A stretch of 64,000 bases of DNA from Micromonospora coriariae (GTDB lineage Bacteria; Actinomycetota; Actinomycetes; Mycobacteriales; Micromonosporaceae), in the NCBI RefSeq assembly GCF_900091455.1, contig NZ_LT607412.1, positions 6,696,001 through 6,760,000 on the forward strand, written 5' to 3'. The notes under the pieces are model-generated. The model was not told the DNA's origin. It did no database searches and worked only from the letters and a program-made list of their open reading frames with translations. Position numbers and translations under genes: made by a program. Each line of letters starts with the position of its first letter. Positions within the stretch are counted from its first letter, which is position 1. Below are positions 1 to 64,000 of this stretch, piece by piece.

Positions 1-712
1 TCATCCGCAGCTGGCTGAACGAGCCCCACCAGAGGTACACCCGCTGGTTCGGTGCTGTGCCGTCGACGAGGATCGTCGGGTCGATGTTGTGGATGGTGTT
101 GGGCGTGGGGACCCGCTGGGAGATGATCGGCCCGCCCGCGTGGTCGGTCCACGGGCCGGTGGGGCTGTCCGAGACGGCCACGCCGATCGCGAACTTGTCC
201 GAGGCCGGGCTGTCCCGTTCGTTGATCGGTACGTACCAGTAGTAGCGCCCGTCCACGCCCCGGACGACCTGGCCGGCGTACGCGCGCCCCGGCGTCGCCC
301 AAGCGAAGACCTGTTCCGGGCGCATCAGCGACGGGAAGTGGGTCCACTCCCCCGCCTGGACATCCGTGGTCCGGAACGCGCCCCACTCGTTCATTATGAA
401 GTCGTTGGTGGACGGTCCGGCCTGGTCGTGGCCGGTGTAGATGTACAGCTGGTCCTGGCCGCTGTCGTTGCCGGGCGCGCCGCCCGGAACGACGACCGGC
501 GCCGGGTCGGCGGAGTAGTAGCTGCCGTCGCCGAGGATCGGATTGACGGTGTTGGTGAAGGTGTACGAGTCGGCGGCGTGCGCCGGCGCGGCGATCCCGA
601 CCAGGCCGGCGGCGACGAGCCCGGCGACCGCCGTCGCGGCGAGCGTCCTGCGGACCCGGCGCGTCGGCCGGCGGGTTGGTGGGGCGGCGCCGCGTACCAC
701 TGTGGTGTTCAC
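1..712 (-). CDS. secreted GH43-family glycoside hydrolase, N-terminal part (C-terminus off the window)
   Basis: The reading frame stays open from a GTG at 712 to the window edge, about 237 codons. A GAGGAG ribosome site lies 9 bases before the GTG. The product starts with a basic segment and a hydrophobic signal peptide ending near AHAA, so it is exported. The mature part shows GH43 landmarks: SADPAPVV near the mature N-terminus (the ADP aspartate is the usual general base) and IDPTILVDG further on (the family's pKa-setting aspartate region). GH43 enzymes are five-bladed propellers acting mainly on arabinan, xylan and related pentosans. It lies downstream of a multimodular glycosidase and a GH127 enzyme, so an arabinose-containing substrate is likely, but the exact specificity cannot be read. 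The catalytic acid is not identified in the visible part. Confidence 0.85.
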   Translation of the reverse strand, partial: MNTTVVRGAAPPTRRPTRRVRRTLAATAVAGLVAAGLVGIAAPAHAADSYTFTNTVNPILGDGSYYSADPAPVVVPGGAPGNDSGQDQLYIYTGHDQAGPSTNDFIMNEWGAFRTTDVQAGEWTHFPSLMRPEQVFAWATPGRAYAGQVVRGVDGRYYWYVPINERDSPASDKFAIGVAVSDSPTGPWTDHAGGPIISQRVPTPNTIHNIDPTILVDGTAPNQRVYLWWGSFSQLRM

Positions 713-741
713 GGTGTCGTTCTCCTCACTGTTGTCCGGAG

Positions 742-774
742 GTGGTGGCGGCGCCGGTGCGGCGCCGCCACCAC
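742..774 (-). terminator. perfect 14-bp stem-loop between the large glycosidase and the GH43 gene
   Basis: Arms 742-755 and 761-774 are perfect complements with a 5-base loop. The hairpin lies 6 bases beyond the stop of the 1579-residue glycosidase and 29 bases before the GH43 start. There is no U-tract, as is usual for GC-rich actinomycetes. It may end transcription or protect the upstream message while allowing some read-through into GH43. Confidence 0.7.
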
Positions 775-780
775 GAAGGG

Positions 781-3700
781 TCAGCCGCAGGCGAGCGCGC
801 CGAACGGCGCCTCGAATGCCACCGTCACCGGCTGGCCGTCCACGCTGCCGGTGGCCTTCACCGTCGCGACTCCGGCCGGCACCGACTCGGCGCGGGTGGT
901 GAACGCCTGGTAGGCGGACTTGCCGGGGGCGACGCCGGACACCGTGCGCGACCCGTACGGCGTGATCAGCTCGATGGTGAGCGGCACGTCCTCGGCGTTG
1001 CGCGCGTTGACCGAGACGTAGGCGCGGGTGCCGACGCACTGCGTGCGCGCCTGCGCCTCGACGTCCCACGTCGGAGTCTGCGGCGGGTCGCCCACGGTGA
1101 GGGTCAGCGTGGTCCGTGTGGCGCCGGCCTGGCTGACGTAGTCGGGCAGGATCAGGTTGCCGATGATGGTGTAGCGACCGGGGGTGTCGACGACGTCCTC
1201 GTCGAACTGCCAGTCGACACCGATGGCCTGGTTGTCCCGGGACCCGTCGTTGTAGGAGACCTCCACCTTGTCCGGCAGGTGGGGAAGCTCCCCCACGTCG
1301 ACGGCCCGCTCGAACGTCTCCGCGCCCTGGATCGAGATGCCGCCCGGCGCCGTTTCCGGCCGCACGTAGACGCGGGCCTCGGCGATCAGGCCGTACGCGT
1401 CGTTCGTGCCGTAGACCACGAACGGTTCGACGTTGGTCTCCGCGACCATCGCCGGCGTGATCTCCTGCCAGTTGAAGGCGACTGTGCCGCGAGCACCGCT
1501 GGCGTAGACCGCGTCGAGCGCGCTCGGCAGGGTGGGCACGTCACCCACCGCGGTCCGGATGAGCACCGGAGAGCGCACCGAGTCTACGGTCTCGCCGTTG
1601 GCGCGCCAGCGCAGCACGCCGGTGCCCGCGCCGCTGCCCATGAGGCCCCAGATGCGGATGCGCAGATAGCTGGTCGTGACCGGTTGGAAGTCGAAGTGGT
1701 TGTAGACGTTGGTGGTGAGCCCACCGGCGTACGTCGAGTCCCCGGTGAGGGTGACCGCCGTCCAGGTGGTGCCGTCCGCGGAGCTCTCGATCGCGTACGT
1801 CGTGCCCGTGGGCCGGCGGGTGCCGCCGTTGTCGTCGTACCAGTAGATGTCGGTCGACGACAGCCGCACCGGTGCGGTCCACCGGTACTGGATCCACGCC
1901 TCCCGCTCCGGGCTGGTGCCGTTCTGTGTCTGGCCCCAGTTGCCCCAGCCGTTCCCGGCACCCGGGTTCGAGCTGTTCGGGGTGGTGTTCTCCTTGACCC
2001 GCTGGTGGTTCTCCCACGACGCGGTGCCGCTGGTGCTGACCGTGGCCGAGGAGCCGAACTCGGCGACCACCTCCCGCTTGGCGAGGGTCACCGCCACGGT
2101 CACCTCGGACCGCTTCTCGCCGTCGTTGGCGAAGAGCCGGAACACGTAGTCACCCTCGACCGTGCCGGTCACGCGGGTGGTCAGCGCCTTCGGGTCGGAG
2201 AAGATGACGCCCGCTCCGGGCGGGGCCGAGACGGTCTCCCAGCCGAAGGTGAGCTCGCTGTCGTAGGGGATGCCGTCGTCGGACGCCGTGCCGGCCAGCC
2301 TGGTGGACAGGTTGCCGTCCGCCGAGCCGTCGCGCGCGGCGGTGACCACGGGGGCCTGGTTGGAGACCTCGGGTACGTCGCGTCCCGAGTCGAAGACCTG
2401 GATCTCGGAGATCGCCGTGTAGAACGTCGGGTTGTTGGTGAACGCGATGCGCAGCTTGTTCGACGTCACGGTGTCGAACAGCGCCTCGTTGAACTTCGCT
2501 GACGGGACTGTCGGGTTCTTGAACTGGCCCGGTACCTCCTTCCAGCCGCCGTCGCCGTCGGGCACCTGCACCCACCAGCGCGCGGGCTCGCGGTAGCCAC
2601 CGGCCTGGCGGTCGCTGACGGCGTACACCTTGACGTTGTCGAAGGATTTGGCCGACCCGAGGTCCAGCTCGATGTAACCGTTCTTGTCGGTCGTGCCGTA
2701 GTTCCCCCAGTACGGCTCGTTGGCGGTGACGCCGTCGGTCACGGCCGCGAGCGACACCGGCCGCTCGGTCTCCTTGATGGCGCCGGGTGTGTAGTTCATC
2801 GAGGTGGTGCTCCAGCCGGGCGTGTGGAACTGCCGCCACGGCGTCGGCCGCACGCCCTGCTGCGTGTACGACGAGCTGAGGTTGGCGCCCGTCGCCAGGT
2901 TCGGCGCGTCCTCGGTGAGGTCGATGCCGGCCGTCTTCAGGTACTCGACGACGCGGGTGTCCTCGATCGGGGTGTCGACCGCGCTCGGGACGTTGGCCCC
3001 GGTCGTCGCGGTGAACGTGACGGTCAGGCCGGCCTCAACCTGGACCTGGTTGGTGCGCGGGTCGTAGGTGAGCTTGCCGAGCTTGTCGGCGCTGACCTTC
3101 TTCTCCCCGTTCAGGAAGAGGCTGTAGCCGGCGCCCAGGCCGTAGTTGCTGCCGTCGGGGTCCCAGACGATGGTGACGTCCTGCCCGTGGTAGCGCAGGT
3201 TGTTGGCCATGAAGTGGTCGTAGCCGAACTTGATCGGCGACAGCTCGATCTTGTCGTCGGAGCGCGGCTGGAGGCCGGCCATGTCCTCGACGAAGATGTA
3301 GTTCATGTTGCCGAGCATCACGTGGTTCGGGTTGTTGCGGTTGTAGGTCTTCGCGGTCGGGTTCCAGTTGGAGTAGTACTCCGCCTGGTTCGGGGCGCGC
3401 AGGTCCGCGTTCGGGTAGATGCTCCAGGCCATCCAGTCCAGCAGCCGCTTGGCGTACGCCGGGGTGATGTACTTCTGCTCGGGGTCGTAGTGGCGCAGCG
3501 CCGAGCGGACACCGCGATACTGCACTGTGAAGTTGATGTTGGAGAAGTTGTTGGAGCCGCCGATCCCGTAGGCGGTCCGGTCGTACTGGTTGGCGGTGTA
3601 GAACGGGAAGATCGGGAAGTTGTCGCCGTAGGTCAGGAAGCGGAACCCGTCGACGTAGTTCTGCCACTGGTCGAACGGGATGAGGTTCTCGGCGTAGACG

Positions 3701-5520
3701 TCGTAGAGGTTCGATTCGCGGGCCGGGATCAGGTCGCGGGCCGACGCGGGCAGCGGGTTGGGTCGGCCGTTGGCGCTGGCCGCGCTGGTGGCGCCGTGCG
3801 ACGTGCCGGCGAGGAACATCCGCATGTCGGTGCTCCACAGCCGGTCGAGGATCTCCGCGCGGATGGCGTCGGCGCCGCCGGCCATCTCGTCGACCTTGCC
3901 CTGGTCGGCGCCGGCGAGCTGGTAGAGCTGGCGGGCGGCGTCGAACGCGCCCCACACGTACGCGGACTCGGGGCGCTCGATGGTGCGTGCCCCGGGCGCG
4001 CCGGCGTTGGCCTTCGGGTAGCCGAAGGTGATCGCGTCGGCGTCGTTGCCCGGCATGTAGTTGGTGTCGTAGGCGATGAGCTTGTCGTCGTTGCCGTCGT
4101 AGTGCTCGAGCTGGCCGACGCCGTCGCCCTCGAAGTAGCGGGCGAACTTCCGGGCGATCTCCTTGCCACCGCCGTGCACGTTGTAGGCCTCGAGTCCGGC
4201 GGTGCCGATGTACTGCGAGTAGTGGTTGTTCCAGCTCGTGTGCCCCGGACTGTCCAGGAAGGCCGAGGAGCCGGACAGCTCGCCGATGTTGAGGACCTGG
4301 CCGTACGGCAGGTAGGGCGTGCGCAGCCACTTGGTGTCCTGCAGGTGCATCGGCTGGGTCAGCGCGACGGCGTTCTGGTAGAGGTTCACCCCCTCGATCG
4401 TCGTGGGGTACTGGTAGACGTGGCCGGGCGCGTTGGCGTCGAGGGTGTTGTACCGCTCACCCCACCAGCGGTAGACGATGGCCTTCTCCAGGGCGGGGTC
4501 GGGCACGTTGATGTAGGGCACGTCCTGCGCCCAGCGGCGGTTGAAGGCGGTGATGCCGGTGCGGACGGCCGTGGCCGGAGGCATCTCGGCGTACTCCTGG
4601 TAGCTCGGCACGGTCCTGGTCAGGCCGGCCGACGAGACGGCGCCGACCACGGACAGCGACACCGACCCGCCGGCCGGCACGGTGATCTCGCGGTCCAGGT
4701 TCGCTCCGGTACGGCTGAAGCCGGCACCGGTGAGGTCGACCCTGATCGAGTCCCAGGCGGTGTCGACGAGCCCGTTGTTGGCGCCGCTGGTGATGGTGCG
4801 CGTGCCGGTCAGCGCGGCGGCGCCGGGCCCGGCCTGGGTGGCCAGCGGGGACGCGGCGCGGACGGTGAGGGTGGCCGGCGCGTCGCCGGGGTTGTCGAAG
4901 TCGAGGGCGGTGACGGCGACGTTGTCCTCGGTGATGAACTTGGTCTGGTTGGCGGTGACTCCGGTGGTCCCGATCGTGTACCGGCTCTTCGCGTGGCTCG
5001 GCGCGTTGAACCGGTTGGCGTTGACCTCGGTGACGGTCTGCCCGGGCACCGTGACGGTGTACAGGTTGCCGAGGTTGTTGGGGCCACCGACGTACGCGCT
5101 GCCGGCGAAGCCCATGACGGTGAAGTTGTTGTTGCTCGCGCCGCGCATGTAGAGAGAGCGGCCGCGGGTCATCAGCACCGCAGACCCGATCGTTCCGGGG
5201 ACGCCCAGCACGCGGTCGAGGTAGTAGTCCGTGCCGCCGGCGGCCAGGTCCTTTTCGAAGATCGACTGGTGCATGTTCCCCGCGGTGAACGGCACACCGG
5301 GCTTGAGCTGGTTGGCGACATCGCCGACGTTGCTGTAGGTCGGGTCGCCGATCTCCATGGCATGGTTCTGGCCGTTGGTGTAGACCCCGACGTCACCCTC
5401 GTTGCCCGGCAGGACCGGGCTGGCGGCGTGGGCCGGAGACGGTACGCCGACCGCCCCTCCCACCACCAGCGCGGCCAGGGCGGCCCAGAGGGGCACCCTC
5501 CTCACTCGCCTATGGATCAT
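781..5520 (-). CDS. large secreted multimodular glycosidase (MGH1/GH63-like core with two F5/8C-type domains and bacterial Ig-like domains)
   Basis: A 1579-residue exported protein. Its start is fixed by an AAGGAGG ribosome site 6 bases before the ATG, followed by a signal peptide ending PAHAA. Residues about 35-870 form the catalytic part; text such as YRWWGERYNT and HTSWNNHYSQY suggests an alpha/alpha-toroid of the MGH1/GH63-like type (my recognition, not proven). About 870-1050 resembles a discoidin/F5-8C carbohydrate-binding domain (YIELDLGSA, KLRIAFTNN). About 1055-1145 is PKD/Ig-like, 1150-1310 a second discoidin-like domain (YLRIRIWG), 1315-1475 two Big_4-type Ig repeats, and the last 100 residues a beta domain with paired cysteines. 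It has its own operator just upstream and lies between GH127 and GH43 genes, so it probably removes side chains or oligosaccharides from the same polymer. Activity is uncertain; gene and export are secure. Confidence 0.85.
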   Translation of the reverse strand: MIHRRVRRVPLWAALAALVVGGAVGVPSPAHAASPVLPGNEGDVGVYTNGQNHAMEIGDPTYSNVGDVANQLKPGVPFTAGNMHQSIFEKDLAAGGTDYYLDRVLGVPGTIGSAVLMTRGRSLYMRGASNNNFTVMGFAGSAYVGGPNNLGNLYTVTVPGQTVTEVNANRFNAPSHAKSRYTIGTTGVTANQTKFITEDNVAVTALDFDNPGDAPATLTVRAASPLATQAGPGAAALTGTRTITSGANNGLVDTAWDSIRVDLTGAGFSRTGANLDREITVPAGGSVSLSVVGAVSSAGLTRTVPSYQEYAEMPPATAVRTGITAFNRRWAQDVPYINVPDPALEKAIVYRWWGERYNTLDANAPGHVYQYPTTIEGVNLYQNAVALTQPMHLQDTKWLRTPYLPYGQVLNIGELSGSSAFLDSPGHTSWNNHYSQYIGTAGLEAYNVHGGGKEIARKFARYFEGDGVGQLEHYDGNDDKLIAYDTNYMPGNDADAITFGYPKANAGAPGARTIERPESAYVWGAFDAARQLYQLAGADQGKVDEMAGGADAIRAEILDRLWSTDMRMFLAGTSHGATSAASANGRPNPLPASARDLIPARESNLYDVYAENLIPFDQWQNYVDGFRFLTYGDNFPIFPFYTANQYDRTAYGIGGSNNFSNINFTVQYRGVRSALRHYDPEQKYITPAYAKRLLDWMAWSIYPNADLRAPNQAEYYSNWNPTAKTYNRNNPNHVMLGNMNYIFVEDMAGLQPRSDDKIELSPIKFGYDHFMANNLRYHGQDVTIVWDPDGSNYGLGAGYSLFLNGEKKVSADKLGKLTYDPRTNQVQVEAGLTVTFTATTGANVPSAVDTPIEDTRVVEYLKTAGIDLTEDAPNLATGANLSSSYTQQGVRPTPWRQFHTPGWSTTSMNYTPGAIKETERPVSLAAVTDGVTANEPYWGNYGTTDKNGYIELDLGSAKSFDNVKVYAVSDRQAGGYREPARWWVQVPDGDGGWKEVPGQFKNPTVPSAKFNEALFDTVTSNKLRIAFTNNPTFYTAISEIQVFDSGRDVPEVSNQAPVVTAARDGSADGNLSTRLAGTASDDGIPYDSELTFGWETVSAPPGAGVIFSDPKALTTRVTGTVEGDYVFRLFANDGEKRSEVTVAVTLAKREVVAEFGSSATVSTSGTASWENHQRVKENTTPNSSNPGAGNGWGNWGQTQNGTSPEREAWIQYRWTAPVRLSSTDIYWYDDNGGTRRPTGTTYAIESSADGTTWTAVTLTGDSTYAGGLTTNVYNHFDFQPVTTSYLRIRIWGLMGSGAGTGVLRWRANGETVDSVRSPVLIRTAVGDVPTLPSALDAVYASGARGTVAFNWQEITPAMVAETNVEPFVVYGTNDAYGLIAEARVYVRPETAPGGISIQGAETFERAVDVGELPHLPDKVEVSYNDGSRDNQAIGVDWQFDEDVVDTPGRYTIIGNLILPDYVSQAGATRTTLTLTVGDPPQTPTWDVEAQARTQCVGTRAYVSVNARNAEDVPLTIELITPYGSRTVSGVAPGKSAYQAFTTRAESVPAGVATVKATGSVDGQPVTVAFEAPFGALACG

Positions 5521-5561
5521 GTCGTTCCTCCTTGTCGTCGGTACGGCTGAACGGGAGGTGC

Positions 5562-5573
5562 GTTAGCGCTAAC
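5562..5573. promoter_or_regulatory. LacI-family operator palindrome GTTAGCGCTAAC
   Basis: A perfect 12-bp palindrome with the central CG of LacI/GalR-family operators. Its centre is about 47 bases upstream of the large glycosidase start and inside the 84-base gap after GH127. It should gate an internal promoter for the two downstream glycosidases. The matching repressor is not adjacent in this window. Confidence 0.75.
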
Positions 5574-5604
5574 ATCAGTGGGCCGCAAAGCCCGTGGCAC
5601 CTGG

Positions 5605-7551
5605 TCAGCGCTCTGTCGGTAGCCAGACGCGCATGGTCGAGGGCCCTCGGTTGGCCCAGTCGTGGTACTCCACCAGCGCCACCTCGTCGAGGTCCTCGTC
5701 GAGGTCCTCGTCGAGGTCCTCGCCGACGACCGGCACCGACTCGGCCGCGTCGGTCCGGTAGGGCCAGTCGTGGTCGTTCGGATGGGCGCGCCGGCAGCGA
5801 ACGGTGACGCGACCGTCGACGAGGCGGGGCGGTTGGCTGGTGTCGACGCGAAGCTCGTCGACCGTCTCGACGCCGGGCACGTCCACCGACTCCAGGGCGA
5901 GCACGAGTGGGCCGTGCTCCACCGCGACGCAGCCACGGACCGCGTCGATGCGCGCGTCCGGGTAGGTGAACCGGGGCGCCATCGGCAGGGACAGGACGAC
6001 CTCGTCGCCCCGTCGCCACGTCCGGTTCTCCGTGACGAGACCGGGACCGACCGGACGGGTGTCTCCATCGACGGTCAGCGTCGCACCCTGGCCCGCCCAG
6101 CCGGGCACCCGCAACGACAGCGACCAGGGACGGTCGTCGTCGCTCTCGATCCGCACCCGGACCTGCCCACCGTGCGGGTAGTCGGTCGCGATGCTCACGC
6201 CCAGCTCCCGGCCGTCGGCCAGGCGGTGCCCGACGGTACCGGGCAGGTACTGGTGAAGTTGCAGACCCTCGTCGTCGGAGGTGGCGACGTAGGCCGACAG
6301 GCTGGCCAGGGTGCGGGCGACGTTGGTCGGGCAGCAGGAGACCTCGAACCAGGGCGCCCGCAGCGACGCCGCCGCGCGAAGGCTGGGCCGGTCGGCGTCG
6401 GGAAGGGTGCCGAGCTCGCGGCGGTGCAGCGTGTTGGTGTAGAAGAAGCTCCGCCCGTCGGCCGACGGAGAGGTCGACACCACGTTGAAGAGCGTCCGCT
6501 CGATGAGGTCGGCGTACCGGGGGTCGCCGTCGGCGAGCAGCAGCCGCCACGCCAGCATCACCGAGCCGACGCCGGCGCAGGTCTCGGAGTAGGCCCGGTC
6601 CGGAGGCAGCACCCAGTCCTCGCCGAGCGCCTCGTCCTGGTGCCGGGAGCCCTGCCCGCCGGTGACGTACGTGCGCCGGGCCACCGCGTTGCTCCACTGG
6701 GTACGTACCGCGTCCAGCAGGCTGGCGTCCTTCAGTTCGACGGCGACGTCGGCGGCGCCGGCGGCGAGATAGTTCGCGCGTACCGCGTGCCCCCGCAGGA
6801 CGGTCGCCTCCCGGACGGGACGTTCGTCCTGGAAGTACTCCCGGCCGTATTCCACATCGCTGAGCCGGCCGTGACCCCGCCGGTCGACGAAGAGAGCGGC
6901 CTGGGTCAGGTAGCGGTCGTCGCCGGTGACCCGGGCGAACTCCACAAGCGCGGTCTCGATCTCCGGGTGCCCGCAGAGCCCGTCGACGCCGTCCGGACCG
7001 AAGGTGTCGCAGACGTTGTCGGCGGCACGGCGGGCGACCTCGACCAGCCCGTCGTCCGCACCGGGACGCGTACGGGCGCGGGCGACCGCGGCCTGGAGGA
7101 GATGACCGACGCAGTAGAGCTCATGACCCCATTCGAGGTCGGACCACCGGGGCGCCTGCCCGGGGCGGCCGAACCTGGTGTTGAGGTAGCCGTCGGCCTC
7201 CTGCGCCGCGGCCACCCGTCGCACGATGGCGCGGAACCTCGACTCGAGCTCCGCATCGCCGGTCCGGCCGATCTCCCAGGCCAGCGCCTCGAGGAACTTG
7301 TAGATCTCCGAGTCGGAGAACTCGCGTCCACGGCGTTCGCGGGACAGGTCGCCCTGCACGGCAAGGTCGAAGTTGCCGATCCAGCCCGCACGCTCGAGCC
7401 AGTGCTCGATGTGCGGGAGCGTCGCGGCGGCGTTGATCGACTGACGCTCGGCCCAGAATCCCCCCGTGATCCGGACCTGGTCCAGCCCGAGCGGCCGGAG
7501 CCGGCCACGGATCGGCAGGACAGGGGCGGCCGTGGGTGCGGTGCCGCTCAT
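5605..7551 (-). CDS. GH127 beta-L-arabinofuranosidase
   Basis: A cytoplasmic-type enzyme of 648 residues without a signal peptide. It is expected to release beta-linked L-arabinofuranose from imported oligosaccharides, as HypBA1 does for hydroxyproline-linked arabino-oligosaccharides. The zinc and catalytic cysteine set of the family is visible: YSETC (Glu323, Cys325) and EVSCCPTN (Cys406, Cys407), matching the spacing of Glu338, Cys340, Cys417 and Cys418 in HypBA1. The ATG at 7551 is preferred because AAAGGA lies 5-6 bases before it; an ATG at 7557 overlapping the permease stop (ATGA) has no room for a ribosome site. It is translationally coupled to the sugar permeases. The C-terminus holds an acidic repeat (see 5689-5724). 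Confidence 0.92.
   Translation of the reverse strand: MSGTAPTAAPVLPIRGRLRPLGLDQVRITGGFWAERQSINAAATLPHIEHWLERAGWIGNFDLAVQGDLSRERRGREFSDSEIYKFLEALAWEIGRTGDAELESRFRAIVRRVAAAQEADGYLNTRFGRPGQAPRWSDLEWGHELYCVGHLLQAAVARARTRPGADDGLVEVARRAADNVCDTFGPDGVDGLCGHPEIETALVEFARVTGDDRYLTQAALFVDRRGHGRLSDVEYGREYFQDERPVREATVLRGHAVRANYLAAGAADVAVELKDASLLDAVRTQWSNAVARRTYVTGGQGSRHQDEALGEDWVLPPDRAYSETCAGVGSVMLAWRLLLADGDPRYADLIERTLFNVVSTSPSADGRSFFYTNTLHRRELGTLPDADRPSLRAAASLRAPWFEVSCCPTNVARTLASLSAYVATSDDEGLQLHQYLPGTVGHRLADGRELGVSIATDYPHGGQVRVRIESDDDRPWSLSLRVPGWAGQGATLTVDGDTRPVGPGLVTENRTWRRGDEVVLSLPMAPRFTYPDARIDAVRGCVAVEHGPLVLALESVDVPGVETVDELRVDTSQPPRLVDGRVTVRCRRAHPNDHDWPYRTDAAESVPVVGEDLDEDLDEDLDEVALVEYHDWANRGPSTMRVWLPTER
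5689..5724. repeat. three tandem 12-bp units encoding an acidic DLDE run in GH127
   Basis: Three head-to-tail copies of gaggtcctcgtc (last copy ends cc) lie in frame near the GH127 3' end and encode repeated Asp-Leu-Asp-Glu. The unit is a multiple of 3, so copy-number change would lengthen or shorten the acidic run without a frameshift. Confidence 0.85.
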
Positions 7552-7553
7552 GG

Positions 7554-8465
7554 TCATCCTTTCATCGCGCCGGACATGAAGCCGCGCACGTAGTGTCGTT
7601 GGAGCAGCAGGAACAGGACGATGCACGGAAGGGCGAGAACGACGACGCCCGCTTCGGTCGCCCCGTAGTCGACGACACCCTGGACCTGGCCCCGCAGGTT
7701 GGACACGGCGAGCGGAAGGGTCATGCGCTCGGTGTCGTTGATGAGGATCAGCGGTGCCATGAAGTCGTTCCACGCGGTGAGGAACGCGAACAGCCCGACG
7801 GTGATCAGGCCCGGCTTCACAGCGGGCAACAGCACTCGCCACAGCGCGCTGAACGTCGAGCAGCCGTCGACCATCGCGGCCTCGTCCAGTTCGCGTGGCA
7901 CCGCCTCGAAGGAGATGCGCATCAGGAAGGTGGAGAACGGCAGCTGGAACATCGTGAGCACGAGGGCCACGCCGACGAGGGAGTTCTCCAGCCCCACCTG
8001 GTTGAGCAGGACGTAGAGCGGGATCAGCAACGTCGCGTACGGGACCATCAGGATCGCGAGCGTGACCAGGAACAGGATGTTCTTGCCGGGGAAGCGGAAC
8101 CGGGCGAACGCGTAGCCACCCAGGAGCGAGATCAGCAGCGTCAGGGCGACCGCGAGCAGGGCGACGAAGGCCGTGTTCGCCAGGTAGCGCCAGATGCCGG
8201 CCTGATAGTTCGCCAGCGTCTCGTAGTTGCCGAAGCCCCAACCGTCGACCTGGTTGGTGCCGGCGCGCGGCCCCACCGAGGCGACCGCCGTCCAGAGCAG
8301 CGGGGCCAGGAAGATCAGGCCGACCGCGCCGGAGAACACCCAGTACGGTGTGCGCAGCGCGATGCCGGCGATGGTGACGCCCCTGGGTCCGCCGGGGCGA
8401 CCGGGCGCCGCGGCGGGTGGCGGCGGTCCGCCGGGGTCGACGCGGGAACGGGATACGGCGACCAT
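7554..8465 (-). CDS. carbohydrate ABC transporter permease (MalG-type, second subunit)
   Basis: A 303-residue inner-membrane protein with a proline-rich cytoplasmic N-terminus followed by six hydrophobic segments. The EAA loop that contacts the ATPase reads PRELDEAAMVDGCSTF at about residues 195-210, as in MalG-type subunits. The ATG at 8465 is chosen because it lies 5 bases after the upstream permease stop, with GAGGAG 11 bases before it. Its stop overlaps the alternative GH127 start. It pairs with the next permease and the binding protein to import an oligosaccharide. No ATPase gene is encoded here, as is common in actinomycetes, where a shared MsiK-type ATPase serves many sugar importers. 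Confidence 0.93.
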   Translation of the reverse strand: MVAVSRSRVDPGGPPPPAAAPGRPGGPRGVTIAGIALRTPYWVFSGAVGLIFLAPLLWTAVASVGPRAGTNQVDGWGFGNYETLANYQAGIWRYLANTAFVALLAVALTLLISLLGGYAFARFRFPGKNILFLVTLAILMVPYATLLIPLYVLLNQVGLENSLVGVALVLTMFQLPFSTFLMRISFEAVPRELDEAAMVDGCSTFSALWRVLLPAVKPGLITVGLFAFLTAWNDFMAPLILINDTERMTLPLAVSNLRGQVQGVVDYGATEAGVVVLALPCIVLFLLLQRHYVRGFMSGAMKG

Positions 8466-8470
8466 CGGGG

Positions 8471-9388
8471 TCAGCTCTCCTCGGATCGGAAGGCGCGCAG
8501 TTGCAGCGCGTTGATGAGGACCAGGGCCAGCAGCACGATGACGGAGAGGGCCGCCGCCACACCGAGGTCGTTCTGACCCTGGAACGCCACCATGTAGATG
8601 AGCTGGACGACGGTGATCGTGCTGTTGTCCGGACCGCCCTTGGTCAGGATGTAGAACTGCTCGAAGGCGAGCAGGGAACCGGTCACGCAGAGCACGGTCG
8701 TCAGCGCCAGGGTCGGACGCAGCAGCGGCAGGGTGATCTTCCGGAAGGTCTGCCAGCGGCTGGCGCCGTCCGCGCGGGCGGCCTCGTACACGTCCGCCGG
8801 TATGCCCTGCAGGCCGACCAGCATGAGCACCATGTAGAAGCCGGCGTAGCGCCACACGATGAGGAAGGTCGTCGAGATGAGCGCCGCGGTCGGTGACCCG
8901 AGGAAGCTGACGCCCAGACGATCCATCACAGGCGCCAGTGGGCTCGCGTACGGCGAGTAGAGCACGTAGAACAACAGGGACGCCGACGCCAGCCCGAGCG
9001 CACTGGGAATCAGGAACGACGCGCGGAGCAGGTTGTTCCACCGGCTCGACTCCTGCACGAGCAGGGCCAACCCCAGGCCGAGGGCCAGGAGCAGCACGGT
9101 CGCGAGCACTGTGTACTTGACTGTGAACACCACCGAGTCGGTGAAGAACCGGTGGTTGACCGCCTTGACGAAGTTGTCCGGAGCGTTGATCCCCTGGTCG
9201 CCGGTCAGCAGCGGCCATCTCGACACCGACATCCTGATGACGAGCAGCAGCGGTAGGGCGAACAGCGCCACGACGAACACCGCGGTCGGTGTCGCGTAGA
9301 GCCAGCCCAGCAGGGCCTGCCGGCCGCGCGGGCGGGCACGGCCCCGCGTCGCCGCACTGGGCGGGCGAGACGGTGCGGTGACTCTCAT
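8471..9388 (-). CDS. carbohydrate ABC transporter permease (MalF-type, first subunit)
   Basis: A 305-residue integral membrane protein. The ATG at 9388 has AGAGG 5 bases before it; the upstream in-frame ATG at 9484 would add a non-conserved, low-complexity leader. The sequence shows six transmembrane segments and the EAA loop DVYEAARADGASRWQTF near residues 200-216. With the MalG-type partner it forms the channel of a CUT1-family sugar importer. It is separated from the binding-protein gene by 113 bases holding a strong hairpin, which probably lets the binding protein be made in excess. Confidence 0.92.
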   Translation of the reverse strand: MRVTAPSRPPSAATRGRARPRGRQALLGWLYATPTAVFVVALFALPLLLVIRMSVSRWPLLTGDQGINAPDNFVKAVNHRFFTDSVVFTVKYTVLATVLLLALGLGLALLVQESSRWNNLLRASFLIPSALGLASASLLFYVLYSPYASPLAPVMDRLGVSFLGSPTAALISTTFLIVWRYAGFYMVLMLVGLQGIPADVYEAARADGASRWQTFRKITLPLLRPTLALTTVLCVTGSLLAFEQFYILTKGGPDNSTITVVQLIYMVAFQGQNDLGVAAALSVIVLLALVLINALQLRAFRSEES

Positions 9389-9446
9389 GGGAACCTCTCG
9401 ATCGGTCGACGGCGGGCGGTCGTGGACACCCGGGGACGTGTCCCGC

Positions 9447-9493
9447 CGCGGGCGTGCGCCGGCCCGGAAGCCGCTGGTCGGCACACGCCCGCG
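9447..9493 (-). terminator. intercistronic stem-loop between binding protein and permease genes
   Basis: Arms 9447-9456 and 9484-9493 are perfect 10-base complements around a 27-base loop that can fold further. It sits 8 bases after the stop of the solute-binding protein gene. Position and strength fit partial termination or 3'-end protection of the binding-protein message, as in malE-malF-type operons. Confidence 0.6.
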
Positions 9494-9501
9494 AGGGGCA
9501 T

Positions 9502-10797
9502 CTACTGCTTGAGCACGGCGGTGATTTCGCCGTTGTCCTTCTGCAGGTCGCCGCTGCCGTTCAGCACCCGATTACGGACGAGGGTCAGCCATGGGCTGTT
9601 CGGCGCGTTGAACGCCTGCTGGAAGTTCAGCGCGACGGGGGTGTCGCCCTTGCCGGCCGCCTCGTTGATGGTGATCAGCCGCGGGTCCTCGGCGGCGTAC
9701 TTGTTGTTCGCGAGGTCGGCGCGGGACACCACGTCCTTGTTCTTCGCCAGTACCTCGACCTGGGCGTCCTCGGACATCATCCAGCTCAGGAAGTTCCAGG
9801 CCTGGGCGGCCTTCTTCGAGTCCTTCGAGACGCCGATGCCGTCGCCGCCGACGAAGGTGGAGCCACCACCGCTGGGGCCGGGGATCGGGGCCACGCCGAC
9901 GTCGAACGGGGTCGAGGAGAGCAGCGTCGCCGGATAGAGCATCAGACCGACCTTGCCCTCGGTGAACGGGGCGGTCCAGGTCGGGCCCGTCTCACTCGCC
10001 GAGGCGGGCAGCACCGCGCCGGACTTCCACAGGTCGTTCCAGGTGCTGTAGACCTTCTGGGCGGTGTCGTCGGCGAGCTTGGACTCGGTGCCGTCCTCGC
10101 TCAGCACCTCACCGCCGCCGGCCCAGACCGACGGGAACCAGGTGAAGACCAGGCAGCCGCCGCAGTTCAGGCCGGTCGCCGTGCCGTAGACGCCGTTCTT
10201 CTTGGTTGCCTGGACCGCCTTGGCGGCGGCGGCGTACTCCTCGAGCGACGCTGGGGCCTTCTCCGGGTCCAGCCCGGCGTCCTTGAACAGCTGCTTGTTC
10301 CAGAACAGCATCGACAGGTCCAGCACGAAGGGCAGGACGTGCTTCTTGCCGTCCACAGTGCCGGCGGAGAGGTGCCCCTTGTTGATGGAGTCCTTGAAGC
10401 TCAGGCCGTCGATGTTGGCGCTGAGGTCCTGGAAGAGGCCCTGCTTCACCCAGTTCGGCACGTAGACGATGTCCGCGGCGAAGAGGTCGGGAAGTCCGTC
10501 CGAGCCTGCGGCCGCACCGACCTTCGCGACGTAGTCGTCGTTGGGGACCACGGTCAGCTTGACCGTGTTCTGGTGGCCGGCGTTGTACGCGTCGACGAGG
10601 AGCTTCGCCTGCTTCTCCAGTGGCGCACGGGTCCACAGGGTGAGCTCGCTGCCGTCGTCGACGCCGTTGGGGCCGGCCTCTGCCGCGCTCGTGCCGCCGT
10701 CGTCGCTGCCGCACGCGGCCGTGGCCACGGTCAGCGCGGCCACGAGGACTCCTGCCAGTGAACGCAGAGCGGTGCGCCTGCCCAAGGTTCTAATCAT
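9502..10797 (-). CDS. extracellular sugar-binding lipoprotein (family 1 solute-binding protein)
   Basis: A 431-residue lipoprotein with a typical signal peptide and lipobox ATAAC giving Cys29, followed by the flexible GSDDGG linker. The body fits the family 1 (MalE-like) solute-binding fold, for example SELTLWTRAPLEKQAKLLVD early in the mature part and GGDGIGVSKDSKKAAQAWNF later. The start is supported by GGAGAGGA directly upstream. It heads the minus-strand uptake operon and delivers an oligosaccharide to the two downstream permeases; ligand is unknown but arabino-oligosaccharides fit the enzyme neighbours. Two CGAAA-n-TTTCG inverted repeats lie in the long leader region. Confidence 0.93.
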   Translation of the reverse strand: MIRTLGRRTALRSLAGVLVAALTVATAACGSDDGGTSAAEAGPNGVDDGSELTLWTRAPLEKQAKLLVDAYNAGHQNTVKLTVVPNDDYVAKVGAAAGSDGLPDLFAADIVYVPNWVKQGLFQDLSANIDGLSFKDSINKGHLSAGTVDGKKHVLPFVLDLSMLFWNKQLFKDAGLDPEKAPASLEEYAAAAKAVQATKKNGVYGTATGLNCGGCLVFTWFPSVWAGGGEVLSEDGTESKLADDTAQKVYSTWNDLWKSGAVLPASASETGPTWTAPFTEGKVGLMLYPATLLSSTPFDVGVAPIPGPSGGGSTFVGGDGIGVSKDSKKAAQAWNFLSWMMSEDAQVEVLAKNKDVVSRADLANNKYAAEDPRLITINEAAGKGDTPVALNFQQAFNAPNSPWLTLVRNRVLNGSGDLQKDNGEITAVLKQ

Positions 10798-11148
10798 GGT
10801 TCCTCTCCTAGGGGTTCATCGTTCGGAGAAAGCCGCTACGCGGGTCCCGCGAACGAGGATCAGTCCGGTTCCTTGGTTCGTTCGTGTCGTCGGGGTGGGC
10901 CGGAGCCGCCACGCCAGGGCGATGGTGTCGGCCGCCGCGGTCGATCGTGGTGGCCGCCAGGCAGGTCGGGCGGATCCGGTCGGGTTGGTGGCCGTGCCTG
11001 CCCTCCACTGCGGACCGTCCGGCACGTCGCGGGATTGCTGGTCCTCATCGCGCCCCCGCCTCCCGCCGGATCCGGCGCGGCTCGTGCAGCACGTCGTTAC
11101 TGCCGCGACCAGGGTGGTGGATGTCACTTCCGCCGCTAGCGTCGCGCA

Positions 11149-11162
11149 CGAAAACGGTTTCG
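11149..11162. promoter_or_regulatory. operator-like inverted repeat CGAAA-ACGG-TTTCG
   Basis: Five-base arms with a 4-base spacer, about 350 bases upstream of the binding-protein start. It resembles the second site at 11294-11306 and LacI-family operators used for pentose and oligosaccharide operons in actinomycetes. Confidence 0.5.
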
Positions 11163-11293
11163 GCAAGATGTCAGGTGGGTAAAACCTGAACCGCTCTCGC
11201 TGGCTTCCTTACCGTCCTACGTGGGCCGCCTGGGCCTCTGGCCTGCCGGGGACATGAGCCCACGAGCGACTGCCGGGTTCTCTGAAAAGTTTG

Positions 11294-11306
11294 CGAAAGG
11301 GTTTCG
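11294..11306. promoter_or_regulatory. operator-like inverted repeat CGAAA-GGG-TTTCG
   Basis: Perfect 5-base arms with a 3-base spacer, about 500 bases upstream of the binding-protein start. It shares its arms with the site at 11149-11162. A pair of similar sites could support looping by a tetrameric repressor; this is inference. Confidence 0.5.
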
Positions 11307-11364
11307 GTAGACCGACAGGCCGGTCGACCAGCTGTCCGCGGATCCGCGTCCGCGCCGTCGGATC

Positions 11365-12825
11365 TCACCGACCGCCAGCGGCCAACTCGGCCAGCATCCC
11401 CTCACAGCTGCGGACGACGACCTGCGCGGCGCGCCGCTGGGCCAGTGGCAGCAGCGGGTCCTCGGCCCGGTCCCGCCACCGCCACTGCGCGTCGGCGGCG
11501 ACCTCCCAGAGCCGCTGCACCGTCGCCTCGTGCTCGACACCGAGGCGGGCCGCCAGCCCGACTCCGTCGCCACCGATCAGTCGCTGCGCCTCGGCCACCA
11601 GCTCGGGGTCGAACCCGAGCCGGCTGTTGCGCAGCGCCACCAGCAGACGAAGCTCCCGGAACTCGTGCGCGCCGGCGAGGATCTGCTCGATCGTGCCGAC
11701 CAGCTCGTCGACGCCCCGGACGGGCTCGGCTCGCACCAGCGCCTCCACAGCGGCCAACGCCGACCGGGCCTTGAGCGTGTCGCGGCGATCGATGAAGCAG
11801 CGGGTCATCGACTCGCGCAGCTCGGTGAGCCCGCTACGCCGGATGAGCTCGGCGGACAGCTTCACCCGGCTGTCGAACCCGGAACGGACCAGGGTGGCCG
11901 CCAGCCGGATCCCGAAGAGCCCGAACCGATCCAGCAGCGCCGCGCGGACCTCGGGGTCCAGCCGTACGGGCAGCTCGCCACCGAGGAAACGGTCGGCGGA
12001 GAGCAGGTGCGCCTCGAGCTCCGGCCGGGGTACCCGGGCCAGCACCGCGAGCGCGGCGAAGTCCGACTCGCCGAGCATCCGGCCCGCCAGGCCGATCGCC
12101 CCGCTGCACGCCACCACGTTCACGCAGAGCGCGCCGACCCGCGGGTCCCGGTGGTGGCGCCGGGCCAGCTGGCGGGCCGTGAGCAGCCCGTCGATCCGGC
12201 CACCACCGGTCTCGTCGGCCCGGGACAGCACCATGATCACATTCACCGGCGCGGCCTGCCCGACAGCACTGTCCCGGCCGGACTCCAGCACCCGCAGGTC
12301 ACTGTCACGCCCGTCGCGGGTCAGGTACAACACCGCGTCCGCGTCCCGCAGCACCCGGTCCATCACCGGCACGCGACCCTGCTCGCCGGTGCCGGTGACC
12401 GCCGGAGTGTCGATCAGGGTCACCTGGCGCAGTGCCCGGGTCGGCCACCGCACCACGATGTCCCGCACCTCCCCCGCGCCCCAGCCGAGGTCCACCCGCA
12501 TCCCGGTCGCCGACTTGACCACCGACAACTCCTGTGGAGGCTGGCCGGCCGGGTAGGCGGTGGCGCGCGGTTCGGCACCGTCCTCGTACCAGGTGAAGAC
12601 GCCGTCGGCTCCCTCGACCGGTGCGACCTCCTCCCCCATCAACGCGTTCAGCACAGTCGACTTGCCGGAACGCCAGGGGCCGGCGACCGCGATCCGCAGC
12701 GGTTGCTCCAACCGGGCCACCTGATGCCGCAACTGCCCGACGGCCCGGGGGTTGTCCTGGTAGAGGTCGATGGCCTGGTGCAGCAACCCCCACGCGGCCT
12801 CGTCCAACCGCAGCCCGACGGTCAC
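11365..12825 (-). CDS. IniC-like dynamin-family GTPase
   Basis: A 486-residue dynamin-superfamily protein, close in length to mycobacterial IniC (about 490). The G1 loop is GPWRSGKST near residue 50, G3 is IDTPA near 140 (the usual DxxG glycine is alanine) and G4 is SRAD near 205. The rest is helical, as expected of a dynamin stalk. Its start overlaps the end of the larger dynamin-like gene by 4 bases, so the two are translationally coupled and probably work as a hetero-oligomer on membranes. In mycobacteria iniBAC is induced by cell-wall inhibitors, and IniA remodels membranes. The role here is inferred from synteny. Confidence 0.88.
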   Translation of the reverse strand: MTVGLRLDEAAWGLLHQAIDLYQDNPRAVGQLRHQVARLEQPLRIAVAGPWRSGKSTVLNALMGEEVAPVEGADGVFTWYEDGAEPRATAYPAGQPPQELSVVKSATGMRVDLGWGAGEVRDIVVRWPTRALRQVTLIDTPAVTGTGEQGRVPVMDRVLRDADAVLYLTRDGRDSDLRVLESGRDSAVGQAAPVNVIMVLSRADETGGGRIDGLLTARQLARRHHRDPRVGALCVNVVACSGAIGLAGRMLGESDFAALAVLARVPRPELEAHLLSADRFLGGELPVRLDPEVRAALLDRFGLFGIRLAATLVRSGFDSRVKLSAELIRRSGLTELRESMTRCFIDRRDTLKARSALAAVEALVRAEPVRGVDELVGTIEQILAGAHEFRELRLLVALRNSRLGFDPELVAEAQRLIGGDGVGLAARLGVEHEATVQRLWEVAADAQWRWRDRAEDPLLPLAQRRAAQVVVRSCEGMLAELAAGGR

Positions 12826-14678
12826 GCCCGCGGCTCCAGCAGCACCGGGGCCGCGCGGGTGCCGCTCAGCTGCTGAGCCTGCTCGTAGAGCGCGGCCAAC
12901 CGGGTCATCTTCAGCCGGATCTCGCGCTGCCGCTGGTCCCGCAGGGCGGCATCGGTGTCGGCCTCCTGCTTGGCGCTGCGGAACGACTGGACGATGGCCT
13001 CCTGCAACTCCTCGGTCAGCCCCGTGAAGTGGTCCCGCAGCATCCGCTGCACCTGTCGGGCGGCGTCCCGGCAGTCCCTGATCATCCGGACGAAGAAGTC
13101 GTCGACATGCCGCTGGATCGCCGTCTTGACGGTCGCCTGTCGGCGACGCAGCAACTGCTTGCTCTCATCGCGGATGCTCTTGCCGCCGAAGAGCGCGCCG
13201 ATGCCGACCGAGACCGGATTGATCATCGGCATCCCGGCCAACGTCGTCGCCAGACCGAACATCAGCATGCCGCCGTACGAGCCCTTCATGCCGGTGAACA
13301 GCTTCTGACCGGTGGTGAACCGGTCGATCTTCGGCCGTTCCAGCTCGGGCAGCCGACCACCGATGTCCTCCGGCATCGTCATCGACCAGGGCGGCAACAC
13401 GTCGTAGCCGTACCGGGCGAAGTTGGCGGCCACCCGGCGGGCGATCCAGTCGCAGCGCTGGATCAGCCACTCGTGGTTCGCCTCCGCCGCCTCCACCAGG
13501 CTCCGCTCCAGCCAGTCCTGGAAGGTGTCCCAGGCGATGAGCGGATCGGCCGTGTCGAACGCCTCGTCCACCGTGCGCAGGATCTGCCGGGTCCGGTCGC
13601 GCAGGTCGTACTCGATGTCCGAGAGCAGGTCGGCCATCTCGTCGGTGAGGGTGTTCTGCCACCGGGTGGAGCAGCGGCGCAGCTCGTCGACCTCACGCTG
13701 TGCCGCGTGCAGCCGGGAGATCGGCCCGGACTGCTCCTCGGCCTCCTGGGTCGCCAGCTCGGCGCGCAGCGGCGCGGCCAACTGCTCCACCACCGTGCGG
13801 GTCACCCCCTGCACCGAGGCCCGGGCCAACTGGTCGGCCTTGCCGGACAGGTCCCGCTGCAACCGGGCGATCAGCGCGGGAAAGCCGGACTCGGCGTTGA
13901 GGCCACGGTCGTCGGCCGCGGCCGCGCGCAGTCGCAGCGCCGCCGAGACCGGTATCACCGGCACCGGGACGCCGGCGTCGGCCAGGTGCTGGCGGTTGCG
14001 CTCGGCGATCGCGCGCCAGTCCGCCACGAGATCCGTCTTGCTCTGCACCACGACCACGTTCGGATGCGAGCGCATCACGTGCAGCAGCATGTTCAACTCG
14101 GTGACCGAGAGTTCCCGCGTGGAGTCGGAGACCAGCAGCACGGTGTCCGCCCGGGTGGGAGCGGCGACCGCCGCGGTGCCGCCCAGCGTGGCGATCTCGT
14201 CGGTGCCGGGAGTGTCCACAAGCACCAGTCCGGCACCGAGCAGCGCCCGGGGCAGCCCGATCTCGACGTACGCCGGCCCACCACCGGGCCAACGCCCGAC
14301 CGCGCCGGCCACCCCCGCCGCGACCTGGTTGAGCGCCACCGGGGACCGCTCGACGAGCGCCGCGGGCGCGGCGCCGGCGGGCCGGCCCGGGGCCGGTGGT
14401 GGCGCCTGGATCACGGCCGCGGACGGGACGTCGGCGTGCTGCACCACGGTCGGCAGGACGGTGGTGCGGCCGTCGCCGACCGGGCAGGCCGGCGCGTTGA
14501 TGATCGCGTTGATCAGCTGGCTCTTGCCCTGGTTCGGCTCGCCGATGACCAGGACGCGGAGCTTCGGGTCCAGCAGTTGGGCGCGTTTCTGGCGCACCGT
14601 CTGGAGCAGGTCACCTCGGCCGTGTGCGTTGCACGTGCGGGCGATCTCGTCCAGCACGTCCAACCAGATCCCCGCCAT
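12822..14678 (-). CDS. IniA-like dynamin-family GTPase with membrane paddle
   Basis: A 618-residue protein, similar in length to mycobacterial IniA (about 640). The GTPase motifs are complete: G1 GEPNQGKSQ near residue 46, G3 VDTPG near 155 and G4 SKTD near 215. A hydrophobic double segment around residues 470-505 (MLMFGLATTLAGMP, then INPVSVGIGALF) corresponds to the membrane-inserting paddle of bacterial dynamin-like proteins. Long helical regions flank it. The ATG at 14678 follows directly on a GTG at 14681; both are possible starts and neither has a clear ribosome site. It lies between the IniB-like gene and the IniC-like gene, the same order as iniBAC, and is expected to bend or cut membrane at the inner leaflet. 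Confidence 0.9.
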   Translation of the reverse strand: MAGIWLDVLDEIARTCNAHGRGDLLQTVRQKRAQLLDPKLRVLVIGEPNQGKSQLINAIINAPACPVGDGRTTVLPTVVQHADVPSAAVIQAPPPAPGRPAGAAPAALVERSPVALNQVAAGVAGAVGRWPGGGPAYVEIGLPRALLGAGLVLVDTPGTDEIATLGGTAAVAAPTRADTVLLVSDSTRELSVTELNMLLHVMRSHPNVVVVQSKTDLVADWRAIAERNRQHLADAGVPVPVIPVSAALRLRAAAADDRGLNAESGFPALIARLQRDLSGKADQLARASVQGVTRTVVEQLAAPLRAELATQEAEEQSGPISRLHAAQREVDELRRCSTRWQNTLTDEMADLLSDIEYDLRDRTRQILRTVDEAFDTADPLIAWDTFQDWLERSLVEAAEANHEWLIQRCDWIARRVAANFARYGYDVLPPWSMTMPEDIGGRLPELERPKIDRFTTGQKLFTGMKGSYGGMLMFGLATTLAGMPMINPVSVGIGALFGGKSIRDESKQLLRRRQATVKTAIQRHVDDFFVRMIRDCRDAARQVQRMLRDHFTGLTEELQEAIVQSFRSAKQEADTDAALRDQRQREIRLKMTRLAALYEQAQQLSGTRAAPVLLEPRA

Positions 14679-14742
14679 CACCGCACCAAGTGTGCGGATT
14701 TCGGCTCAATTATCAAGAGGGACCGGATGTGGAACCGGAGAG

Positions 14743-14769
14743 GGCCGGACCGCCCAGGGCGATCCGGCC
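14743..14769 (-). terminator. strong hairpin between iniB-like and iniA-like genes
   Basis: Outer arms GGCCGGA / TCCGGCC (14743-14749, 14763-14769) continue into CGCCC / GGGCG around a single base, with one mismatch, giving a nearly complete 12-pair stem. It lies 25 bases after the iniB-like stop. It may attenuate transcription into the GTPase genes or stabilise the iniB-like message. Confidence 0.6.
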
Positions 14770-14793
14770 TCCCGCTCCTACCGGGAATCCCCG

Positions 14794-15684
14794 TCAGAGC
14801 AGACCGCCGGTGATGCCCAGCAGCCCGTTGTCCGACGAGGCGTGCCCGCCGTCGTGCGATTCGCCCAGCACGCCATCGGTGAGGCCGCCGGTCACGTCGC
14901 CGACCGTGCCGGTGACACCGGGCACGAGTCCGTCGACCTGGTGCGTCACGCCGCCGACCACGGACGGCACGTCGAGCGGCGGGACCACGCCGCCGACACC
15001 GTCACCGTGACCCAGGCCCAGCCCGCCCAGGGTGTCGTCGACACCGAGGGAGCCGACGACGCCGTCGAGCTGACCGCCGGTGCCGGAGAGGAGACCACCG
15101 GTCAGGTCGCCGCCGAGCGGGCCCGCGTCGGCGGTGCCGACCAGGCCGGTCGGGTTGCCGACCGTGCTGGTGACGTCACCGAGCACCGGGTCCACGATGC
15201 CGTCCACCGGCGCGACCACGTCGGCGTCGAGGGTGTGCGCCACGTCGTTCACACCCGTCAGATCGGTGTCGAGCCCGTTCGGACCGACACCCAGGCCGAT
15301 CCCGGGCAGCACGGTGACCCCGGCGGCGACCGTCGCCGGATCGACCGCGATGGCGCCCAGCACGCCGGCCTTGACGTCCAGGCCGGTGGGAGCACTGGTG
15401 ATGCTGATCTGCTGCGCCACGCTCTGGAGCTGGCCGACCACATCGGTGGCGTCGGTCACCAGCGGGTCGAACCCGAGCTGCCCGACCGGGGCCAGCGGCG
15501 CCAGGCCCTGCCCGGGGGCGTAGTCGACCACCAGCGGAACCACGTCCTGCACGTCGGCCGCGGTGATGTCGGTGAGCCCCGCGGCGTTCAGCGCGCCCTC
15601 CGGGTCGAGGTCGAAGGCCGACCGCGCGTCGGGGTTCGTCAGCAGGTCGAGCACGAAGTCGTGGAGGGTCTGGTTCGAGTCCAT
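14794..15684 (-). CDS. IniB N-terminal-domain protein
   Basis: A 296-residue protein. Residues 1-50 (starting MDSNQTLHDFVLDLLTNPDA) match the small helical IniB N-terminal domain. The remainder is a low-complexity Gly/Val/Asp/Leu region with repeated DGVV, GGL and TGTVGD-like units and very few charged basic residues, much like mycobacterial IniB. There is no signal peptide or membrane segment. GGAGA lies 9 bases before the ATG. It is the first gene of the iniBAC-like unit and is transcribed divergently from the Hsp70-like gene across a region with three TTAGGG elements. Biochemical role is unknown; a scaffold or repeat-rich partner of the GTPases is a guess. Confidence 0.85.
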   Translation of the reverse strand: MDSNQTLHDFVLDLLTNPDARSAFDLDPEGALNAAGLTDITAADVQDVVPLVVDYAPGQGLAPLAPVGQLGFDPLVTDATDVVGQLQSVAQQISITSAPTGLDVKAGVLGAIAVDPATVAAGVTVLPGIGLGVGPNGLDTDLTGVNDVAHTLDADVVAPVDGIVDPVLGDVTSTVGNPTGLVGTADAGPLGGDLTGGLLSGTGGQLDGVVGSLGVDDTLGGLGLGHGDGVGGVVPPLDVPSVVGGVTHQVDGLVPGVTGTVGDVTGGLTDGVLGESHDGGHASSDNGLLGITGGLL

Positions 15685-15796
15685 GTGCCGGTGTCTCCTC
15701 GGATGTGGCGTCAGCGACCGTCGTTCGTCGACAGTGACGTTATTGCGGGTCGGCCCCCCGGACATCGGGGCTCGGCCCGCATCCCGTCCCGCTGCA

Positions 15797-15859
15797 TTAG
15801 GGTCTCCGCAGCCTCGTACGTTAGGGGGACTGGGGGAAACCGTCCCGGTCAGATTAGGG
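15797..15859. promoter_or_regulatory. three TTAGGG elements in the iniB/hsp70-like divergent promoter
   Basis: TTAGGG occurs at 15797-15802, 15821-15826 and 15854-15859, 24 and 33 bases apart and in the same orientation, within the 300-base divergent promoter. Two of the three extend to ATTAGGGTC. They read CCCTAA toward iniB. They could be direct-repeat binding sites for the LuxR-type ATPase regulator encoded two genes to the right. No other structure was identified in this interval. Confidence 0.45.
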
Positions 15860-15984
15860 TCCCGACCAGGGAGCGATCTCTGGTACGAACGTAGGAGCCC
15901 GCGGGGGTTCGCCGGGGGTGGGTCGCCGGGCAGCGCCGAAGCGGTCGCCACCGGCCGGCCAACTCACGGGGAGAGATGAGACGG

Positions 15985-17250
15985 ATGCCGTACGTCCTGG
16001 GGATAGACATCGGAAACACCAACACCGCCGCGGCCGTCGCGCGGCGACATGGTACGACCTGGACGCGTCCCGAGGCGGTCCCTCTGCACGCCGGCTCGGC
16101 CCTCGTACCGTCGGTGCTGCACCTGTCGGAGGACGGCTCGCTGCACGTCGGCGAGCCCGTGACGGACGACGGCAGCCGCACCACCAGGGACTTCGTCCGC
16201 CGGATCGGCGACGACGTCCCCCTGCTGCTCGGCGGCGAGGCGTGCGCACCGCAGACGCTGACCGCCGAGTTGGCGACGTGGGTGGTGGAGCGGGTGCACG
16301 CCTTCGAGGGTGGCCCGGCCGAGGCGATCGTGCTCAGCCACCCGGCGGGCTGGCGCCCGTACCGGCGCGAGTTGCTGCACCGGGCGCTGTTCGACCTCGG
16401 TCTGCGCACCGTGACGCTGCTGCCCCGCACGGTCACGGTGGCCGAGAGCCACGCGGCGCGCGGGTTCTCGGGCACCACGGCCGCGGTCTACGCGCTGGGT
16501 GGCAACAGCTTCGAGGCGGCCCTGGTACGCCGCACCCCGCGCGGCACGTACGAGAGCTTCGGCGTCCCCCAGGGTCTCGACCCGATCGGCGGCACCGACT
16601 TCGACGAGGCGCTGGCCGGGCACGTACGGACCGTGCTGGCCCGGGAGCTGGCCGCCACCGCACGCCGGGGCACCCAGGCCGCCCTGCGCGGGCTCCTCGC
16701 CGAGTGCGACCGGGTCAAGCGGGAGCTGACAGTCGACCTCGCAGCCGACGTGGTGCTGGCCCTGCCGACCGGCCCGGCGCGGGTCCCGGTGACCCGGGCA
16801 CAGTTCGAGGCCATGATCCGCCCGACGGTGCAGGCCACCGTCGACCTCCTGCTCCGGACCGTGCACGGCGCCGGCCTGGCGCCGGCGCAGCTCGACGGCG
16901 TCCTGCTCGCCGGCGGTTCCGCCCGCATCCCGCTCGTCACCGAGCTGATCAGCGCGGCCCTCCCGGTCCCCGTCGAGGTGGAGCCGGACGCACAACTCAC
17001 CGCCGCCACCGGGGCCGCGATGGCCGCCTGCCAGGTGGTGTCGCCGCGCCCCCGCCGGCCGGAGCCGGTACGCGAAACAGCGCCGACCTCCGGTGCCGGG
17101 CGGGCCACCATCCCGGCGATGCGCCGCCCCCACCACGACACCATCGTCCCGGGCGATCCGCCACCCCGCCCCCCGGTCCGGATCCTCCCACTGGAACTAC
17201 CGAAGGCGTCCCGCCTGGCGCTGGCCCGAAGCCGGGGACGCGAAGGATGA
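15985..17250 (+). CDS. Hsp70-like actin-fold protein lacking a substrate-binding domain
   Basis: A 421-residue protein holding essentially only the Hsp70 nucleotide-binding domain plus a proline-rich tail. Phosphate-1 motif GIDIGNTNT is at residues 6-14 and the adenosine motif LLAGGSARIP near 310. The phosphate-2 loop reads YALGGNSFEA instead of the usual DLGGGTFD, so the conserved catalytic aspartate is alanine. A DnaK-type substrate domain is absent. The ATG at 15985 fits the GGGGAG ribosome site better than the ATG at 15976. The stop overlaps the start of the LuxR-type regulator (ATGA). It is divergent from the iniBAC-like genes and probably a sensor or partner of them rather than a general chaperone. 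Confidence 0.85.
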   Translation: MPYVLGIDIGNTNTAAAVARRHGTTWTRPEAVPLHAGSALVPSVLHLSEDGSLHVGEPVTDDGSRTTRDFVRRIGDDVPLLLGGEACAPQTLTAELATWVVERVHAFEGGPAEAIVLSHPAGWRPYRRELLHRALFDLGLRTVTLLPRTVTVAESHAARGFSGTTAAVYALGGNSFEAALVRRTPRGTYESFGVPQGLDPIGGTDFDEALAGHVRTVLARELAATARRGTQAALRGLLAECDRVKRELTVDLAADVVLALPTGPARVPVTRAQFEAMIRPTVQATVDLLLRTVHGAGLAPAQLDGVLLAGGSARIPLVTELISAALPVPVEVEPDAQLTAATGAAMAACQVVSPRPRRPEPVRETAPTSGAGRATIPAMRRPHHDTIVPGDPPPRPPVRILPLELPKASRLALARSRGREG

Positions 17251-19832
17251 CCCTGATGATCATGAATGACGTCGCCGAGTCCCGGCTGATCCTGGGCCAG
17301 GGGCCGGCAAGCCTGCTGGAGATGGTCGCCCAGGACCCGACCGGTCCGCTCGCCGTTGGCCTGGCCGGGCCGGGCGGCCACGGCAAGACCGCGCTGCTCG
17401 CGGAGCTGGCGCGGGTCCACCAGCAGGCCGGGATCGCCGTGCGCATGGGCGTCCCGGAGCCGAGCGAACCTGTCGACCCGGACGCGCTGGTGCTTGTCGA
17501 CGACGCGCACCTGCTCGACGACGCGCGGCTCGGCACGCTGCTGCGTCTGGTGGCCACCCGCCGGCACCGGCTGGTGATCGCCCACCGCCCGTGGCCCCGG
17601 TCGGCTGCCCTCATGGACCTGGCTGACGCCCTGCGGCGGGACGGACGGGCACTGCTGCTCACCGCGTTCACCCGGGAACAGACCGCGGCCTACCTCGCCG
17701 CCGTGCCCGAGCTGGGCCGGCGGAACGACCTGGTCGACTTCGTGCACGCACAGACCGCCGGCGTGCCCCGGGACGTCGAGCGGCTGACCCGCGGACTGCG
17801 CGGGCCGGAGAACGTCACAGGCGTACCTGTCGAACCACCCCGGTCCGTCGTCCTGGAGTTCGGGCCGGACCTGGAGGTCCTGCCGGCCGACGTCCGACGA
17901 CTGCTGCTCGCCGTCGCGGCGGGCGTGCCGCTGCCGGTGAGCATGCTCGGCGCGCTCCTCGGCCGGGAGCCCGAGGCGGTGGACGAGTTGATCGCGACGA
18001 CCAGGGCGGCCGGGCTGCTCGGCGCCGACGGCCGGCTCGCGCCGATCGTCCGGCGGTCCGTCACCGCGCTCAGCCCGGCGACCGACCGCACCGCCGTCTG
18101 GCGCCGGCTCACCGAGTTGCAGCTCGCGCGGGGCGGCGCGGTGCTGCCCCTGGTCCGGTCCCTGCTCGCCGCCGGTGTGCTCGGTGACTGCCCGGCCCCG
18201 ACGTTGGCGGCCGCCGCCGAGGAGGCACTGGCCGATGAGCCGGCGTTCGCCGCCGAGTTGTTCGCCGCCGCCACGGCGGCCGGGTGGCCGGCCAGCGCCC
18301 GGCAGGCGCTCGCCGCCGCGCTCGCCGGCAACCTCGACGGCGCCCTGCGGCTGGCGGACCGTCTCCTGGCCGCGGCCGCTCCCGCCGACCGCACCGAGGC
18401 TGCCATCGTGGCCGCGACAGCCCTGGCGCACCGCGGTCACGCCGACCGCAGCGTGGAGCTGTACCGGTGGGCGGGCACCTCCTCGTCGCTCGCGTTCGCC
18501 ACCGTTGGCGGGCTCGCCACCGGCGACCTGGCCGCCGCCACCGAGCCGGCGGCGGGCGACCCGGCCGGCGAACCACCCACGCTGCACGCCAGCGCCGCCC
18601 GGCTGATGGCCGACGGGGTACGGGAGAGCGTCGCCGGCACGCCCACCGGTGCGCTCTCCGCGCTCGTGCAGGCCGCCGCACTGCTGGAACCGGACGGGCG
18701 GGCCGTGCTCCTGCCGGACAGTCCCGCCGCGCTCGCCGCGCTGACCGCCGTGCACTGTGGTGAGCTGGAGATCGCCGAACGGGTGCTGCACCGGTCCCTG
18801 GCGGCCGGTGTCGGCGGCCCGCTGATGGTCCGCCGACACCGGCTGTTGCACGCCTGGATCCTGATGGTCCGGGGCCAGACGCTCGCCGCGGCCGAACACC
18901 TCGCCACGGTGGCGGTCGACGGGCGACCGCTGGAGTCACGCGACCAGCTCTTCGCCGCCGCGCTCCAGATGGGCATCGGCCGGCGCAACAGCGACCTCGG
19001 CGCGCTCAAGCGCGGCTGGGGGCAGGCGCTGGAGGCGGTCGTCCGGCACCCCGTCGACCTGTTCGCGCTGCTGCCGCTGGGCGAGCTCGCCATCGCCGGC
19101 GCCCGGCTGGGTGACCTGGCCCGACTGGAGCCGTACCTGCGGGAGGGCCGCGCGCTGCTCGGCCGGCTCGGCGAGCCGGCACTGTGGAGCGTCCCGCTGC
19201 ACTGGAGCGGGCTGCACGCCGCGATCCTGACCGACGAGCCCGTGGCCGCCGACGAACATGTCGCCGCCCTGCTCGCCGCCGCCGGCCACAGCCGGTACGC
19301 GGCCGTTGTCGCCGCGGCCGCCGAGAGCTGGGTGGAGGTGCTGCGGGGGGTGGTCGACCCGGTCCGGGTGGAGGCCGCCGCGCGGGGGCTGCACGACACC
19401 GGGCTGTGCTGGGACGGGGCTCGCCTCGCCGGGCAGGCCGCGATCCGCACCTCGGACCGGCGCGCGATGACCAGCCTGCTGGAGTGCGCCCGAGTCCTGC
19501 AGGGCCGGCCGGCCGGTGCCAACGGAGGGCAGCGGCCCGCCACCGGCGAGAGCGCCACCCAGGTCGCCGACGCCACCACCGGCACCACCCAGCAGGGGCT
19601 CAGCGACCGCGAGTACGAGGTGGCCGAGCTGGTGCTGGCCGGGCTGACCTACCGGGAGATCGGCGACCGGCTGTTCATCTCGGCCAAGACCGTGGAGCAC
19701 CACGTGGCCCGGATGCGCAACCGGCTCAACTGCGCCAACCGCGCCGAGCTGCTGACTCTGCTGCGTGCCATGGTCGCCGACCGGGCCAGCAACGCGGCCG
19801 GCCAGCCGTGGCCGCAACGGACGGCCCGATGA
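17247..19832 (+). CDS. large LuxR-family ATPase transcriptional regulator (possible IniR counterpart)
   Basis: An 861-residue MalT/LAL-like regulator. The N-terminal P-loop reads GPGGHGKTALL near residue 36 and Walker B ALVLVDDAHLL near 76. The centre is an alanine-rich helical repeat region. The C-terminus (about 785-850) is a LuxR HTH: LSDREYEVAELVLAGLTYRE followed by ISAKTVEHHV. Such STAND proteins oligomerise on ligand and ATP binding and activate promoters with direct repeats. In M. tuberculosis the gene next to iniBAC (Rv0339c, IniR) is a large activator of that operon, so the same role is likely here. It overlaps the Hsp70-like stop by 4 bases and lies 43 bases before the conservon. 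ATGs at 17256 and 17262 are alternative starts. Confidence 0.88.
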   Translation: MTLMIMNDVAESRLILGQGPASLLEMVAQDPTGPLAVGLAGPGGHGKTALLAELARVHQQAGIAVRMGVPEPSEPVDPDALVLVDDAHLLDDARLGTLLRLVATRRHRLVIAHRPWPRSAALMDLADALRRDGRALLLTAFTREQTAAYLAAVPELGRRNDLVDFVHAQTAGVPRDVERLTRGLRGPENVTGVPVEPPRSVVLEFGPDLEVLPADVRRLLLAVAAGVPLPVSMLGALLGREPEAVDELIATTRAAGLLGADGRLAPIVRRSVTALSPATDRTAVWRRLTELQLARGGAVLPLVRSLLAAGVLGDCPAPTLAAAAEEALADEPAFAAELFAAATAAGWPASARQALAAALAGNLDGALRLADRLLAAAAPADRTEAAIVAATALAHRGHADRSVELYRWAGTSSSLAFATVGGLATGDLAAATEPAAGDPAGEPPTLHASAARLMADGVRESVAGTPTGALSALVQAAALLEPDGRAVLLPDSPAALAALTAVHCGELEIAERVLHRSLAAGVGGPLMVRRHRLLHAWILMVRGQTLAAAEHLATVAVDGRPLESRDQLFAAALQMGIGRRNSDLGALKRGWGQALEAVVRHPVDLFALLPLGELAIAGARLGDLARLEPYLREGRALLGRLGEPALWSVPLHWSGLHAAILTDEPVAADEHVAALLAAAGHSRYAAVVAAAAESWVEVLRGVVDPVRVEAAARGLHDTGLCWDGARLAGQAAIRTSDRRAMTSLLECARVLQGRPAGANGGQRPATGESATQVADATTGTTQQGLSDREYEVAELVLAGLTYREIGDRLFISAKTVEHHVARMRNRLNCANRAELLTLLRAMVADRASNAAGQPWPQRTAR

Positions 19833-19875
19833 GGCGGCAGCAGGATCGACGCCGGCCGACCGAGCGGAGCGGAAC

Positions 19876-21807
19876 GTGACGCGGCCCGAGGACCGGCGAA
19901 CGCTGACCCGGCTCGTCGCCCTGGCGGTCGTGCTGGTGACGCTCTGGTCGTACGCGGCCTACCTGAGCGTCCAGGACGCGGCCGACCTGCTGCGGGTGCG
20001 GGCCCTGGCGGACACGCTGGGCCAGCCCATCGACCGGCTGATCCTGAACCTGCAGACCGAGCGTCGGCTGACCGCCGAGACGATCGCCGGGGCCGGGCAG
20101 TCGGGAACCGCGCTGGCCGGGGCACGTGCGGGGACCGACCGGGCGGCCGCCGAGGTCCGCACGTTCACCGAGGGCCGCGACCTGCGGCTGCTCACCGCCG
20201 GCGCGGTTCGCGAGCGGGCCGACGAGCTGGGCCGGCGGCTGAACGGCCTGAGCGCCGTCCGGTCCGAGGTGGACGCCGAGCGGCTCGACCCCGCCGGGGC
20301 GGTCGACGGGTACGACCAGCTCGTCGACGCGGCCTTCGCCGTGTACGGCCCGGAGTGGGGCGCGTACGAGAGCGCGCTCGCGGCCGACACCCGTGCGGTG
20401 ATCGCGTTGGCCCGCGCCCGCGAGCTGCTGGCCCGGGAGGACACCCTGGTCAGCGCCGCCCTGGCCGCCGACCGGATCTCCGCCGACGAGCGGCGCCGCC
20501 TGACCGAACTGGTCAGCAACCAGCGGTACGCGGGCGCCGAGGCGACCGTCGGGCTTCCGGTCGACGGCCCGGGAGAGCATCAGCGACTCACCGAGGGCCC
20601 GCGGTTCGCGAACCTGCTCGCCCTGGAGGACGCGCTGCTGCGGGCGGACAGCGCGAATCCCCTGAGCGGAATCACCAGGCCGGCGTGGCGGGCGGCGGCG
20701 GACGACGCCCTCGGCGCGCTGCACGAGCTGGTGACGACGACCGCCCGTAGCAGTGTCGAGCGGGCCACGCCGGGTGCCGCCGTGATCGTCGCGCGTACCG
20801 GCGCCGTGGTGGGCCTCGGCCTCATCGCGGTGATCGTGGTCCTGCTGGGCTGGGCCGGCACCGTCCGCCGGCTGACCGACCAGCTGGCCCGTTCGGGCGC
20901 CGACCCCACGGCGGAAGTCGAGACCCCGGCCCAGCCCCGGGACGCCACGGCGACCGAGCACACCACACGGGACCTGTTCCTGCGGCTCACCCGACGCAAC
21001 CAGGTCCTGCTACGCGATCAGCTCGGTCTGCTGGACGGTATGCAGCGGCGGGAGCGGGCCGCCGAGGAGACCGACGAGCTGTTCCGGCTCGACCACCTCA
21101 CCACCCGTGTCCGGCGCAACGTGGAGAAGCTGATCACCCTGGCCGGCGCGGCGCCGGCCCGCCGGTGGCGGCATCCGGTGCCTCTGCTCGACGTCGCACG
21201 CGGCGCGGTCGCCGAGGTGCCGGACTACCACCGGGTCCTGGTCGCGCCGCACTGGCCCTGGTCGCTCGCCGGTCCCGCCGTAACGGACGTCATCCACCTG
21301 CTGGCCGAGCTGATCGAGAACGCCCTCGCCTTCTCGACGCCGGAGACCACCGTCCGGGTCGCCGGTGAGCACCGGCCGCAGGGCTGCGCCATCCTGGTCG
21401 TCGACGACGGCGCGGGCCTCGACGCGAGAGCGCTGGCCGAGGCCAACCGGTTGCTCGGCAACCCGCCCCCGGACGGCCCGCCCGCCGGCTCGGCCGGGCT
21501 GTACACCGTCGCCGTGCTCGCCGCCCGCTGTGGCGCGCGGGTCTTCCTGCGCCCCAGCCAGCGCGGCGGGACGGCCGCGGTCGTGCTCCTTCCGGCCAGT
21601 CTGGTCACGGTCACCGGACCGGCCGCGGCGCCCCCCGACCCCGCGCACCGGCCGGCCCGGGCCGCAGCCGTCGAGCCGGACCCGGGCGGCCCCGGCGAGC
21701 TGCCGGTACGGACCCGCCAACCCGGTCCGACCGGGCCCGTACCCGGCACCCCCGGCCCCGACACCGTCGAGTTGCCGGTCGCGAGAGCAGCAAGGAGACA
21801 TCGATGA
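19876..21807 (+). CDS. CvnA-type histidine-kinase-like sensor of a conservon
   Basis: A 643-residue membrane protein. The GTG at 19876 is the first sensible start after the upstream stop. Residues about 11-30 and 305-330 are membrane segments flanking an extracytoplasmic helical (NIT-like) sensor domain. The cytoplasmic part contains LDHLTTRVRRNVEKL near 415, which keeps the histidine of the CvnA family, and a GHKL ATPase domain with N-box LAELIENALAF and G1 loop VVDDGAGLD. A proline-rich tail follows. CvnA proteins work with CvnB (roadblock), CvnC (DUF742) and CvnD (GTPase) as a membrane sensory complex. Here CvnB and CvnC follow directly with overlapping starts, but no CvnD is present. Confidence 0.88.
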   Translation: MTRPEDRRTLTRLVALAVVLVTLWSYAAYLSVQDAADLLRVRALADTLGQPIDRLILNLQTERRLTAETIAGAGQSGTALAGARAGTDRAAAEVRTFTEGRDLRLLTAGAVRERADELGRRLNGLSAVRSEVDAERLDPAGAVDGYDQLVDAAFAVYGPEWGAYESALAADTRAVIALARARELLAREDTLVSAALAADRISADERRRLTELVSNQRYAGAEATVGLPVDGPGEHQRLTEGPRFANLLALEDALLRADSANPLSGITRPAWRAAADDALGALHELVTTTARSSVERATPGAAVIVARTGAVVGLGLIAVIVVLLGWAGTVRRLTDQLARSGADPTAEVETPAQPRDATATEHTTRDLFLRLTRRNQVLLRDQLGLLDGMQRRERAAEETDELFRLDHLTTRVRRNVEKLITLAGAAPARRWRHPVPLLDVARGAVAEVPDYHRVLVAPHWPWSLAGPAVTDVIHLLAELIENALAFSTPETTVRVAGEHRPQGCAILVVDDGAGLDARALAEANRLLGNPPPDGPPAGSAGLYTVAVLAARCGARVFLRPSQRGGTAAVVLLPASLVTVTGPAAAPPDPAHRPARAAAVEPDPGGPGELPVRTRQPGPTGPVPGTPGPDTVELPVARAARRHR

Positions 21808-22253
21808 CGCATGCAGTGGTCAGCGGAGACAGCCTGACCGGTGCCCTGGACCGCCTGGTCGCCCGGGTGCGTGGCGCGGAGTTCGCCGTGGTGCTCTCTC
21901 CCGACGGGCTGCCGTTGGGCGGGTCCCGGCGTGTCGAGGCGAAGCTGGCCGAGCAGATCTCCGGCGTGGTGGCCGGCCTGCTGGCGTTGGGGTTGGCCGC
22001 CACCCGGACCTGCGACGCGGGTGGGCTGCGCCAGATCGTGGTGCAGATGTCGCGGGCGTTCCTGTTCGTCGCCACCATCCGCAACGGGACCATCCTCACC
22101 GTTCGGATCGCCGGCGACGAGGCCGAGATCGGGGACATGGCGTACGAGGTGGCGCTGTTCGTGGGGCAGGCCGAGCGGCACCTGCCCGTCACCCTGGAAC
22201 CGGCCTCCGCGGCGATGAGCGGGGACACAGGTGTACACCTCCGACACCGCTGA
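21804..22253 (+). CDS. CvnB-type roadblock/LC7 protein
   Basis: A 149-residue cytoplasmic protein of the roadblock/LC7 fold: AVVLSPDGLPLGGSRRV near residue 28 is the family signature, followed by alternating helix and strand segments to about residue 125. Roadblock proteins regulate small Ras-like GTPases or scaffold sensor kinases. The ATG overlaps the CvnA stop (ATGA), and the 3' end overlaps the CvnC start by 23 bases, so all three are coupled. Confidence 0.92.
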   Translation: MTHAVVSGDSLTGALDRLVARVRGAEFAVVLSPDGLPLGGSRRVEAKLAEQISGVVAGLLALGLAATRTCDAGGLRQIVVQMSRAFLFVATIRNGTILTVRIAGDEAEIGDMAYEVALFVGQAERHLPVTLEPASAAMSGDTGVHLRHR

Positions 22254-22611
22254 CGAGGCATGGTACGACGACGCCGCCGGTCCGGTGGCGCGTCCCTACA
22301 CGATGACCGGTGGTCGCACCGCACCCGATCGCGGGCGGTTCGACCTGATCTCACTGGTCGTCGCCCGGCGGGGGGTCACGCCCGGTGCGCCGCTCTTCCC
22401 CGAACAGGCGCGGATCGTCGAGCTGTGCCACCATCCAGTGTCGGTGGCTGAGGTCGGCGCCGAGTTGGACCTGCCCCTGGGGACCGTCCGGGTTCTCCTC
22501 GGTGACCTGGTCACGGCCGGGCTGATCGAGACGCACGAACCACCGGCGTTGTCGGAGCGGCCGACCGCGGACCTGCTTGAGGCGATACTCGTCGGGCTTC
22601 GCGCGCTGTGA
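22231..22611 (+). CDS. CvnC-type DUF742 protein
   Basis: A 126-residue protein starting at GTG with GGGGA five bases upstream. It has the DUF742 pattern: VARPYTMTGGRT at the N-terminus, DLISLVV in the middle and a winged-helix-like C-terminal half (PVSVAEVGAELDLPLGTVRV). DUF742 proteins are the third member of conservons and have been linked to transcriptional output. The next gene should be a CvnD GTPase but is instead a CBM2-like membrane protein, so this conservon is incomplete. Confidence 0.92.
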   Translation: MYTSDTADEAWYDDAAGPVARPYTMTGGRTAPDRGRFDLISLVVARRGVTPGAPLFPEQARIVELCHHPVSVAEVGAELDLPLGTVRVLLGDLVTAGLIETHEPPALSERPTADLLEAILVGLRAL

Positions 22612-22683
22612 CCGGGACGGGTGCCCCCCGACCGGGGGAAGCACAGGCGCGTGTCCGGTGACGAATTGAAGGGGAGACAGGTA

Positions 22684-23418
22684 GTGCCGGCAACACCGCC
22701 CCAACCACGGCGAACTGTGGTGATCGTTCTGCTGGACCGGATCGTGGCCGTCGCCGCGGCCGTACGGCGGGTCCTCACCGGCCGGGGCGACGTCTCCCGG
22801 GCCACCTGGGTGGCCGTCATCGCGGCCCTCGGGGTGCTGATCGCCACGGCGGTCTCCGTCATCGGGGTGCTGCGCACCCCGGAAGGGTTGACACCGGTGG
22901 CCCTCGACCCGCCGCCATCCGCCGACCAGGTGGGCGCCCTGCCGACCGACACGCCCAGGGCGGGGCAGGCGAGACCGGCAGCCACCAGCCCGAGGCCGGT
23001 GCACCCGTCGGCCACGGCAGCCCCGCCGACCCCCGGACCGTCGTCCAGCGCGCCCGCACCCTCCTCCGCGGCGGCTCCACCCACACCCGCCGCCCTGCGC
23101 GCCGACTTCGCCATCGCGGAGAACGCTCTGCTCAGCTACGGCGCCGCCGTGACGATCAGCAACCCCGGCGAGGTGCCGGTGGCGCGGTGGAAGCTGACCG
23201 TCACCCTGCCCAGGGAGTCGCTGCGGGTCAGTTCGGTCGAGGGCGCGACGGCCAGCCAGGACGGTGCGGCGTGGACGTTCGTGCCCGACGGGAGCGCCGC
23301 GCAGGTGCCCGGCAGCGCCTCGGTCCGGGTGACCTTCCGGGTCAACGGCTCGTCGATCGGCTCCACCCCCACGGCGTGCACCATCGACGAGGCGGCCTGC
23401 ACCGGCCTGCCGGACTGA
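22684..23418 (+). CDS. membrane-anchored protein with CBM2-like extracellular domain
   Basis: A 244-residue protein. The GTG at 22684 is chosen because GGGGAGA lies 7 bases before it. A cytoplasmic basic N-terminus precedes a membrane segment at about residues 40-63 (WVAVIAALGVLIATAVSVIG), a Pro/Ser/Thr/Ala-rich linker (about 85-140) and a C-terminal beta-sandwich domain (about 142-244) resembling cellulose-binding CBM2: YGAAVTISNPGEVPVARWKL, with a C-terminal cysteine pair. No catalytic domain is present. It is the last gene of the Hsp70-LuxR-conservon run and may tie the outside of the cell (glycan or wall) to the sensor complex; that link is inference. Confidence 0.8.
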   Translation: MPATPPQPRRTVVIVLLDRIVAVAAAVRRVLTGRGDVSRATWVAVIAALGVLIATAVSVIGVLRTPEGLTPVALDPPPSADQVGALPTDTPRAGQARPAATSPRPVHPSATAAPPTPGPSSSAPAPSSAAAPPTPAALRADFAIAENALLSYGAAVTISNPGEVPVARWKLTVTLPRESLRVSSVEGATASQDGAAWTFVPDGSAAQVPGSASVRVTFRVNGSSIGSTPTACTIDEAACTGLPD

Positions 23419-23522
23419 CCGACCTTCCCGGAGGCGCCGATCCCTCGGTAGGGGTTTCCCCACCACTGAGATCATGGGTCGCCGTGTGGTCCGGAAACGT
23501 CGCCTCGACCAGGCTTTCCGCT

Positions 23523-23645
23523 ATGCGAAACAGCGATGTGAACCCCGCTCGCGGGCTGGTCGTCGAGGTGCTCGACGTGACGAAGACCTATGCCGGCGGG
23601 GGCGGTGTCCGGGGGTGGGGAACTCGTCGGGCCTTCGGCGTGTGA
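23523..23645 (+). pseudogene. possible N-terminal stub of an ABC transporter ATPase
   Basis: A 40-codon frame from the ATG at 23523 contains LVVEVLDVTKTYAGGGGV, which looks like the first beta strands of an ABC ATPase just before the Walker A region, then changes character (VRGWGTRRAFGV) and stops 11 bases before the alcohol dehydrogenase start. No Walker motif follows. It may be a deletion remnant or a chance resemblance in the leader of the dehydrogenase gene. Confidence 0.35.
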
Positions 23646-23656
23646 GGATGCGGCGC

Positions 23657-24715
23657 ATGCGTGCGGTGATCTTCGACGAGTTCGGTGCCCGACCCGAGGT
23701 CCGCGACGTCCCGGACGCGGTGCCGCCGCCCGGGGGCGCGGTCATCCGCGTCGAGGCGACGGGGTTGTGCCGCAGCGACTGGCACGGGTGGCAGGGACAC
23801 GATCCGGACATCCGCCTGCCGCACGTGCCCGGTCACGAGTTCGCCGGCGTGGTCACGGCGGTCGGCGACGGCGTGCGCGGCTGGCGGCCCGGCGATCGGG
23901 TCACTGCGCCGTTCGTCTGCGCCTGCGGGCGGTGCCCGGCCTGCCTCTCCGGCGATCAGCAGGTCTGCGAGCGGCAGACGCAGCCGGGCTTCACCCACTG
24001 GGGCTCGTTCGCGGAGTACGTTGCGGTGCGGAACGCCGACGTCAACCTGGTCCGGCTTCCCGACGAGCTGGACTACCCGGCCGCGGCGGCGCTGGGCTGC
24101 CGCTTCGCCACGGCGTTCCGGGCAGTGGTCAGCCAGGGGCGCGTCGCCGCGGGCGAGTGGGTGGCGGTGCACGGCTGCGGCGGGGTGGGCCTGTCCGCGG
24201 TGATGATCGCGGTGGCCTGCGGCGCGCGGGTGGTGGCGGTCGACGTCACCCCCGGCGCGCTCGAGCTGGCCAGGAGCTGCGGGGCCGCGGTCTGCCTGGA
24301 CGGTAGCGCCCTGACCGGGCCCGGGGCGGTGGCCGCCGCCGTACGGGAGGCGACCGGCGGCGGGGCCCACCTGTCACTCGACGCGTTGGGCAGTCACGCG
24401 ACCTGCGTCGCGTCCATCGAGAGCCTGCGCCGGCGAGGCCGGCACGTGCAGGTCGGGCTCCTCCCCGCCGCGCAGGGCCGACCGGCCCTGCCGATGGATC
24501 TCGTGATCGCGTTCGAGCTGGAGCTGCGGGGCAGTCACGGCATGGCCGCGCACGCCTATCCGGAGCTGCTGCGGCTGGTCACCGCCGGCGTGCTGCGCCC
24601 CGCCGCGCTCGTCACCCGCACCATCGGCCTGAGCGAGGTGCCTGACGCGCTTGTCACGATGGACCGGCCCGCTCCCGGCGGGATGTGCCTCATCCGGCCG
24701 GCACAGCCGCGCTGA
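23657..24715 (+). CDS. zinc-dependent alcohol dehydrogenase (MDR family)
   Basis: A 352-residue medium-chain dehydrogenase/reductase. Zinc and catalytic residues are in place: GLCRSDWHGW (catalytic Cys near residue 36), GHEFAG (zinc His/Glu near 60), and the structural zinc loop CACGRCPACLSGDQQVC. The nucleotide fold has HGCGGVGLS near 172, with VAVDVTPG next; the Asp at the end of beta-2 points to NAD rather than NADP. The ATG at 23657 has GAGG nine bases upstream; an ATG at 23648 is alternative. Substrate is unknown. Its last 26 bases overlap the end of the convergent GHL10 gene. Confidence 0.92.
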   Translation: MRAVIFDEFGARPEVRDVPDAVPPPGGAVIRVEATGLCRSDWHGWQGHDPDIRLPHVPGHEFAGVVTAVGDGVRGWRPGDRVTAPFVCACGRCPACLSGDQQVCERQTQPGFTHWGSFAEYVAVRNADVNLVRLPDELDYPAAAALGCRFATAFRAVVSQGRVAAGEWVAVHGCGGVGLSAVMIAVACGARVVAVDVTPGALELARSCGAAVCLDGSALTGPGAVAAAVREATGGGAHLSLDALGSHATCVASIESLRRRGRHVQVGLLPAAQGRPALPMDLVIAFELELRGSHGMAAHAYPELLRLVTAGVLRPAALVTRTIGLSEVPDALVTMDRPAPGGMCLIRPAQPR

Positions 24716-26345
24716 GTGGGCCCTCGTTCCCGCTGCGATCCAGCGCGGACACGCAGTAGGTGAGCGGACGGTCGGCCGGGGCGGTGCGGTCGATCCAGCC
24801 CGTACCGCGGGCGGTGCCGACGAGCCGGGCCCCGTCGCCGTCCATGCGGTAGACGGCGAAGCTCGTGGCGTCGTCGCCGCGCCAGTTCAGCTCCACCCCG
24901 GTGTCCGCACGCCGTACGCCGGTGACCTCCGGCGCGGCCGGGGGCGCCGCCGGCAGCCGCGCCATGGTGGGCACCAGCGCCGGGCTGCCGTAGTGCGCCG
25001 CGCTGTACCGGCTGACCGCCCCGAGCTTGTCCGCGCGCACCTGCCGGGCGCTGAAGTGCACGCTTCCGCTCACCGCGTACCGACGGTTGAGGGCGAGCTG
25101 GCGGTCCAGCTCGGCCGGGTCGCGCCAGGCGCCGCGCTCGCCCACCCGGTAGTCGGCCTGGCCGATGTAGAGCTGCACCCCTGTGCCCTTCACTGTGGCC
25201 GCCCACCACGGCAGGAGCTTGGCGTAGTCGGCCTTTTCGAACCCGATGTGCCAGTAGAGCTGCGGCACGACGTAGTCCAGCCACTGTTCGCGTACCCAGA
25301 GTCGGGTGTCGGCGTAGATGTCGTCGTAGCTCTGCAGTCCGGCTGTCGCGGAGCCGGCCGGGTCGGTGCGCTTGTTGCGCCAGATGCCGAACGGGCTGAT
25401 GCCGAACTTCACCCACGGCTTGATGGCCTTGATCCGCTCGCTCATCTCCCGGACCAGCGTGTTCACGTTGTCGCGGCGCCAGGCGTCCTTGTTCGCGAAC
25501 CCTCCGCCGTACCGGGCGAACGCCGCGCCGTCCGGGAAGTCCTGTCCGGCTTCCGGGTACGGGTAGAAGAAGTCGTCGAAGTGCACCCCGTCGACGTCGT
25601 ACCGCTGGACGGCCTCCAACATCGAGTCCTCGACGAAGGCGCGCGCCTCAGGGATTCCCGGGTTGAAGTAGAGGCGACTGCCGGGTCGGTCGGCGCTGGG
25701 GTAGGTCACCACCCAGTCGCGGTGTCGCCGCAGCGGGTGTGTCGGCGCGAGCTGGTCCAGCTTCGGGCCCGGCCCGCCGACGGTGGCCGGCTGCCCGCCG
25801 CGGTACGGGTTGAACCACGCGTGGAACTCCAGGTTGCGGGCGTGCGCCTCGGCGACCATGAACTCCATCGGGTCCCAGCCCGGGTCGCGCCCGTCGCGGC
25901 GTCCGGTCAGCCACTCCGACCACGGCGCGTAGCTGGACGGCCAGAGCGCGTCCCCGCTCGGTCGCACGTGCACGAAGACCGCGTTGTGGTTGCGCCGTAC
26001 GGCAAGGTCCAGCCAACCCCGGAACTCCGCCCGCACCGTCTCGGCCGGCAGCCCGCGACGGCTCGGCCAGTCGATGTTGTTCACGGTGGTGATCCACATG
26101 CCGCGCAGCTCGCGGGGCGCCCGTGCCGGCTGGCCGGCACAGGTGGCGATGCCGTTCGCCGGGGCGGCGTCGGATGCCGCGTTCGGGGCGGCCGCGCCTG
26201 CCGTCCGCGGCGCGTCGCCGCCGACGCGGTCCCGCAGTGTCCAGGCGCCGATCGCGACGGCCACGGCGATCGCGGCGACCACGGCGATGAACAGGTGGGC
26301 CCGGGGGCGACGAGCGGTGGCAGCGGGCGGATCGGCGGCGGGCAT
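24690..26345 (-). CDS. membrane-anchored GHL10-family glycoside hydrolase with C-terminal Fn3-like domain
   Basis: A 551-residue protein. A membrane anchor or signal lies at about residues 17-38 and a spacer at 39-75. Residues about 78-450 are the GHL10 (formerly DUF187) TIM barrel: LRGMWITTVNNIDWPS at its start, DGVHFDDFFYPYP near 245 and GISPFGIW near 315 are the family's conserved blocks. The last 90 residues (EVTGVRRADTGVELNWRG onward) form a fibronectin type III-like domain. GHL10 proteins such as YngK act on cell-envelope or extracellular glycans, with poorly defined substrates. It is convergent with, and overlaps by 26 bases, the alcohol dehydrogenase gene. Confidence 0.9.
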   Translation of the reverse strand: MPAADPPAATARRPRAHLFIAVVAAIAVAVAIGAWTLRDRVGGDAPRTAGAAAPNAASDAAPANGIATCAGQPARAPRELRGMWITTVNNIDWPSRRGLPAETVRAEFRGWLDLAVRRNHNAVFVHVRPSGDALWPSSYAPWSEWLTGRRDGRDPGWDPMEFMVAEAHARNLEFHAWFNPYRGGQPATVGGPGPKLDQLAPTHPLRRHRDWVVTYPSADRPGSRLYFNPGIPEARAFVEDSMLEAVQRYDVDGVHFDDFFYPYPEAGQDFPDGAAFARYGGGFANKDAWRRDNVNTLVREMSERIKAIKPWVKFGISPFGIWRNKRTDPAGSATAGLQSYDDIYADTRLWVREQWLDYVVPQLYWHIGFEKADYAKLLPWWAATVKGTGVQLYIGQADYRVGERGAWRDPAELDRQLALNRRYAVSGSVHFSARQVRADKLGAVSRYSAAHYGSPALVPTMARLPAAPPAAPEVTGVRRADTGVELNWRGDDATSFAVYRMDGDGARLVGTARGTGWIDRTAPADRPLTYCVSALDRSGNEGPLSAAVPAG

Positions 26346-26424
26346 TGGCCCAGTCTGCCGAGTCCGCCGGCCCGGTGAAACCGGTGACCCGTTACTTAAC
26401 GGTCAGCTAAGGCTGGCGGCCCGC

Positions 26425-26454
26425 CGGGCCTCGTCGCCGCGGCGACGAGGCCCG
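26425..26454 (-). terminator. 14-bp perfect hairpin downstream of the GH19 chitinase gene
   Basis: Arms 26425-26438 and 26441-26454 are perfect complements, 7 bases after the chitinase stop. It separates the chitinase message from the GHL10 gene on the same strand. Confidence 0.75.
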
Positions 26455-26461
26455 CAGTGCC

Positions 26462-27538
26462 TCAGCAGTACAGGTTGGCTCCGGCCGGTACGCCCAGGAT
26501 GCCGACGAACTGCTGGTACCTGGTGACCCGGCTCTGCACCTGGCCGGAGTTCCCGCCGTTGCACTCGATCGAGCCGTTGATGCTGCGGATGGTCTCGCCG
26601 AAACCGGCGCCGGTGACCATCGCGTTGTGGGCGGTCATGCTGCCCGGCCCGTTCTGGGTCATCCAGTACCAGATGGCGGTCTTCCAGGCGACCGCGGCAT
26701 CGTTCTGCACCAGCCAGGGGTTGGTCAGCAGGGGCAGCCCGAGGGCGTTTCCGGCGGCGTTGTAGTTGAAGTTCCAGCTCAGCTGGATCGGCCCGCGACC
26801 GTAGTAGGCGGCCTGCCCCGCCGGGCAGCCGTACGGCTGGCCGGGGTCGCAGTAGTGCGGGTAGTTCGCGGTGTTCTGCTCCACGACGTGGACGAGTCCG
26901 CCGGTCTCGTGGTGCACGTTCGCGAGGAAGGCCGCGGCCTCCTGGCGCTGGACGGTCGCGCTGCCGGTCCTGGTGAACGCCGAGTAGGCGTTGAGTGCGG
27001 CGACGAGCCCGGAGTACGTGTAGAAGGAGTTGCGGCTTGGGAACATCTGGTTGAACTGGGCCTCGCTGACCACGAAGCCGCCGGGGTTGGTGGGCGGGTT
27101 GGTGGGCGGCGTTCCGCCGCAGGTGTAGGGCTCCCAGTACCAGGTGCTGATGACGGGGTCGTAGCCGGGATTGTCGTGCTCGGCGATGTAGTACAGGCCG
27201 TTGGTGTACCGCACGATGCTGCCGGTGGCGTACCAGGTGCCGGCGACCCAGTTCGGGTGGTTGCAGCTGCCCGTGGGCGGCGGCGTGGTGCCGCCTCCGC
27301 AGGCGCCGAGGTCCTGCCACACGCCGGTGGTGCCCGGCGGCGCCTCGTTCTGGGTCCACCACTTCGCCTGGTAGTTGCGGCCGTTGTGGGAGACCTGGGC
27401 GCCTCCCGTGTAGACGGCCGAGGCCTGCCACGACGCTGCGCAGGCCGCAGCGGATGCGGCGGTCGCCGGGATGATTGCCACCAGTCCGCCGGCGACAACC
27501 AGTGCCGCAAGCGCGACCAGGGCCCGCAGTCTCGACAT
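26462..27538 (-). CDS. secreted GH19 chitinase with two N-terminal chitin-binding modules
   Basis: A 358-residue exported enzyme. The ATG at 27538 has AGGAG seven bases upstream; longer in-frame starts lack this. A signal peptide (about 1-33) is followed by two small CBM5/12-type modules, each closed by cysteines: SWQASAVYTGGAQVSHNGRN (about 35-80) and NWVAGTWYATGSIVRYTNGL (about 90-140). A Pro/Thr linker leads to the GH19 domain (about 155-358) with the catalytic-acid motif HHETGG near 207 and YYGRGPIQLSWNFNY near 244. It hydrolyses chitin outside the cell by inversion and may act on fungal walls. It is monocistronic, bounded by a terminator. Confidence 0.93.
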   Translation of the reverse strand: MSRLRALVALAALVVAGGLVAIIPATAASAAACAASWQASAVYTGGAQVSHNGRNYQAKWWTQNEAPPGTTGVWQDLGACGGGTTPPPTGSCNHPNWVAGTWYATGSIVRYTNGLYYIAEHDNPGYDPVISTWYWEPYTCGGTPPTNPPTNPGGFVVSEAQFNQMFPSRNSFYTYSGLVAALNAYSAFTRTGSATVQRQEAAAFLANVHHETGGLVHVVEQNTANYPHYCDPGQPYGCPAGQAAYYGRGPIQLSWNFNYNAAGNALGLPLLTNPWLVQNDAAVAWKTAIWYWMTQNGPGSMTAHNAMVTGAGFGETIRSINGSIECNGGNSGQVQSRVTRYQQFVGILGVPAGANLYC

Positions 27539-27704
27539 GGGATCACTCCTTCCTGGGATACCACGTGCCGATGACTCGGAACGCATCGACAGGAGTGACT
27601 GTAACACCCACTGTTCACAATCCTTACTATTTCCCGGGGTGAACCGCCCCCACGAACAGGGCGCGGCACACGGGATGGCTGCCGCCGATCCGCGGTGATC
27701 TGGG

Positions 27705-27710
27705 TAGCCT
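27705..27710 (+). promoter_or_regulatory. leaderless-type -10 box TAGCCT
   Basis: TAGCCT ends 7 bases before the ATG of the monooxygenase gene, and no ribosome site is present. This spacing fits transcription starting at or next to the A of the ATG. Confidence 0.55.
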
Positions 27711-27717
27711 GGACGCC

Positions 27718-28050
27718 ATGATCTTCATTACCGCCAAGTTCCGGGTTCTCCCCGAGCACGCCGACCGGTGGCCGCGGATCGCCGCCGAGTTCACCGGGGC
27801 GACCAGGGCCGAGCCGGGCTGCCTGTGGTTCGACTGGTCCCGCAGCCTGGACGACCCGACCGAGTACGTGCTGGTCGAGGCGTTCCGCGACGACGAGGCC
27901 GGCGCGGCGCACGTGCAGTCCGCGCACTTCCGCAAGGCGCAGCAGGACCTGCCTCCCCACCTCGCCGAGACGCCTCGGATCGTGAACGCCACAGTGCCGC
28001 AGCAGGACTGGTCGCTGCTCGGCGAGATGGCCGTCCCCGAGGGTCGCTGA
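27718..28050 (+). CDS. small antibiotic-biosynthesis-type monooxygenase (ABM, YgiN-like)
   Basis: A 110-residue protein of the ABM dimeric alpha/beta-barrel family: MIFITAKFRVLPEHADRW at the N-terminus, EPGCLWFDWSRSLDDPTEY around residues 36-54 and a HVQSAHF helix near 65-75 match the quinol monooxygenase subgroup. These cofactor-free enzymes oxidise quinols or polyketide-like phenols or act as protective factors. It is probably leaderless and is followed after 19 bases by an unrecognised gene. Confidence 0.9.
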   Translation: MIFITAKFRVLPEHADRWPRIAAEFTGATRAEPGCLWFDWSRSLDDPTEYVLVEAFRDDEAGAAHVQSAHFRKAQQDLPPHLAETPRIVNATVPQQDWSLLGEMAVPEGR

Positions 28051-28069
28051 TCACCACCACCCCGGGCTG

Positions 28070-28624
28070 ATGGACGTCACCAGGGACGGGCGACGCTGGC
28101 GGATCGGCACGAGCAGCGAGGTCGCCTGGATCGCCGGCCGGACCGTGCCCGGCCTCTCGATCACCACAGCGATCCCGCCGGTGTACGACGCCTACGCCAC
28201 CTTCCACCCGCCCGATGGCGTCGCGCTGGACGCCCACGAACGCGCGGTGATCGACGAACTCGCCGAGCAGACCCCCGACCAGCCCTGGTGGCTGGGCTAT
28301 CTCGACACCGGCGCGCACGACATCGTCTTCCCGCTCGCTCCGACGGTGCCCCTCTACTGGGACTGGCGCTACCTGCTGGTCGAGGCCGGCCCCCGACAGG
28401 CCCTGACCTGGCGGACCGGCCACATGCGCGGCGAGGGGTCACTGCCCGACCTGTTCTTTCCCGCGGACCGCTCCTGGCTGGTCTCCGCCCTCTGGGACGA
28501 CACCTGGACCGACATCGGCGGCAGCCCTTCCCTGATCAGCGCGCTGCACCGCAACCCGCTGGTGAACGCCCGTCCGGTCGGACCGGACGACGATGCCCTG
28601 CCGCCAGGGCTCACGCGCGAATGA
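28070..28624 (+). CDS. protein of unknown function
   Basis: A 184-residue soluble protein that I do not recognise. It has no signal peptide or membrane segment. It is rich in Trp and acidic residues (DQPWWLGYLDTG, PLYWDWRYLLVEAG, FFPADRSWLVSALWDDTW) and resembles the small actinobacterial proteins related to SMI1/KNR4-type or immunity-like proteins only loosely. It begins 19 bases after the monooxygenase gene without a clear ribosome site, so it is probably co-transcribed and coupled. A strong terminator follows. Confidence 0.75.
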   Translation: MDVTRDGRRWRIGTSSEVAWIAGRTVPGLSITTAIPPVYDAYATFHPPDGVALDAHERAVIDELAEQTPDQPWWLGYLDTGAHDIVFPLAPTVPLYWDWRYLLVEAGPRQALTWRTGHMRGEGSLPDLFFPADRSWLVSALWDDTWTDIGGSPSLISALHRNPLVNARPVGPDDDALPPGLTRE

Positions 28625-28685
28625 CCCCGTTGGTGACCCTCGCCGCGTCGATCGTGGCGGCCCATCCAAGGGCGGCGCTGGCACG

Positions 28686-28719
28686 CGTGCGGCCCGGCCG
28701 TCGCCGGCCGGGCCGCGCG
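28686..28719. terminator. bidirectional terminator between convergent genes
   Basis: A nine-base core stem (28691-28699 / 28706-28714) with a 6-base loop extends outward by about five more pairs including one G-U. It lies between the unknown gene ending at 28624 and the protease gene ending at 28733, so it can serve both. Confidence 0.8.
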
Positions 28720-28732
28720 ATCGGGCGTACGG

Positions 28733-29572
<840 letters not shown>

Positions 29573-29590
29573 TCACGATGCGGTCATCAT

Positions 29591-29602
29591 ATTGAGATCA
29601 AT
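29591..29602. promoter_or_regulatory. inverted repeat ATTGA-GA-TCAAT upstream of the protease gene
   Basis: Five-base arms with a two-base centre, in an AT-rich stretch 64 bases upstream of the protease start. It is a candidate operator or part of the promoter; the regulator is unknown. Confidence 0.35.
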
Positions 29603-29691
29603 AGATGAGGCAGGATATCCTCTCTGGGTCGTACCACCGGCGCTATGGATCCTCGTGGGGATCGGCCGCTCCGATCCATCCACAGCGACAG

Positions 29692-30432
29692 TCAGAGCCG
29701 GTGGCGGACCCACACGTTCGGTTCGACGTAGACGCCGTGGTCATGCTCGACGTCGCAGCGGACCGGGACGAGGGCGCCCGGCACGCGCACCGGGCCGGTG
29801 CGGTCGAACGGCAGGCCGGTCCAGCCCCGCCACTCCTGCAACGTGCCCGGGATGGTCATCGACCGGGGCGCCACGGACTCGATCACTCCGCCGGCACGCA
29901 CGTGCGTACGCAACCACGGGTCCGCCGGCAGGCCGTCGTCGCGGACCCGGAAGGCGTACCGGTCCATCGGCTCGTCGGGATCCGCGTGCTTGCCGCTGGG
30001 GCGTACCGGCGCGACCAGGGTCTGGTAGCCGAGCCGGCGGGCGTTCTCGCGCATCGCGTCGAGCATCCGGGCGGACAGGCCCCTGCCGCGGGCCTCGGGG
30101 CGAACGCAGATCTCCAACGCGGACACCGTGTTCGTCGGCGTGCCGGCGAGGCGGTTGATCGTCGCTCGCTGCACGACCCGGTCCCATCCGCCCGGCGGCA
30201 GCCGCTCCTCGGTCCAGGACAGCGGCACGCTGTAGGCCCGTGCCAGCGCCCGGCCGGGCTCGGCGGGGTCGATGGCGAGCAGGACGAACTCCGGGTACAG
30301 CTCGTCGGCCACCGCGTAGTACAGCGAGGCCATCGGATCCCAGCCCATGAACTCCGGCCAGGCGCCGTCGAAGTCGTCCAGCAGGGGCGCGAGCTCGGGG
30401 CGCTGCGCGACCGTCACGATGTCAAGATCCAT
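29692..30432 (-). CDS. GNAT-family N-acetyltransferase
   Basis: A 246-residue protein starting at the ATG at 30432, which overlaps the end of the LacI-type gene by 11 bases. The acetyl-CoA motif A is clear: ALEICVRPEARGRGLSARML around residues 105-124, with RGRGLS as the pyrophosphate loop. The region after it (ENARRLGYQTLVAPVRPSGK) continues the GNAT fold, and a distinctive C-terminal part (about 165-246) is shared with larger actinobacterial acetyltransferases. Substrate is unknown. Coupling to the LacI-type repressor gene may be incidental. Confidence 0.88.
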   Translation of the reverse strand: MDLDIVTVAQRPELAPLLDDFDGAWPEFMGWDPMASLYYAVADELYPEFVLLAIDPAEPGRALARAYSVPLSWTEERLPPGGWDRVVQRATINRLAGTPTNTVSALEICVRPEARGRGLSARMLDAMRENARRLGYQTLVAPVRPSGKHADPDEPMDRYAFRVRDDGLPADPWLRTHVRAGGVIESVAPRSMTIPGTLQEWRGWTGLPFDRTGPVRVPGALVPVRCDVEHDHGVYVEPNVWVRHRL

Positions 30433-31492
30433 CCGGCGGACGATAGCGGAACGGCGGGGCGACAGCACCCGAGTTTCCGCCTCGCCTGCCGCAGGTGCTC
30501 TCCCTGCGGATCAGCCGGAACGGCGTCTGCACGGTCAGCGCGTCGGTGACCTCCGCACCCTCGATCCGGGCGACGAGGCGGCGTACCGCGAGACGGCCGA
30601 TCGCCTCCTTGTCCGGCGCGATGGTGGTGAGGGTCGGGGTGCTGAAGAGTCCCTCCTCGATGTCGTCGATGCCGATCACCGCCACGTCCTCCGGCACCCG
30701 GTGGCCGGCCTCGGTCAACGCCCGCAGCGCGCCAACGGCGACCAGGTCGTTGTAGCCGAACACCGCGTCCGGGGGTTCACCGAGGGCGAGCAGGTCACGC
30801 ATGGCCGTCCTGCCGTCACGTCGGCCGAACTCGGGGGTACCGGCGACCAGCCGCGGGCGGTACGGCAGGCCGGCCGCGGCCAGGGCCTCCCGGTAGCCGC
30901 GCAGGCGCAGGTGCGCCGACTGCCGGTCACCGCCGTCGGCCGCGCCGATGAACGCTATCCGGCGGCGCCCGATCTCGACCAGATGCTGGATCGCGGCCTG
31001 ACTGGCGGCGACGTTGTCGATGGCGATGTGGTCGTGCGGTACGTCGTGGACGCCCTCGCCGATGAGCACCAGCGGGCTGTCGGCGGTCCGGGCCAACACC
31101 TCTTCCCTGCCGATGCGCACCGGACTGAAGATCAGGCCGTCGATGATGTGCCGCCGCGAGCCGTCGAGGAGCAGCAGCTCCGCCTCCCGGTCCGCGGCGG
31201 TGTTCTCCATCACCAGGGTGTAGCCGAGACCTGCCGCTTCCCGGATGGCGATCTCGGCCAGCTCAGCGAAGTAGGGGTTGTTCAGCTCCGGGATGGCCAG
31301 GGCGATCAGGCCGGTACGTCCCCGACGGAGGTGCCGGGCGCTGAGGTTGGGGCTGTACCCGAGTTCGTCGACCGCCTGCTGCACACGCTGACGCGTCCGC
31401 TCCCCCACGGGTCGGTACCCGTTGACCACGTTGGACACCGTGGCCAGCGAGACGCCTGCGCGTTCGGCGATGTCCCTCAGGCTGACGCCCAT
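30422..31492 (-). CDS. LacI-family transcriptional repressor
   Basis: A 356-residue regulator. The N-terminal HTH reads SLRDIAERAGVSLATVSNVV (residues 4-23), followed by the hinge helix NLSARHLRRG. The periplasmic-binding-like core has the usual blocks IALAIPELNNPYFAELAE, RRRIAFIG and PEDVAVIGIDDIEEG. The ATG at 31492 is the only start that begins with the HTH. It is divergent from the GH2 enzyme gene and should bind the 20-bp palindrome at 31567-31586, repressing GH2 until an arabinose-containing or related sugar is present. The C-terminal 20 residues are a non-conserved tail running into the acetyltransferase gene. Confidence 0.94.
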   Translation of the reverse strand: MGVSLRDIAERAGVSLATVSNVVNGYRPVGERTRQRVQQAVDELGYSPNLSARHLRRGRTGLIALAIPELNNPYFAELAEIAIREAAGLGYTLVMENTAADREAELLLLDGSRRHIIDGLIFSPVRIGREEVLARTADSPLVLIGEGVHDVPHDHIAIDNVAASQAAIQHLVEIGRRRIAFIGAADGGDRQSAHLRLRGYREALAAAGLPYRPRLVAGTPEFGRRDGRTAMRDLLALGEPPDAVFGYNDLVAVGALRALTEAGHRVPEDVAVIGIDDIEEGLFSTPTLTTIAPDKEAIGRLAVRRLVARIEGAEVTDALTVQTPFRLIRRESTCGRRGGNSGAVAPPFRYRPPDGS

Positions 31493-31546
31493 CCACCCAC
31501 CCTTCGCACTCGACCGACGCACCGACAAGACATTGACGGACAAGGA

Positions 31547-31576
31547 TTGACGGGGTGTCCGCCGTACCTCTATAAC
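31547..31576 (+). promoter_or_regulatory. promoter of the GH2 gene (TTGACG-18-TATAAC)
   Basis: A -35 box TTGACG at 31547-31552 and a -10 box TATAAC at 31571-31576 with an 18-base spacer. The -10 box lies inside the LacI-type operator, so repressor and polymerase would compete directly. Confidence 0.65.
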
Positions 31577-31586
31577 GTTATAGAGG
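31567..31586. promoter_or_regulatory. perfect 20-bp LacI-family operator CCTCTATAACGTTATAGAGG
   Basis: All ten base pairs of each half-site match, with the central CG typical of LacI-family operators. It lies between the divergent LacI-type and GH2 genes and overlaps the GH2 -10 box, and probably also autoregulates the repressor. Confidence 0.85.
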
Positions 31587-31711
31587 CGATGATGGATGTC
31601 AATATCATCCGTCGATCCGTCCGTCCCTCGTCGAGTGACCACCCGATGCCCACCGCCAACGCGCTTCGGGCCAGCTGCACCGCCCGCGGCGACTCGCCCC
31701 CCGGAGACGGC

Positions 31712-34066
31712 ATGACACGTCAGGTCCCCATCCGCCCCGCCCTGCCCCTGCTGCTCATCATCGCCCTGGTCGCCGGCGTCCTCGCCACGCCCGCCGAGCG
31801 GGCACGGGCCGCGCCGCCGAAGACGCCGCCACTGACCACCCCGTGGACCAACCAGGCGCTGGTCGGCACTCCACTGCCCGAGTACCCGCGACCGCAGATG
31901 ACCAGGCCGGACTGGCTCAACCTCAACGGGGAGTGGCAGCTTCGCCAGTCCGCCACCGACGACGCCCCGCAGTTCAACACCACCCTGCCCGAAAGGGTAA
32001 ACGTGCCGTTCCCGGTGGAGAGCGCGCTCTCCGGCATCCAGCGTGCGGCCAACGACAACCGCAACTACCTGTTCTACCGACGTACCGTCACCGTCCCACC
32101 GAACTGGTCGGGGCGACGGACACTGCTGCACTTCGGTGCGGTCGACTGGCAGAGCACCGTGTGGGTCAACGGCATCCGGGTCGGTGCGCACACCGGTGGC
32201 TACGACGCCTTCACCTTCGACGTGACCCCGCAGCTCACCGCCGGAACCAACGAGATCGTCGTCAAGGTGTGGGACCCCACCGACACCCGGCAGAACGGCA
32301 GCCTGCCGCCTATCGGCAAGCAGACCAAGCAACCCGGCGGGATCTTCTACACCCCCAGCTCCGGCATCTGGCAGACGGTGTGGCTGGAGCCGGTGCCCGC
32401 GGCCTCGATCAGCAGCGTGGACGTCTACCCGAACCTGAGCAACAACACCCTGCGGGTCCGGGTCTTCACGCGCGGCGACGTGAGCGGCCACAGCGTGCTC
32501 GCCGAGGCGCTGAACGGGAGCACAGTGGTCGGCTCGGCCACCGGCGGCTTCACCGACTTCAGCGTCCCGGTGCCCAACGCACGCCGCTGGTCACCCGACG
32601 ACCCCTTCCTCTACAACCTCCGGGTCACCCTCCGCAACGCCGCCGGGGCCACCGTCGACCGGACCACGCACTACTTCGGGATGCGCGAGATCACCACCGG
32701 CCTGGTGAACGGGGTGCTACGCCCCAAGCTCAACGGCCAGTTCGTGTTCCAGGTCGGCACCCTCGACCAGGGCTACTGGCCGGACGGGCTGTACACAGCA
32801 CCGACCGACGCGGCTCTCGCCTTCGACCTGCAGAAGCACAAGGATCTCGGCTTCAACATGGTGCGCAAGCACATCAAGGTCGAACCGCAGCGCTGGTTCT
32901 ACCACGCCGACCGGCTCGGCCTGCTTGTCTGGCAGGACATCCCGTCGATGACCGCGCAGGACATCAACGCGACCGACGCCCAGCAGGCGCAGTTCGAGAC
33001 CGAGGCCCGCGAGATCGTCGACGAGCACCGCAGCTCCCCCGCCGTCGTCGTGTACACCCCCTACAACGAGGGCTGGGGTGAGCGGGCCCTGGCGGACACC
33101 CGCCGGGTCGCGCAGAACATCAAGAACCAGGACCCCACCCGTCTGGTCAACCCGCACAGCGGGCACAACTGCTGCCAGTCCCTCGGCAACCCCGGCAACG
33201 GCGACATCGACGACTGGCACGCCTACCTCGGGCCGGACTCCCCCGCACCGTCGAGCAGCCGGATCGCCGTGCTCGGCGAGTTCGGCGGCCTGGGCCTGCA
33301 CACCCCGGGCCACGAGTACAGCCCGAACGGCAGCTTCTTCGCCTACGAGTGGCAACCCGATTCGACCGCGCTCACCAACCGTTACGTGGGTCTGGTGCAG
33401 GGCAGCCAGAACCTGATGCTCGGCAAGGGGCTCAGCGCCTCGGTCTACACCGAGATCACCGATCTGGAGGGCGAGCTGAACGGCTTCCTCACCTACGACC
33501 GTCAGGTGATCAAAATGGGTCAGGCACGGGTCCGTGCCGCGAACACGGCACTGATCAACGCCTCGAAGACCATCGGCAGCTCGGCGCCCGTCACTCTCCC
33601 GGTCAACACGCGGCGGTCGTTGCAGGTGACCACGCCCGGCCACACCAACCGGTACCTGCGGCACCAGGACGGTCTGGCCTACACCGAGGTCGTCGACGCG
33701 GGCAGCCCGACCCTGCTCAAGAACGACGCGACGTACACCATCCGACCCGGTCTGGCCGACGCCACCTGCTACTCGTTCGAGTCGGTCAACTTTCCCGGGC
33801 AGTACCTGCGGCACCAGAACTCGCGGGTACGCAACTCGCCGAACGACGGCTCCGCGCTCACCCGCGCCGACGCCACCTGGTGCGCGCGGGTGGGACTGAC
33901 CGGCACGGGCGTGTCGCTGGAGTCGTACAACTTCCGGGGCAGGTACCTGCGGCACTACAACTCGGAGGTCTGGCTCAGCAACGGCGCCGGCGGCGACGCG
34001 TACAACACTCCAACGCTGTGGGCCGCCGACAGCACCTGGACGATTGCCGCGCCCTGGGCGCCCTGA
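31712..34066 (+). CDS. secreted GH2-family glycosidase with C-terminal AbfB (CBM42) arabinofuranose-binding domain
   Basis: A 784-residue exported enzyme. The ATG at 31712 has GGAGA five bases upstream and begins a signal peptide ending ERARAA. Residues about 50-215 form the GH2 sugar-binding jelly roll (NYLFYRRTVTVP, VWVNGIRVG), 225-330 the Ig-like domain and 345-610 the TIM barrel with acid/base motif YNEGWGE (near 452) and probable nucleophile in VLGEFGGLG (near 522). The last 140 residues are AbfB/CBM42-type repeats: NRYLRHQDG, FPGQYLRHQNSRV and FRGRYLRHYNSEV. GH2 activity could be beta-galactosidase, glucuronidase or mannosidase; the CBM42 suggests a polymer bearing arabinofuranosyl side chains, such as arabinogalactan. 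Regulated by the divergent LacI-type gene. Confidence 0.92.
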   Translation: MTRQVPIRPALPLLLIIALVAGVLATPAERARAAPPKTPPLTTPWTNQALVGTPLPEYPRPQMTRPDWLNLNGEWQLRQSATDDAPQFNTTLPERVNVPFPVESALSGIQRAANDNRNYLFYRRTVTVPPNWSGRRTLLHFGAVDWQSTVWVNGIRVGAHTGGYDAFTFDVTPQLTAGTNEIVVKVWDPTDTRQNGSLPPIGKQTKQPGGIFYTPSSGIWQTVWLEPVPAASISSVDVYPNLSNNTLRVRVFTRGDVSGHSVLAEALNGSTVVGSATGGFTDFSVPVPNARRWSPDDPFLYNLRVTLRNAAGATVDRTTHYFGMREITTGLVNGVLRPKLNGQFVFQVGTLDQGYWPDGLYTAPTDAALAFDLQKHKDLGFNMVRKHIKVEPQRWFYHADRLGLLVWQDIPSMTAQDINATDAQQAQFETEAREIVDEHRSSPAVVVYTPYNEGWGERALADTRRVAQNIKNQDPTRLVNPHSGHNCCQSLGNPGNGDIDDWHAYLGPDSPAPSSSRIAVLGEFGGLGLHTPGHEYSPNGSFFAYEWQPDSTALTNRYVGLVQGSQNLMLGKGLSASVYTEITDLEGELNGFLTYDRQVIKMGQARVRAANTALINASKTIGSSAPVTLPVNTRRSLQVTTPGHTNRYLRHQDGLAYTEVVDAGSPTLLKNDATYTIRPGLADATCYSFESVNFPGQYLRHQNSRVRNSPNDGSALTRADATWCARVGLTGTGVSLESYNFRGRYLRHYNSEVWLSNGAGGDAYNTPTLWAADSTWTIAAPWAP

Positions 34067-34071
34067 CCGGT

Positions 34072-34103
34072 CGGAGGCCGCGACGACCCTGTCGCGGCCT
34101 CCG
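34072..34103. terminator. 13-bp perfect hairpin after the GH2 gene
   Basis: Arms 34072-34084 and 34091-34103 are perfect complements with a six-base loop, 5 bases after the GH2 stop. It also lies downstream of the esterase pseudogene on the other strand. Confidence 0.85.
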
Positions 34104-34109
34104 CTGACC

Positions 34110-34136
34110 CGGGGGGCTGACCTGGCCGGCCCCCCG
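34110..34136. terminator. second hairpin between the convergent GH2 gene and the esterase remnant
   Basis: Arms CGGGGGGC / GCCCCCCG (34110-34117, 34129-34136) with an 11-base loop, just 3 bases beyond the pseudogene stop. Together with the hairpin at 34072 it forms a double terminator for converging transcription. Confidence 0.7.
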
Positions 34137-34139
34137 CGG

Positions 34140-34470
34140 TCAGCCGGCGCGGCGCAGGCGTCCGAGCATGCCGTTGAGGTCCTGGACGAACAGCTCGCGG
34201 CGGAAGTAGTGCCCGCCCGGCACCTCGCGCCACTCGTGCGCGATGCCGGCCCGGGCGAGTGCGGCGCGGAACTCGCGCTGACCGGCCAGCACCTGGGTCT
34301 CGTTGACCGTGTCGAACCAGTTGACCGGATCGGGTGAGGTGCCGGCGGCCAGGAAGATCCGCGGCCGGTGCGGTGAGGGCGCCGCCGAGCATGCCGGCGG
34401 CGGCCACCGCGGCGGAGCCGCCGATCAACCGCCGACGGCTGATCGGCGAGGATGCGGGAACGTTGGACAT
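34140..34470 (-). pseudogene. esterase pseudogene: twin-arginine signal joined to an esterase C-terminus with frameshift
   Basis: From the ATG at 34470 (GGAGG five bases upstream) the first 34 codons are an intact Tat signal peptide (SRRRLIGGSAAVAAAG). The frame then turns into low-complexity Arg-rich text. One base over, the downstream DNA encodes a clean esterase tail: RPRIFLAAGTSPDPVNWFD, then VLAGQREFRAALARAG, and PGGHYFRRELFVQDLNGM before a TGA at 34140. The catalytic His region (GGHYF) is present, but the nucleophile and acid parts are missing. This is best explained by an internal deletion that fused signal and tail out of frame. It is the last cistron of the cell-wall-hydrolase operon. 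Confidence 0.8.
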
Positions 34471-34516
34471 CGGAACCTCCATGGTCCGGTGACAGGGGGA
34501 AGCCGCGAGCCGGGGA

Positions 34517-36034
34517 TTAGAAGGTCGTTTCGTTGGGCAGGCCGAAGAAGTCGTGCCACTTGACGCCGCCGCGGAAGGCGGTGCCGGTCGAGAGGCCGAC
34601 GTAGACGTCGTTCAGGCTGCCCCGGGTGAAGGCGACGATGTCGTCCCTGCCGTCGCCGTCGAAGTCACCGAGGTAGGGGAACTCGCCGGCCAGGCAGAAG
34701 AAGTCGTTCCACTTGACGGTGGTGCCGGCGAACGAGGTGCCGGTGGAGACGGCCGCGTAGACGTCGGCGTCGGCGTTGCAGGTGAACGTGACGATGTCGT
34801 CGCGACCGTCGCCGTTGATGTCACCGACGCGCGGCTGTTCGGCACCGACGGCGAACAGGTCGTGCCACGTCTGCGACGACCCGAACGAGGATCCCGTGGA
34901 CAGGGCGACGATCACGTCCGACGCGGTGGCCGGCCCCTGGGTGAAGGTGATGATGTCGTCCCTGCCGTCGCCGTCGACGTCGCCGAGCGCCGGATACTCG
35001 CCGGCGATCGAGAAGTACTCGTGCCACTTCAGCGCCGTACCGGTGAACGACGACCCGGCGGAGAGCGCGACGTACACGTCGCCGGCGCCGTCGTGGGTGA
35101 AGGCGACGATGTCGTCGCGGCCGTCGCCGTTGACGTCCCCCACCGCGGCGACCTCGGCGTTCGGCGCGAACCAGTCGTGCCACTTCGTGGCGCCCGCGAA
35201 CGATGACCCGGTCGACAGTGCCACGTACACGTCGGCGAGCGAGCCGTGGGTGAACGCCACGATGTCGTCGCGCCCGTCGCCGTTGAAGTCCCCGGACAGC
35301 AGCGTCTCGTCGTTCAGCCCGAAGAAGTCGTTCCACTTCACCGACGTCCCGGCGAACGAGGTCCCGGTGGACGCGGACACGTACACGTCGTTCAGCGACC
35401 CCCGGGTGAACGCGACGATGTCGTCGCGGCCGTCCCCGGTGAAGTCCGTCGGCGAGCCGGCCAGGTACCGGCCGCCGGACGACCCGCCGCAGTTGTCACT
35501 GACCAGGTATTTCTGGTTGTACTGCGACGGGTAGGGGGCGAGCGAGACGCCGTTTATGACGATCGTCTGCCCGACACCGTTGTAGAGCTGCTCGTAGTGG
35601 ACGTGCGGCCCGGAGGAGTTTCCCGTGCTGCCCGTGATGCCGATCTGCTGGCCCTGCTGCACGTACGCGCCGTCGGGCACGGAATAGGCGCTGAGGTGGA
35701 AGTGGTAGGTGGTCCACCCACCACCGTGGTCGATGACGAGGTAGTTGCCCGCTCCGCTGGGCTGCGAGTAGTGCCGCGCCACACCCGCGGCGGAGGCGAC
35801 CTGCGGGGTGCCGCCGGTGGTGCCGCCGTCGGCGCGGACGAAGTCCAGCGCCTGTCGGACCTCGGCGCTGTGGTGGTCGTACGTCCACCGCTGCCCGCAG
35901 GGGAACGGCGCCTTGAAGATCGGTGCGGCGAACGCGGGTGAGGGCGGCGCCACCACGGCGGCCAGGACCGCCGCGGCCAGGGTGAGAAGCGCGACCAGGG
36001 CGCGACGCGCGGGGGTACGTGAATGCCGGAACAT
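34517..36034 (-). CDS. secreted M23 (LasA-type) peptidase with FG-GAP/VCBS propeller
   Basis: A 505-residue exported protein. The ATG at 36034 has AGGAG seven bases upstream. A signal peptide (1-36, ending SPAFA) precedes an M23 domain (about 40-175) with zinc-ligand blocks DHHSAEVRQALDF, TYHFHL and GPHVHYE, typical of peptidoglycan endopeptidases. After the linker GGSSGGRYLAGSPTD, residues about 200-505 form six FG-GAP/VCBS units, each about 50 residues, with the calcium-type loop DxNGDGRDDI followed by DVYVALSTG and KWHDWF/KWNDFF. The propeller ends NETTF. The same propeller is carried by the next two genes upstream; this is the third gene of that operon, 20 bases after the amidase gene. 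Confidence 0.93.
   Translation of the reverse strand: MFRHSRTPARRALVALLTLAAAVLAAVVAPPSPAFAAPIFKAPFPCGQRWTYDHHSAEVRQALDFVRADGGTTGGTPQVASAAGVARHYSQPSGAGNYLVIDHGGGWTTYHFHLSAYSVPDGAYVQQGQQIGITGSTGNSSGPHVHYEQLYNGVGQTIVINGVSLAPYPSQYNQKYLVSDNCGGSSGGRYLAGSPTDFTGDGRDDIVAFTRGSLNDVYVSASTGTSFAGTSVKWNDFFGLNDETLLSGDFNGDGRDDIVAFTHGSLADVYVALSTGSSFAGATKWHDWFAPNAEVAAVGDVNGDGRDDIVAFTHDGAGDVYVALSAGSSFTGTALKWHEYFSIAGEYPALGDVDGDGRDDIITFTQGPATASDVIVALSTGSSFGSSQTWHDLFAVGAEQPRVGDINGDGRDDIVTFTCNADADVYAAVSTGTSFAGTTVKWNDFFCLAGEFPYLGDFDGDGRDDIVAFTRGSLNDVYVGLSTGTAFRGGVKWHDFFGLPNETTF
34641..34870. repeat. copy 1 of a near-identical propeller-coding DNA block
   Basis: This 230-base segment of the M23 gene aligns without gaps to 36179-36408 and 38263-38492. 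By eye it differs from copy 2 at about seven positions. It encodes the fifth and sixth propeller units including the cysteine-bearing TFTCNADADVYAAVSTG. Confidence 0.8.
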
Positions 36035-36054
36035 GGCGTGACTCCTGTCGGGGC

Positions 36055-38118
36055 TCAGAGGGTCGTTTCGCCGTTGAGGCCGAAGTAGTCGTGCCACTTG
36101 GTGGCGCCGAGGAAGCTGGTGCCGGTGGAGAGCGCGACGTGGACGTCGTTGGTGGATCCCCTGGTGAAGACGATGATGTCGTCCCTGCCGTCGCCGTCGA
36201 AGTCGCCGAGGTAGGGGAACTCGCCGGCCAGGCAGAAGAAGTCGTTCCACTTGACGGTGGTGCCGGCGAACGAGGTGCCGGTGGAGACGGCCGCGTAGAC
36301 GTCGGCGTCGGCGTTGCAGGTGAACGTCACGATGTCGTCGCGACCGTCGCCGTTGATGTCCCCGACGCGCGGCTGTTCCGTCCCGACGGCGAACAGGTCG
36401 TGCCACTTCTGCGGGGCACCGAACGAGCCGCCGGTCGACAGGGCGATGATGACGTCGCTGGCCGCGGCGGGGCCCTGGGTGAAGGTGATGATGTCGTCCC
36501 TGCCGTCACCGTCGACGTCACCGATCGCCGGGAACTCCCCGGGGATCGAGAAGTACTCGTGCCACTTCACGCCGGGACCGAAGCCGGTTCCGGTGGACAG
36601 CGCCACGTACACGTCGGCGTTGGTGTCGTAGGTGAAGGCGATGATGTCGTCGCGGCCGTCACCGTTGACGTCGCCGACGGCGGCGACCTCGGCCCCCGGC
36701 GCGAACCAGTCGTGCCACTTCAGGCCACCGCCGAAGCTCGTGCCTGTGGAGAGGGCCACATACACGTCGGCGAGGGTGCCGTGGGTGAAGGCGATGACGT
36801 CGTCCTTGCCGTCGCCGTTCACGTCTCCGGTGAGCAGGGTTTCGCCGGAGAGACCGAAGAAGTCGTTCCACTTGACCGACGTGCCCGCGAAGGCACTTCC
36901 GGTCGAGGTGGCCACGTAGACGTCGTTGAGACTGCCCTGCGTGAAGGTGACGACGTCGTCTCGGCCGTCACCGGTGAAGTCGGTCGGTGATCCCGCCAGG
37001 TACCGGCCCCCCGACCCACCGGCGTTGACCAGGGAGATGTAGTAGTTCCAGTTCCAGTTCGGCCCGGGGTCGGTGTGGTCGTTGCCGGGCAGCTCGTTGT
37101 GTCCCTTGATCGCGTTGCGGTTCTTCGGCAGGCCGTACCGGTCGCAGAGGTAGCGGGTCAGCGCGGCCGACGACCGGTACATGGCGTCGGTGAACCAGGC
37201 CGGGTTGTCCACGAACCCCTCGTGCTCGATACCGACGGAGTACGGGTTGGCCGAGCGCGCGTGGTAGGCCGTGTCGCCCTCGCGGACCATCTGGGTGATC
37301 TCACCGTTGCTGGACTTCACGACATAGTGCGCGCTCACTCCCGCCGACGGGTTCTGGAACCAGCTGACCGTGCCCGCGTACGACCCCTGGGTCACGTGCA
37401 CCACAACTGTGGTGATCCGCGACGATCGGCCCACCTGGTAGTTGCCGCCGTACGCGGGGACCCAACGGGCCGGTCCGTACTCCGGTACCGCCGCGGCGGC
37501 GACGTTCGGACCGGGCGCGCCGGCGGGGGCGACCCGGGCGTAGCGACCGAGCTCGGGTCGGACCGGGTACGGCGCGACCCGTACCGGGCCGGCCACGATG
37601 CCGGTTCGCAGGAGGTCGTAGACGTGGTCGGCGTAGAGCCGGGCCGTCGCGTCGTTGACGGCGGCGCTGTACCGCGCCACGACCGGATACCAGGCGGACA
37701 GCCGGTCCCGCGCGCCCGCCGTCAGTCCTTCACTGTCGGCCAGGTCGCGCAGGACCGCGGCACCGCCCCGGACGTTGGCGGAGGTGATCGAGCGCAACCG
37801 ATCGACCGGCTCACCGGTGAGCGTGGCCGCCCGTTCGAGACTGTGCTGGGTGGGATTGCTGACGAGGTGCATGACGCCGTATCCGTTGGCCTGGCTGGGC
37901 AGGCCGCCGTGCTCCTCCAGCCGCGACTCACCGTAGGCGACGGCGACCAGCAGGTCCCGTGGCACGTCGTATTCGCCGGCGGCCCGATCGAAGGCCGAGG
38001 CGAGTGGACCGGGGGCTGCGGGTTGGGAGGCGGCCGCCGGCGCGGCCGTCATCTGGCTGGCGAGCGCCACCGCCATGAGGAGGGCGCAGGCGCGCCACGA
38101 GAGCCTGGTCAGTCGCAT
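36055..38118 (-). CDS. secreted bifunctional cell-wall hydrolase: transglycosylase-like plus N-acetylmuramoyl-L-alanine amidase with FG-GAP/VCBS propeller
   Basis: A 687-residue exported protein; GGAGG lies five bases before the ATG at 38118. The signal peptide ends near residue 31. Residues about 38-190 are a lysozyme/transglycosylase-like domain with AVAYGESRL (catalytic Glu) and ANGYGVMHL. Residues about 235-375 form an amidase_2 domain with zinc ligands in VVVHVTQG and KGHNELPGNDHTDPGPNW and SVGIEHEG between. The linker GGSGGRYLAGSPTD leads into a six-unit FG-GAP/VCBS propeller (about 385-687) ending NGETTL. It should cut both glycan strands and stem peptides of peptidoglycan. It lies 20 bases after the stop of the upstream lysozyme-like gene and 20 bases before the M23 gene. 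Confidence 0.93.
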   Translation of the reverse strand: MRLTRLSWRACALLMAVALASQMTAAPAAASQPAAPGPLASAFDRAAGEYDVPRDLLVAVAYGESRLEEHGGLPSQANGYGVMHLVSNPTQHSLERAATLTGEPVDRLRSITSANVRGGAAVLRDLADSEGLTAGARDRLSAWYPVVARYSAAVNDATARLYADHVYDLLRTGIVAGPVRVAPYPVRPELGRYARVAPAGAPGPNVAAAAVPEYGPARWVPAYGGNYQVGRSSRITTVVVHVTQGSYAGTVSWFQNPSAGVSAHYVVKSSNGEITQMVREGDTAYHARSANPYSVGIEHEGFVDNPAWFTDAMYRSSAALTRYLCDRYGLPKNRNAIKGHNELPGNDHTDPGPNWNWNYYISLVNAGGSGGRYLAGSPTDFTGDGRDDVVTFTQGSLNDVYVATSTGSAFAGTSVKWNDFFGLSGETLLTGDVNGDGKDDVIAFTHGTLADVYVALSTGTSFGGGLKWHDWFAPGAEVAAVGDVNGDGRDDIIAFTYDTNADVYVALSTGTGFGPGVKWHEYFSIPGEFPAIGDVDGDGRDDIITFTQGPAAASDVIIALSTGGSFGAPQKWHDLFAVGTEQPRVGDINGDGRDDIVTFTCNADADVYAAVSTGTSFAGTTVKWNDFFCLAGEFPYLGDFDGDGRDDIIVFTRGSTNDVHVALSTGTSFLGATKWHDYFGLNGETTL
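36179..36408. repeat. copy 2 of the propeller-coding DNA block
   Basis: Collinear with 34641-34870 (offset 1538) and 38263-38492 (offset 2084). By eye it differs from copy 3 at about eight of 230 positions. Similarity to copy 3 continues beyond both ends of the block. Confidence 0.8.
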
Positions 38119-38138
38119 GGGAGCCTCCAGTTCGCCGG

Positions 38139-39581
38139 TCACAGCGTCGTCTCGCCGTTGAGGCCGAAGTAGTCGTGCCACTTGGTGCCGCCGAGGAAGC
38201 CGGTGCCCGTGGAGAGCCCGACAAAGACGTCGTTGGTGGATCCCCTGGTGAAGACGATGATGTCGTCCCTGCCGTCACCGTTGGCGTCGCCGAGGTAGGG
38301 GAACTCGCCGGCCAGGCAGAAGAAGTCGTTCCACTTGACGGTGGTGCCGGCGAACGAATTGCCGGTGGAGACGGCCGCGTAGACGTCGGCGTCGGCGTTG
38401 CAGGTGAACGTCACGATGTCGTCGCGACCGTCACCGTTGATGTCACCGACGCGCGGCTGTTCCGTCCCGACGGCGAACAGGTCGTGCCACTTCTGCGGGG
38501 CACCGAAGGAACTGCCCGTCGAGAGGGAGACGATGACGTCGCTGGCCGCGGCGGGGCCCTGGGTGAACGTGATGATGTCGTCCCGGCCGTCGCCGTTGAC
38601 GTCACCGAGGGCCGGGAACTCGCCGAACGGGCTGAAGTACTCGTGCCATTTCAGGCCGGGCCCGAACGAGCTGCCGGTGGAGAGGGCGACGTACACGTCG
38701 CCGGCGGGATTGTGGGTGAACGCCACGATGTCCGCGCGCCCGTCGCCGTTGACGTCACCGACCGCGCCGATCTCCGCGCCCGGCGCGAACCAGTCGTGCC
38801 ACTTCAGCCCGCCGCCGAACGAGGTGCCGTTGGACAGCGCCACGTAGACGTCGCCGGTGTTGCTGTGGGCGAAGGTGACGAGGTCGTCCCGGCCGTCGCC
38901 GTTGACGTCGCCGGTCGAGGCGGTCTCCCCGCCGATGGAGAAGAAGTCGTTCCACTTCACGGAGGTGCCGGTGAAGGAACCACCGGTGGACGTGCCCACG
39001 TAGACATCGGCGAGAGTGTTCTGGGTGAAGGTGACGATGTCGTCGCGACCGTCGCCTGTGACGTCGGTGGCGGAACCGCCGGCGATGGCGTGGGTACGGG
39101 CCGCCTCGTCGAGTTGGGCTCGGGCGACGGCCGCCACCTGGTCGTACCGGTCGGGGAAGCCCGACCGTTGCACACACTGGGCGACCTGGCCCGCGCTGTA
39201 CCCGGGGTTGTTGCGGTCGCAGACGATCGCCCTGGTCACGTACTGGGTGCTGGCGTAGACCGGGTCCATGATCTGCTCCGGAGTGCCCCAGCCGTAGTCC
39301 CAGCGTTGCTGGAACACCCCGAGCGACGACTTGTCGCCACACGGCAGGTTGTTCATGTGTGACTCGACCCAGCCCGCCTCGAAGGCGGACAGCGTCACCT
39401 TGTCGTTGGCGTTGTGGGCCCGCGCGACCCGGTAGACCACCAGGGTCACGGCGGGGTCACGGTAGGCGGGGATGGACGGGCAGGCCAGGGTACCGATCGG
39501 GTCGGCGTGTGCCGGCGCCGCCGCGACGGTCGCCACGGCCGCGCCGAGGGCGACCAACAGGGCCAGGAGAGTACGTCTCAC
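38139..39581 (-). CDS. secreted lysozyme/transglycosylase-like protein with FG-GAP/VCBS propeller
   Basis: A 480-residue exported protein starting at GTG 39581 with GAGGAG four bases upstream. The signal peptide ends PAHAD (about 27). Residues about 35-165 form a lysozyme-like domain: FEAGWVESHMNN carries the probable catalytic Glu, followed by SSLGVFQQRWDYGWGTPEQI, a pattern of transglycosylase-like actinobacterial proteins. From about residue 170 a six-unit FG-GAP/VCBS propeller begins (SATDVTGDGRDDI) and ends NGETTL. It is the first gene of a four-cistron operon with the amidase, the M23 peptidase and the esterase remnant. The upstream 224 bases form a divergent promoter with the DUF4185 gene. 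Confidence 0.92.
   Translation of the reverse strand: MRRTLLALLVALGAAVATVAAAPAHADPIGTLACPSIPAYRDPAVTLVVYRVARAHNANDKVTLSAFEAGWVESHMNNLPCGDKSSLGVFQQRWDYGWGTPEQIMDPVYASTQYVTRAIVCDRNNPGYSAGQVAQCVQRSGFPDRYDQVAAVARAQLDEAARTHAIAGGSATDVTGDGRDDIVTFTQNTLADVYVGTSTGGSFTGTSVKWNDFFSIGGETASTGDVNGDGRDDLVTFAHSNTGDVYVALSNGTSFGGGLKWHDWFAPGAEIGAVGDVNGDGRADIVAFTHNPAGDVYVALSTGSSFGPGLKWHEYFSPFGEFPALGDVNGDGRDDIITFTQGPAAASDVIVSLSTGSSFGAPQKWHDLFAVGTEQPRVGDINGDGRDDIVTFTCNADADVYAAVSTGNSFAGTTVKWNDFFCLAGEFPYLGDANGDGRDDIIVFTRGSTNDVFVGLSTGTGFLGGTKWHDYFGLNGETTL
38263..38492. repeat. copy 3 of the propeller-coding DNA block
   Basis: Third copy of the block in the lysozyme-like gene, aligned without gaps to 36179-36408 and 34641-34870. 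Confidence 0.8.
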
Positions 39582-39691
39582 GGTGCTCCTCGCGAGGTCG
39601 GGGGTCAGCTTGCTGGCTTCGCGTACCTGTCTCTGGCGCTGATATCGATTGCTGAGTGTGCCATCGGGACGATGATTTCTGTCAATGCCTC

Positions 39692-39708
39692 GTGAAGATT
39701 TCCTTCAC
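39692..39708. promoter_or_regulatory. inverted repeat GTGAAG-ATTTC-CTTCAC in the divergent promoter
   Basis: Perfect six-base arms with a 5-base spacer, in the AT-rich middle of the region between the cell-wall-hydrolase operon and the DUF4185 gene. It lies 25 bases upstream of the DUF4185 -35 box and about 110 bases from the hydrolase operon start, so one regulator could control both directions. Confidence 0.5.
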
Positions 39709-39732
39709 TATGTTGTCAGTGATAGGCGCTTA

Positions 39733-39761
39733 TTGACATCGACGTCCGTCGCAGGTTTACT
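39733..39761 (+). promoter_or_regulatory. promoter of the DUF4185 gene (TTGACA-17-TTTACT)
   Basis: A consensus -35 TTGACA at 39733-39738, a 17-base spacer and TTTACT at 39756-39761, 44 bases before the ATG. A second TTGACA on the opposite strand (39680-39685) could serve the hydrolase operon, but no good -10 follows it. Confidence 0.6.
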
Positions 39762-39805
39762 CGCCGGTAATCGATGTCCGGCCGCCCACCAGCAGAGGAC
39801 CCGCC

Positions 39806-40933
39806 ATGGGTATGCGTCGCCGCTCGTTCATCGGCCGTGTCGCAGCGGTCGGCGCCGCCGGCGCCCTCGGCGGCGCCGGAGCCGCCCTCACGGCGGCCGG
39901 GCCGGCTCAGGCCGCCGTGTGGAAGAAGCGGTTGACCGGCGCGGACCTCGACACCAACAGCCGGTGGCGGGTCGCCGGCACCGACCTGGGCATCCCGTAC
40001 GTGCTGGAGAACGGGTCGATCGGCTACCTCTTCGGCGACACCTTCGACACGCCGTGGCCGGAGGGCCCACCCCTGCCGAACGACTGGCGATCACCGGTCA
40101 TGTTGCGCTCCGCCGTCCACCCGGGCGCGTCCGGCGGAGTGGTCTTCGACAGCGCGGCACGGGTCGCGGGCAACGGTCGGGCTCCGGAGCTGATGCACAA
40201 CGGCCACCACGGCGTCGGCATCGACGGCCTCCCGGAGGTGACAGTCATCCCCAACGACGGCATCAGCTTCCCCGAGACCGGCCGGCAGCTCATCTCGTAC
40301 ATGAGCATCGAGAACTGGAACTCGGCCGGCCCGGCGGGACCGCACTGGAAGTCGCGCTACGCGGGGCTGGCCTACTCCGACAACGGCAACGACTTCGTCC
40401 GTACGCCCCTGAAGTGGTGGAACAGCCCGGACAACAAGGATCCGTTCCAGATGTGGACCATGCAGCGCGCCGGCGACCACGTCTACGTCTTCTCCGTGCG
40501 AGCGGGCCGCCAGAGCGGCCCGATGATGCTGCGTCGCGTCCGGTGGGACCGCCTCTTCTACCCCGAATCGTATGAGGGGTGGGGCTGGAACGGCACGGAC
40601 TGGGGCTGGGGGCGGCCCTGCACACCCATCCTCACCGGCCGCTTCGGCGAGCCCTCCGTACGCCGCCTGGCTGACGGCACCTGGGTGATGTCGTACCTGA
40701 ACTGCCAGACGGGATGCCTGATCACCCGGACCGCCCCCGGGCCGGACCAGGTGTGGACGGCCGAGAAGATCCAGGTCACGAGTTGGCAGGAGCCCGCCCT
40801 CTACGGTGGGTTCATCCATCCCTGGTCGAGCCGCGACGCCAACGGCCTGCACCTGATGGTCTCGAAATGGACCCGTACGCCGGACGGCCGCAGCACCGCC
40901 TACCACGTCAGTCAGTTCGTCGGCACGGTCTGA
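39806..40933 (+). CDS. Tat-exported DUF4185 protein, possible GH183-type endo-D-arabinanase
   Basis: A 375-residue protein. AGGA lies six bases before the ATG at 39806. The N-terminus is a twin-arginine signal (MRRRSFIGRVAAVGAAG) ending AQAA. The body fits DUF4185, a five-bladed propeller related to clan-F glycosidases: GSIGYLFGDTFDTPWPEG, RYAGLAYSDNGNDF and FGEPSVRRLADGTWVMSY. DUF4185 includes the family now called GH183, endo-D-arabinofuranases that cut mycobacterial arabinogalactan and lipoarabinomannan. Whether this member has that activity is inference. It is divergent from three secreted peptidoglycan hydrolases, which fits attack on an arabinogalactan-peptidoglycan wall. Confidence 0.85.
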   Translation: MGMRRRSFIGRVAAVGAAGALGGAGAALTAAGPAQAAVWKKRLTGADLDTNSRWRVAGTDLGIPYVLENGSIGYLFGDTFDTPWPEGPPLPNDWRSPVMLRSAVHPGASGGVVFDSAARVAGNGRAPELMHNGHHGVGIDGLPEVTVIPNDGISFPETGRQLISYMSIENWNSAGPAGPHWKSRYAGLAYSDNGNDFVRTPLKWWNSPDNKDPFQMWTMQRAGDHVYVFSVRAGRQSGPMMLRRVRWDRLFYPESYEGWGWNGTDWGWGRPCTPILTGRFGEPSVRRLADGTWVMSYLNCQTGCLITRTAPGPDQVWTAEKIQVTSWQEPALYGGFIHPWSSRDANGLHLMVSKWTRTPDGRSTAYHVSQFVGTV

Positions 40934-41004
40934 CCCCGGCGATCCGGCGGCCACTCCTACTGCTTGAATGGGATCACCTGCCGTCGAGCCATTGGGGGCC
41001 CCGC

Positions 41005-42144
41005 GTGCCAGCCTCCTTCCCGTCGGGAGAGGCGTCCGACCCGCCGAGCGCTGGCGCGGCGATCGTCAAGCCGCTCCACCCGGGTCTGCTCACCTACCGT
41101 GACGGCAACGCCGAGATGCGGTGGGAGGCCATGGCGGGGCAGGGCCACGTGGTCCCGACCGACCGGTTCTTCGTCCGCAACCACACCAGCAGCCCACAGG
41201 TGGATGTCGACACGTGGCGGTTGCGTCTGTTCGGCACTGGCCTGCGGAACAGCCCGACGCGGGACGACGCGGTCGAGTTCGACTACGACGACCTGCGGGC
41301 CATGCCGGCCGAGGAGACCACGGCCCTGCTGGAGTGCGCGGGCAACGGCCGCCTCCACTTCGCCTCGCAGCAGGCCCACGAGACGCCGGGAGTCGCGTGG
41401 GGTCTCGGCGCGGTCGGGGTGGCGCGCTGGCGGGGCGTACGACTGTCGACCGTGCTCCACCACGCCGGCCTGACCGACGCCGCGGTCGACGTGCAGCCCG
41501 AGGGACTGGATCCGGACTACGTGACCGGCGGGGTGAACCTCGGTCGGGTGCGTCGACCACTTCCCATCGGCAAGGCCCTCGATGACGTACTGCTGGCGTA
41601 CGAGATGAACGGCAGGACGCTGCCGGCCGACCACGGCTTCCCGGTGCGGTTGGTGGTGCCGGGCTGGGTCGGCGTCGCCTCGATCAAGTGGGTCGGCTTC
41701 GTGGAGGTCTCCGCGACGGCCCTCTTCTCGCCGTGGAACACCCTGTTCTACCGCATGTTCGGTCCCGGTCATCCCGCTGGCGGCGGCCTTCTGACGACCC
41801 AGACGGTCAAGAGCGCCTTCGAACTGCCCTGGAACGCACGCCTGCCGGCCGGCGTGGACGTGCTGCTGCGGGGACGATCCTGGTCCGGCAACGGCCCGAT
41901 CCGGTCGGTCGAGGTCAGCACGGGTGATCGCGACGACTGGCGGCCGGCAACCCTTGAACGCCACGACGAGGGCGGGGCCTGGCAGCGGTGGACGGCCGTC
42001 TGGCGCCCGCCGGGGCCGGGCCGGTGGACCCTGCGTGCGCGGGCCACCGACGTCACCGGGGCCGGCCAGCCGGAGCACGCCCGTCCGAATGACCTGGGGT
42101 ACGTGTTCGACGGCATCGTCCGGCACCCGGTGACGGTCGACTGA
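41005..42144 (+). CDS. sulfite-oxidase-like molybdopterin oxidoreductase
   Basis: A 379-residue protein starting at GTG 41005; no ATG is available in frame after the upstream gene. Residues about 45-250 match the molybdopterin-binding domain of the sulfite oxidase family: RFFVRNHTSSPQVD, LLECAGNGR (the Cys that ligates molybdenum), GVRLSTVL and WVGVASIKWVGFVEV. The C-terminal 110 residues form the Mo-co dimerisation domain (VDVLLRGRSWSGNGPIRSVE). There is no signal peptide or heme domain, so it is a cytoplasmic sulfite-dehydrogenase-like enzyme whose electron acceptor and substrate are unknown. It lies 71 bases after the DUF4185 gene. Confidence 0.92.
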   Translation: MPASFPSGEASDPPSAGAAIVKPLHPGLLTYRDGNAEMRWEAMAGQGHVVPTDRFFVRNHTSSPQVDVDTWRLRLFGTGLRNSPTRDDAVEFDYDDLRAMPAEETTALLECAGNGRLHFASQQAHETPGVAWGLGAVGVARWRGVRLSTVLHHAGLTDAAVDVQPEGLDPDYVTGGVNLGRVRRPLPIGKALDDVLLAYEMNGRTLPADHGFPVRLVVPGWVGVASIKWVGFVEVSATALFSPWNTLFYRMFGPGHPAGGGLLTTQTVKSAFELPWNARLPAGVDVLLRGRSWSGNGPIRSVEVSTGDRDDWRPATLERHDEGGAWQRWTAVWRPPGPGRWTLRARATDVTGAGQPEHARPNDLGYVFDGIVRHPVTVD

Positions 42145-42717
42145 CCCGGAGGCGCGGAGCCGGGCGGTACCCGTACACCGTTCCGCGGCTCCGGAAACGC
42201 GGGGCCGGCCCGCTTTCGGAGCTTTCGCCAGCCCACCGGAAACGCGCGTCACGGGCCCTCGCTCCCACCGCACGGCGGGCAACCTGACGCGCGTCACCTG
42301 CGGGTCGTGGTGGCCGTTTCCCCGGTCATGAGGGAAATGCGGCGACCTGTTATCCCCACCGTCCGTCGTGGTCGGTCCGATCGGGTCCGTCTCCGTCCGG
42401 TCGGCCGCAATGTCGCGGCCAACCAGGACCGGCATGGCGCTCGGCGCCGCCTCCCGGGCACCCCGATCCGGGCCGCTCAACTGCGCTGACTCAGGCAAGG
42501 ACCGGCTCGCAACTTGCATCCGGCGGGCATTGACCCGTCCGTTGCACCACGCAATTACGACGTATGATAAATAGACGACTGCCAATCTTGACTTGTGCAG
42601 CTCGTCAGCGCACCGTGAAGAGTAAGAGGCAGATGCGCTCCATTATCGGCCCGACTGACGCGGTTCGCTGAATGGGGGCGCTGCCGATTTCACGCCGCGC
42701 GCAACAGGAGGCGTTAC
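42145..42717. other. 573-base non-coding interval upstream of the P450 gene
   Basis: No gene with a ribosome site or family resemblance is seen here. The left end has a possible hairpin terminator (42155-42193). The right third is AT-rich compared with its surroundings and includes TATGAT at 42563-42568, a good -10 box without a well-spaced -35. This would give a leader of about 140 bases for the P450 gene. Confidence 0.5.
42155..42193 (+). terminator. possible terminator after the molybdopterin enzyme gene
   Basis: Arms CGGAGCCG / CGGCTCCG (42155-42162, 42186-42193) with a 23-base loop, starting 10 bases after the stop. The long loop makes it weaker than the other terminators in this window. 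Confidence 0.4.
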
Positions 42718-44010
42718 ATGCGGTTGAATCCGTTCACCGGGGCCTATCTCAGCGATCCGGCCAGCGTGTGGCGACGCATTCTCGACGATCCCGCCGGGGT
42801 GCACCACGCCGAGGATCTGGGTCTGTGGTTGATCAGCAGGCACGAGCACGTGCGGCGCGCTCTCGGCGACGCCGGAACCTTCGGCAACGCCCTCACCCTC
42901 GCTCCGGTCTACGAGGTCTGCCCGGAGGCGATGAGTGTCATCATGCAGATCGACGCGCCTCCCACCACCGCCGCCGCGGATCCGCCCGTACACCCCCGCA
43001 CCCGCCGGGCCCTACGCGCCACCTTCGCGAACACTCCGGACCGGGTCGAGTCCGAGTACGGCCCGATCGTCCGTCGCCGGGTCGACCAACTGGTGTCCCG
43101 GCTGGTCGCCCGCCAGGGCCGGCAGGTCGATCTCGTCCCGGAATTCGCCACCGAGCTTCCCCTGCTGGTCGTCCTGGACATCCTCGGAGTGCCCGACGCC
43201 GACATCGGGCGGATCCGGAGTTGGGCGGACGGTCAGATCGCCCTCATCTGGGGACAGCCCGACCCGGAGGAACAGGTGCGCCTGGCGCAGGGTCTGCTGG
43301 AGTTCTGGCACTACTGCCAGGAACTGGTCCGCCAGCGGGCCGACAGCGGGCACCTCGGCGACGACTTCATCAGCCGGGCCCTGACCTACCGCGACGACGA
43401 TGACGACGTGCTCACGGTGACCGAGGTGGCGAGTCTCGCCTTCAACCTCCTGGTCGCCGGCCACGAGACCACCGCCGGGCTGCTCGCCCACGCCCTCGAC
43501 CAGGCGCTGTCCAGCCCGCAGCGGTGGCGGGCGATCGCCGCCGACCCGCTGTCCGTCCCCGCGTTCGTTGCCGAGACGCTCCGGTTCGCACCCGCCATCG
43601 ACGGCTGGCTCAGGGTGACGCGCCGAGAGGTCACCCTGGGGGACGTCACCATACCGGCGGGGGCACGCTGCCTGCTGTTGATCGGAGCCGCCAACCGGGA
43701 CTCCGCGGTCTTCGCGCACCCGGACCGGTTCGATCCGCACCGCTCGGACGGAAGAGATCACCTGTCCTTCGGCCACGGGCCACATTTCTGCATCGGAGCG
43801 GCATTGGCGCGACTCGAGGCCGGGATCGCCCTCACCCGACTCGCGGCCGCCATTCCTGGCCTCCGGCTAACATCCGAGCAACATCGTTCATACAAGCCCA
43901 ACGTTGCATTTCGCGCACACCACGCTCTGGCCGCAACAATCGATATCATGGCACCGGTCGACGACCCGAAGGTGCGGGCGACGGCGAGCGCCGAGGTGCG
44001 CGCCGCCTGA
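42718..44010 (+). CDS. cytochrome P450
   Basis: A 430-residue soluble bacterial P450. AGGAGG lies six bases before the ATG. The I-helix motif is AGHETT near residue 246, the K-helix ExxR is ETLR near 285 and the heme loop is FGHGPHFCIGAALARLE with the proximal Cys near 361. The acid/alcohol pair of the I-helix is normal, so it should activate oxygen. No ferredoxin or reductase gene is adjacent, and no biosynthetic core gene is close, so electron partners and substrate are unknown. It is preceded by a long AT-rich promoter region. Confidence 0.95.
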   Translation: MRLNPFTGAYLSDPASVWRRILDDPAGVHHAEDLGLWLISRHEHVRRALGDAGTFGNALTLAPVYEVCPEAMSVIMQIDAPPTTAAADPPVHPRTRRALRATFANTPDRVESEYGPIVRRRVDQLVSRLVARQGRQVDLVPEFATELPLLVVLDILGVPDADIGRIRSWADGQIALIWGQPDPEEQVRLAQGLLEFWHYCQELVRQRADSGHLGDDFISRALTYRDDDDDVLTVTEVASLAFNLLVAGHETTAGLLAHALDQALSSPQRWRAIAADPLSVPAFVAETLRFAPAIDGWLRVTRREVTLGDVTIPAGARCLLLIGAANRDSAVFAHPDRFDPHRSDGRDHLSFGHGPHFCIGAALARLEAGIALTRLAAAIPGLRLTSEQHRSYKPNVAFRAHHALAATIDIMAPVDDPKVRATASAEVRAA

Positions 44011-44167
44011 CTGTTCCGCGATCCGTCCGCGCGCCAACGGGGCTGACCTGCGGACCGATCGGGTACGGGGCGGCCGGGCCCACCGCGCACCGCGGGTGCC
44101 CGGGGTGGGTCTCCTGCCGCCCTTGGTCGCGCTTTCCTCGACGATCCATGTCGGCCAACGTCTTCAC

Positions 44168-44185
44168 ACCCATAGCATCATGGGT
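44168..44185. promoter_or_regulatory. inverted repeat ACCCAT-AGCATC-ATGGGT upstream of the XRE gene
   Basis: Perfect six-base arms with a 6-base spacer, 90 bases before the XRE-type regulator gene in a 264-base gap that otherwise shows no gene. It could be an autoregulatory operator. Confidence 0.35.
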
Positions 44186-44274
44186 TAAGAATTGCCCCCT
44201 ATGAATGTTCGGCCCATCGGTTAATCTCGATCGGACGCCCACTGTCGATTCGCTGGTGCCATGAAGGTGAGCGC

Positions 44275-44754
44275 ATGGAACACACGTCCCCGTCGAGCGC
44301 TGCTCACTCCGCCGCCAGTGAGCGGTTCCGATGGGAGCTCCGCAGCTGCCGGGTCCGACGAGGCCTGACGCAGCGGGCCCTGGCGGACCTGGTGCGGTTC
44401 AGCCGGGAGACGGTCGCGGCGGTCGAGTCGGGTCGCCGGTTCGGCAGTCACGAGTTCGCGGTCCGCTGCGACGACGTCCTCGACACCGGCGGCCGGCTGG
44501 TGGCGCTGTGGCCGCAGGTCGCGGCCGAGCAGTTGGCGGCCGACGGCCGCCGCGGCCCCCGCTCCCCGGACCCGGTGCGGCTGGAACCACCGGTGCCCCA
44601 CCAGCGCGGTCGACGCGACGCGCGCGACCCGGGCGCGATGGTGGACGCCATCGACGAGCTGCGTGAGCTGATCGGCCAGGTGCTCAGCGGCCAGCCCGAT
44701 CCGGACGACGGTGCGCGGCGTCGGGCGGTCAGCCCCCACGACGACCAGCGCTGA
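44275..44754 (+). CDS. XRE-family helix-turn-helix protein
   Basis: A 159-residue protein. The N-terminal HTH covers about residues 18-73: LRSCRVRRGLTQRALADLVR followed by FSRETVAAVESGRR. The remainder is charged and probably disordered, with a short C-terminal helix (IDELRELIGQVLS). Larger actinobacterial XRE proteins of this kind carry a DUF5753 domain; it is absent here. It lies 178 bases before the second CvnA-type gene and may regulate that operon. Confidence 0.85.
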   Translation: MEHTSPSSAAHSAASERFRWELRSCRVRRGLTQRALADLVRFSRETVAAVESGRRFGSHEFAVRCDDVLDTGGRLVALWPQVAAEQLAADGRRGPRSPDPVRLEPPVPHQRGRRDARDPGAMVDAIDELRELIGQVLSGQPDPDDGARRRAVSPHDDQR

Positions 44755-44932
44755 CTTCACGGACCCCGCCCACCCTCGCTGCGTCACCGGCTGCTGACTC
44801 TGGGTACAGATGCTGGTACGGGCAGTTTGTACCACGGCCAGGTCTGGTCACCGGGCGCGCGTTCCGGCCGAATGAGACTTGCATTCCGCAACGTGCGTAT
44901 AGACCGTCATCGACGAGTCGTGGGAGTCAATC

Positions 44933-47398
44933 TTGGCGTCGAGCACGAGGTCCCACGCGGCCCGACCCTACCCGACCCGGCGGCGCGGTTGGAAGATCGC
45001 CGGGCGGATGCGCCTCATCGTCGCGGCACCGCTGGTCGCCGTGATCGGGTTCGCCGGCCTGGCGCTGACCGAGAGCGCGCGCCAGACGAGCCGCGCCAGC
45101 GACCTGGAGGTGCTGGCGCGTCTCGGCGCCGAAGCCGGTGACCTGGCCTACCGGCTGCAACGCGAGCGCATCGCCGCCGCCGACCTGCTCACCTACGCCG
45201 CACCGGAGCAGCAGGACGCCTTCGCCGCGGAGATGGCCGCCACCGACGACGCCGTCGGCCGCTACCGCCGGCAGCGCGACCGGGTGCCCGCCGACACGGA
45301 CGCCAACCGGCCCCTCCTGCGACGCATCGACACGGCCCTGGACGGCCTCGCCCCGCTGCGTACCCAGGTGCGCACGGCGGCGCACGCCTCGGTGTCGGCG
45401 ATGACCTTCAGCTACCGCATCGCGATCGCCGACCTGATCAATTTCCGCGAGAACGTCTCGCACGGGGTGGTCAACGCTCAACTCGCCGACGGGATCCGAG
45501 CCTCGGCGGCACTGTCGAAGACGGCGGAGGCGATCGGTCAGCAGCAGGTCGCCGTGCTCCGCGCCGTCGCGGCCGGCGAGCTGACCCCCGCCATGCAGCA
45601 GGACATCACCGCCGCCCGCACCAGCTACACCGAATCGAGCCTGTCGTTCCTCGCCCTGGCCCCACCCGACTGGAGCCTCTGGTGGGACCAGGTCGGCACC
45701 GGCAAGGAAGCACTCGTACTGCAACGGATGCAGGACGAGGTGTCCCGGGCCCAGCCGGGGACGCGACTGCGACTGGCGACCGACTCCTGGGTGTCCACGA
45801 CGCAGGAGCGTGCCGCACGCCTCTCCGAGCTGCGGGGCCGGGTCGACGACGCGGTGCTCGACGACGTCCGGGCCGCGCACGCCGACCAGCGCCGCCGGGC
45901 GGTCGCCGAGGCCGTCGGCGTCCTCCTGGCGCTGCTGCTGACCGCGCTGGTGACCTGGGCCGTCGCCCGGCAGATCACCCGGCGGTTGCGTCGCCTGCGC
46001 GACGCGGCCAACGCCGTCGCGTTCGAGCAGCTCCCCGCCGTGGTGGCCCGGCTCCAGCAGCCGGGCAGCGCCGCCGTCGACCCCAACGAGCTGGCCCGCC
46101 AGCAGTCCACCGCCGCCCTCGAACCATCCAGTGCCGACGAGATCGGCGAGCTGGGCCAGGCGTTCAGCGCAGTGCACCGGGCCGCCGTGCGGACCGCCGC
46201 CGAACAGGCGGTCATGCGTGCCAACACCGCCGACATCTTCATCCACCTGAGCCGCCGCGAGCAGCGGCTGGTCGACGCCGTCCTGGCCCAGGTCGATCTG
46301 GTCGAGCGGGACGAGACCGACCCCGACCGGCTCCACCAGCTCTACACACTGGACAACCTGGCCACCCGGATGGGACGGATCAACGCCAGCCTGCTGGTGC
46401 TCGGCGGCGTCGGCGTGGGTCGGGTACGCCAGCACGACGTGCCGCTGCAACAGGTGCTCCAGGCGGCGTTGTCCCAGATCGAGCACTACGCGCGGATCCG
46501 GCTCGGCATGGTCGACGGGGACGTCGCCGTCGCGGCCAAGTCCGTCGACGAGGTCGTGCACCTGCTCGCCGAACTCATGGACAACGCGACGACGTACTCG
46601 CCGCCGGGCAGCGAGGCGTGGGTGACCGGCCGGAGCCTGGGAGACCGGGTCATCGTCCAGATCAGCGACGAGGGCGTGGGCCTGTCCCCGCAACGGCTGC
46701 AGCAGCTCAACGAACTGCTGGCCCGCCCGCCGGCCATCGACGTCGCCGCCGTACGCGCGATGGGGCTGGTCGTCGTGGGCCAGCTCGCGGCCCGGTTGGG
46801 GGCGAGCGTCCAACTGCGACGCGGCCCCCGACGCGGCACCCTCGCCGAGGCGACGCTGCCCGCCGCGATGATCCGGTCGCTGCCACCGGAGGAGTACCTG
46901 CTCGCACCCGGCCGGCTGTCCCGCCGGGCGGCCCGTACGACCAACCCGCCACCGCCGTACCAGCCGCGCCCGCAACCCACCGCGGGGCACCCCCCGGCCG
47001 AGCGGACCCTGCCGGCGGCGCCGGTGTTCCGACCCGCTCCCACACGCACGGACCGGGGTGAGGCGCCGACCGAGGAGCTCCTCATCTTCGAACAGGTGAA
47101 CCACTGGTTCCACACCGATGTCGTCAACGGTCACGACGGCCGGGAGTGGTCGAGTCCGGCCGACGACGCCTGGCGTACCGCCGCCCAGGCGCACGCCCCC
47201 GAGGTCGCCACGACGACCACGTCCGGCCTGCCCAAACGACAACCGCAACGGCATCTCGTGCCCGGTGGCGTCACAGTGCCGCAGCAGCAGCAACGGTCCG
47301 AATACCGCGACCCGGCCCAGGTGGCGACGGCGATGGCCGCGTACGCGCGCGGAGTGGCGACCCGACGACGCACCCCGATCAACCTCGGCAACAAATGA
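44933..47398 (+). CDS. second CvnA-type sensor (NIT, HAMP and GHKL ATPase domains)
   Basis: An 821-residue membrane protein. The start is TTG, supported by GGGAG six bases upstream. A first membrane segment (about 28-45) and a second (about 325-345) flank a helical NIT-type sensor domain. HAMP follows ([17 protein letters not shown]), then the family segment [19 protein letters not shown] near 470, where the histidine of other CvnA proteins (LDHLATRMRR) is Asn. The GHKL ATPase domain has [16 protein letters not shown] and [10 protein letters not shown] long proline-rich tail ends the protein. It is followed 16 bases later by a roadblock gene and then by a complete ABC importer, so it may sense the transported ligand. 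Confidence 0.88.
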
Positions 47399-47414
47399 CG
47401 CGACAGGAGAGCAC

Positions 47415-47819
47415 GTGAGCGACCAACAGGATCTCGGCTGGCTGCTGGACAACTTCGCCGCGCGCGCGACCGAGGTGAGCCACGCGATCGCCATCTCCAG
47501 CGACGGTCTGATGGTGGCCGCCACGCGCGACCTGCCGCCGGACCGCGCCGACCAGCTCGCCGCGACGGGCAGTGGGCTGGTCAGCCTGCTGCGGGGCGCG
47601 GCGGCGTTCTTCGACGCCGGAGCGGTGATCTCCAACGTCACACAGCTCGAAGGCGGGTTCATGTTCTCGATGGCCTTCAACGATGGCGCCTCGCTGCTGG
47701 TCCTCGCCGCACCGGAGTGTGACGTGGGCAAGGTCTCCTACGAGATGACCGAACTGGCCAACCGGATCGGAGACGCGCTGACCCCCGCGGCCCGAGCTGC
47801 CCTGGCCCGCAGCCGCTGA
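47415..47819 (+). CDS. second CvnB-type roadblock/LC7 protein
   Basis: A 134-residue protein starting at GTG with AGGAGA four bases upstream. SDQQDLGWLLDNFAARATEV and AIAISSDGLMVAATRDLP are the usual start of conservon roadblock proteins. It directly follows the CvnA-type gene. No DUF742 or GTPase partner follows; the next gene is an ABC transporter binding protein 48 bases on. Confidence 0.93.
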   Translation: MSDQQDLGWLLDNFAARATEVSHAIAISSDGLMVAATRDLPPDRADQLAATGSGLVSLLRGAAAFFDAGAVISNVTQLEGGFMFSMAFNDGASLLVLAAPECDVGKVSYEMTELANRIGDALTPAARAALARSR

Positions 47820-47867
47820 CACCCGGCGCCCCCACGCCGGAGACACCTCCCTTCCCCTGGAGAAGAC

Positions 47868-49061
47868 ATGCCTCTCACCACCCCTCGGCGCAGCCGTGCC
47901 CTCACCGCAAGCCTCCTCGCGCTCGTACTGGGCGTCGGCACGGCCTGCGGCGACGACGGGCCCGGCACGAGTGCCAGCGGATCGATAAAGATCGGCCTGC
48001 TCGCGTCACTGTCCGGGACGTACCAGGCCGTCGGCACGGAGATCCGCGACGGCTTCCAGCTCTACCTGGACACCCACGACGGCAAGCTCGGCGGCCGCCA
48101 GGTCGACCTCGTCGTCGCCGACGAGGGCAACGGCGCCCAGACCGCGGTGCCCGCGGCGACCAAACTGCTCAAGCAGGACCGCGTGGTAGCGCTCACCGGC
48201 ATCGTCGGTGGCGGCTCGGTCGCCGGGGTCACCCCGCTGCTCGCCGAGACCAAGGTGCCGCTCGTCGGCTCCAACGGCCGGCCCGAGCTCAAGGACGTCT
48301 CCCGGGTCTGGCACACCTCGTACCTCTCCGACGAGCCCGGGGCGGCGATCGCCCAGCACGTCCGGGACAACGTGCAGGGCTCGGTGTACGCGATCGGCCC
48401 GGACTACCAGGGCGGGTGGGACGAGCTGCGCGGCTTCACCGACGCGTTCGCCAAGGCCGGTGGGAAGCTCGCCAACCCCGATGGCAAGACGACGTTCACC
48501 CCGTTCCCGGCGACCACCAACTTCACCCCGTACTTCGCCCGGATCAAGGCTTCTGGCGCGGCGGCCGTCTACACCTTCTACGCCGGCAGCGCCGCTGTCG
48601 ACTTCGTCAAGCAGTACGCGCAGTCCGAGATCAAGGACGTCCCGCTGTACGCGGCCGGGTTCCTCACCGAGGGCGGAGTGCTCAACGCGCAGGGCGAGGC
48701 CGCCCGGGACATCTACTCGGTGCTCAACTACTCGCCCGACCTCGACAACGCCGAGAACCGTGCCTTCGTCGCGGCGTGGAAGGGGAAGCACGACGGCTCC
48801 CCCACGACGTACGCGCTCGCCTCCTACGACGCGGCGGCGGTGCTGGACCGGGCCATCGGGGCCGCTGGGAGCGACCCGACCCCGGAGGCCATCAACAAGG
48901 CCATCGGTCAGCTCGGCCAGATCGCCAGTCCGCGCGGCACCTGGCAGTTCTCCACCGCCACGCACTCCCCCGTGCAGAAGTGGTACCTGCGGCAGGTCCG
49001 CCAGGACGGTCGGGCGCTGTCCAACACCGTCGTGGGTGACCTCGCGACCATCGGCCGGTGA
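47868..49061 (+). CDS. branched-chain-amino-acid-type ABC transporter substrate-binding lipoprotein
   Basis: A 397-residue lipoprotein; CTGGAGAA lies just upstream of the ATG. The signal peptide ends in lipobox GTAC with Cys27. The body is a Leu/Ile/Val-binding-like fold: IKIGLLASLSGTYQAVGTEI at the mature start and LPLVGSN-like and YAIGPDYQGGW blocks in the middle. The family binds amino acids, amides, urea or aromatic acids, so the ligand cannot be assigned. It is the first of five transporter genes with overlapping ends. Confidence 0.93.
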   Translation: MPLTTPRRSRALTASLLALVLGVGTACGDDGPGTSASGSIKIGLLASLSGTYQAVGTEIRDGFQLYLDTHDGKLGGRQVDLVVADEGNGAQTAVPAATKLLKQDRVVALTGIVGGGSVAGVTPLLAETKVPLVGSNGRPELKDVSRVWHTSYLSDEPGAAIAQHVRDNVQGSVYAIGPDYQGGWDELRGFTDAFAKAGGKLANPDGKTTFTPFPATTNFTPYFARIKASGAAAVYTFYAGSAAVDFVKQYAQSEIKDVPLYAAGFLTEGGVLNAQGEAARDIYSVLNYSPDLDNAENRAFVAAWKGKHDGSPTTYALASYDAAAVLDRAIGAAGSDPTPEAINKAIGQLGQIASPRGTWQFSTATHSPVQKWYLRQVRQDGRALSNTVVGDLATIGR

Positions 49062-49954
49062 TCGCGGTGGCGGCCGGCACGAATCGGATCGACCCGTACC
49101 TGATCCCGGCGCTGGACGGGGTCGCCTACGGGCTGCTCGTCTTCGTCGCGGCGTCGGGTCTGGTCATCTGTTTCGGCGTCGCCAACATCCTCAACCTGGC
49201 GCACGGCACGCTCTACGCGATCGGCGGGTACACCGCCGCCGCCCTGCTCGACGGCGGCTGGGCGAGCCTGGCGTTGGCGCTGGCGGTCGGTGTGCTGGCC
49301 GCCGCCGCGGCCGGTGTGCTGCTGGCCGGCCTGCTCACACCTGTCGCCACGGGCAACCACCTCACCCAGGCGCTGCTGACCTTCGGGGTGGCGCTGGCCG
49401 GCGGCAGCCTGCTCGTCGCCGGCTTCGGACCCGACGATCCGCAGGTCCAGGTCCCCGCCGCCCTGGACGGGTCGGTCGTCGTCGCCGGCCACCGCTACGC
49501 CGCGTACCGGCTGGTGTTCATCGTCGTGGCCGCGGTGCTCGCCGCCGCGCTCTACCTCGTGGTGCGGCGTACCCGGGCCGGGATGCTGGTCCGGGCGGCC
49601 GTCGACGACGCGGAGATGGTCGCCTGCATGGGCGTCAGTCCCGCGCGGATCCGGGCCGGTGTGCTCGCCGCCGCCGGCGCGCTGGCCGGCGCGGCCGGGG
49701 TCCTGGGTGCGCCCATCATCGGCCCCGGCGCGGACACCGCCGACACCGTGCTGCTGCTGTCCCTGGTGGTCGTCGTCCTCGGTGGCCTCGGGTCGATGGC
49801 GGGCACCCTGCTCGCCGCGCTCGCAATCGGGGAGATCCAGACCCTGGGAGTGGCGCTGCTGCCGTCCGCCGCACCGTTCCTGCTGTTCGCCGCCATGGCG
49901 GCCGTCCTCGCCGTGCGGGCGCGTGGCTTCGCCACCAACCGGAGGGCGACATGA
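49058..49954 (+). CDS. LivH-type ABC transporter permease
   Basis: A 298-residue integral membrane protein with about eight hydrophobic helices. The GTG start overlaps the binding-protein stop by four bases (GTGA). The LivH signature is clear: GLLVFVAASGLVICFGVANI then NLAHGTLYAIGGYTAAALL at the start, and RAAVDDAEMVACMGVSPARI in the cytoplasmic coupling loop near residue 180. It forms the pore with the next gene product. Confidence 0.94.
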   Translation: MIAVAAGTNRIDPYLIPALDGVAYGLLVFVAASGLVICFGVANILNLAHGTLYAIGGYTAAALLDGGWASLALALAVGVLAAAAAGVLLAGLLTPVATGNHLTQALLTFGVALAGGSLLVAGFGPDDPQVQVPAALDGSVVVAGHRYAAYRLVFIVVAAVLAAALYLVVRRTRAGMLVRAAVDDAEMVACMGVSPARIRAGVLAAAGALAGAAGVLGAPIIGPGADTADTVLLLSLVVVVLGGLGSMAGTLLAALAIGEIQTLGVALLPSAAPFLLFAAMAAVLAVRARGFATNRRAT

Positions 49955-50979
49955 GGGACGAGGTGATCCGTTGGGTACGCGGCGGTATCGCGGCACTCGT
50001 GCTGGCCGGCCTGGTCGTGGCGCCCTGGGTGGTCGACGACTACACCGCGGCGATCCTCGCCCGGACGCTGGCGCTGGCCCTGGTCGGGGTGAGCGTGGCG
50101 CTGCTCACCGGCGTCGCCGGCATGCCCACCCTCGGCCAGACCGCACCGTACGCGGCCGGTGCCTACGCCTGCGCCGTGCTCGGCAGCCAGATCTCCGACG
50201 TCGGCGTCGTGCAGGTCGCCGTCGCGGCGGGCGCCGGGGCGTTGCTGGCCGCGTTGACCGTGCCGCTGGTCGTCCCCGCCCGAGGGGTGATCGTCCTGAT
50301 GATCACCCTGGCCATCGGTGAACTCGTCGTGACCGTCCTGGGCCGGTGGCGGTCGGTGACCGGCGGCACGGACGGGCTGGCCGGCCTGTCCCCGGTCCGC
50401 CCGTTCTGGGGCCTGCCGGTCCTCGCCAGCGACCAGGCGCGCTACCTGTACACGCTGGTCGTCGTGGCCACCCTGGTCGGCGCGGTGCTGCTCCTGCTGC
50501 GTACCCGGTTCGGGTTGCTGCTGCGTGCCGGCCGCGACGACGAGACGCGGCTGCGGGCCAGCGGGCACCGGGTGCCGCTGCACCTGTCCGGCGCGCACAT
50601 CGTCGCCGGGGCGATCGCCGGTGCCGCCGGCTCACTGCTGGTCGTCGCCCAGCAGTACATTTCGCCCGCCGATTTCGGCTTCGACACCTCCGCGCTGCTG
50701 CTGCTCGGTGTCGTCATCGGTGGTACCGCCTCGGTTGGTGGCGCCCTGGTGGGCGCAGCGCTCGTCATCGCCGTCCGGGACTGGCTGTTCGGGGTGCTGC
50801 CCGGCCACGCGCCACTGGTGCTGGGCGCACTGTTCGTCGCGACGGTCTACCTGCTGCCGACCGGCGTCCACCGTGCCCCGAGATTGCGCGGCAGGGTGCG
50901 CCCGCCGACCGCCCCGCCGAGCCGGCAAGACGCCCCGGCCACCCGTGACCACGCCCCGGTACCGGAGCTACGCGGATGA
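49951..50979 (+). CDS. LivM-type ABC transporter permease
   Basis: A 342-residue integral membrane protein. Its ATG overlaps the LivH-type stop (ATGA). LivM blocks are visible: LTGVAGMPTLGQTAPYAAGA near residue 50, RAGRDDETRLRASGHRVP in the coupling loop near 195 and SALLLLGVVIGGTASVGGAL near 245. The C-terminal 40 residues are a hydrophilic, proline-rich tail without the fused ATPase found in some LivM proteins. Confidence 0.94.
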   Translation: MRDEVIRWVRGGIAALVLAGLVVAPWVVDDYTAAILARTLALALVGVSVALLTGVAGMPTLGQTAPYAAGAYACAVLGSQISDVGVVQVAVAAGAGALLAALTVPLVVPARGVIVLMITLAIGELVVTVLGRWRSVTGGTDGLAGLSPVRPFWGLPVLASDQARYLYTLVVVATLVGAVLLLLRTRFGLLLRAGRDDETRLRASGHRVPLHLSGAHIVAGAIAGAAGSLLVVAQQYISPADFGFDTSALLLLGVVIGGTASVGGALVGAALVIAVRDWLFGVLPGHAPLVLGALFVATVYLLPTGVHRAPRLRGRVRPPTAPPSRQDAPATRDHAPVPELRG

Positions 50980-51719
50980 CCGGCCTGCTCAGCGCCCAGG
51001 ATGTCAGCGTGCGCTACGGCTCGCTCGCCGCGCTCGCCGGCGTCGACCTGTGCATCCACGACGGTCAGCGGCACGCCCTCATCGGCCCCAACGGAGCCGG
51101 CAAGACGACGCTGCTCGACGTCATCGGCGGGTCGACGAGGCCACACCGAGGCACTGTGCGGTTCAACGGACGCGACGTCAGCCGGCTGGGCCCGGCGGCG
51201 CGGGCCCGCCGAGGCATCAACCGGATACACCAACGGCCCGCGGTGTTTCCCACGCTCACCGCGACGGAGAACGTCGTGGTCGCCGCGCTGCCCCGGGTCG
51301 ACCGGCGCCGCGGGTGGTGGCCCGGCGGGCACCGACGTGCCGCCCAGCACCGGGCTGGCCCGCTGCTGGACCAGATGGGCCTGGCCGACGTCGCGGCGGT
51401 GCAGGCCGGCCACCTCGCACACGGGCAACGACGCCAGTTGGAGATCGCGATGGCCCTTGCCGGTCGCCCCCGCCTGCTGCTGCTCGACGAACCGGCGGCC
51501 GGGCTGTCCGCCACCGAGGTCGGCCGGCTGATCGAGCTGCTCCGGGCACTGCCCAGGGCGGTCGCCGTGTTGCTTGTCGAACATCGACTGGACCTGGTGT
51601 ACGCCCTGTCCGACACGGTCACCGTGCTGCGCGACGGCCGGACGTTGGCCGCCGGGACGCCCGACGAGATCCGTACCTCGCCGCTGGTGCGGCAGGCCTA
51701 TGCCGACGGGGTGTCCTGA
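50976..51719 (+). CDS. LivG-type ABC transporter ATPase
   Basis: A 247-residue ATPase overlapping the LivM-type stop (ATGA). Walker A is GPNGAGKTT near residue 38, the signature loop is LAHGQRRQLEIAMAL near 150 (LSxGQ form altered to LAHGQ, as in several LivG proteins), Walker B is LLLLDEPAAGLS near 170 and the switch histidine is in LVEHRLD. It energises the amino-acid-type importer with the next gene. Confidence 0.95.
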   Translation: MTGLLSAQDVSVRYGSLAALAGVDLCIHDGQRHALIGPNGAGKTTLLDVIGGSTRPHRGTVRFNGRDVSRLGPAARARRGINRIHQRPAVFPTLTATENVVVAALPRVDRRRGWWPGGHRRAAQHRAGPLLDQMGLADVAAVQAGHLAHGQRRQLEIAMALAGRPRLLLLDEPAAGLSATEVGRLIELLRALPRAVAVLLVEHRLDLVYALSDTVTVLRDGRTLAAGTPDEIRTSPLVRQAYADGVS

Positions 51720-52489
51720 TGCTGTGTGTGGAGCGTCTCTGCGCCGGCTACGCCGGCGGAATCGTGCTGCACGAGGTGAGCCTGCGGGTGCCTCCGGGCA
51801 GCATCCAGGCGGTGGTCGGTCGCAACGGCGCGGGCAAGAGCACCCTCGTGCACACGATCGCCGGCCTGGTGCGAGCCTCCAGCGGTCGAATCGAGATCGG
51901 CGGGGTGCACGTGGCCGGCCGGCACCCCCATCGCGTCGCCCAGTCCGGGGTCGGTCTCGTCCCGCAGGGCCGGCGGGTCTTCTCCCGGTTGACCGTGGCC
52001 GAGCATCTCGTCCTGGCGGCCGCACCGTGGCGCGCCGCGACGGCCGGCGGCGAGGGCTGGACGGTGGCCCGGATCCTCGAGCTGCTGCCGAGGCTGGCTG
52101 TGCGGCTGCGGCACCGCGGCTGCGAGCTGTCCGGCGGCGAGCAGCAGATGCTCGCGATAGCCCGTGCGCTGCTCGGTCAACCGCGGGTGCTGCTGCTCGA
52201 CGAACCGTGTGAGGGCCTCGCCCCCGACCTGGCGGCGCGGGTCCGTGAGCTCATCGGTGGCCTGGCCGCCGACGGATTGACCGTGCTGCTCGTCGAGCAG
52301 CAGCTCCAGCACGCGATCGAGATCGCGGACCGGGTGGCGGTGCTGGAGTACGGCCAGGTCGTCTATGACCGGCCGACGGCCGAGGCCCGTACGGATCCCG
52401 CCCCGCTGGCGGCGATGTTGAGCGTCGCCGCCGTCCCACCGCCCCCGGCCAACAGACCAGCCCCTCGGCTCTGGGCCGACACCCCGTAG
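51719..52489 (+). CDS. LivF-type ABC transporter ATPase
   Basis: A 256-residue ATPase whose ATG shares one base with the preceding stop (TGATG). Walker A is GRNGAGKST near residue 37, the Q-loop region VGLVPQGRRVFSRLTV matches LivF, the signature is LSGGEQQMLAIARAL near 140 and Walker B is VLLLDEPCEGLAPD. A short proline-rich C-terminal tail follows. It completes the five-gene transporter. Confidence 0.95.
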   Translation: MLCVERLCAGYAGGIVLHEVSLRVPPGSIQAVVGRNGAGKSTLVHTIAGLVRASSGRIEIGGVHVAGRHPHRVAQSGVGLVPQGRRVFSRLTVAEHLVLAAAPWRAATAGGEGWTVARILELLPRLAVRLRHRGCELSGGEQQMLAIARALLGQPRVLLLDEPCEGLAPDLAARVRELIGGLAADGLTVLLVEQQLQHAIEIADRVAVLEYGQVVYDRPTAEARTDPAPLAAMLSVAAVPPPPANRPAPRLWADTP

Positions 52490-52524
52490 GTCACCCGACC
52501 CCCTTTTCGGAGAGGTAGACACCG

Positions 52525-53328
52525 ATGGCAACCGCTACCACCGATGGCGCGTACACCTTTGACAACGGCTCGCCGGACGCCGTCCCGCAGATGCAGGCGC
52601 TGGAGTCCTTCCTGGATCCGATCACGATGCGTCGCCTGGCCCGCCCGGTGCTGCGCCTGGGGGCGAGGTGCTGGGAGGTCGGTGCCGGCGGGGGCTCGAT
52701 GGCCCGGCGGATCGCCCGGGCGGTCGGCGAGGACGGTCACGTGCTGGCCACCGACATCGACCCCACGCATCTCGTGGCCGAGGGCAACCTGCACGTACGC
52801 CAGCACGACGTCCGTACCGAACCGCCACCCGGGAACGCGTTCGACCTGATCCACGCCCGGCTGGTGCTGCTGCACCTGCCGGACCGACGACGGGTCCTGC
52901 GCACGCTCGCCGGCGCGCTGGCTCCCGGCGGATGGCTGGTGGTCGAGGAGTTCGACTGCACCGCGCCACTGCGGGTGCTGACCGCGCCGAGCGACGACGC
53001 GGCGAAGCTCTTCGCGCAGGTGATGGACACCATGATGGGTGTCCTGCAGGAGCACGGCGCCGACCTGGGGTGGGCGCAGGACGTGCACACCGAGATGGCC
53101 CTCGCCGGTCTGACCGACCTCGACACCATCACCCACTCGCAGAGCTGGGTCGGCGGTTCGACCGGGACGTCGCTCTACGACACGAACTCCCGCCAGTTGG
53201 AGCCGGACCTGCTCGCGGCGGGCCTGTCCCCCAACCAACTGCACGCGTTCCGCCGGCTGGTCCGCGACCCCGGGTTCGCCGTCATGTCGTACCACTTCGT
53301 CTCCACGCGAGGCCGCCTGCCGGGCTGA
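52525..53328 (+). CDS. class I SAM-dependent methyltransferase
   Basis: A 267-residue soluble enzyme. SAM motif I is CWEVGAGGGSMARRIA near residue 50, followed by VLATDIDP (acidic end of beta-2 near 77) and FDLIHARLVLLHLPDRRRVL (motifs II-III). The substrate-binding C-terminal part is not diagnostic. It starts 35 bases after the LivF-type stop, with GAGAGG upstream, so it may belong to the transporter operon. Target is unknown. A strong terminator follows. Confidence 0.93.
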   Translation: MATATTDGAYTFDNGSPDAVPQMQALESFLDPITMRRLARPVLRLGARCWEVGAGGGSMARRIARAVGEDGHVLATDIDPTHLVAEGNLHVRQHDVRTEPPPGNAFDLIHARLVLLHLPDRRRVLRTLAGALAPGGWLVVEEFDCTAPLRVLTAPSDDAAKLFAQVMDTMMGVLQEHGADLGWAQDVHTEMALAGLTDLDTITHSQSWVGGSTGTSLYDTNSRQLEPDLLAAGLSPNQLHAFRRLVRDPGFAVMSYHFVSTRGRLPG

Positions 53329-53432
53329 GAGGCAGGTGGACCACCGCGCGGAGAACGGTCGCGCCGTCCGTAACTCCTCCGCACAGCACGCCCCCGCTGA
53401 TCCGGGCAGCTCTACGGAAGGCGCCGACCGAA

Positions 53433-53465
53433 CCGGCCGGGCTTCCCGCCAGGGAGCCCGGCCGG
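53433..53465. terminator. terminator between methyltransferase and acylase genes
   Basis: Arms 53433-53443 and 53455-53465 are 11 perfect base pairs, extended inward by three more (one G-U), with a five-base loop. It lies between two convergent genes, 8 bases from the acylase stop. Confidence 0.8.
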
Positions 53466-53473
53466 GCCGCGTC

Positions 53474-55849
53474 TCAGTGGTGGCGGCCCTCGCTCACCCG
53501 GTACGTGCGCAGGTTCGGGTCGGCCTTGATCTGGGCCTCGGTGTACTTGATCGTGTCCCAGCCCTTCCCGGAGTAGAGCGCGGTCTGGTCGCCGTACCAG
53601 GGGGAGTTCGGGTTGGTCGACTGGGAGTAGGTCAGGATCTGCCGCCCGGACGGTCCGTGCGGGCCCAGCTCGACGGCCATCACGAACGACGAGCCGTGCA
53701 CCACCTTCGGGTAGCCGACGCCCGGCACCCGATTGTTGATGATCATGTTGAAGATGCCGGCCTCGGCCCGTCCACCATGGATCGGGATACGCCGGTCGCC
53801 GCGCGGCTCGGTCTGGATGTCGCCGAGACGGGCGTCGAGCGGGATGCCGGCGAGGCGCTGCACCGCGTCGGCGAGCGCGGTGCGGACGCCCGGGTTGGTG
53901 GTGTCGAGCCGGCGCGGCGTGCGCACCGGATCGCTGGCGGCGAAGGTGTCGGCGAAGCGCAGCCCGTTGGCCAGGACGAACTCGGTGAACAGGTGGGCGC
54001 CGCGGCTGTTCAGGTCGGCGTGCAGGTCCCAGCGGGCCAGTGCGGTGCAGGCGGCACGCAGATCGACGGTCGCGCCGTTCGACGCGGTGCCGGTGGGCTG
54101 GGCGGTGCAGAGCGCCACCAGGTCGTCGCGGACCAGTTCACCGCCGTACACCCGGTTGCCGAAGACCGTCCGCCACAGCCGGTCGGCGGTGAACCCGCGC
54201 CCCGGCAGCCCATCGGTGCCGGCGAGGCGCTGCTGCACCTGGTCGAGGCCGAGACGGGTCCGCAGGCTGCGCGGGGTGCGTTCGTCGCCGATGATCCGCG
54301 CGTAGCCCTCGAGCGGGGCCTGCGGGTTGGCCAGCCAGTAGCTGTCGTTGGAGTTGGTGACGTAGTCGGTGCGGAAGCGGACAGGCAGGTTCGCCGGGCC
54401 GAGGATGCCGGGCACGGCGGCGTCCGGGTCGGCGCCGAGCGCGCAGGCCGACCGGGAGCCGTCCAGGACGGCCTGGCCGCTGCTGGCGTAGAGCGGCTGG
54501 AACGGCGCCGGGATGCAGGCGGCGGCGAGGGCGTCGGTCACCCGGGGCACCACCGAGTGGTCGGCGTAGAGCGCCTCACCGCGGGCGTCGGCGGCGATCA
54601 CGTTGACCCAGGGCAGGAACTGGTAGCGGTCGAGCACCCTCTTCAGGTCGCGGACCGTCTTGGCGCGGCCCATCTGCAACCAGCCGTCGAAGGCCCGGTT
54701 GTTGGTGGCGTTGATGTCGGTGATGGCGTACGCGGTGCCGGCGGTCCAGTCGAAGGTGCCGGGCACCACCACGACCGGCCCGAAGTGGGTGTCGTGGAAG
54801 GTCCGGCTGACCGGTACCGTGCCTCCGTTCGGACCGGGCACCTGGACGGTGACCGTGCGGGTGGTCATCTTTCGCGGCTTGCCGTCCAGGTAGTAGGACG
54901 TGGGGTCGCCCGGGACCAGCGCGAGGCGGTGCCACACGAACCGGCGGGCGGTGGAGACTGTGTGACTCCACGCGAGGGTGCGGTTGTGCCCGATCTCGAC
55001 GATCGGATCGCCGATGAGCGCGGCGCCCTCGACGTCGTACCGGCCGGGCACCTTGAGGTGCATCCGGTAGAAGCGTTCCGCGCCGTCCCATGGAAAGTGC
55101 GGGTTGGCCAGCACCATGCCGCCCCGGTTGGCGGTCGCCGCGTCGCCCAGCCCGTACGCGTTGCTGCCCACCCCGGCGGGCGCGCCGTCGCTGGCGGCGA
55201 GCACCGCCGCCGCGCCGGGCGCGTCCTGGACGGCAGCCGGGCCGGTGGCGGTGGGCGGCGCGGCGGCGACGATCCCGTCGAGCACCGCGCGGGAGCCGGC
55301 CCGGACCATGCTGGCCCAGGTGGTACGCCAGATGTCCAGCTCGGTGATCGGGCGCACCCACGGCTTGGCCCGGCACGCCGGGTCGGTGAGCTTCGCCGCA
55401 CCTGTGCGGCGTAGGTAGGAGTTGTAGCCGGCGACGAAGCCGCGGATCTGGTCGCGGACGTCGTCGGACGGCGAGTGCACGCCGTCGCGGCGGCCGTCGA
55501 GCAGCCCCTCCACCGCTCGGTCGTCGATGGCCTTGCGGAAGAACAGGTCGCTGCGCACGTTCGCGTCGGTCGGGCCGGTCGCGCCGAAGTAGCGGGAGCG
55601 CTCGCCGTTGACCGTCACCACCTTCTCGGCGATCACGCAGAGGTTGTCCTCCGCCTGCACGTACCCCACCCCGAAGCCGAGGTTGGCGTAGCTCGTGGCG
55701 GTGATGTGCGGGACGCCGTAGGACGCGCGGCGGATCTCGGCCGAGTAGCCGTGATCGCGCTGGTGCGCGCCGGCCGGAGGCGTACTCAACCCGGCCACGA
55801 CCAGGCCCAGGACCACCCCCGCCGCGCCGAGGCGTTGTGCTGCTGTCAC
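53474..55849 (-). CDS. secreted penicillin-acylase-family Ntn hydrolase
   Basis: A 791-residue exported proenzyme starting at GTG 55849 with GGAGGA four bases upstream. The signal peptide ends PAGAH. Residues about 35-215 form the alpha chain (EIRRASYGVPHITATSYANL, FGVGYVQAEDNLCVIAEKVV). Autocleavage is expected before the Ser in GVGSNAYGLG near residue 228, which becomes the N-terminal nucleophile of the beta chain. GKGWDTIKYTEAQIKADP near the end is typical of the family. Members include acyl-homoserine-lactone, aculeacin and penicillin acylases; which amide is cut is unknown. It is divergent from the DrrA-type gene. Confidence 0.94.
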   Translation of the reverse strand: MTAAQRLGAAGVVLGLVVAGLSTPPAGAHQRDHGYSAEIRRASYGVPHITATSYANLGFGVGYVQAEDNLCVIAEKVVTVNGERSRYFGATGPTDANVRSDLFFRKAIDDRAVEGLLDGRRDGVHSPSDDVRDQIRGFVAGYNSYLRRTGAAKLTDPACRAKPWVRPITELDIWRTTWASMVRAGSRAVLDGIVAAAPPTATGPAAVQDAPGAAAVLAASDGAPAGVGSNAYGLGDAATANRGGMVLANPHFPWDGAERFYRMHLKVPGRYDVEGAALIGDPIVEIGHNRTLAWSHTVSTARRFVWHRLALVPGDPTSYYLDGKPRKMTTRTVTVQVPGPNGGTVPVSRTFHDTHFGPVVVVPGTFDWTAGTAYAITDINATNNRAFDGWLQMGRAKTVRDLKRVLDRYQFLPWVNVIAADARGEALYADHSVVPRVTDALAAACIPAPFQPLYASSGQAVLDGSRSACALGADPDAAVPGILGPANLPVRFRTDYVTNSNDSYWLANPQAPLEGYARIIGDERTPRSLRTRLGLDQVQQRLAGTDGLPGRGFTADRLWRTVFGNRVYGGELVRDDLVALCTAQPTGTASNGATVDLRAACTALARWDLHADLNSRGAHLFTEFVLANGLRFADTFAASDPVRTPRRLDTTNPGVRTALADAVQRLAGIPLDARLGDIQTEPRGDRRIPIHGGRAEAGIFNMIINNRVPGVGYPKVVHGSSFVMAVELGPHGPSGRQILTYSQSTNPNSPWYGDQTALYSGKGWDTIKYTEAQIKADPNLRTYRVSEGRHH

Positions 55850-56038
55850 CGCGTCCTCCCCCCGTCGCGTCCCCCAGACGCCGTTGCCGGAGGGACATTC
55901 ACGTTGGTCGGCATTCTCGCCGCTGTTGTGCCGCCCCGTACACCCCGGCGCGCCGACCGCGCGCCGTGGTGCGTTCAGTGGCAGCCGGCCGGCGCGCAAC
56001 GGCGAGGGCCCCACCGCCTCGGCGACGTGCCGGGCCCG

Positions 56039-56106
56039 GTGTCAGAGGCGTGTCAGGGCCCGTGTCGGTGGCGTGTCAGGGCCGTGTCAGGCGACCCGCG
56101 CAGGCT
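56039..56106 (+). promoter_or_regulatory. SARP-type promoter: five direct GTGTCAG heptamers and a -10 box
   Basis: Heptamers GTGTCAG (third copy GTGTCGG) begin at 56039, 56050, 56062, 56073 and 56084, a period of 11, 12, 11 and 11 bases, i.e. one helical turn. Ten bases after the last copy lies CAGGCT (56101-56106), a -10-like box 7 bases before the DrrA-type ATG. There is no ribosome site, so the transcript is probably leaderless. SARP regulators bind heptamer direct repeats with an 11-base period next to the -10 box; a SARP gene lies downstream at 57878-61099. Confidence 0.8.
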
Positions 56107-56113
56107 CTACGAC

Positions 56114-57090
<977 letters not shown>

Positions 57091-57094
<4 letters not shown>

Positions 57095-57918
57095 GCACCC
57101 TGGTCAGCGCAGCACCCGCGAAGAGCCCGGCGCTCTCGGCGGCCGTTCCGAACCCTCGACCGTTCCGGCTGGTCCGGCACTCCCTGGCGCTCGCCAAACG
57201 CAGCCTCATCAAGACCTTGCGTACGCCCGAGGCGCTCATCGACGTCACGCTGCAACCGGTGCTGTTCCTGGTCATCTTCGTGTACATCTTCGGCGGCGCG
57301 GTCGCCGGATCCACCCATGACTACCTGCAGTTCCTGTTGCCCGGCATCCTGGCGCAGACGATCGCCACCGGCGCCATCGCGATCGGCGTCAACCTGAACA
57401 CCGACATCGCCAAGGGCATCTTCGACAGGTTCCGGTCGCTGCCGATCCCCCGCTCGGCGCCGTTGGTCGGCGCGGTCCTGGGCGACGTCGTACGGTACGT
57501 GATCGTCACGATCTCGACCCTCGCGATCGGTTACGTGCTCGGTTTCCGGATCGACTCGGACCCGTTCCGGGCGATCGCCGGTTGCCTGCTCGCTGTGCTG
57601 TTCGCGCTCTGCCTGAGCTGGCTGCCGGTGTTCGTCTCGATGAAGGTGCGTACCCCGGGCGCCGTGCAGGGCCTGATGTTCGCGCTGATCATGCCGCTGA
57701 GCTTCGCGTCGAACGTGTTCGTCAGCGCCGACACCCTGCCGGGCTGGATGCAGGCGTTCGTGGACGTCAACCCGATGACCCACCTGGTGGCAGCGGTGCG
57801 CGGACTGTTCCTCGGCACACCGGTCGGCTCACATGTGTGGTGGACGCTCGCCTGGTGTGCCGGCTTCGTGGCGGTGTTCATGCCGCTGGCGTTGCGCGCG
57901 TACCGCAAGAAGATCTGA
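57091..57918 (+). CDS. DrrB-type ABC-2 exporter permease
   Basis: A 275-residue membrane protein overlapping the DrrA-type stop (ATGA). It has a hydrophilic N-terminus and six membrane helices. ABC-2 blocks are visible: LRTPEALIDVTLQPVLFLVI near residue 45, IAKGIFDRFRSLPIPRSAPL near 108 and LPGWMQAFVDVNPMTHLVAA near 215. The last 41 bases overlap the 3' end of the convergent SARP gene. It lacks any enzyme fusion and should form a homodimeric export channel. Confidence 0.95.
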
Positions 57919-60900
57919 CCTGGGCGAGCAGGTCGTCCATCAGCTCGCGGACCCGGGCGATGACCGCGGCGACCGGCCGCTCGCGCCACACGGCCAGCAA
58001 CGGCTCACGCTGCTCCTCATCCCCGAGGGCGGCGGTGAGCCGTTCGGCGTCGCCGGGCGGGCCGAGGAACCCGAAGGTGGCGCCGACGCGCGTTCCGAGC
58101 GCGAACAGTTCCCGCACGGTAGCGACGTCACCCCGGTACGCCGCGAGTTCGGCGCCACCCAGCGCCCATGACCCGATGACCGGCAGGTCTCTCGTCGACA
58201 GCGCCTCGTCCCGGGCGAGCCTCAGCAACCCGGCCGCGGTGGCGTCGGCGTCCTGGCTCGAGCCGGGCCGCACCTGGGCCACCCGCAGTTGCAGGACCGC
58301 CACCGCGACCCGGAGCATGACGCGCGGCTGCGGTGGCCCGCCGGCCCACCCGGTCAGCCTCCGGGTCACCCCGTCAGCGTGGTCGAGCGCCTCGTCGTAC
58401 CGCTCGCGTTGCCACGCGAGGTGGGCCAGCCCGAGGCGCGCCAGCGCGGAGTCCAGCTCCTCGGCCTCGCCCGGCGCCGCCGTCTCGCCCAGCCGCCGCT
58501 CGGCTTCCGGGTCGCCGGTCAGAGCAAGCTGCGCGTCCAGCCGTACCCGGATCGACCGGGCATCCTGCGCCGCGCCGACCAGTTCCATGTGCCGGATGCT
58601 GCGCGCCAGCCACTCGGCCGACTCGGTGCCCCCGCTGGGAATCAGGAACTGCCCGATCGCGCCCGCCGCCATCGCCATGCCCCAGTGGTCACCGGCCACC
58701 TCGAAGCGGCGGTACGCCAGCTCGGCGTCGACCACCGACGGCTCGGCCATGCCGCCGTTCTCCCGGATGGCGGCGCGGGCGAAGTGGCCGAGGCCCTGCA
58801 CGTACGGGTCCGGGTGCGCGATCATCTCGGCGGCACCCTTCATGCTCTTTTCCTCGTCGGAGGCGTCGAACGCGGGCAACGCCGACGCCAGAACGCTCTG
58901 CCGGGGCGACATCTCCGCGGGCCGCTCGGCGAGGAGCGTCCGCAGGGCCCGGCGGGCGAGTACGGCGAGTCGGAGCTCGCCGCTGATACCGGCGTTGACG
59001 CCGATCGCCAGGCACAACCAGGCGAGCCGGTCCGCGTCGGGCAGTGGTCGGCCGGCGGCCCGGCCGCGCAGGATCCCCGATGCCCGCCGCCGGCCCGGAT
59101 CCTCGACGTGCAACAGTCCCCGCGCCCAACCGATGACCTCGAGGTGCAGGCCGCGCACCGACCAGAGGTGGAACAGCGCGGCGGCGACGTCGACCGTCGC
59201 CGGCTCGTCACCGGACCCGAGCGCCCACCGCAGGCCCGCGATCAGGTTCTCCTGCTCGGCGGCGCAGCGGGCGAGCGCCTCGATCTGGCCGGGCCCGACG
59301 AAATGATCGGCGAACGCCACCGCCTGCTCCCGGGCCCAACCGACCAGGCCGGCCATGGCCGGCTCCCGGTCACCGACCGCGTCGAGCCGGGCCTCGCCGT
59401 ACTCGCGGACGGTTTCGAGCATCCGATAGCGGGGCGGGTCGTCCCCCTCGACCAGGGTCAGCAGGGACTGTTCGACGAGCGTCGCCAGGCCCCGCCGTAC
59501 GTCCGGGGTCCGGGCGACCGCGGCGGCGAGGTCCGCGGTGAACGCCGCGGGAATGACCGCGAGCCGTTGGAGCAGCTCGCGGTCCTCGGGTGCGAGCAGT
59601 TCCCGGCTCCAGTCGACCATCGCCCACAGGCTCGCGTGCCGTTCCGGCAGCCCTCGCAACGCGTCGTCGAGCAGCGCGAACCGGTCGGTCAGCCCGGCGA
59701 GCACGTCGTCGATCGGCATGTGCCGCAGCCGCGCGGCAGCCAGTTCGAGAGCCAGCGGCAGGTTGTCGAGCCGGTGGCACAGCGCGAGCGCCCGTTCGGT
59801 GTCCCAGGTGGGCACCGCGCCGCCGGCCGTCGCCCGGGCCTGGATCAGCCCGAGTGCGTCGTCGTCGGGCAGCGCGGTCAGGCGGTGGACCAGTTCGCCG
59901 GCCAGGCCCAGCGGGGCCCGGCTGGTGGCGAGGACCGCGACCTCGGGCGGGACCACCGCGATCAGGTCCGCGACGACGGTGGCCGCCGCGTCCAGGACAT
60001 GTTCGCAGTTGTCCAGCACGATCAGCCCGTCGAGGTCCGGCGCCACGGCGCGCAACCGTTCCTCGGGGCTGAGCACCCGCCGTTCGAGGCCCAGGTTGCC
60101 GCCGGTCGCCGAGGTGTCCGCGCCGCCGAGTGCCGCGAGCACCGTGGGCAGCACCTCGTCGGGCGAGCGCAGGCCGGCGAGTTCGATCACCCGTACCGAC
60201 TGCCCGGCCGCCGCCGCGCGCCGCGCCACCTCGGCGGCGAGCCTGGTCTTGCCCGCGCCGCCGGTCGCCACGATCGTCACCAGCGGCGCCTCGGTCAGCG
60301 CTCCGCCCACCGTCTCGACGTCCCGCTCCCGGCCGACGAGGGCGGTCATCGACCGGCGCCACGCGGCGGGCAGGGCGATCCGCGCCGGAGGCCGCGGTGG
60401 CGCCACGACGGCCGGGGTGGTGAGTTCGCCGCGCAGCAGCGCCAGGTGGACCTGTGTGATCACGGGCGACGGGTCGGTGCCGTAACGGTCGGCCAGTTCG
60501 GCGCGGAGTCGCTCGACCACCTCGAGCGCGTCCGCGTCCCGGCCCTGGGCGGCGAGCACCCGGACGAGCAGGGCCGCCGACGGCTCGTCCGGCGGCGTAC
60601 GCGCGACGAGCCGGCGCAGGTCGACCTCGTCGAGCGGTCCCGCACCGGCGAGTGCGGCCTGTGCGCGCAGCGCCGCGACGTCCGCGAACAGGCGCGTCTC
60701 CTCGGCGGTCACGAGTTCCGGGACCTCGGGGAACAGCGCACGGGCCCGGTCGGCCGGGTCGCGGGCGCCCGGGGCGTCACCGGTACGGAGTGCCGCACGC
60801 CCCCGCTCGACGAGCGTCCGCGCCTCGACCGCGTCGACGGAGATCTTCTCGGCGGGCAGGCGGTATCCCGCCGGAACCGCGACCACGGGCAGCCCGAGAC

Positions 60901-61099
60901 GGCGTACCCGGGACACGAGCGCCTGGACGGCACCGGTCGCGTCGTCGGGGGGCGTGCCGTCCCACACGGCGTCCACGAGCAGCGTGGTGGAGACCGCTCG
61001 GCCGCGCGCGTCGACGAGCGCGCGGACCACCGCGGCGAGCCGCTCCCCCCGGACCGGCCGGCCGTCGACGGCGAGCGGCCCGAGGATGGTGATCTGCAC
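57878..61099 (-). CDS. AfsR/SARP-family regulator with BTAD, NB-ARC-like ATPase and TPR domains
   Basis: A 1073-residue regulator. The GTG at 61099 is chosen because the product then begins MQITILGPLAVDG, the standard SARP start; an ATG at 61126 would add nine residues and lacks a ribosome site. Residues about 1-90 are the OmpR-like DNA-binding fold (DDATGAVQALVSRVRRLGLP), 95-240 the BTAD domain, about 265-530 an ATPase with P-loop VATGGAGKTRLA and the NB-ARC-like block LDNLPLALELAAARLR, and the rest TPR-like helices. AfsR-type proteins bind direct repeats after an activating signal. It probably controls the adjacent drrAB-type exporter through the five heptamers, and perhaps distant biosynthetic genes. 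Its 3' end overlaps the permease gene by 41 bases. Confidence 0.92.
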   Translation of the reverse strand: MQITILGPLAVDGRPVRGERLAAVVRALVDARGRAVSTTLLVDAVWDGTPPDDATGAVQALVSRVRRLGLPVVAVPAGYRLPAEKISVDAVEARTLVERGRAALRTGDAPGARDPADRARALFPEVPELVTAEETRLFADVAALRAQAALAGAGPLDEVDLRRLVARTPPDEPSAALLVRVLAAQGRDADALEVVERLRAELADRYGTDPSPVITQVHLALLRGELTTPAVVAPPRPPARIALPAAWRRSMTALVGRERDVETVGGALTEAPLVTIVATGGAGKTRLAAEVARRAAAAGQSVRVIELAGLRSPDEVLPTVLAALGGADTSATGGNLGLERRVLSPEERLRAVAPDLDGLIVLDNCEHVLDAAATVVADLIAVVPPEVAVLATSRAPLGLAGELVHRLTALPDDDALGLIQARATAGGAVPTWDTERALALCHRLDNLPLALELAAARLRHMPIDDVLAGLTDRFALLDDALRGLPERHASLWAMVDWSRELLAPEDRELLQRLAVIPAAFTADLAAAVARTPDVRRGLATLVEQSLLTLVEGDDPPRYRMLETVREYGEARLDAVGDREPAMAGLVGWAREQAVAFADHFVGPGQIEALARCAAEQENLIAGLRWALGSGDEPATVDVAAALFHLWSVRGLHLEVIGWARGLLHVEDPGRRRASGILRGRAAGRPLPDADRLAWLCLAIGVNAGISGELRLAVLARRALRTLLAERPAEMSPRQSVLASALPAFDASDEEKSMKGAAEMIAHPDPYVQGLGHFARAAIRENGGMAEPSVVDAELAYRRFEVAGDHWGMAMAAGAIGQFLIPSGGTESAEWLARSIRHMELVGAAQDARSIRVRLDAQLALTGDPEAERRLGETAAPGEAEELDSALARLGLAHLAWQRERYDEALDHADGVTRRLTGWAGGPPQPRVMLRVAVAVLQLRVAQVRPGSSQDADATAAGLLRLARDEALSTRDLPVIGSWALGGAELAAYRGDVATVRELFALGTRVGATFGFLGPPGDAERLTAALGDEEQREPLLAVWRERPVAAVIARVRELMDDLLAQVRSSCGTRATPAA

Positions 61100-61173
61100 G
61101 GACCCAGCATCCCCCACCTCGTCCATCGAGCCGCCGGCAACCCGCTCGTGGTCACCGGCCCTCGTGTGCGGCG

Positions 61174-62607
61174 CTAGAGGGTGTGCGCCGGGGTGGCGGC
61201 GGTCCGGCGCCGGAACAGGCCGAGCCGCAGCGCCCGGAGCAGGGTGCCGGGGCGGCTCAGCGTCGCCGGGTGGTCGAGCATGGTGGTGACCCGGCCCAGC
61301 CGGGCGTTGAGCACCGGATCGGCCAGCGACGTCCGGAAGACCAGGTCTCCGAACCACTTGGTGACCTTGTACCCGGGTGGGTACGGGCCGTTGACGTGTG
61401 GCAGCTCGATGTCGGCCGAGGTGGAGATCTGCCAGGCGGCGTCGACGATCACCCGCACCTGGTCGAAGTACGCCCGCGCCGCCTGCTCGTGCGGTTTCGG
61501 ATCCGAGCGCAGGTACGCCGACAGGCAGGACGCGTGCAGCATCGCGGAGGTCATGCCCTGGCCGTACACCGGGTTGAAGGACGCTATCGCGTCTCCGGCC
61601 GCGACCAGGCCGGCGGGCATCCGGTCGAGCTTGTGGAAGTCCCGGCGTCGGCTGTCCGCCTGGTGGTACGTGACCACCCCGCCGAGCATCTCGCCACGTT
61701 CGGCGATGTCGCCGAACATGTGCGGATAGTGCTGGCGGCAGCGGGCGGTGAAGTCGGCGACGTCGCGGCTGGGCCGGTCCTCGTCGTAGCCGGCCACCAG
61801 CATGATCCAACGGCCACCCTCGACCGAGTTGATCCCGCCGATCCGGGCGGAACGGCCCTTGCCGGCCATGGTGTGGTAGACCACCACCCAGGTGTCGCTG
61901 ACCGCCGTGTCCTGCTTGTAGAGCGCGGTCGCGTAGTTCAGTTTGATCGGCATCCGCTGCATCGGCGGGCGCGGCCACCCGTTGTCGGCCAGCCAGTCGC
62001 TGAGCCGGCTGGACCGGCCCATCGCGTCGACCACGAGGTCCGCCGGTTCGACGATCGGCTCGGTCCCGCCGTCCGGCACGTACCGCGCGCCGGTGACGCG
62101 CCGGTCGGCGAAGACCAGGCCGTCCGCGCGGCCGTACACCATCCGGATGTTGTCGATCGCGAGCGTCCGCCGCCGGACCAGCGCCTCCAGGAACGGGCGC
62201 GTGGTGATCAGCATCGGGCCGGTGCCGGACGGTTCCGGCGGCAGCCCCAGCACGCCGTTCACGAAGATCTTCGCCGCGCCCTGGTCGGTCGGCGGCGGCG
62301 GGGCGCCGGCCGCGAGCGCCTCGTCGACAATGCCGGGGAACCAGCGTTCCAACTGGATCTGACCCGACGGCAGCAGCGCGTGCACCTGGCTGCCCTGCGG
62401 CACACCGGGACGCGGCCCGTCATCCACATCGGACGGATCTCGCTCGATGACGAGCACCTCGTCGGCATGGTCACTCAACACCCGAGCCGCCATGAGCCCG
62501 GCGATGCTGCCGCCCAGCACCACCGCCCGCCGCATGACCACCCGGGTCTCGGCCGGGGGTTCCGCTGTCGCTATCTCCGAGAAGAGCCGGGACGGCGAGG
62601 GGGGCAT
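61174..62607 (-). CDS. FAD-dependent monooxygenase-like oxidoreductase
   Basis: A 477-residue flavoprotein. The ATG at 62607 has GAGGAG seven bases upstream. The Rossmann dinucleotide motif is VVLGGSIAGLMAARVL near residue 30 (GxSxAG variant) with VIERD ending beta-2. The second FAD motif is GDAIASFNPVYGQGM near 325, as in class A flavin monooxygenases and geranylgeranyl-reductase-like proteins. The C-terminal part (DADSADIELPH-like helices, about 390-450) is not diagnostic. It is 75 bases upstream of the SARP gene on the same strand and could act on a secondary metabolite. No biosynthetic core enzyme is present in the window. Confidence 0.9.
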   Translation of the reverse strand: MPPSPSRLFSEIATAEPPAETRVVMRRAVVLGGSIAGLMAARVLSDHADEVLVIERDPSDVDDGPRPGVPQGSQVHALLPSGQIQLERWFPGIVDEALAAGAPPPPTDQGAAKIFVNGVLGLPPEPSGTGPMLITTRPFLEALVRRRTLAIDNIRMVYGRADGLVFADRRVTGARYVPDGGTEPIVEPADLVVDAMGRSSRLSDWLADNGWPRPPMQRMPIKLNYATALYKQDTAVSDTWVVVYHTMAGKGRSARIGGINSVEGGRWIMLVAGYDEDRPSRDVADFTARCRQHYPHMFGDIAERGEMLGGVVTYHQADSRRRDFHKLDRMPAGLVAAGDAIASFNPVYGQGMTSAMLHASCLSAYLRSDPKPHEQAARAYFDQVRVIVDAAWQISTSADIELPHVNGPYPPGYKVTKWFGDLVFRTSLADPVLNARLGRVTTMLDHPATLSRPGTLLRALRLGLFRRRTAATPAHTL

Positions 62608-62682
62608 ACGGTCACTCCTCGAGTGGTCGGGAAACCTCGGCATCCACGACCGTAACCACCAGAGGCGCCGCAGTCAGTGGCA

Positions 62683-62706
62683 GCGGACCCACCATTTCTG
62701 GTCCGC
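62683..62706. promoter_or_regulatory. inverted repeat GCGGACC-N10-GGTCCGC
   Basis: Perfect seven-base arms (62683-62689, 62700-62706) with a 10-base AT-richer spacer, 76 bases upstream of the FAD-oxidoreductase start. It is a candidate operator for a dimeric regulator of this gene. Confidence 0.4.
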
Positions 62707-62777
62707 ACCGGCGGCCGACCCCGCTCAGCAACGTCGATGCGCGAGGCACGGCAGCAATTCGCAGGCCCGGACCCGTC

Positions 62778-62808
62778 TTGACAGATCATTCGGCGGTTAG
62801 GTTAGCCT
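62778..62808 (+). promoter_or_regulatory. promoter of the siderophore genes (TTGACA-19-TAGCCT), probably leaderless
   Basis: A consensus -35 TTGACA at 62778-62783 and TAGCCT at 62803-62808; TAGGTT at 62798-62803 is an alternative -10. With TAGCCT as -10, transcription would begin close to the ATG at 62815. The -10 box lies inside the iron box. Confidence 0.6.
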
Positions 62809-62813
62809 AACCT
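62799..62813. promoter_or_regulatory. IdeR/DmdR-type iron box
   Basis: AGGTTAG-C-CTAACCT is a perfect 7+1+7 palindrome and, with its left flank, matches the consensus TTAGGTTAGGCTAACCTAA of IdeR/DmdR at nearly every position. It covers the -10 box, so Fe(II)-loaded repressor should block transcription when iron is plentiful. Confidence 0.92.
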
Positions 62814-62814
62814 C

Positions 62815-63084
62815 ATGCACAAGCAGCTGGCGTCGGCCGCCGGGGAAGACCGCCTGTCGGGCGTCGGCCTCCACCTGGGTTACCACGCCGTGACCGTGGT
62901 GCACGGCGCGGCGATCCGCTTCCGTCGGGGTGCGGTGACCGCGCTCGTCGGGCCCAACGGCAGTGGCAAGTCGACCCTGCTGCGCGCCCTCGCTCGGCTG
63001 CACCCGATCGAGGCCGGCGTGGTGCACCTCGCCGACGGCGGCGCCCCGGTCAGCCTGCCGGCCGTGGCGAACCACCCCCGGTAG
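62815..63084 (+). pseudogene. truncated siderophore ABC transporter ATPase (FepC/FecE-like)
   Basis: An 89-residue frame that begins like an iron-siderophore ABC ATPase: GVGLHLGYHAVTVVHGAAI, Walker A GPNGSGKSTLLRALARLHP near residue 42 and the strand GVVHLADGGAPVSLPA. It then stops with VANHPR, while relatives continue for another 170-200 residues with the signature loop and Walker B. Only 29 bases remain before the next gene, so the missing part is deleted, not frameshifted. The promoter and iron box are intact. It cannot be a working ATPase and probably survives as the leader of the siderophore-interacting protein gene. Confidence 0.8.
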
Positions 63085-63113
63085 CAGGCCGGACCGAACC
63101 CGAGAGAGGCACC

Positions 63114-64000
63114 ATGACCGAGACCATGCCCATCGCCCCGTGGCGCCTGTTCACCGTCGAGGTCCGGGCGGTACGCCGGCTGAGCCCGTCGTTCGTCCGG
63201 GTGACCTTCACCGGGCCAGACCTCGACCGCTTCGCCGACAACGGTTACGACCAGCGGATCAAGCTGGCGCTGCCGCTGCCCGGCCAGCGTGAGGTGCGTC
63301 TGCCGGAGGGACCGGACTGGTACGCGAAGTGGCGGGCCCTGCCCGAGCACCTGCGCAATCCCGTGCGCACCTACACCGTACGGGCGGTCCGGCCGGAGCT
63401 GGCCGAGGTCGACGTCGACCTGGTGCTGCACGGCGACAGCGGCCCGGCGACCCGCTGGGCCGCGCGGGTGCGCGCCGGCGACGAGATCGCCATCCTCGGG
63501 CCGGACGCCGGCTACGACGGTGACCACGGCGGGATCGAGTTCCGGCCGTCAGCGGCGACGAGCCTGCTGCTGGCCGGGGACGAGACCGCCGTACCGGCCA
63601 TCAGCGGCATCTGCGAACGACTTGGAAGCGATGCCCGTGGCACAGTCGTGCTGGAGGTGCCCGACGTGGACGACGTGCTGCCGCTGGTGGCTCCGCCGCG
63701 AGTCGAGGTCCGCTGGCTGGTCCGGGGCGCGGACGGGCACGGCAGCCGGCTGGTTCCGGCCGTCGCCGCCGCGGCGGGGGAACTGCTGGCCGGTGACGCG
63801 ACGGGCGCCGCCCAGCCCGTCGCGGACGTGGACGTCGACACCGAGATCCTGTGGGAGGTCCCGGACGTGGTGCCACCGGTTCCGCTGTACGCGTGGCTGG
63901 CCGGGGAGGCCGGCGTCATCCGTACCCTGCGCCGACACCTGGTCGCGGAGCGGGGTCTCGACCGGCGGGCCGTGGCGTTCATGGGCTACTGGCGGCTCGG
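63114..64000 (+). CDS. siderophore-interacting flavoprotein (SIP family), C-terminus off the window
   Basis: At least 295 residues from the ATG at 63114 (AGAGG four bases upstream). The FAD domain has the RxYT motif in PVRTYTVRAV near residue 86 and FTGPDLDRF near 34; the C-terminal SIP domain has LLLAGDETAVPAISGICERL near 153 and ends in the window with AFMGYWRLG, typical of the family close to its C-terminus. SIP proteins reduce ferric siderophores after uptake, releasing Fe(II). It lies 29 bases after the truncated ATPase and should be under the same iron-box promoter. Probably only a few residues are missing. Confidence 0.92.
   Translation, partial: MTETMPIAPWRLFTVEVRAVRRLSPSFVRVTFTGPDLDRFADNGYDQRIKLALPLPGQREVRLPEGPDWYAKWRALPEHLRNPVRTYTVRAVRPELAEVDVDLVLHGDSGPATRWAARVRAGDEIAILGPDAGYDGDHGGIEFRPSAATSLLLAGDETAVPAISGICERLGSDARGTVVLEVPDVDDVLPLVAPPRVEVRWLVRGADGHGSRLVPAVAAAAGELLAGDATGAAQPVADVDVDTEILWEVPDVVPPVPLYAWLAGEAGVIRTLRRHLVAERGLDRRAVAFMGYWRL

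Follow-up and report, generated by a model that had tools for sequence, protein, structure and literature searches.

The locus considered here raises the question of what a secreted set of three peptidoglycan hydrolases, encoded back to back with a candidate D-arabinanase, is for. The window, a stretch of 64,000 nucleotides from Micromonospora coriariae, had been read from its sequence as containing a wall-degrading cassette, and this original prediction is supported by the present analysis. When the open reading frames were re-checked, three consecutive hydrolase genes were found on the minus strand, with a gap of exactly 20 bp at both junctions. They encode a lysozyme-like protein (LYZ; positions 38139–39581, 480 aa, start codon GTG), an SLT/amidase protein (36055–38118, 687 aa) and an M23 protein (34517–36034, 505 aa). 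The DUF4185/GH183 gene (39806–40933, plus strand, 375 aa) is divergent from them and lies 224 bp from the LYZ start, across the intergenic region at positions 39582–39805. The coordinates and spacing originally given thus hold. Each protein has a putative signal peptide of its own: read by eye, these are Sec-like in the three hydrolases and Tat-like, with the motif RRRSF, in the DUF4185 protein.

The N-terminus of LYZ gave no match in a Pfam search. However, the profile of the LYZ family matches the solved GH184 muramidases 8b2h (E value 3.2e-9) and 8b2e (E value 1e-5), the match covering profile positions 50–123 of 130. Residue Glu73 is invariant in both alignments that were made (25/25 and 34/34 rows), although Glu41 of KsGH184 pairs with it only in a separate segment with a score below zero. 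LYZ is therefore predicted to be a GH184-like muramidase (residues ~28–165), a correction of its original designation as a lysozyme, and Glu73 is its probable catalytic residue. The profile match is a feature shared with the GH184 muramidases described in PMC10394673, and the position of the catalytic Glu is probably another; the solved enzymes in that source are fungal and have an SH3-like wall binder, whereas LYZ carries an FG-GAP propeller (residues ~170–480) in its place.

The identities proposed for the other two proteins were confirmed by Pfam, with one exception. The amidase protein contains a full-length Amidase_2 domain (PF01510; E value 6.5e-33, positions 3–131 of 131) at residues ~233–353, has PDB matches of the AmpD type, and ends in a propeller (~377–687). 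Its N-terminus, which had been called transglycosylase-like, had no Pfam match to an SLT domain and is unconfirmed as such; in this putative SLT-like domain Glu34 and the Gly columns are invariant in 25 aligned rows. The M23 protein matches PF01551 (E value 7.2e-19) at residues ~73–153, upstream of its propeller (~194–505), and the His, Asp and HxH ligand columns are invariant in 17/17 aligned rows.

The FG-GAP propeller was detected by Pfam in all three hydrolases and is C-terminal in each. The three copies are 311–312 aa long, contain six FG-GAP motifs apiece and share 79.4–83.6% pairwise identity, in agreement with the earlier description of one propeller of about 300 residues on all three. 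A genome search for its co-occurrence with other domains, which had been suggested at the outset, revealed that the family is elsewhere fused to GH183, GH172 and GH43-like enzymes. GH172 is taken here to be a family of exo-D-arabinofuranosidases. On the peptidoglycan cutters the propellers show homogenisation inside a locus and divergence between families, so that a lineage-specific ligand common to these propellers is plausible. The original proposal of one surface ligand for every enzyme can be retained for the three cutters but not for the DUF4185 protein of the window, which has no propeller. Moreover, GH172 propellers form a lineage of their own, being 62.4% identical between families and 56.1% identical to propellers of other types within one locus, and the idea that a single ligand serves every enzyme in every cassette was rejected.

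The propellers are probably lectins. Their PDB matches are 8w20 and 9oee (E values 5.8e-6 to 2e-12), of which 8W20 was confirmed as an umbrella-toxin deposit while 9OEE was not found in the literature text. They are accordingly related by sequence to the UmbA lectin subunits of the Streptomyces umbrella toxins (PMC11062931 and PMC13274773). Unlike UmbA, they are fused to wall hydrolases, and Pfam detected no trypsin-like N-terminal domain in the three propeller proteins; an umbrella toxin proper was rejected on this ground. No ALF match was obtained in the genome, but the search had no positive control and says nothing on absence.

The DUF4185 protein matches PF13810 over the full domain (E value 1.6e-69; 234.9 bits against a cut-off of 39.5), and aligns to the solved endo-D-arabinanase EndoMA1 (PDB: 8hhv; E value 1.1e-37). 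The EndoMA1 catalytic residues D33, D51 and E243 correspond to D60, D78 and E282, all of which are present and are conserved in 68/68 aligned relatives, a set that includes some genes fetched twice. The membership in GH183 originally suggested is borne out by these matches, and the protein is predicted to be an endo-D-arabinofuranase in which Asp60 would be the nucleophile and Asp78 the acid/base, with Glu282 as the third residue.

Conserved linkage of the arabinanase to the hydrolases had been named beforehand as the point on which the cassette could fail. At the level of the GH183 and GH172 families it is conserved: either domain is present in 35 of 42 named muramidase-domain loci, the remaining seven having no GH183/GH172 domain match, and the loci with propeller-fused GH183, GH172 or GH43-like enzymes also contain peptidoglycan cutters. 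The combined loci occur in Micromonosporaceae, Streptomyces, Pseudonocardiaceae and Nonomuraea. Within the Micromonosporaceae sample, GH183 or GH172 lies within 10 kb in 18/22 other genomes, counted as those whose fetched stretches include LYZ or amidase domains, and GH183a adjoins propeller hydrolases in 14 named Micromonospora loci, divergent from LYZ/SLT in 12 and in tandem after M23 in two. At the level of close orthologues the linkage is mostly absent, since in 12/15 other genomes the orthologue of the window GH183 has no propeller hydrolases within 8.5 kb, and a search for conserved neighbours of the unlinked GH183a genes found none in common. Several of these 12 genomes hold a propeller cassette elsewhere.

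Two further features of the locus are shared with relatives. TTGAC(A) motifs, which we infer to be promoter elements, face both divergent genes and are conserved in 12 aligned loci including the window, although a consensus scan of the intergenic region found no sigma-70-type site. Downstream of the M23 gene, positions 33955–34482 (minus strand) hold a broken PF00756 esterase of which the signal region and a C-terminal piece are left. In several relatives an intact orthologue immediately follows the last propeller gene, and a Tat PF00756 esterase recurs as a partner adjoining propeller genes or GH183; its gene context indicates that the esterase belongs to the cassette and is broken in the window.

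Taken together, it is probable that the locus is a version of a modular secreted cassette which digests foreign actinobacterial arabinogalactan-peptidoglycan walls, whether as a food source or as a weapon, with mycobacteria-like cells as possible targets. The muramidase, amidase and M23 endopeptidase would be kept on the target wall by their near-identical propellers, while GH183 would cut D-arabinan and so open access to the wall. Related cassettes also contain GH172 and GH43-like glycosidases and the PF00756 esterase. In some of them there are, in addition, importers and proteins resembling arabinose-5-phosphate isomerase and the kinase NagK, which point to feeding on the released sugars. 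GH183, GH172, importer and catabolic genes occur together in Catellatospora and Hamadaea relatives. No import genes adjoin the cassette in the window, and the GH172 gene of this genome is at a separate locus 1.58 Mb away, accompanied by a fucose-isomerase match just below the Pfam cut-offs.

According to PMC10115798 and PMC10509167, the characterisation of GH172 and GH183 as D-arabinan degraders dates from 2023 and concerned mainly mycobacteria, gut Bacteroidota and Microbacterium; the loci for D-arabinan utilisation in Microbacterium arabinogalactanolyticum and Dysgonomonas gadei contain GH183 and GH172, with GH116 in Microbacterium. The fullest relatives of the cassette likewise combine GH183, GH172, ABC import and sugar catabolism genes. 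Unlike in those loci, the arabinanase here is accompanied by three peptidoglycan hydrolases with a common propeller, and the window has only GH183, without an importer. The lysis cassettes of some actinobacteriophages carry DUF4185 (PMC10115798) and similarly pair an endo-D-arabinanase with wall lysis; the set in the window differs in being cellular, secreted and propeller-linked, with several peptidoglycan cutters. Among the matches listed from the open-licence literature, none described a cassette joining an FG-GAP/VCBS propeller to arabinan or peptidoglycan hydrolysis.

Wall digestion could serve as a weapon rather than as a food source. A cassette used for lytic attack on neighbouring actinobacteria, with propeller lectins choosing the target as in umbrella toxins, would fit the matches to umbrella-toxin chains and the homogenisation of propellers within loci but not between families; UmbA lectins bind variable wall glycans and thereby define the target range (PMC13274773). 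Nevertheless, the importers, isomerase-like protein and kinase of related cassettes suggest use of the products, and no immunity-like gene was noticed at casual inspection, so that we regard antagonism without feeding as rather unlikely.

Whole-cell arabinose is a marker of Micromonospora, and M23 and amidase families often remodel their own walls. The enzymes might act on the wall of the producer as it grows or sporulates, in which case GH183 would cleave an arabinose polymer of the producer itself; self-wall remodelling had been allowed for originally. AftA-like genes in 11/41 genomes of the family suggest that some members may make arabinan. In the genome of the window, however, neither Emb nor AftA arabinosyltransferases were detectable, C. 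glutamicum being matched as a control in both searches, which argues against remodelling of its own arabinogalactan; this was rejected as a first choice. The propeller is also patchy, unlike a core function, being matched in 37/200 genomes, among them six Micromonospora including this one, with no match in 20 further congeners among those listed, and sugar import genes in relatives point away from self-remodelling, which is kept as a minor and improbable rival. Arabinogalactan itself is stated to occur only in Corynebacteriales and in certain species of Pseudonocardiales and Actinopolysporales (PMC6194230). The Pseudonocardiaceae carriers may bear it themselves. That GH183 is a mere chance neighbour in the window, as its unlinked orthologues without common neighbours might suggest, is very improbable given the 14 Micromonospora loci in two arrangements, the propeller fusions of GH183 or GH172 in other cassettes, and a random occurrence within 10 kb of ~1% for so few such genes per 7–10 Mb genome, a rough estimate for which related genomes are not independent.

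Beyond digestion of foreign walls by this cassette, we tentatively speculate, with more doubt than confidence, that several actinomycete lineages, most of which are not known arabinogalactan makers, possess a lectin-targeted wall-eating machine of enzymes borne on one propeller family (GH184-like muramidase, amidase, M23 peptidase, GH183, GH172 and GH43-like), with which they prey on or scavenge arabinogalactan-bearing neighbours, that concertedly evolving propellers set the prey wall, and that the Tat esterase may remove mycolyl or other acyl residues. The cassette would be a source of matched enzymes with which to take mycolata-type walls apart, its propellers are candidate wall-glycan probes, and their homogenisation within loci leaves an evolutionary trace that can be examined for ligand sharing. 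If one propeller family indeed couples GH172/GH183 to the peptidoglycan cutters in a conserved cassette, this would explain, in a form open to testing, the digestion of mycolata-type walls by actinomycetes outside the mycolata.

The genome of Micromonospora coriariae (G000) is a single contig of 6.93 Mb. On the minus strand of the window, the genes for LYZ, a GH184-like muramidase (38139–39581), for the SLT/amidase protein (36055–38118) and for the M23 peptidase (34517–36034) are separated by gaps of 20 bp, and the gene for the DUF4185 (GH183) protein (39806–40933) diverges from them. These coordinates agree with the original prediction of three adjacent minus-strand hydrolase genes 20 bases apart beside a divergent DUF4185 gene. 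The Amidase_2, M23, DUF4185 and FG-GAP assignments are all backed by Pfam, and the propeller said to be common to the three hydrolases was recovered in each as six FG-GAP motifs with 79–84% protein identity. The system first noticed is real and conserved.

No Pfam match was found for the N-terminal domain of LYZ, and a 25-row profile of this domain matches the GH184 muramidases 8b2h (E value 3.2e-9) and 8b2e (E value 1e-5) over its C-terminal half. The catalytic residue of KsGH184 is given as Glu41 (PMC10394673). Glu73 of LYZ, invariant in 25/25 rows of one alignment and 34/34 of another, is its probable, rather than proven, equivalent, because the two residues pair only within a separate alignment segment that scores below zero. 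Other proteins pair the GH184-like domain with PLL-like propellers (PF26607/PF03984) or with PG_binding_1, so the same catalytic domain would be served by further wall adaptors. In the M23 peptidase, the His, Asp and HxH columns are invariant in 17/17 rows. The DUF4185 protein matches the endo-D-arabinanase EndoMA1 (PDB: 8hhv) with an E value of 1.1e-37, and the catalytic residues given for that enzyme, the nucleophile D33, the acid/base D51 and E243 (PMC10509167), align with D60, D78 and E282. This triplet is kept in 68/68 aligned relatives (35, 18 and 15 from three query groups), a set from which matches that contained stops or were no longer than 750 bases had been removed beforehand and in which some entries are the same gene twice. 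A second, weak DUF4185-like match, below the cut-off, is present at G000:C1:6002915–6003313 (E value 6.5e-5).

A DUF4185 match at E ≤1e-20 is present in 35 of 200 Micromonosporaceae genomes, and 16 of these, the window's own counted, carry close orthologues (60–100%). In two of the 15 other genomes (G165, G199) the close orthologue adjoins propeller hydrolases. In G065, GH183a, the window-type GH183 lacking a propeller, is adjoined by a propeller scrap only (L037/L144, G065:C45 near 143694), consistent with loss of the neighbouring hydrolase genes. In the remaining 12, no propeller hydrolase lies within 8.5 kb of it and no common neighbours were found; several of these genomes have a propeller cassette elsewhere. 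Fusion to the propeller is seen in a more distant DUF4185 (about 37% identity), and in G125 and G071 this fusion adjoins an amidase-propeller protein.

At an E value of 1e-40 the propeller query matches in 37/200 genomes. The stretches examined numbered 79, covering a part of the hits, and in the 78 tabulated outside G000, LYZ or amidase domains occur in 22 genomes, 18 of them with GH172 or GH183 no more than 10 kb away. The others are G037, G109, G118 and G129; a separate contig of G109 and of G129 bears a GH172-propeller gene beside an M23-propeller gene, and further contigs of G118 bear GH172-propeller and GH183-propeller genes.

Contigs of named genomes were also scanned with the LYZ alignment, and the best 80 of 218 confirmed matches gave 62 loci, some ending at contig edges. 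Within this set, the genera are Micromonospora, Catellatospora, Dactylosporangium, Hamadaea, Asanoa, Mangrovihabitans, Streptomyces, Actinophytocola, Amycolatopsis, Lentzea and Nonomuraea. The LYZ domain is present in 42/62 loci and is accompanied in 35/42 by GH183 (18) or GH172 (20). Of the same 42 loci, 35 have the amidase, 16 have M23 and 7 have U863, a domain for which no catalytic Pfam match was found and whose homologues are often named DUF4185 (at least 29 with PF13810 among the 120 matches listed). The seven loci with neither arabinan-type family are L160, L161, L164, L171, L172, L173 and L185; L160 and L173 do contain a propeller of the GH172 type, and the contig of L185 is 4.6 kb long. 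GH183a adjoins propeller hydrolases in 14 named Micromonospora loci, divergently in 12 and in tandem after M23 in two (L194, L204). In Streptomyces calvus (L189), five consecutive propeller proteins comprise U863, M23, LYZ, SLT/amidase and GH183.

The propeller is also carried by GH172 proteins (about 1090 aa), members of a family of exo-alpha-D-arabinofuranosidases (PMC10115798), by a polysaccharide-lyase-like protein and by subtilases. In Pseudonocardiaceae and Mangrovihabitans a GH43-like protein carries it (by Pfam in L174, the other five read by eye), as do GH59 in L208 and a glucosaminidase in L206. The polysaccharide-lyase-like domain PF14099 is fused to it in Catellatospora L126, L191, L196 and L198 (by Pfam in L126, the rest by similarity), and the substrate could be an acidic wall polymer. 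The propeller on the subtilases is a related one (L133 and L138 by Pfam, L139 by similarity).

Between the fifth and sixth motifs, the three window propellers have 94–99% DNA identity in two 90-base windows (34645–34825 in the M23 gene), which suggests recent gene conversion. In a comparison of 140 stop-free propeller matches over 840 bases, LYZ and amidase propellers within one locus average 84.4% identity (28 pairs, 76–96%), against 63.9% for LYZ propellers between families (324 pairs). For GH172 propellers the order is reversed, with 62.4% between families (116 pairs) and 56.1% to partners of the same locus (39 pairs). The peptidoglycan cutters thus appear to keep one common propeller per lineage, and GH172 one of its own. 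Gene conversion alone, with no shared ligand, could be the source of the cutters' common propeller. The nearest neighbor on the propeller tree is of the same enzyme type for 104/140 and from the same locus for 23/140, the former probably predominating because close relatives are densely sampled. The solved relatives of the propeller, a probable lectin, are 9oee and 8w20, with chains titled 'secreted esterase'; 8W20 is an umbrella toxin deposit, and we infer that 9OEE is UmbA4, whose propeller is described as binding a teichuronic-acid-like polymer (PMC13274773). The only other propeller match in G000 is weak (35%, E value 1.5e-12) and lies at G000:C1:6540865–6541671, within a protein of about 640 aa that looks secreted.

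The window has a broken remnant of a PF00756 esterase gene at 33955–34482, comprising a Tat-like signal region and then a C-terminal piece; several Micromonospora relatives have an intact copy immediately downstream of their propeller genes. In the group of M. saelicesensis (L153), the esterase, with a Tat-like start, comes 19–44 bases after the last propeller match; it also directly follows the GH183 gene in four Catellatospora loci and lies beside M23 in L193, L194 and L204. Among 141 loci searched, it is full-length in 15 (two being the same place), a count that gives no background rate since all were selected for LYZ, propeller or GH183, and it is present as fragments only in L151, L187 and L039/L179. 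In the PDB it is closest to feruloyl esterases (2e-16), with a weaker match (1e-6) to a chain of Cmt1, a mycolyltransferase.

The cassette regions of Catellatospora (G125, G016) and Hamadaea (G039, G080) include a solute-binding protein (in Hamadaea only 28% identical to the query), a PfkB sugar kinase and a KpsF/GutQ-type isomerase, and that of Catellatospora a NagK-like kinase. The G125 proteins all score below the NCBIfam curated cut-offs (kpsF, 202.0 vs 203.7; ribokinase, 280.8 vs 299.65; NagK, 90.7 vs 370), so these names denote families, not proven functions. G000 has one GH172, without the cassette-type propeller, 1.58 Mb from the window cassette. Its locus (L213, G000:C1:5143000–5162900) includes an FGGY kinase, a LacI regulator, a ribose-type importer, a GH43-like protein and a fucose-isomerase match just under the Pfam cut-offs; this second locus is a candidate for use of D-arabinose or arabinogalactan.

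With C. glutamicum as a positive control, neither Emb (PF04602; matched in 1/61 family genomes) nor AftA (PF12250; 11/41) was found in G000. Arabinogalactan is described as limited to Corynebacteriales together with certain species of Pseudonocardiales and Actinopolysporales (PMC6194230). The arabinan target is therefore probably foreign for the window strain; for the Pseudonocardiaceae carriers it may be their own or foreign. The parts of the cassette are known families, and no description of their combination was found among the matches listed in the open-licence papers searched. Micromonospora is listed among facultative predators in a row common to five other genera, and M. smegmatis is among the prey in the study behind that row (PMC9905845). 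Feeding and attack are not separable as purposes from these data. For either, the propeller would hold the wall-cutting enzymes on an arabinogalactan-bearing wall, and this proposed digestion of such walls has good support from the gene anatomy and the linkage.
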